Part shown: positions 1 through 20,670 of the stretch, piece after piece
Position numbering within the stretch: the first letter of the stretch is position 1
Layout of the letters: every line of letters begins with the position of its first letter
NCBI GenBank assembly: GCA_016288675.1
Contig: JAEELC010000149.1
Span: 1-20,670, forward strand
Source: Acholeplasmatales bacterium
GTDB taxonomy: Bacteria > Bacillota_I > Bacilli_A > Acholeplasmatales > Anaeroplasmataceae
DNA length: 20,670 nucleotides
Reading direction: 5' to 3'
The notes under the pieces: model-generated
What the model saw: the letters and a program-made list of their open reading frames with translations, nothing else
The model's database searches: none
Told to the model about the DNA's origin: nothing
Program-made: the position numbers and the translations under genes

Positions 1-697
1 CATTCTTTTTAGCAATTTGAGCAGCTAAATTTAACGCATAAGCAGACTTACCCATTGCAGGACGAGCTGCCAATATTATAAGATTACCATTTTGTAATCC
101 AAATGTCAATTTATTTAAGTTGTCAAATCCTGTATCCAAGCCAGTAACTTCACCAGAATCTTGTGCCATCTTATTTGTATTTTCATAAACAGTATTTGCA
201 ACTTCAGCAAGTGTTCTAAATTCACTAGTTTGTCTATATTGAGTTAATTCAAACACCTCTTTTTCTACAGCTTCTAGATAAGCATCACTTGAAAGAGATA
301 AGTCATAACCTTGTTGGCTTAATTTTGATAAACTATCAATAGTTTTTCTCTTTAATGCAGAATTACGAACCAGTGTAATATATGAATCAATATTTTGGCT
401 TGAATAAGAAAATGTTAAAACTTTATTTAAATAATCATATCCACCAGCATCTTCAAACTTGTTCTTTTCAACAAGCTTAGATACAACAAGCTGAATATCA
501 GGAACAGTATTTTCTCTCTTAAGGTCTAAAACTGCCTGATAAATCAGGCGGTTTTTTTGGTCAAAGAAATCTTCAATATTTAATGTATCTTGGCACACAT
601 TTAGTGCAGCAGGATCAATTAATATAGAGTTTAAAATACCAATTTCAGCTTCTAGGTTTGATGGAACAGTTTTGTTTATAACTTTATTGTTTTCCAT
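1..697 (-). CDS. dnaB: Replicative DNA helicase DnaB, N-terminal part (cut by window edge)
   Basis: The first 232 residues of the replicative helicase, which unwinds DNA ahead of the fork. I translated it from the ATG at 697. Residues 1-105 look like the helical N-terminal domain that binds primase and forms the hexamer collar. A linker follows, then the start of the RecA-like ATPase core. The Walker A motif AARPAMGKS is at about residues 210-218, as in other DnaB proteins. The gene runs off the left edge, so Walker B and the DNA-binding loops are not visible. A good SD (aggtgag) precedes the ATG. Only 10 bases separate it from the stop of the gdpP-rplI frame, so it is probably co-transcribed with it. 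The order gdpP-rplI-dnaB is conserved in Bacilli. Identity is very secure. Confidence 0.96.
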   Translation of the reverse strand, partial: MENNKVINKTVPSNLEAEIGILNSILIDPAALNVCQDTLNIEDFFDQKNRLIYQAVLDLKRENTVPDIQLVVSKLVEKNKFEDAGGYDYLNKVLTFSYSSQNIDSYITLVRNSALKRKTIDSLSKLSQQGYDLSLSSDAYLEAVEKEVFELTQYRQTSEFRTLAEVANTVYENTNKMAQDSGEVTGLDTGFDNLNKLTFGLQNGNLIILAARPAMGKSAYALNLAAQIAKKN

Positions 698-707
698 AAC
701 TCACCTA

Positions 708-1154
708 TTACTTTTGTTCAAGAACATTAACCTTAAATGAAGCAGTAATTGAATTACCTAAATCTACAGTAGCATCAAAGATACCTACGAAATCAATATC
801 TGCTGGTAGGTTAATCTTCTTCTTATCAATGTGAACACCAGTTTGAGCTTCAAATTCTTCAGAAATTTGTTTACTAGTAATGTGTCCAAATGTCTTACCA
901 TCAGCACCAACCTTGATGTATACATTAATAGACTTAGTTTCAATTTCTTCTTTTAATTTATTTAATAGCTTTAGATGATTTTCTAAATCAATTGCTTCTT
1001 GAGCCTTACGAGCTTCAATTTCTTTTAAATTTTCATCTGTAGCTTCAACAGCAAGTGAATGTGTTAATAAGTAATTAGCATAACCATTAGCTACATTAAT
1101 AATGTCATCCTTTTTACCTCTACCTTTAACATCACTAAGTAATATAACTTTCAT
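708..1154 (-). CDS. rplI: 50S ribosomal protein bL9, possible independent product from an internal start
   Basis: The last 148 codons of the GdpP frame encode a full-length bL9 (the family is about 149 residues). bL9 binds 23S rRNA at the base of the L1 stalk and helps keep the reading frame. The N-terminal RNA-binding domain has the conserved glycine/lysine-rich start and the GYANYLL region. A central helix ([20 protein letters not shown]) leads to the C-terminal domain with the GKTFGHIT segment. The ATG at 1154 is in frame with the upstream enzyme and has its own SD, ggagg, at 1167-1163 with an 8-base spacer. Free bL9 could therefore be made from the same mRNA as the fusion. Whether one or both products exist cannot be told from sequence. 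Confidence 0.8.
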
Positions 1155-3131
1155 TTTTTCATCCTCCGAAACATCATCATTTTCTCTTCTTAAAATTTCT
1201 TTTAAGTCATTATAAGTATCATTAATAGATTTATTAGGAATTTGCGTTGCAGCACTATTTAAGTGACCACCACCACCCATTTCTTCCATAATTAATTGAA
1301 CATTATATGTGTCTAAGCTTCTTGCAGAAACACCAGCCATACCATTATCTAGAATACCAATTGTAAAACTAGCTTTGATATTGTCAATAGTAAGTAATCT
1401 TTCTGAAATCTTTGCAAGTAAACTTCTATCATGAATTGGTTCTTCTAAATCCAAACGTACAATTGCAAAATCATCTAAGAAGCGTTCTGCCTTTAATACT
1501 GCTTCAGCAATATTAACTTCAGTCTTTAAATCTTCACGTAACAATTTACGTACAAATATCATGTCAGCACCTAATTGACGTAAAATAGCTGCAGCTTCAA
1601 ATGTACGAGTACTTGTACGGAAAGTAAAGTTATTAGTGTCAATAACCATACCAGAAAGTAATATTGAAGCTTCAAGTTCAGTAAACTTGATATCCTTGTT
1701 GTAGAACGATAGCATTTCACTAACAAGTTCTACAGCACTTGAAGCATAAGATTCAATATAAGAGAATATCGTATTTTCAAATCCGATTTCTCCACTTCTA
1801 TGATGATCAATAACACATACATTTTTAATTTTCTTATAAAGTTCTGTATAACACATAATAGTTGGAGATTGAGTATCACAAATAACTAATAATGAATTAG
1901 CTTTATAATCAACATCCTCAATTTGAATCATATTTTCAAATAACTCAGGTTCCTGCTTACGAATAGTATCAATAATACGACCAGTAACCTCATCTAAATG
2001 CTTTAAGTCTAAAACAATCTTAGCTTCTTTGTTACTAGACATTGCCATCTTTAATACACCTAACATACTACCAATACAGTCTGCATCAGGCATAACATGA
2101 CCTGTAATATAAACATTTGTAGCATTTTCAATAGATTCCTTTAGAGATTGTGCCATTAAACGAGCTTGAACTAAAGAGTTCTTTTCTAAGGCATTAGTTT
2201 TACCTCCAAAGTATTGAATTGCTTCATTTTGAATATTAATAACAGCTTGGTCACCACCACGACGTTCTGCTAGGTCTACCGCAGATTGAGCTAATGATGC
2301 AAGTTCATTACTTGAAACATCATAACAAGCAATACCAATAGAAACACTTGTTCTTAAGTGGTTCTTAACTCCAACGTCACGCACTTTATTTAAGACATCA
2401 AATTTATTAGCTACCATTTTACGTAATGATTCTTTATCACATAAGATAATAATTCTATCATCATCAACACTTCTTAAATAAGCATCATACTTTTCAATAT
2501 AGTCAGAAATTTCACCTAAGAATTCACCACGAATACGAGAAGATTCTTGAACACCATAATCCTTTAATGCTTCTTCAAGGTTATCAATATTGATAACACC
2601 TAACGCAGTAATACGATTATCATACTTCTTTCTTAATTCCTCACGATTTGTTTCATTAAACATATAAATTAGATTATTATTAGGATCGTGATATACATCA
2701 TAATAATTCGAATCAAAAAATAAAGTAAATTTTTCATCATTAGATTTAACACGTTCAAATAATTGACTATCAATATCATCAATATTTGAATCAATAAAGC
2801 TTGATTTAAATATTGATTTAGCATTGTCATTACCCCATTTTACTTGATACATATCATCATATACGATAATAGCAATAGGAAGCTCATTAAATGCTTCATC
2901 TCCCGCTTGATTAACGTGATAAGAAATATTATTCCATACTTCAAGTCTATCTTGTAGCATTTTAATTCTAGATGTAGTATTACGATATGCAAACATAGTA
3001 AAGAAAATTGCACATACTGCAAAAGATAAAGCTGCAAAATACAAGAACGCAACTTGTTTTAATCTATAATATGTATAAATAAACACTACGGTTAAAACTA
3101 AACTAAAAATACCGGCTAAAAGTTTTTTCAC
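708..3131 (-). CDS. gdpP: GdpP-type c-di-AMP phosphodiesterase fused in frame to ribosomal protein bL9
   Basis: An 807-residue frame starting at GTG with SD agaggtgg. Residues 5-22 and 28-48 are two membrane helices. About 80-165 is a PAS-like domain. About 170-305 is a degenerate GGDEF domain, with VDDDR where GGDEF should be. About 335-500 is a DHH phosphoesterase domain with GHVMPDAD (344-351) and DHHR (442-445). About 540-655 is DHHA1 with GGGGH (619-623). This is the complete GdpP architecture; the family hydrolyses c-di-AMP to pApA and so controls potassium and osmotic balance and wall stress. Residues 660-807 are an entire bL9, beginning [15 protein letters not shown]. No stop codon lies between the two parts, and the linker is only a few acidic residues. 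If translated through, ribosomal protein L9 would be tied to a membrane enzyme. Sequence error at the junction cannot be excluded, but the frame is open throughout. Confidence 0.95.
1163..1167 (-). promoter_or_regulatory. Internal Shine-Dalgarno for the bL9 part
   Basis: GGAGG on the minus strand, 8 bases before the in-frame ATG at 1154 that begins the bL9 sequence. It lies inside an open frame, exactly where the separate rplI gene would begin in relatives. This decides that a second start is plausible. Confidence 0.75.
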
Positions 3132-3151
3132 TTTACCACCTCTTTGCTCCT

Positions 3152-3157
3152 ATTATA
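3152..3157 (-). promoter_or_regulatory. Likely promoter (-10) of gdpP-rplI-dnaB
   Basis: An extended -10, TGTTATAAT, reads on the minus strand and would start transcription near 3145, about 14 bases before the GTG, leaving room for the SD. No good -35 is seen 17 bases further up. The rest of the 236-base gap to the next gene is AT-rich and otherwise holds only the terminator near 3300. Confidence 0.55.
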
Positions 3158-3289
3158 ACATAAGTTATAATCTTTTTAAAATTGCAATGTAAATATAAAA
3201 TAAAATGTTATTTGACATATTAAAAAAATATTAATATTTTAATTGTTATATTGCATTTTTCATTCTTATAAATACTGCTTACATAATAA

Positions 3290-3328
3290 AATAATAAAAC
3301 CTCTAGGCATTTAATATCCTAAAGGTTT
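3290..3328 (-). terminator. Rho-independent terminator after the ABC/LytTR operon
   Basis: Arms at 3297-3307 and 3318-3328 form an 11-bp stem that is complete (one U-G pair) only in the minus-strand RNA. It is followed by UUAUUAUUUUA. It lies 40 bases after the DUF3021 stop. Confidence 0.8.
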
Positions 3329-3367
3329 TAATTCAAATATAGTTTACACAAATTATGAGAATTAAAT

Positions 3368-3799
3368 CTATTTATCTAATTCCTTATTTAATTTATCATT
3401 TAATTTTTTTGAAATTCGTTTTGTAACAAAGAATACAGTTAAACAAATTGATAAATATGTGACTACAAACACACTTGTAAATATAATTATTGTTTGAAAT
3501 CTAAATGGAATCCAATTATTAATTAAATATCCACCAATATAAACAATATAAATAAATATCATTTGAAAAAATACACTTTTAGCCTTAGGCCATTCTTCAA
3601 TTTGATTAAATACTGAACTACCAGCTTGCACAAAAGCAATAATGTATGTAGATATAATTGCTAAAAATACAGTCGAAGCATTAAGCTTTAAATCTACTCC
3701 AGAAGCATCAATACATAAATATATTATTCCAGCAATAATTGGCCCAAATCCAGAAAACATTAAGCCTCTTTTAAAGAACTCTTTAACATAACAATTCAT
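3368..3799 (-). CDS. DUF3021 family four-helix membrane protein, partner of the LytTR regulator
   Basis: A 143-residue protein with four hydrophobic segments and the pattern KRGLMFSGFGPIIAGIIYL near its start, typical of DUF3021. The family is nearly always encoded next to a LytTR DNA-binding protein. Its biochemical role is not established; by analogy with LytTR regulatory systems of streptococci (HdrRM, BrsRM) it may be a membrane inhibitor of its regulator. That is inference. The frame is open back to 3826, but I chose the ATG at 3799 because an SD-like aaaggatgg sits before it and because the upstream ATG would overlap the LytTR coding end. The LytTR stop and this ATG are one base apart, suggesting translational coupling. 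It is the last gene of the operon. Confidence 0.85.
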   Translation of the reverse strand: MNCYVKEFFKRGLMFSGFGPIIAGIIYLCIDASGVDLKLNASTVFLAIISTYIIAFVQAGSSVFNQIEEWPKAKSVFFQMIFIYIVYIGGYLINNWIPFRFQTIIIFTSVFVVTYLSICLTVFFVTKRISKKLNDKLNKELDK

Positions 3800-3800
3800 A

Positions 3801-4232
3801 TTATATTCCCATCCTTTGCTTAACATTTTTTAATTCTCTTCTAGATATATAATCAATATATCCATTTTTAAAAATAACCTTTAAGCTTCCACCAATAGTG
3901 GACTCAAATTTCTTAATCTTTTTTTTATTTGCTAAACAAGATTGATTTAATTTAATGAATGCATTTAAATTCATTGCCTCTAATTGATATAATCTTTGCT
4001 TTATTTGATATTTCTTATCGCCAATTAAAGCAAACACTTTATTATTATCAGATATAAAGCATGAAACATCATCTATATTAATCTTAATTATTTCATCATT
4101 ATAATTACCTGTTAAATCAATATTAGATACAACACATAAATCTTCTATTTCATCTACTAATTTAGTTCTTTCTTTGGCGTATATTAATACCTTTTCTTCA
4201 TTTTCTTCTTCTATATATGTATAACACTTCAT
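3801..4232 (-). CDS. LytTR family DNA-binding transcriptional regulator (no receiver domain)
   Basis: A 143-residue regulator. About residues 46-140 form a LytTR domain, with the IKINIDDVSCFISDNNKVF strand region, the FIKLNQSCLANKKKIKKF segment and the C-terminal ISRRELKNVKQRMGI. The N-terminal 45 residues are not a response-regulator receiver, so it is not phosphorylated by a kinase in the usual way. LytTR proteins bind pairs of direct repeats spaced about two helical turns apart, and such a pair lies upstream of this operon at 5836-5865. It is preceded by SD aggggga and sits between the permease gene and the DUF3021 gene. The likely role is to activate its own ABC exporter operon. Family assignment is firm; target and signal are inferred. 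Confidence 0.9.
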   Translation of the reverse strand: MKCYTYIEEENEEKVLIYAKERTKLVDEIEDLCVVSNIDLTGNYNDEIIKINIDDVSCFISDNNKVFALIGDKKYQIKQRLYQLEAMNLNAFIKLNQSCLANKKKIKKFESTIGGSLKVIFKNGYIDYISRRELKNVKQRMGI

Positions 4233-4264
4233 AGGATAATCCCCCTATAAATAATTATACTATA

Positions 4265-5065
4265 CTAACAATCATTTTTTAATCTCTTATTAAAGAATAC
4301 AACTGTTAATGAACCAAATAATATTAAATAACAAAATAATATTATTAAGAACAATGCACCTCTATCACTAAATGTATAACAAATTAAATTACCTGTACTG
4401 TCAGGAAGCGTGTGAAGAGCCTTTGTTATTACTCTACCTAAATAAACTGATGGATAAAATGGTAAAGCCGTTGCCACATTTTCAAAATTTCCCATTGAAT
4501 CTAAAGGCATCCAGGCACCACCAATAACACCACAAAGTGAAATAAATATTGAAGTCACTGCAGGAGCTGATTTTTCATTTAATAAGGTAGCAAAAATCAT
4601 TCCCATAAAAATATCAATTGCCATCATTGGTGACATTTCAATTATTAATAATATACTACTTCCAAAACTTATAAATCCAGTTCCTGATATAGCTCCACAA
4701 ATATATCCTAATATTATGCAAATAATAGATTGGATTAATCCAATAATTATAAAAGGAATAAAATAACCAATTATATAATCATGGCTTTTCATAGGTGAAG
4801 TATATAATCTTTTTAAAAAGGCACTAGTCTTATCTTTAGATATCAATAGTGATGCAATTAGCATCAACATAGAGTATGAAAACATCATTATACCAGGAAT
4901 TAAGCTTTTCACCTCAAACACAGGTGTCTTTTCACCAGTGTATTTTAATATTATTTGAAACATCAAAACCATTAAGATAGGAAATCCTGCACAAAAGATA
5001 TAAATTAAAGGATCTCTTATCATTTCTTTTAAGTTTCTTTTCATAAATACTAAAGTCTTATTCAT
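4265..5065 (-). CDS. ABC-2 type exporter permease
   Basis: A 266-residue integral membrane protein with about six helices and the ABC-2 permease layout. There is a short cytoplasmic N terminus with an amphipathic stretch (FMKRNLKEMIRDP), a first helix, an extracellular loop, then the remaining helices, including the GGAWMPLDSM loop typical of this family. The LKRLYTSPMKSHDYIIGYF segment after helix 2 is the expected coupling region for the ATPase. Its ATG overlaps the TAA of the ATPase gene by one base, with SD ggagg inside the ATPase end, so the two are translationally coupled. Relatives export drugs, lipids or peptides; the substrate here is unknown. Confidence 0.9.
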   Translation of the reverse strand: MNKTLVFMKRNLKEMIRDPLIYIFCAGFPILMVLMFQIILKYTGEKTPVFEVKSLIPGIMMFSYSMLMLIASLLISKDKTSAFLKRLYTSPMKSHDYIIGYFIPFIIIGLIQSIICIILGYICGAISGTGFISFGSSILLIIEMSPMMAIDIFMGMIFATLLNEKSAPAVTSIFISLCGVIGGAWMPLDSMGNFENVATALPFYPSVYLGRVITKALHTLPDSTGNLICYTFSDRGALFLIILFCYLILFGSLTVVFFNKRLKNDC

Positions 5066-5778
5066 TAACTTATACCTCCTACAATTTTAATAAATGCTTC
5101 TTCAAATGAAGATTCATTCGCTTTCTGTTTTATTTCATCAATTGTACCTTCTATTAACAAGCTTCCTTTAGACATAATAGATACTCTATCACATAAAGCC
5201 TCTATTTCTTCTAAATAATGTGATGTTAATATAATTGTTATTTTTCCTTTGAATTTTTTAATTATATTCCAAAGCTCTCTTCTAGCAATTACATCAAGTC
5301 CTAGTGTTGGTTCATCTAATAACAATATTTTAGGCTTAGATATTAATCCTAATGCAATTGATAATCTTCTTTGATAACCTCCTGATAATGTTTTAGCTCT
5401 CTGATTTACTACATCACCTAAACCTAAATCATTAATTATTTGATTTAAATAATCATTATCATTTTGATCATAAAGCTCTTGGAAGAATTTTAAATTTTCC
5501 ATAACTGTTAAATTTTTAGCAATTGCAGTTTCTTGTGGAGAAATATCAATTAATCTTTTTATTTCATTCATTTGATTTTGATTATAGCCTGATACTATAA
5601 ATTCTCCACTGGAAGCATTTGTTAATCCTGATAATATTTTAAGTAATGTTGTTTTACCAGCACCATTAACACCAAGAAGACCATATAGTTCACCATCATT
5701 TATACTAAGCGATACATTATTTAAGGCCCTTAACTGTTTATAGTATTTATTTACATTATTCACTTTAATGATTTCCAT
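5065..5778 (-). CDS. ABC transporter ATP-binding protein
   Basis: A 237-residue nucleotide-binding subunit that pairs with the adjacent permease. Numbered from MEIIKVNN: Walker A GVNGAGKTT (36-44), Q-loop Q82, signature LSGGYQ (131-136), Walker B ILLLDEP (151-157) and switch His 187. All catalytic residues are present. The frame is open to 5847, but the start at 5778 is preferred: it has a strong SD (gaggtgag), and the extra 23 residues would be encoded across the promoter. It is the first gene of the four-gene LytTR/DUF3021 operon. The C terminus is short, without the long extension of DrrA-like proteins. The substrate is unknown. Confidence 0.93.
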   Translation of the reverse strand: MEIIKVNNVNKYYKQLRALNNVSLSINDGELYGLLGVNGAGKTTLLKILSGLTNASSGEFIVSGYNQNQMNEIKRLIDISPQETAIAKNLTVMENLKFFQELYDQNDNDYLNQIINDLGLGDVVNQRAKTLSGGYQRRLSIALGLISKPKILLLDEPTLGLDVIARRELWNIIKKFKGKITIILTSHYLEEIEALCDRVSIMSKGSLLIEGTIDEIKQKANESSFEEAFIKIVGGIS

Positions 5779-5797
5779 TTGTCTCACCTCAGTTTTA

Positions 5798-5803
5798 ATT
5801 ATA
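5798..5803 (-). promoter_or_regulatory. -10 element of the ABC/LytTR operon promoter
   Basis: TATAAT on the minus strand, 20 bases upstream of the ATPase ATG. No recognisable -35 is present (ATTTTT at the right distance), which suits a promoter that needs an activator. The LytTR-type repeat ends about 9 bases upstream of the -35 position. Confidence 0.65.
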
Positions 5804-5835
5804 TAAATTAAAATAATTAAAAAAATAGATTTAAG

Positions 5836-5865
5836 GTATTCGGTCATTTTATGATTGTATTCGGT
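5836..5865 (-). promoter_or_regulatory. Putative LytTR operator: perfect 9-bp direct repeat, 21-bp register
   Basis: ACCGAATAC occurs at 5865-5857 and again at 5844-5836 on the minus strand, with 12 bases between. A 21-bp period of direct repeats is the standard arrangement for LytTR dimers (AgrA, ComE, YehT). It lies just upstream of a -10 with no -35, in front of the operon that encodes a LytTR protein. Confidence 0.75.
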
Positions 5866-5900
5866 AAAAAAAAAGGCCCTGTCAAAATTGACAAGGTCTT
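5866..5900 (-). terminator. Rho-independent terminator of rpsF-ssb-rpsR
   Basis: A 12-bp stem with one mismatch between 5873-5884 and 5889-5900 on the minus strand, followed by nine U. It lies 54 bases after the rpsR stop and directly abuts the LytTR repeat. Confidence 0.92.
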
Positions 5901-5953
5901 AAATAATGCTTTTACATTATAGCTTGTAAGTGAAATGTCACTTTACAATAAAA

Positions 5954-6196
5954 TTAGTCATTGTTAACGAATGGTAATAAAGCCATATGTCTAGCACGCT
6001 TAATAGCAACTGCTAAAGCTCTTTGATGCTTTGCACAAGTACCAGTTACACGACGTGGTAAGATTTTACCTCTATCAGTAACGAACTTCTTTAATAGATC
6101 AACATCTTTGAAATCGATGTGTTCGATCTTATTTGCATCGAAATAGCAAACTTTCTTACGACGGAAACCATTTCTGTTTTGACGCATATCTGCCAT
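5954..6196 (-). CDS. rpsR: 30S ribosomal protein bS18
   Basis: An 80-residue basic protein, full length for bS18, which binds the central domain of 16S rRNA together with bS6. Diagnostic segments are FRRKKVCYF, the [13 protein letters not shown] stretch, and [34 protein letters not shown] near the end (given here only as the family landmark; core is [12 protein letters not shown]). SD gaggagga precedes the ATG. It is the last gene of rpsF-ssb-rpsR; the gap to ssb is 17 bases. Both Cys residues seen in many zinc-containing forms are not all kept, so zinc binding is uncertain. Confidence 0.98.
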
Positions 6197-6213
6197 GATT
6201 ATGTTCCTCCTCT

Positions 6214-6657
6214 TTAGAATGGTAAATCATCATCCGAAATGTCTTCATTAAAGCTGTTGTCAACTTTAGGAGCATTTGTTTGATAATTTTGTTGTTGGTT
6301 GTTATTTGCATAACTTCCATTAGAATTTGTAGCTGTGTTTCTAGGTTGTAAATTTTGAACTGAATCACAAACAACCTCAGTAACATAGCGAGTTTGTCCT
6401 TGTTGATCTTGGTATGAACGAGTTTGAATACGTCCTTCAACACCAATCATATAACCTTTCTTAATATAGTTACCTAAAAAGTCTGCTTGTACTCTCCAAG
6501 CAACGCAATTAATAAAGTCTGCTTGACGTTCTCCATTTTGGCTTTGATATTGTCTATCTACTGCAATAGTAAATTGGCAATTGTTAATACCTGATGAAGT
6601 TTGTCTCACTTCAGGATCTTTAGTGATTCTACCGACTAATACAACACGATTAATCAT
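6214..6657 (-). CDS. ssb: Single-stranded DNA-binding protein
   Basis: A 147-residue SSB that coats single-stranded DNA in replication, repair and recombination. Residues 1-105 form the OB fold, starting [16 protein letters not shown] and including [10 protein letters not shown] and the [10 protein letters not shown] strand. About 106-137 is a disordered Asn/Gln-rich linker. The end, DISDDDLPF, is the acidic tip that recruits partner proteins. SD gaggt lies 8 bases before the ATG. It sits between rpsF and rpsR, the standard Bacillota arrangement that supplies the housekeeping SSB, so this is not a phage or plasmid copy. Confidence 0.98.
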
Positions 6658-6673
6658 TTAGAATACCTCGCAA

Positions 6674-6958
6674 TTAGTCTTCAAGAACGATGATGTCACG
6701 AAGAATTTTTTCTTCATAACCAACAATACGCTTGAATTCATTTACAGCTTGAGTATTAGCTTCAACTTCTGCCCAAACATAGAAACCTTTACGGTTACCT
6801 TGGATTTCATAAGCTAATTCCTTTAATCCTAATTCCTTAACAGCAAGAACCTTTGAACCGTTATCAGCGAAAATCTTGTTAACAAGAGCGATAACATTCT
6901 TAGTTGCTTCCTCATTTAAAGATGGATTTACAATGTACATAATTTCATATTTTCTCAT
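6674..6958 (-). CDS. rpsF: 30S ribosomal protein bS6
   Basis: A 94-residue bS6, which forms a dimer with bS18 in the 30S platform. The start MRKYEIMYIVNPSLNEEATK, the ELAYEIQGNRKGFYVWAEVE stretch and the NEFKRIVGYEEKILR segment are diagnostic. The frame is open eight codons further upstream to 6982, but the ATG at 6958 has a strong SD (aaggaggtg) and matches the family start. It is the first gene of the operon, with a promoter at 7029-7057 and a structured leader that includes its SD. The bS6-bS18 complex is known to repress this operon in many bacteria. Confidence 0.98.
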   Translation of the reverse strand: MRKYEIMYIVNPSLNEEATKNVIALVNKIFADNGSKVLAVKELGLKELAYEIQGNRKGFYVWAEVEANTQAVNEFKRIVGYEEKILRDIIVLED

Positions 6959-6968
6959 CTTTCGACAC

Positions 6969-7009
6969 CTCCTTATGGTCATTGGTCTAGCAACAGGCTA
7001 GACAAGGAG
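6969..7009 (-). promoter_or_regulatory. rpsF leader hairpin, candidate bS6:bS18 autoregulatory element
   Basis: In the minus-strand RNA, CUCCUU (7009-7004 complement) pairs with AAGGAG (6974-6969), the SD itself. GUCUAGC (7003-6997) pairs with GCUAGAC (6991-6985). The result is a 13-bp hairpin with a 5-base loop and a one-sided 10-base bulge, CAAUGACCAU. The known bS6:bS18 leader motif is a stem with a bulge carrying CCG. Here the bulge has CCA, so the match is by shape and place, not exact sequence. Confidence 0.6.
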
Positions 7010-7028
7010 CATTTTACAATGCCTAATT

Positions 7029-7057
7029 ATTGTATCATACCAATGTATCTATTTCAA
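7029..7057 (-). promoter_or_regulatory. Promoter of rpsF-ssb-rpsR
   Basis: TTGAAA (7057-7052), a 17-base spacer and TACAAT (7034-7029) with an upstream TG (TGATACAAT). This is one of the best promoters in the window. Transcription would begin near 7022, giving a leader of about 64 bases. Confidence 0.85.
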
Positions 7058-7093
7058 GTAATTTCTTTAAAAATCTTTACGATTTTCAATTAC

Positions 7094-7582
7094 TTAATTA
7101 ACCCTATTTCTCTTACATTTAACAATAAATACAATGTATATTATAGAGGATATAATAATATATCCTGAATAATCAATCATAACATCTTTATAGCTTGGAC
7201 CTCGATTAGTAGTTAAAGCTTGGCATACAAATTCACTAATTATTGCTAAGCTTAATCCTCCTATATAATGATATATACCAACAAGTACAGCATTTTTTAT
7301 AATTCCTAAGCTATGTATCAAGATAAACAATATAATAGAAACAATACCAAAAACAACAAAGAAACCAAAATGGCCAATTAATTTTCTTACAAGATTTAAG
7401 AAATGATCATCAATCTCGATATGAGTATTAAATAATGAATTTAACACATTTCTAATCATCTTAGCCACAATCATACTGGAACCAGTTGATTCTTCACCTG
7501 TTTCAGCAGATTTCAAAATAAAAAAAATATATAACGCAATATATATAAGCGCAAATATAATAGTATAAATCTTTTTCTTCAT
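7094..7582 (-). CDS. VanZ-like family membrane protein
   Basis: A 162-residue protein with four to five membrane helices. The pattern LIGHFGFFVVFGIV in the middle, and ISEFVCQALTTNRGPSYKDV followed by DYSGYIIISSI near the end, match the VanZ-like family (E..Q....R....D....G motif). VanZ itself confers low-level teicoplanin resistance; most relatives are uncharacterised cell-envelope proteins, so no resistance role should be assumed. The ATG at 7582 has no visible SD: the only AAGGAG upstream is buried in the terminator hairpin of the preceding gene. How it is expressed is unclear; readthrough from the 433-residue protein gene is possible. It is followed by the rpsF promoter region. Confidence 0.82.
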   Translation of the reverse strand: MKKKIYTIIFALIYIALYIFFILKSAETGEESTGSSMIVAKMIRNVLNSLFNTHIEIDDHFLNLVRKLIGHFGFFVVFGIVSIILFILIHSLGIIKNAVLVGIYHYIGGLSLAIISEFVCQALTTNRGPSYKDVMIDYSGYIIISSIIYIVFIVKCKRNRVN

Positions 7583-7585
7583 ATA

Positions 7586-7612
7586 AACATAAAAGGAGCC
7601 AAAGGGCTCCTT
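7586..7612 (-). terminator. Hairpin between the 433-residue protein gene and the VanZ-like gene
   Basis: An 8-bp perfect stem AAGGAGCC/GGCUCCUU with loop CUUU (arms 7605-7612 and 7593-7600), followed by UUAUGUUUAU. The U tract is weak, so termination may be partial. The stem also contains the only SD-like sequence near the VanZ-like start. Confidence 0.65.
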
Positions 7613-7615
7613 CTC

Positions 7616-8917
7616 CTATTTTTCCACAATTTCAGCGTCAATTGCTGTATCTTTAGCAGCAAATTCAAACTTCACCTTATATGTTAAACCACGAACATTT
7701 AATAATGAAGGAATATCAGCACAAGTTAAGCCTTCAGCAATAATTTCAGGATGAGAATATTGACCATTATGAATTCTTAGAGTTTTTGAATATCCTTCAC
7801 TCTTCTTTAAATCAAAGACAATTTCATCATTTGTTTCTGAAATATATTTAATTGTAATAGTCTTTGAATAATTAGCAGGAACACTAGCACTAATAGTTGT
7901 ATTAACTTCATAATCAGTCATATATTCACTAGCCTCGTTAGCTCTTGGAGCATTGCTCTTCTTACCAAATAATCTCATAAAGAAAATTATAATTAAATGC
8001 TTACCAACTAATGTATCACCAATGATTAAGATAATTGCTGCATAACCTAAAATCTTTAACACATTAAATAATGTAACATTCTTAGTAACATCTGCAGAAT
8101 CTGATTTACCAAATGAATAATCATTTTCAACAAATTCTTGAGTTAATTTGTTTAAATCATTATCGTTTGCATTATCTAATACCTTTTCATTATAAGTATT
8201 AATAAATGGGCTAGTCTCTTTCATAAACTTACTAGTTGTAGCTTCATCATAATTTAAGCTTAAGTTTAAATTAGATAAATCTAAAGAAATTGAACTAGCT
8301 TCACCGTTGCTGTTAGTTAAAGTTAGCTTATTTAATGTTTTAGCGTTTAAAGCTTCAAAAGAATGTTTACCAAATTGGAAGTAATAAAAGCCACAAGTTT
8401 GATAACTATAGAATCTATTTTGAACAATAGTAGCTTCACTTTCATCAAGTGTTGGGTCATTTTCCATATAACCAATACGATATAAATAAGAATCAGTAGT
8501 ACCATCATTTTTAATATAATCAAAAGATACACCAAACTTATTAAATTTTAATCCATCAGCATTAGTATAATCTTTACGATTCCATTCATCAGTTGGATTT
8601 AATAAAATACCCATATAGCCTTGTTCAATAAGAACCTTCTTATTACCATCATTATTTTCAGTTGTATATGTTGTAACAACCTCATATATAGCTAAGTGAG
8701 ATCCATCACTTAACTCTGAATCATAAATTGCATCATCATTTTGAAAACCAGTAATAAGCCTTGTAACACCTAAAGTATCGCCTGCTTCTGCACGAGCTTT
8801 CATTGTGTCAGCCACCTTCATTTGGCTACCATATGCAAAGAAATAAAAAGCAAGTGCTAATCCAATAATTACTGCAAAACCATAATATATAACAGATAAA
8901 AATGAAAACTTCTTCAT
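7616..8917 (-). CDS. Uncharacterised two-helix membrane protein, 433 residues
   Basis: I do not recognise the family. Residues 8-29 are an uncleaved-looking N-terminal helix after MKKFSF. About 30-280 is a predicted extracellular, Asp/Asn-rich domain with many Tyr and Phe in its middle (FYSYQTCGFYYFQFGKHSFEAL). About 286-316 is a second hydrophobic stretch (LGYAAIILIIGDTLVGKHLIIIFF). About 317-433 is a beta-rich cytoplasmic domain. The start has a strong SD (aggagga). Its own promoter and a downstream hairpin suggest it is transcribed alone or with the VanZ-like gene. Only two Cys are seen (in the ectodomain and C-terminal domain), and no catalytic motif is visible. Topology is inferred from hydrophobicity and flanking charges. 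Confidence 0.8.
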   Translation of the reverse strand: MKKFSFLSVIYYGFAVIIGLALAFYFFAYGSQMKVADTMKARAEAGDTLGVTRLITGFQNDDAIYDSELSDGSHLAIYEVVTTYTTENNDGNKKVLIEQGYMGILLNPTDEWNRKDYTNADGLKFNKFGVSFDYIKNDGTTDSYLYRIGYMENDPTLDESEATIVQNRFYSYQTCGFYYFQFGKHSFEALNAKTLNKLTLTNSNGEASSISLDLSNLNLSLNYDEATTSKFMKETSPFINTYNEKVLDNANDNDLNKLTQEFVENDYSFGKSDSADVTKNVTLFNVLKILGYAAIILIIGDTLVGKHLIIIFFMRLFGKKSNAPRANEASEYMTDYEVNTTISASVPANYSKTITIKYISETNDEIVFDLKKSEGYSKTLRIHNGQYSHPEIIAEGLTCADIPSLLNVRGLTYKVKFEFAAKDTAIDAEIVEK

Positions 8918-8943
8918 ATTGTCCTCCTTATAAGTCTAGTGGT

Positions 8944-8949
8944 ATTATA
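8944..8949 (-). promoter_or_regulatory. Possible -10 for the 433-residue protein gene
   Basis: TATAAT on the minus strand, 26 bases upstream of the ATG with the SD between. No clear -35 is seen, so this is a weak call. Confidence 0.4.
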
Positions 8950-9011
8950 CTTTATTTTTTTTAATAATTAAAGCGATAAAACAATTTTACACATTTTTTT
9001 CAAATTGTATC

Positions 9012-9040
9012 TTTACAACGAATAATCTTTATGTTAGAAT
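9012..9040 (+). promoter_or_regulatory. Promoter of tRNA-His
   Basis: TTTACA (9012-9017), a 17-base spacer and TAGAAT (9035-9040) with an upstream TG (TGTTAGAAT). Start near 9047, about 16 bases before the tRNA. Confidence 0.75.
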
Positions 9041-9062
9041 AAATAGGCTTAATCAGTAATAT

Positions 9063-9139
9063 GGCGTCATTGGTGAAGTGGTTAACACCGCGGATTGTGG
9101 CTCCGCTATGCGCAGGTTCGACTCCTGTATGACGCCCCA
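9063..9139 (+). tRNA. tRNA-His (GTG)
   Basis: A full cloverleaf can be drawn. The acceptor GCGTCAT (9064-9070) pairs with ATGACGC (9129-9135). The extra G at 9063 faces C73, the histidine identity feature. The anticodon loop ttGTGgc gives GTG, the T loop is TTCGACT, and CCA is encoded. A terminator follows. Confidence 0.97.
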
Positions 9140-9152
9140 TTTAAGCAATATC

Positions 9153-9180
9153 AAGCGAGTAGAAATATTCGCTTTTTTAT
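9153..9180 (+). terminator. Terminator after tRNA-His
   Basis: Arms AAGCGA (9153-9158) and TCGCTT (9169-9174) with one or two further pairs, followed by a T-rich run to about 9186. Confidence 0.8.
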
Positions 9181-9189
9181 TTTTTCTTG

Positions 9190-9195
9190 TATAAT
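9190..9195 (+). promoter_or_regulatory. Likely -10 of ansA
   Basis: TATAAT, 18 bases before the ATG and directly after the T run of the tRNA-His terminator; no good -35. The leader would be about 12 bases and almost all SD. Confidence 0.5.
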
Positions 9196-9213
9196 ATAAC
9201 TGAGGTGGTTTAT

Positions 9214-10203
9214 ATGAAGAAGATTTTAATGTTATCAACAGGTGGAACAATTTCTTCTGTAAGTTCTAGTGAGGGTCTTATTCCTTCTAATTTATCTCAT
9301 ATATTGGATTATATCGGAGTAATTAAAGATTTCGTACTTGAAAGTAAAGAATTAATGGTTCTTGATTCTTCAAACATTCAACCGGAAGAATGGAAAATTA
9401 TAGCCGAAGCAATATATAAAAATATGAAAGCTTATGATGGAATTGTTGTAACACATGGAACAGATACTATGGCTTATACATCTTCTATGATAAGCTTTAT
9501 GATCCAAAATCCTAAGATTCCAGTTGTCTTCACTGGCTCTCAACTTCCAATTGATAACGAAATGACTGATGCAATTTCCAATTTACGTGTCGCATTTAAA
9601 ATGGCATGTTCAGGATATCCTGGTATATATATCGCATTTGATAAAGAAATCATTTTAGGAACACGTGCTGTAAAGATTTCAACATCTTCATTTCACGCCT
9701 TTGAATCAATAAATAGTTCTCCTATTGGAAGACTTGATTCAAATGGACTTCATATAAACGAATTTAGAATTCCAAAATATCAAGGAGATACAAGATTTAA
9801 TCCAAATATAGATTCTAACGTCGTCTTACTTAAACTTACACCAGCAAGCGATCCTAAGATTATTGAATTATTAATAAACGCAAACGTATCAGGAATAGTA
9901 ATCGAAGCATTTGGACAAGGTGGAATACAATTTATACGTCGTGATTTCTTACCATATTTAAAGTTTGCTAATGAAAAGAATATTCCAATTGTAGTATCAA
10001 GCCAATGCTTATATGATTCTGCCAATTTAAATATTTATGAAGTAGGTAAAAAAGCCTTACAAAATGGTGTGATAGAAGCTTATGATATGACAGGTGAAGC
10101 TGCAGTAACTAAGCTTATGTTTGTATTAGGTCAAACAAAGAATCTTAAAGAAATTACAAAAGCATTTAAAACAAATATAGCTGGAGAGATTAAAGAAAAA
10201 TAA
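9214..10203 (+). CDS. ansA: Type I (cytoplasmic) L-asparaginase
   Basis: Hydrolyses L-asparagine to aspartate and ammonia. Numbered from MKKILMLSTGG: the first active-site motif is STGGTI with nucleophile Thr12, and the second is VVTHGTDTMAYT (78-89) with the Thr83-Asp84 pair. DSSNIQPEEW (51-60) and GSQLP (108-112) are further family landmarks. At 329 residues it has the usual length for type I enzymes, and no signal peptide is seen, so it is cytoplasmic. The frame is open to 9187, but the ATG at 9214 has SD gaggtgg and the family N terminus. It is transcribed alone, between the tRNA-His terminator and its own terminator. Confidence 0.94.
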   Translation: MKKILMLSTGGTISSVSSSEGLIPSNLSHILDYIGVIKDFVLESKELMVLDSSNIQPEEWKIIAEAIYKNMKAYDGIVVTHGTDTMAYTSSMISFMIQNPKIPVVFTGSQLPIDNEMTDAISNLRVAFKMACSGYPGIYIAFDKEIILGTRAVKISTSSFHAFESINSSPIGRLDSNGLHINEFRIPKYQGDTRFNPNIDSNVVLLKLTPASDPKIIELLINANVSGIVIEAFGQGGIQFIRRDFLPYLKFANEKNIPIVVSSQCLYDSANLNIYEVGKKALQNGVIEAYDMTGEAAVTKLMFVLGQTKNLKEITKAFKTNIAGEIKEK

Positions 10204-10232
10204 TACTGTGGATTTTCCCACAGTATTTTTTT
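10203..10232 (+). terminator. Bidirectional terminator between ansA and the metal ATPase gene
   Basis: A perfect 9-bp stem (10203-10211 with 10218-10226) followed by seven T on the plus strand. On the minus strand the hairpin is followed by tatttttctttaa, so it can also serve the convergent ATPase gene. Confidence 0.9.
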
Positions 10233-12183
10233 AATATTTATTAGAATTTGCTCTCATAGCATTTATTATAGCAATAATTGCAACACCTACATCCCCAAAA
10301 ACACTTATCCACATATTAGCAATACCTACTGCAGCTAAGATTAGAATTAAAACCTTAATCGAAAGGGCAAAAATAATATTTTCAAAAACAATTCTCATTG
10401 TTTTATGTGCAACTTTTTTAGCAGTAATAATACTTGATAAATCATCATTCATTAATACAACATCACTAGCCTCAATTGCAGCATCACTACCTACACCGCC
10501 CATTGCAATACCAATATCAGATTTCATAATTACAGGGGCATCATTAATGCCATCGCCTACAAAGCATAATAATTCATTATCCTTTTTAGATTTAAGTAAA
10601 TTATCAACCTCTGTTACTTTATCTTGAGGAAGTAGATTTGATTTATATTCAGTAAGGCCTAATTTATCAACTACGTTTTTAGCAATCTTTTCATTATCAC
10701 CAGTTAACATAACTGTACGAGCATTAATACCCTTTAAATACTCAATAGTATCTTTTGCATCCTTTTTTATTTCATCTTCAATAACTAAATATCCACAATA
10801 TTTACCATTATGTGCAACATATACGATTGTACCAACTTCAGAAACATCTTCATATTTAATATTAAACATTTCCATAAGCTTATGATTACCCGCTAAAATA
10901 GTATCATCATTATAGGTCGCTTTAACACCCTTGCCAGCAATATTTTCTAAATGGTATTGTTTTTCAACTTGTTTACCATATTTTTCTTTAATAGATACAG
11001 CAATAGGATGACTAGATTCATTTTCAGCAATTGCAGCTAAATGTAATAATTCTTCTTCTAAAATATTTGATTTAATCTTAGTAATAACAAAATTACCATA
11101 AGTCAAAGTTCCTGTTTTATCAAACACAAATATATTAGCCTTATTGAATCGTTCTAAATGTATAGAACCCTTAATCAAAACACCATTTTTACTAGCTCCA
11201 CCAAGACCTGCAAAGAAGCTTAATGGTACACTAATTACTAGTGCACATGGGCAAGATACAACAAGAAATGATAACGCCCTATAAATCCAATCAGCCCATG
11301 TATTCCAATTACCATTCAAGCCATTAATAACTGGTGGTAATATTGCAAGAATAACTGCTAATATTACAACAACAGGTGTATAATACTTTGCAAATTTTGA
11401 AATAAAGGCTTCAGATTGACTCTTTTGACTAGATGCATTTTCAACTAAATCTAAAATCTTAGAAACAGTAGATTCTCCAAAAGATTTAGTTGTTTTAACT
11501 TCAATAGTACATGTTAAATTTACAGTACCAGAAATAACATTATCATTTACATCAACATCATTTGGCTTCGATTCCCCTGTTAAAGCTTTAGTATCAAGTG
11601 TAGTTGCACCTTTAATAATAATACCGTCTAAAGGAACTCTTTCACCAGGCTTAACAACAATAATATCTCCAATATTAACAAGGCTTGGATCAACAACTTC
11701 AATATTGTCTCCACGCTTTAAATTAGCATAATCAGGTCTAATATTCATTAAAGCGGAAATATCTTTACGAGCTTTGCCTGCGGCATAGCTTTGAAACCAT
11801 TCTCCAACCTGATAAAACAATAATACAGCACAAGCTTCATCAAAGCCTTCAGGCTTATGTTCTGTAATACCTGTATATATACCTAAACTAAATGCTCCTA
11901 ATGTAGCGACAGCCATTAAAAAGTTTTCATCAAACACTTGTCCATGAATAATATTAATTGCACTTTTCTTAAGAACATTAAAGCCAATATAAATATATAT
12001 TGCAAAATATAATACAAATGGTAATATAAATCCAATCTTTTCATTAGGAATAATACTTGCTAATCCATTTGGAAATCTAGAACTAAAACCTTTTTCAAGT
12101 ATCAAATTAGTAATAAGAACAATTAAAAATAATATAAGTGATATAATAATTTTCTTTAACATACGTTTTTGTTTACGAGTCAT
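10231..12183 (-). CDS. cadA: Zn/Cd/Pb-translocating P1B-type ATPase, lacking an N-terminal HMA domain
   Basis: A 650-residue efflux pump. Numbered from MTRKQKRM: phosphatase motif TGES (202-205), metal-site CPC (311-313), phosphorylated Asp355 in DKTGTLT, HP at 392-393, and hinge GDGIND (543-548). The last helix has FGDVGVAII with Asp631, as in ZntA/CadA pumps that move Zn, Cd or Pb; copper pumps lack it. No heavy-metal-associated (HMA) domain is present; one is encoded as a separate protein just upstream. The frame is open ten codons further, but the ATG at 12183 has SD gaggagg, and the extra codons would run through the palindromic operator. Last gene of the arsR-HMA-ATPase operon. Confidence 0.93.
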   Translation of the reverse strand: MTRKQKRMLKKIIISLILFLIVLITNLILEKGFSSRFPNGLASIIPNEKIGFILPFVLYFAIYIYIGFNVLKKSAINIIHGQVFDENFLMAVATLGAFSLGIYTGITEHKPEGFDEACAVLLFYQVGEWFQSYAAGKARKDISALMNIRPDYANLKRGDNIEVVDPSLVNIGDIIVVKPGERVPLDGIIIKGATTLDTKALTGESKPNDVDVNDNVISGTVNLTCTIEVKTTKSFGESTVSKILDLVENASSQKSQSEAFISKFAKYYTPVVVILAVILAILPPVINGLNGNWNTWADWIYRALSFLVVSCPCALVISVPLSFFAGLGGASKNGVLIKGSIHLERFNKANIFVFDKTGTLTYGNFVITKIKSNILEEELLHLAAIAENESSHPIAVSIKEKYGKQVEKQYHLENIAGKGVKATYNDDTILAGNHKLMEMFNIKYEDVSEVGTIVYVAHNGKYCGYLVIEDEIKKDAKDTIEYLKGINARTVMLTGDNEKIAKNVVDKLGLTEYKSNLLPQDKVTEVDNLLKSKKDNELLCFVGDGINDAPVIMKSDIGIAMGGVGSDAAIEASDVVLMNDDLSSIITAKKVAHKTMRIVFENIIFALSIKVLILILAAVGIANMWISVFGDVGVAIIAIINAMRANSNKY

Positions 12184-12195
12184 ATATGCCTCCTC

Positions 12196-12215
12196 AGTTG
12201 AATAATTATTCAACT
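12196..12215 (-). promoter_or_regulatory. Perfect 20-bp palindrome, ArsR/SmtB-type operator before the ATPase gene
   Basis: AGTTGAATAATTATTCAACT is its own reverse complement. It resembles SmtB/CzrA operators (TGAA-N6-8-TTCA type) and lies directly upstream of the ATPase SD. A second site could let the sensor control the pump separately. Confidence 0.7.
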
Positions 12216-12229
12216 ATTAATCAAAATAT

Positions 12230-12249
12230 AAATAGCACGAATGCTATTT
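12230..12249 (-). terminator. Hairpin between the HMA gene and the ATPase gene
   Basis: An 8-bp stem AAAUAGCA/UGCUAUUU with a UUCG loop, followed by AUAUUUUG, two bases after the HMA stop codon. It may be a weak terminator or an RNA-stability element that sets the pump-to-chaperone ratio. Confidence 0.5.
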
Positions 12250-12250
12250 A

Positions 12251-12460
12251 TTAATCACTAATCTCAAAATCAGGTTCAACTTTACGAGCTGCCTTTAAAG
12301 CTTTCTTTAATATAGAACCTTGATCATCTGCATCTAAAGTCATTTTTTGAGTCATAAAGTTAATTGAACAATCATTAACTCCATCAACCTTTTTAATAGC
12401 TTCTTCACACTTTAAAGCGCATGCAGCACAGTCAACTTCAATATCATAAATTTTCTTCAT
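12251..12460 (-). CDS. Stand-alone heavy-metal-associated (HMA) domain protein
   Basis: A 69-residue ferredoxin-like HMA domain with the metal motif DCAAC at residues 9-13 and the following ALKCEEAIKKVDGV helix. The Asp before the first Cys is typical of Zn/Cd/Pb binding HMA domains, unlike the MTCxxC of copper forms. The adjacent ATPase has no HMA domain, so this protein probably fills that role in trans, as a metal donor or regulatory domain. SD agaggtag overlaps the stop codon of the sensor gene, and the gap is six bases, so the two are coupled. Confidence 0.88.
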   Translation of the reverse strand: MKKIYDIEVDCAACALKCEEAIKKVDGVNDCSINFMTQKMTLDADDQGSILKKALKAARKVEPDFEISD

Positions 12461-12466
12461 TATTAA

Positions 12467-12784
12467 CTACCTCTCTTCTTCTATATGTTCAAATCCATAT
12501 TTAAATATAGTAGTAATATGGTCATCATCAAACGAATAATAAACTTCTTTTCCATCACGTCTTGATTTAACTAATTTATAATCACGTAAAATTCTTAATT
12601 GATGACTAACTGCTGATTTATTCATACCAACACATTCACATATATCATTTACACATAATTCTTTATCTTCTAATGTATATAATATCTTATTACGAGTTTT
12701 ATCACTTAATACCTTAAATAAATTTGTTACTTGTTCTAATTCATCATCACTAGGCATTGATTCTTTAATATTTAATAAATCCAT
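12467..12784 (-). CDS. ArsR/SmtB family zinc-responsive repressor
   Basis: A 105-residue winged-helix repressor that leaves DNA when metal binds. The recognition region is NKSAVSHQLRILRDYKLV (55-72), followed by the wing SRRDGKEVYYSF. The C-terminal helix has Asp87, His89, His100 and Glu103, in the exact D-x-H-x10-H-x2-E spacing of the SmtB alpha-5 zinc site, so zinc sensing is likely. The alpha-3 region has ELCVNDICEC, with only part of the Cys set of CadC. First gene of the operon; its promoter carries a palindromic operator over the -35. SD aggaga precedes the ATG. Confidence 0.92.
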   Translation of the reverse strand: MDLLNIKESMPSDDELEQVTNLFKVLSDKTRNKILYTLEDKELCVNDICECVGMNKSAVSHQLRILRDYKLVKSRRDGKEVYYSFDDDHITTIFKYGFEHIEEER

Positions 12785-12805
12785 TTAATCATCTCCTACA
12801 ATTTA

Positions 12806-12838
12806 ATTATACAACAGTTGAACAGTTTGTCAACTGTT
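12806..12838 (-). promoter_or_regulatory. Operon promoter with overlapping ArsR-type operator
   Basis: TTGACA (12833-12828), a 16-base spacer and TATAAT (12811-12806) on the minus strand. The inverted repeat AACAGTTGA...TCAACTGTT (12813-12821 and 12830-12838, 8 bases apart) covers the -35 and spacer, as expected for repression by the gene directly downstream. Confidence 0.88.
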
Positions 12839-12882
12839 AAATTGTTTTAACTTATAGAATATATATTATTATTTCTGTTTAT

Positions 12883-12914
12883 AAAAAAAACACACTAGAA
12901 TTTAATCTAGTGTG
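12883..12914 (-). terminator. Terminator of the CvpA-like gene
   Basis: A perfect 9-bp stem (12891-12899 with 12906-12914) followed by eight U on the minus strand, just after the TAG stop. Confidence 0.92.
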
Positions 12915-12922
12915 CTTTATAT

Positions 12923-15900
12923 CTAATTATGATTACGAACAAATTGAATAAATCCTTTAGCATTTTCTTTACTAATTATTTCTCTAGTTACAGCTGTGCC
13001 GTTTTCTAAAATAATATAATTAGCTTTTTTATCTGAATCTTCTATATAATCAGGTTCTACATATATATTATATCCAGCAATTGCTGTTCTAGTATTATCA
13101 GCTAAACCTACTAATATAATACTTGAATCAAATATTGACTCATCACAATTCATTAGATCAACTGTATCATAATTAATTTCAAATGTATTATTTTCATCAT
13201 TTAATACAGTATTAGCAGCTTTAATAAAGTAATTCAATTCATTTGCAGTTAATAAATAAATTCTTTCCTCTGTTTTAAAGTTTTTATCTTCTTTTGCAAA
13301 TGTAGTTGTTGTATCAGGATCAGAAATTGGTGTACGAGATAATGCAATCTTATTACCAGATTCTAATATTTTATCAGTGACTATAGCTCTAATAATTTTT
13401 GAGCTAAAGAACTCAGAATCACTTGCGTTTGCTAATACGCTAGATGCATCAACAGAACTTGTACTTAATGAATCAGATGTAATTACATTCTTAATTGAAC
13501 CTACAAATTTATTAATTTCATCTTTAGAAATATAAGTATCCATAGTTTTTTGAGTATCAATTATAGATTGAGGTATAATTAAACTATTTGTATTAATAAG
13601 CTTCTTTGAAATTGTTAACCAAATAGTATCACTAACAAGTAATCTATCAGTATCTAAAGAATCTTTTAATAACACATCTTCTGTAAGTTTAGAATTATCA
13701 TTAATAACATTTAATAATTTAGTACTTGAAAGAGCATAAATAATATTTGCAAGTTCACCAGTATATGTAGTATCTTCCTTTACAACGTACCACTTAGATA
13801 AATTATTTTGTTCTTCTTTAGTAAATAAATAATCAGTAGCTACATTAATAGAATTTTCTTTATTTGCATTCTTAACAATAATATTAGCAAGAGTTGCTGA
13901 TACTACCTTACCTTCTAACGCCTTAAGTAGCTTTTCAGGATTATCATTATATCCAGCAAAATCATTGTTTTCAATGTTTTCTAATGAAACCTTAGTATTT
14001 TCATCAGTTACATTAAAGAATTCTTTAATAAATGATGCTAAATTACTAATTTCTTCATCAGATAATAATTCTTTATTCGAATCAGTTTTATATGCTTCAT
14101 CTGGTACAAACATTGAATCAGTCTTTGATATCTTATCTGTAATAGTAGCGTTTACTAAATCAGATTTAGATAAAATTGTTAATTCATCTTTACTTAATGT
14201 TGAAACTTGAGCTAAATAATCTTCTTGTTTATCACCATTTGAAATCTTAACAATTATATCTTTAAGATTTTTAAATACATCAAATAACTTACTCATTTCA
14301 CCATCATTGCCAATCCAATTAGCAATATTAGTATCACGAGTTTCATCAGTTAATTTTAAACTAGATGGTGTAACACAAACATTCTTAGTTAAGTCATAAA
14401 TAATGATAGATAAATTGGCCATGAATAAATCAGAATTCTTCATATCATCCATAGCAGTATTAGTCATTTCATTTACGATATCAATATAATCATTTGTAGT
14501 AAGATTATCATTCTTACTCATTTCAACAAAGCTATTTGAAATCTTATTAATTATTGATAATAAGACCTTAAATTCATTGCTGTTAATTTCCTTGTGCTCA
14601 CGAACAATTACATAGTCAATTGTTTCTCTTGCATAGAATTGGTGGTCATTTTCACCAATTTTAAAATTAGCATTTAAGATTACTTCACTAAGAAGAGCAT
14701 GAACTAAATCCGAATGATTTTCTTTTTTAGTATCAATCAAATCATAAATTGAAGAATCTGGACTAGTTACAGCATTTAATAATTCTTTAGTTTTATCGCT
14801 ATCTGATAACGATGTATCTTTGCTAGTTAAATAAACACTTGCTAATGTTTTAGCAATAGGTTTTAAGATCTTGTTAATTTCACCAGTATGTACTTTACCA
14901 TCAGAATCTGTATAAGTACCATAATTTGTATCAATTAATGTTAATTCTTTACCTTCCATAGCACTAGAAAGATACTCATTCATCTTTGAATTAAGAATTT
15001 CTTTAAATCCTTTAGTATTTAAGAGAATTGAACAAGCACTTGAATCAACTAACTTTGAGATTTGATTTAGAGCTTCACTATCATCCTTTTTAAAATCTGA
15101 AACAAAATAATCAATTAATTTGCTATAAGAAGTAATTGATTCATTTTCAATAGCTACAGAGACAATATAATCAAGGAAATTAAATAATGAATTAATTGTT
15201 GCTGTTCCATTATTATCATTACTTGTCCAGCTAATATTTAAGAAATCTTGATTTGGTGCTGAACTTTCAAGACTAAAGTTAGGATATTGCATTTCAAGTA
15301 TTTCAACAATAATTGTACTTATTAAGCTATTGAAATTATTATCACCATAGAAGCTTAGCTTAGATATATCATCAATTAAAACACCAAATATATGTCTATT
15401 ATTTTCAGATATAGCTTTAGCCTCTTTGCTTGAAAACTTTATGCTTAAATTTTCATCACTTGAATTAGATGACATTAAACTAGAAATCTTATCTATTTCA
15501 TTTTTATTCTTTAATACATCACACAATGTATTAAATGCAACTTGCATATTATTTCCATTAATTAAATCATCAAATTTAAGCGCATATTGTCCTAAAAATA
15601 ATTGATATATAACACGTTGACTAGCATTTAATTCAGCTTTAGCATCTTGGCTATCTGTGCTCTTATATCCATTGCAATAATATGATGCAAAAGCACGTAA
15701 GAAATCATTTAAAACATAGTTTAAGTTTTTAACATTCATTACTGCAAGTTCATCATTGATACGTTCTTCTAATGTTTTTCCATTAACAGTTGTATCACTA
15801 GTAATAAATGAAATCATTTCATCTGTTGTATAATTCTTATTAATATCATAGCCATATAATAAGAATAAATAAGCAATCTTAGATGTAGGAGCTGTAAGAG

Positions 15901-16819
15901 TGGCAATATCATCACTTAAATTTAATTTAACAGTATTAATGGTGCCATCTTCAGCCTCATATTCATAATCACAAGAAATTATCTTATCAGCAACAATTAA
16001 ATATAGAGGAACATTTTCTCTATATTTAACACTATTAAGCACCTTTCCTACACCAACTGTATTATATTTATCCATAATTTGGTAAACTTCTACAATTGGT
16101 TTAGATTGAGCATTAACATAACTTGTGTCATCAACATGTTCAGTTTTATCATTAGTAGTAATAAGAGCTATTGTTCCAAAGAAGCTCATAATAAATACAC
16201 CAACAATAAGACCTCTTAATGTTCCAACTAAGAAACCTAAAAAGCGGTGAGGCTTATAAGGCTTATCAACTTTACCTTCAGAGTACTTCTTATTAATTCT
16301 TTTTCTTCTTCTACCTTCTCTAAAGAAAATAAGGTAAAAGAAATATAGTACAAACTTAGCAGCAAAATAAACTATTATAGCAAGGAAGAAAACAATTAAA
16401 TGAAGAATCATAATACTTAAGTTAAATAATAGTTTAGCTGCTTGTTCTGCACTCATACCTTCGCTTGTTTTCTTAAAGAATTCTTGGTTAGACAAATATT
16501 CAGTTAAATAACCAGTAAATTTATCATGACTATCAACTGTATTAAAAACTTTTGCCCAACTAAAATTTTCTTGGTTAGGAATTTGTCTAATTGTAGTAAG
16601 TCCATCATTTACTAAATATGAATCAAAATCATATCTGCAAACTACAGCAAAGAAAACTGAAGCGACAATAATAGAGATTGTGAATGTAATAAAAAGTTTT
16701 AAAGATTTTGAAAAACCTCTTCTAGCACCAGCAATCATTTGCCATACTAAAATAAAAGTAAATAAAACCGTCGGTAAAAAACTTAGTAATGTAATATCAG
16801 AGGAAGTAAGTAAAAACAT
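12923..16819 (-). CDS. Giant membrane protein: CvpA-like N-terminal domain plus a ~1080-residue extracellular region
   Basis: A 1298-residue protein. Residues 11-30, 41-62, 133-166 and 193-221 are membrane helices. The last, RFLGFLVGTLRGLIVGVFIM, and the GARRGFSKSLK segment after helix 1 match the CvpA family, whose members are usually 160-200 residues. CvpA proteins are needed for colicin V production in E. coli and for envelope stability elsewhere; the mechanism is unclear. Residues 222-1298 are predicted extracellular, Asn/Asp/Ser/Lys-rich, without membrane helices, LPXTG or a recognised domain. From about residue 885 a loose unit of 75-90 residues recurs. SD aaagga precedes the ATG at 16819. 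It is transcribed alone and has a strong terminator. The CvpA assignment is good; the rest is unknown. Confidence 0.85.
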   Translation of the reverse strand: MFLLTSSDITLLSFLPTVLFTFILVWQMIAGARRGFSKSLKLFITFTISIIVASVFFAVVCRYDFDSYLVNDGLTTIRQIPNQENFSWAKVFNTVDSHDKFTGYLTEYLSNQEFFKKTSEGMSAEQAAKLLFNLSIMILHLIVFFLAIIVYFAAKFVLYFFYLIFFREGRRRKRINKKYSEGKVDKPYKPHRFLGFLVGTLRGLIVGVFIMSFFGTIALITTNDKTEHVDDTSYVNAQSKPIVEVYQIMDKYNTVGVGKVLNSVKYRENVPLYLIVADKIISCDYEYEAEDGTINTVKLNLSDDIATLTAPTSKIAYLFLLYGYDINKNYTTDEMISFITSDTTVNGKTLEERINDELAVMNVKNLNYVLNDFLRAFASYYCNGYKSTDSQDAKAELNASQRVIYQLFLGQYALKFDDLINGNNMQVAFNTLCDVLKNKNEIDKISSLMSSNSSDENLSIKFSSKEAKAISENNRHIFGVLIDDISKLSFYGDNNFNSLISTIIVEILEMQYPNFSLESSAPNQDFLNISWTSNDNNGTATINSLFNFLDYIVSVAIENESITSYSKLIDYFVSDFKKDDSEALNQISKLVDSSACSILLNTKGFKEILNSKMNEYLSSAMEGKELTLIDTNYGTYTDSDGKVHTGEINKILKPIAKTLASVYLTSKDTSLSDSDKTKELLNAVTSPDSSIYDLIDTKKENHSDLVHALLSEVILNANFKIGENDHQFYARETIDYVIVREHKEINSNEFKVLLSIINKISNSFVEMSKNDNLTTNDYIDIVNEMTNTAMDDMKNSDLFMANLSIIIYDLTKNVCVTPSSLKLTDETRDTNIANWIGNDGEMSKLFDVFKNLKDIIVKISNGDKQEDYLAQVSTLSKDELTILSKSDLVNATITDKISKTDSMFVPDEAYKTDSNKELLSDEEISNLASFIKEFFNVTDENTKVSLENIENNDFAGYNDNPEKLLKALEGKVVSATLANIIVKNANKENSINVATDYLFTKEEQNNLSKWYVVKEDTTYTGELANIIYALSSTKLLNVINDNSKLTEDVLLKDSLDTDRLLVSDTIWLTISKKLINTNSLIIPQSIIDTQKTMDTYISKDEINKFVGSIKNVITSDSLSTSSVDASSVLANASDSEFFSSKIIRAIVTDKILESGNKIALSRTPISDPDTTTTFAKEDKNFKTEERIYLLTANELNYFIKAANTVLNDENNTFEINYDTVDLMNCDESIFDSSIILVGLADNTRTAIAGYNIYVEPDYIEDSDKKANYIILENGTAVTREIISKENAKGFIQFVRNHN

Positions 16820-17003
16820 AATACATCATCCTTTCTAATCATTATTATAAATTATAAACTAAATTAATAAAATATCAATTCACAATTTATTCATAAACTA
16901 GTTTTTTTATAAAATTGTAAAACTAATTTTCAAATTATAAAAAATTAAAATAATCCATTAAAAAAATGCAACATTTATAACTTAAAGTAATTAAATTAAA
17001 TTG

Positions 17004-17032
17004 TTGATTTTAGAAATTATTTATGCTATATT
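17004..17032 (+). promoter_or_regulatory. Promoter of tRNA-Trp
   Basis: TTGATT (17004-17009), a 17-base spacer and TATATT (17027-17032) with an upstream TG (TGCTATATT). Start near 17039. The 16820-17003 stretch upstream is very AT-rich, and I see nothing else in it. Confidence 0.8.
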
Positions 17033-17047
17033 ATTTAAGTAAGTCAT

Positions 17048-17122
17048 AGGGGCATGATGTCAACGGTAGCATGACGGTCTCCAAAACCGTTCGTATGGGT
17101 TCGAATCCTATTGCCCCTGCCA
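17048..17122 (+). tRNA. tRNA-Trp (CCA)
   Basis: The acceptor AGGGGCA (17048-17054) pairs with TGCCCCT (17112-17118). The anticodon loop ctCCAaa reads UGG, the T loop is TTCGAAT, the discriminator is G and CCA is encoded. The CCA anticodon, and no UCA form here, agrees with TGG as the Trp codon. Confidence 0.97.
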
Positions 17123-17134
17123 ATTAGAAATAAC

Positions 17135-17159
17135 GCAACTCGAAAGAGTTGCTTTTTTT
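17135..17159 (+). terminator. Terminator after tRNA-Trp
   Basis: A perfect 7-bp stem GCAACTC/GAGTTGC with a GAAA loop (17135-17152), followed by seven T. Confidence 0.93.
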
Positions 17160-17170
17160 ATATCTAATTG

Positions 17171-17176
17171 TATAAT
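17171..17176 (+). promoter_or_regulatory. Likely -10 of the HD-domain gene
   Basis: TATAAT, 19 bases before the ATG, just after the tRNA-Trp terminator; no clear -35. The layout repeats that of tRNA-His and ansA. Confidence 0.45.
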
Positions 17177-17194
17177 TATTACATAGGTGTACAT

Positions 17195-17707
17195 ATGAAA
17201 AAGTTTAAGAAAGAATCAAATATGAAAGAATTCTTGGAATATGCATATCCAATTATTTCTACAGATAAATTTAAAGAATTAAAGAAATACATCCATCATG
17301 CTAAGCATACATGCTATCGCCATGTATTATCAGTTGCATATATTTCTTACAAACTAGCTCTAAATAATTATAAAATTGATATGGCTTCTCTAATTAAAGT
17401 TGCTTTATTACATGATTATTATTTATATGATTGGCATAAGCCAGGTCATGCTAGACCACATGGATTTACTCATCCAAAAACTGCCATGAATAATGCTAAA
17501 AGAGATTTTGGATTAACAAAAACTGAAGCTCGTGCTATAAGAAGCCATATGTGGCCCCTTACAATATTTCACATCCCTACAAGTCGTATTGGATGGATAA
17601 TATGCCTTGCAGATAAAATGAGTGCTCATTATGAATATAAAGTAGATAAAATGCTTAAAAAAAATAAAAAAAGACTTGAAAAAATGAAAGAGAGAACTAG
17701 CAGATAG
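17195..17707 (+). CDS. HD-domain phosphohydrolase, small uncharacterised type
   Basis: A 170-residue soluble protein with the metal-binding residues of the HD superfamily. Numbered from MKKFKKES: His43 (YRHVLSVA), His73-Asp74 (LLHDYYLYDWH), His118 (RSHMWPL) and Asp140 (LADKMSA). The family hydrolyses phosphate mono- or diesters, often of nucleotides; the substrate here cannot be read from sequence. The C-terminal 25 residues are Lys-rich and probably flexible. The frame is open to 17168, but the ATG at 17195 has an SD-like aggtg and avoids the promoter. Its last codons form the left arm of its terminator. Confidence 0.85.
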   Translation: MKKFKKESNMKEFLEYAYPIISTDKFKELKKYIHHAKHTCYRHVLSVAYISYKLALNNYKIDMASLIKVALLHDYYLYDWHKPGHARPHGFTHPKTAMNNAKRDFGLTKTEARAIRSHMWPLTIFHIPTSRIGWIICLADKMSAHYEYKVDKMLKKNKKRLEKMKERTSR

Positions 17708-17719
17708 TTCTCTCTTTTT
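17690..17719 (+). terminator. Bidirectional terminator between the HD gene and the lipid kinase gene
   Basis: A perfect 9-bp stem GAGAGAACT/AGTTCTCTC (17690-17698 with 17706-17714), then TTTTTC. The left arm is inside the HD coding end. The minus strand also has a U-rich stretch after the hairpin, so it suits both convergent genes. Confidence 0.85.
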
Positions 17720-17721
17720 CA

Positions 17722-18627
17722 TTAGAAATATTTATTCTTAATTTCATCACTAACAATAATAGCTAATGACTTAGGTATTACATCAATAACAACTTTATTA
17801 GTTGTATGTGCAAGTTCACCATCACTATTAACTCTCAATTCTTCATTTGAAGTAATTTCAATATGTTTAACATTAAATGTGTGAACACCTTTCTTTTGCT
17901 TATCTCCTCTAATAAAGAATTTAGCAAGGCGAGGCCATGTAATAGAGTGTTCATTTTTATCTATTAATGTTAAATCAATAATACCATCATTTAACTTAAC
18001 TGACTTTATTCTATTAATATTAAATCCTGCAACTCTATCAGCATTTAATGCTAAAACAACATAATATCTTCCACTAAGTTCAATATCATCAGCCTTAATA
18101 TTTAAATCAAGCTTTGTATATTTAACAAATTCTCCTATACCTGCAAGAAAATAAGCAATACGTCCAAACATTCTCTTAACAGTACGGGCAGCATTATAAG
18201 AAACGTCAGTATATTTACCAATTGCACTTGCATATGTAAAATAAGAATCATTAATTTTACAAGTATCCATTTCTACAACTTTACCATTTAAAATGATATC
18301 TAATTGGCGACGCAAATGTCTATGAAATCCTAACATCTTTGATAAATCATTGCATGTACCGGTAGGAATAATTCCAATTGGAGTTTTTATATTTGCACTC
18401 ACTAGGCCATTCATAGCCTCATTAACAGTACCATCTCCACCACAAACTACAATTAGATCAAATTCATTTCCTCTTTCATTGATGAATTTATAAATAGTAT
18501 GTACACCTTTAGTACAAAATATTTCTATTGATTCATATTTAGTACCAAGACGTCTAATAATATAATCTATATGTTTTCTAGCTCTTTTAGATTTGCTAAA
18601 AGGGTTATAAATTAATAAGCACTTCAT
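17722..18627 (-). CDS. Diacylglycerol kinase family lipid kinase (DagK/YegS type)
   Basis: A 301-residue soluble kinase of the DAGK catalytic superfamily. YNPFS (7-11) begins the fold, GGDGTVNE (63-70) is the nucleotide-binding motif, and GTCND (90-94) replaces the usual GTxND form. The C-terminal part carries the DGE motif (SDGELAHTT region) expected for the lipid-binding domain. Gram-positive members phosphorylate diacylglycerol left by lipoteichoic acid synthesis (DgkB) or other lipids or sphingoid bases; I cannot choose between these, so no symbol is given. No strong SD is seen, only gaagagtga before the ATG. It has its own promoter and shares a terminator with the convergent HD gene. Confidence 0.9.
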   Translation of the reverse strand: MKCLLIYNPFSKSKRARKHIDYIIRRLGTKYESIEIFCTKGVHTIYKFINERGNEFDLIVVCGGDGTVNEAMNGLVSANIKTPIGIIPTGTCNDLSKMLGFHRHLRRQLDIILNGKVVEMDTCKINDSYFTYASAIGKYTDVSYNAARTVKRMFGRIAYFLAGIGEFVKYTKLDLNIKADDIELSGRYYVVLALNADRVAGFNINRIKSVKLNDGIIDLTLIDKNEHSITWPRLAKFFIRGDKQKKGVHTFNVKHIEITSNEELRVNSDGELAHTTNKVVIDVIPKSLAIIVSDEIKNKYF

Positions 18628-18655
18628 TCAATCACTCTTCTCTTTTTATATAATG

Positions 18656-18661
18656 ATTATA
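18656..18661 (-). promoter_or_regulatory. Likely -10 of the lipid kinase gene
   Basis: An extended -10, TGTTATAAT, on the minus strand, about 28 bases upstream of the ATG. The -35 is not clear. Confidence 0.5.
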
Positions 18662-18679
18662 ACATATATATTAAAAAAT

Positions 18680-18715
18680 ACAAAAAGCACACTAGATTTA
18701 AAAATCTAATGTGCT
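18680..18715 (-). terminator. Terminator after the FtsX-type permease remnant
   Basis: A 14-bp stem (18686-18699 with 18702-18715, one G-U pair in the minus RNA) followed by UUUUUGUAUUUUUU. It follows the permease stop directly. Confidence 0.85.
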
Positions 18716-18722
18716 AATATAT

Positions 18723-19787
18723 TTAATTAATGTAAGTCTTATCATTTCTCTTTAATAATAGAACAACTATAGAAATTACAAATATAATTGCTGATACCCC
18801 TAAAATTGAGATTAAATAATAGCCAAAATTAAATAAGCTATAATTAAATTCAATAGTCATATTAACAAATGATTTAGCATCCTTAATTAAATAATTATTT
18901 AGATATATAACAGGTAAAATAGACATAATTATAGATAGTATAATGCACTCAATTTGGTTCATTAAGCTCATATTTATAATTGTTTTTTTAGATACACCCA
19001 TTAAATATAATGAATCAAAATTTCTTTTATTATCTCTAATTGAATAATATGAGATAAATGAAATAAGAACAACTGCAAATATTGATAAGAAAGGAATAAC
19101 AACTTTTAACATATTACTTGTCGCATCGTAAAAATACCACAAAAGGCTTACTTCAGATTCATCGAATATTTGTATACTTCGTATACTATTATTTACTAAA
19201 TCCAAATTACTTATAAGTTTTTTTGTTCCATTCATATCATATAAATTATAATACATAATAAAATGTGAATTACATAGACTTAAAGTCTTATCTAGGTCAA
19301 CATAGGTATTATTTGATACCATTAATAAATCATAACTATATATTGTATAATCAACATCTTCAATTATTTCTTTTATAATAAATTCTTTAACTAAAGTAGA
19401 ATTATCTTTTTCATTTATAACATTTAAACTAATAGTATCATTTACTTTAAATGCTTTATTTGGATAATTATGTTCTAACAAATACTTAGTAACACGACAC
19501 TAGTTATCTGCTAATTTGTCATCCACAAAAAAATCTATTCCACTTTTTTTATTTTGTGAATTTATTATGTTCGCATCCATGACATAATTACATATTGTTA
19601 ATCTTGTATAATCATTAGCAACTAAAAAATCTTTGATAACATAACCATTTAATTGCCCTTTTGGCATTTCAAGTACTCTAACTATATTTAAATCTCTTCC
19701 ATTAATATTTATAATAGAATCATCTTTATTACAATATCCATCACTTACTAATTTGTCAAATAAAGTTTTTGAAAAACTAGTAGTCTT
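18723..19787 (-). pseudogene. FtsX/MacB-type ABC permease, 5'-truncated and interrupted by a stop
   Basis: The C-terminal part of an ABC transporter permease. In one frame I read about 355 residues, from KTTSFSKTLFDKLV at 19787 to the TAA at 18723, broken by an in-frame TAG at 19502-19500. Before the TAG is an extracellular segment (IININGRDLNIVRVLE). After it the ectodomain continues (FKVNDTISLNVINEKDN), then three helices with the NFDSLYLMGVSKKTIINM loop typical of FtsX domains. The piece after the TAG could start only at a TTG without an SD. The N-terminal helix and first part of the ectodomain are missing, and no partner ATPase gene is in the window. I infer a dead gene. A link to bacteriocin-associated permeases is possible but unproven. 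Confidence 0.75.
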
Positions 19788-20139
19788 TTAATAAGCAGGA
19801 TCATTTGGTGTATGATATCCAATACTTACAGATGAATATGGTGCATTTACTACGCCGATATAATATATAGCATAGGCTTTTGATGGTAAATCAATATATT
19901 GATTTTCATCAATCCAAGGATTTTTTTGATTTTTTCTTACATAATTTGATTTAATTATTCCGTATTTAGGCTTACTAAGTGTGTTAAACGATCTAGGCAC
20001 TTTGTTTTCTGTAATCCATATAACTTGTACCTATATAAAATGTACACTCTTCTTCAGTTGCATGTGCTTGTTTACTACTTATAGTAAAAAGTGTACCTAT
20101 TAATACCATTCCTGATAATAATTTAATAACTTTTCTCAT
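19788..20139 (-). pseudogene. Small secreted protein gene with a frameshift
   Basis: From the ATG at 20139 I read MRKVIKLLSGMVLIG... ending AHA-TEEE, a clear signal peptide with a signal peptidase I site near residue 27. This frame stops after 48 codons at 19993. A frame one base away is open from about 20028 to the TAA at 19790-19788 and continues as VQVIWITENKVPRSFN through SKAYAIYYIGVV to the end NDPAY. Joined by a single frameshift near 20030, the two give a preprotein of roughly 115 residues. Size, export signal and an adjacent FtsX-type permease recall lactococcin-972-like bacteriocin loci, but I see no decisive motif, so this is only a suggestion. It could also be a short intact 48-residue gene beside an unrelated fragment. 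Confidence 0.55.
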
Positions 20140-20145
20140 AATAAA

Positions 20146-20151
20146 ATTATA
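20146..20151 (-). promoter_or_regulatory. Extended -10 next to the secreted-protein ATG
   Basis: TGCTATAAT on the minus strand ends six bases before the ATG at 20139, so transcription from it would start at or beside the start codon. A second TATAAT-like site lies further upstream (around 20190), followed by aaaggaga, which is too far from the ATG to be its SD. Confidence 0.4.
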
Positions 20152-20300
20152 GCAATTGCTAAAAAAACTCTCCTTTAAAATTTGTAAATTATAACCTACA
20201 TATATATCTTAAAGTTGTTTTTATCAATGCAATATAAAAAAATTCTAAATAACTTTTTTAAAAGAATTATTTTCTATCTATTCTTTAGTTTCTATAAGAC

Positions 20301-20329
20301 AAAAAAAGCCTTAGATTTCTCTAAGACTT
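20301..20329 (-). terminator. Terminator after tRNA-Glu
   Basis: A 10-bp stem (20306-20315 with 20320-20329, one G-U pair in the minus RNA), followed by seven U. Confidence 0.88.
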
Positions 20330-20342
20330 GTATTTTCAAAAA

Positions 20343-20419
20343 TGGTGACCCGTACGGGATTCGAACCCATACATCCATGCGTGAAAGGCATGTGTGTTAA
20401 ACCGTTTCACCAACGGGCC
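20343..20419 (-). tRNA. tRNA-Glu (TTC)
   Basis: On the minus strand the acceptor GGCCCGT (from 20419) pairs with ACGGGTC. The anticodon arm CATGC-ctTTCac-GCATG gives TTC, the T loop is TTCGAAT and CCA is encoded at 20345-20343. Confidence 0.96.
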
Positions 20420-20441
20420 ATTTTAAGCGCAATAGTATTTT

Positions 20442-20447
20442 ATTATA
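20442..20447 (-). promoter_or_regulatory. Likely -10 of tRNA-Glu
   Basis: TATAAT on the minus strand, 22 bases before the tRNA 5' end. The -35 is not clear in this AT-rich stretch. Confidence 0.5.
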
Positions 20448-20530
20448 ACTTTAATGATAATGCAACATTTTTTTGCATAATATTCAAATAAAATTTTTAA
20501 TTTAATTTTTGCGTACCTGTAATAATATAA

Positions 20531-20562
20531 TAAAAATAAAAGACTTAGAATTTCTAAGTCTT
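20531..20562 (-). terminator. Terminator after the tRNA-like remnant
   Basis: A 9-bp stem (20540-20548 with 20554-20562) followed by UUUAUUUUUA. The stem sequence closely resembles that of the tRNA-Glu terminator. Confidence 0.7.
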
Positions 20563-20574
20563 GTAATGTCAAAA

Positions 20575-20650
20575 TGGTGAACCATATGCAATGGTATGCG
20601 AACACCTATATGTATGTAAAGAATACTTTTATATCAAAAATAGGTTAACT
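20575..20650 (-). pseudogene. Possible decayed tRNA copy (tRNA-Glu-like 3' half)
   Basis: The minus strand ends in ...GGTTCACCA, has a T-loop-like GTTCGCAT upstream, and is followed at the same distance by a terminator like that of tRNA-Glu. The T stem does not pair, about five extra bases separate the T loop from the acceptor, and no matching 5' acceptor strand is found. So it would not fold as a tRNA. Confidence 0.4.
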
Positions 20651-20670
20651 CTATCTCAATAAAAAATCGA

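Follow-up and report, generated by a model that had tools for sequence, protein, structure and literature searches.

The window, that is the whole 20,670-nt stretch of DNA that was analysed (contig JAEELC010000149.1 of assembly GCA_016288675.1, position 1 being its first letter), carries a gene in which the c-di-AMP phosphodiesterase GdpP is joined in frame to the ribosomal protein bL9. Comparison with related genomes makes it highly probable that this is a two-product gene, created by one ancient loss of a stop codon, the internal start of which decayed where a second rplI arose. A Shine-Dalgarno sequence and a start codon at the first residue of bL9 are conserved within the single frame. The fused gene thus retains the start signals of bL9 and would most likely yield both GdpP-bL9 and free bL9.

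The fused gene

The original prediction that a complete GdpP and a complete bL9 share one frame with no stop between them was confirmed by the open frame and by the Pfam domains, which lie in order and each above its cut-off: PAS_GdpP (residues 73-159), GGDEF_GdpP (180-303), DHH (339-495), DHHA1 (568-647), Ribosomal_L9_N (660-705) and Ribosomal_L9_C (724-804). With two transmembrane helices predicted at 2-24 and 28-48, ahead of the PAS, GGDEF-like, DHH and DHHA1 domains, the GdpP architecture is complete. Residues H345, D349, D351, D419, D442-H443-H444 and D498 are present and do not vary among 34 aligned family proteins; these positions correspond to the metal site of the DHH domain in the GdpP family. 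The bL9 part scores 111.3 bits against TIGR00158 (cut-off 58.6), and its N domain contains the motif G-[YFH]-[AG], here within NGYAN. In a structure model of the protein (pTM 0.42), linker residues 653-657 have a pLDDT under 50 and are predicted to be flexible, which is in keeping with a flexible tether. Among the matches listed for the Acholeplasma laidlawii protein used as query, no solved chain spans both GdpP and bL9. The gene dnaB begins 10 nt past the fused gene.

Table 1. Features of the gdpP-rplI locus in the window.
Feature	Position	Strand	Remarks
Fused gdpP-rplI frame	708..3131	-	807 aa, no internal stop; GTG start at 3131, stop 708-710
GdpP part	1155..3131	-	residues 1-659: two N-terminal helices, PAS, degenerate GGDEF, DHH, DHHA1
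Internal Shine-Dalgarno sequence of rplI	1163..1167	-	GGAGG, 8 nt before the rplI ATG
Internal ATG	1152..1154	-	Met660 = bL9 Met1
bL9 part	708..1154	-	148 aa, both Pfam domains
dnaB (replicative helicase)	2..697	-	gene start only, clipped at the window end

Distribution of the fusion

The fusion itself is real and already catalogued. NCBIfam models it as NF011110/PRK14538.1, an equivalog named 'putative bifunctional signaling protein/50S ribosomal protein L9', which has the same domain order as the window protein from end to end. The latter scores 773.4 bits against a cut-off of 707, its residues 24-807 aligning to model positions 50-836. The model's name describes one bifunctional protein and is silent on an internal start or a free bL9. 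The GdpP and bL9 pairs that the original prediction proposed to look for in related genomes were found throughout, as this model matched in 41 of 41 genomes searched (the window's own and 40 relatives), with 40 exceeding the cut-off.

In the window's order, bL9 was found in 153 of 160 genomes, always in a frame of more than 230 aa, and this frame exceeded 780 aa in 145 of the 153. The remaining eight frames (G118, G057, G095, G097, G119, G075, G117 and G138) were considered as split genes and rejected: seven are clipped by contig ends, and that of G119 begins midway through GdpP, 104 nt into the contig, and continues through bL9. Second matches in G138 (76 aa, at a contig end) and G303 (35 aa) were not counted as second genes. 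The tiny one-contig genome G090 carries the fused gene twice, in two places and with equal scores (L143, L150).

That the fusion reflects faulty sequencing or assembly, or that this genome alone has lost the stop, is exceedingly improbable. The source is indeed a draft metagenome assembly in 193 contigs (1.24 Mb, listed as 74% complete), in which the fused gene is the sole bL9 match; the same open frame is nevertheless present order-wide and in complete one-contig genomes such as G043, G047, G052 and G061. Chance and assembly error are excluded because the frame is conserved, with the fused model matched in every genome searched and the bL9 frame open far upstream across the order. The read error near 1155-1175 that had been envisaged is thereby excluded as well; the fusion is no error, and the loss of the stop is not recent.

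Beyond the order, a class sample of 395 genomes, with family counts made by hand, contained the fusion in 29 of 30 genomes of family f16, 19 of 20 of f24 (two clipped by contig ends), 26 of 28 of f19, 13 of 15 of f9 and 3 of 4 of f23. The remaining genomes of these five families all lack a bL9 match. Separate bL9 frames occur in other families of the class among the matches listed or the loci fetched. In a phylum sample of 392 genomes, for which the share from outside the class is not given, 80 matched at E <= 1e-120 and all 80 belong to the window's class. One f9 genome of genus g89 (G238; L230), listed as 97% complete in 10 contigs and congeneric with three genomes with a duplicated bL9, lacks a bL9 match and, apart from a weak DHH match, any match to GdpP.

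Fused proteins are also found in NCBI records of Acholeplasma laidlawii, A. granularum, A. hippikon, A. equirhinis, Alteracholeplasma palmae, Haploplasma axanthum, Ca. Izimaplasma HR1 and ZiA1 and Ca. Xianfuyuplasma coldseepsis. In Acholeplasma and Ca. Izimaplasma the GdpP-bL9 protein of about 810 aa is named only '50S ribosomal protein L9' (P0122, P0130, P0242 and others), a name that hides a c-di-AMP phosphodiesterase, while some JGI records name it only 'cyclic-di-AMP phosphodiesterase'.

Start signals of bL9 within the fused frame

Junctions were taken from the fetched loci, identical 120-nt junctions being counted once. The counts omit L001, L023, L032 and L033 (duplicates of genes in other rows), L034 (unfused, from a record named Ruminococcus sp.), L137 and L139 (unfused), pieces at contig ends (G119, G057, G097, G095, G118 and others) and loci repeating genes already included. 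Among distinct fused junctions lacking a second rplI, all 162 have a start codon at codon 1 of bL9: ATG in 154, GTG in 7 and TTG in 1. In L146 it was moved one codon by hand, from AAA to the preceding ATG. GTG makes up only 3-16% of the valine codons in the seven genes with a GTG junction, which come from four genera.

The Shine-Dalgarno sequence was assessed in 146 of the 162 junctions by its duplex energy against an anti-Shine-Dalgarno string, which was assumed to be that of Bacillota in general rather than read from these genomes. The median was -9.5, compared with -10.2 in 21 unfused rplI genes, and the other 16 fused junctions ranged from -7.3 to -11.9. Ranked among the windows of its own gene, the sequence fell within the best 5% in 138 of the 146 and within the best 1% in 96; in 125 it was stronger than that of every other in-frame ATG or GTG of the gene. 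Eight junctions fall outside the best 5%, the weakest being those of the tiny-genome members G090 (-4.5) and G093 (-5.5). In the window gene the duplex reaches -10.0 kcal/mol, in the best 0.8% of the gene's windows, and only 0.33% of 300 synonymous recodings equal it.

Across all genes the observed mean was -9.6 against -7.0 after recoding, and 125 of 146 were stronger than their own recoded mean. At the 5% level, only 34 of 146 genes had at most 5% of recodings as good (median 18%). This test is weak overall because glycine or glutamate codons nearly yield the motif by themselves in families f3, f1 and f4, in which 37%, 24% and 85% of recodings were as good. The contrast between observed and recoded energies was large in f24 (-10.9 vs -3.6), f16 (-10.2 vs -4.7) and f9 (-9.9 vs -3.6). 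In addition, folding around the bL9 start is weak, 97 of 146 junctions lying in the weakest quarter of their own gene.

Two other readings of the junction have to be weighed here. In the first, only full-length GdpP-bL9 would be made, the ribosome-bound bL9 would be part of a membrane enzyme and the internal signals would be relics. The frame is indeed open in hundreds of family proteins, and each of the proteins listed, at least 120, carries all six domains; but relics would decay, whereas the internal Shine-Dalgarno sequence and start codon persist across families with different linkers, which makes this reading very unlikely. In the second, a single long protein would be cut by a protease at the linker to free bL9, for which the predicted flexibility of the linker could be invoked. 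Inspection by eye of the junction list revealed no common residue motif before bL9: linkers vary by clade (EGGEK, QEEKP, KEEQN, GGGGER) while the nucleotide motif is constant, so that conservation lies at the nucleotide level. Cleavage also leaves GTG or TTG at codon 1 unexplained, and we give this second reading a similarly small chance.

Genomes with a second rplI

A stand-alone rplI lies directly downstream of the fused gene in five genomes, G006 and G136 of family f1, both of which carry fused frames in the window's order, and G408, G414 and G420 of family f9. The f1 and f9 duplicates form two separate lineages on the GdpP tree, so that two events underlie the five genomes. These genomes provide a natural experiment on the division of labour within the fused gene.

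In the fused copies that stand beside a second rplI the Shine-Dalgarno sequence is lost (median energy -0.4, none of the five in the best 5%), and the three f9 copies also have no start codon, bL9 codon 1 being AAG in two of them and ACT in the third. The stand-alone partners all start with ATG and have a median energy of -8.0. In the same way, the G-[YFH]-[AG] motif, which was picked after inspecting the alignment and presumably contacts rRNA, is found in all 162 fused sole copies, all 25 unfused genes and all 5 of the stand-alone partners, whereas none of the 5 fused duplicates has it. A narrower first version, G[YF][AG][NG], was present in 127 of the 162 fused sequences and in 9 of the 25 unfused ones. 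A PROSITE-like bL9 signature was discarded, as it matched 0 of 25 sequences, unfused ones included. That the internal signals decay only where a second rplI exists speaks against their being relics, and their loss in the duplicates is equally left unexplained by proteolytic cleavage.

When matches among themselves are set aside, the best-scoring matches of the stand-alone copies are mostly fused copies from the same family or one next to it. This is consistent with an origin by tandem duplication without proving it. The bL9 part of the fused duplicates appears constrained, with signs of purifying selection in the close pairs (dN/dS 0.115 for G006/G136 and 0.32 for G420/G414) and not clearly in the distant ones (0.90 and 0.57 for the pairs with the more distant G408). 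These values come from a Nei-Gojobori script that is useful for close pairs only, several control pairs being saturated.

It is conceivable, if rather doubtful, that fused bL9 has a non-ribosomal role of its own in GdpP, perhaps in sensing or tethering translation, and that the two roles part when a second rplI appears. The two lineages that shed the internal start and the motif have nonetheless kept bL9 in frame and, in close pairs, under purifying selection, as such a role would suggest; against it stand the values of the G408 pairs and the fact that there are only two close pairs. Selection on the fused duplicate may also only keep the fold.

Origin of the fusion

The original prediction held that loss of the gdpP stop codon had created the fusion. 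This mechanism is supported, but the event is not peculiar to this genome and seems instead to be a single ancient one. In the unfused relatives G161, G453, G622 and G298 of the same class, rplI lies in the frame of gdpP and is separated from it by a single TAA, which precedes the ATG of rplI by one codon; the Shine-Dalgarno sequence of rplI is already inside gdpP, ahead of this in-frame stop. These loci show the state before the fusion. A tree built from the GdpP part of 75 rows has one branch that splits all 56 fused from all 19 unfused sequences with an SH-aLRT of 94, just short of the tool's 95 star. This topology fits a fusion that arose once and anciently without proving it.

Probable production of two proteins from one message

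Under the two-product reading, the in-frame gdpP stop between the Shine-Dalgarno sequence and the start codon of rplI would have been lost once, in an ancestor shared by ten or more families of the class. Ribosomes initiating at the GTG at 3131 would make the membrane-bound GdpP-bL9 of 807 residues, presumably an active c-di-AMP phosphodiesterase, while others would bind the Shine-Dalgarno sequence at 1163-1167 on the same message and start at the ATG at 1152-1154 to make free bL9 of 148 residues. The latter would be the only ribosomal bL9 found in this genome and would be expected to enter ribosomes. Where a second rplI arose later, the internal start would decay.

The fused product had been proposed to place bL9, and so possibly a ribosome, at a membrane enzyme. 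The Shine-Dalgarno sequence and start codon of rplI, overlooked earlier, survive in frame, and bL9 therefore need not be membrane-bound. Ribosomes might still possibly be held at the membrane enzyme by the full-length product; in two lineages the fused bL9 has no G-[YFH]-[AG] motif in its rRNA-docking domain.

A known analogy for such an arrangement is infB of E. coli, which makes IF2 alpha and beta by means of an in-frame internal start. In both genes one frame contains a further start codon, preceded by a Shine-Dalgarno sequence of its own, for a C-terminal product, which in the fused gene is a predicted one. Unlike in infB, the short product of the fused gene would be a whole ribosomal protein and the long one would add a membrane signalling enzyme. 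If both products are made, one message would determine how much of a ribosomal protein is made relative to a second-messenger enzyme, and such a coupling would extend across an entire branch of wall-less and related bacteria.

The gdpP-rplI(-dnaB) neighbourhood of Bacillota shares with the fused gene both the gene order and an rplI ribosome-binding site in the 3' end of gdpP, according to passages of PMC6398277, but there gdpP has its own stop and the proteins are separate. The same passages report that 69 bp of gdpP were retained in Streptococcus gallolyticus so that the rplI ribosome-binding site survives, and that gdpP is often coexpressed with rplI and dnaC. In a gdpP mutant of Mycoplasma bovis, bL9 mRNA is among the lowered genes in the part of PMC10720645 concerned. 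According to passages of PMC4592705, 23S rRNA is where the N domain of bL9 docks, and E. coli can do without bL9; free bL9 therefore need not be vital. Passages of an A. laidlawii proteome paper (PMC3139596) did not deal with L9. A full-text literature search, judged on titles and abstract text and with most subscription journals outside its coverage, returned no paper about the GdpP-bL9 fusion. Within the reach of these searches, it is new to read the fusion as a gene whose internal start is retained in sole copies and lost in duplicates.

Other genes of the window

Two proteins encoded on the minus strand, of 1298 aa (12923-16819) and 433 aa (7616-8917), are without any Pfam match. In addition, genes for a LytTR regulator, a DUF3021 membrane protein and an ABC-2 permease plus an ATPase (3368-5847, minus strand) sit between gdpP-rplI and rpsR-ssb-rpsF (5954-6982; these three were named by eye from their translations). 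This group resembles a cassette inserted in a ribosomal and replication operon.
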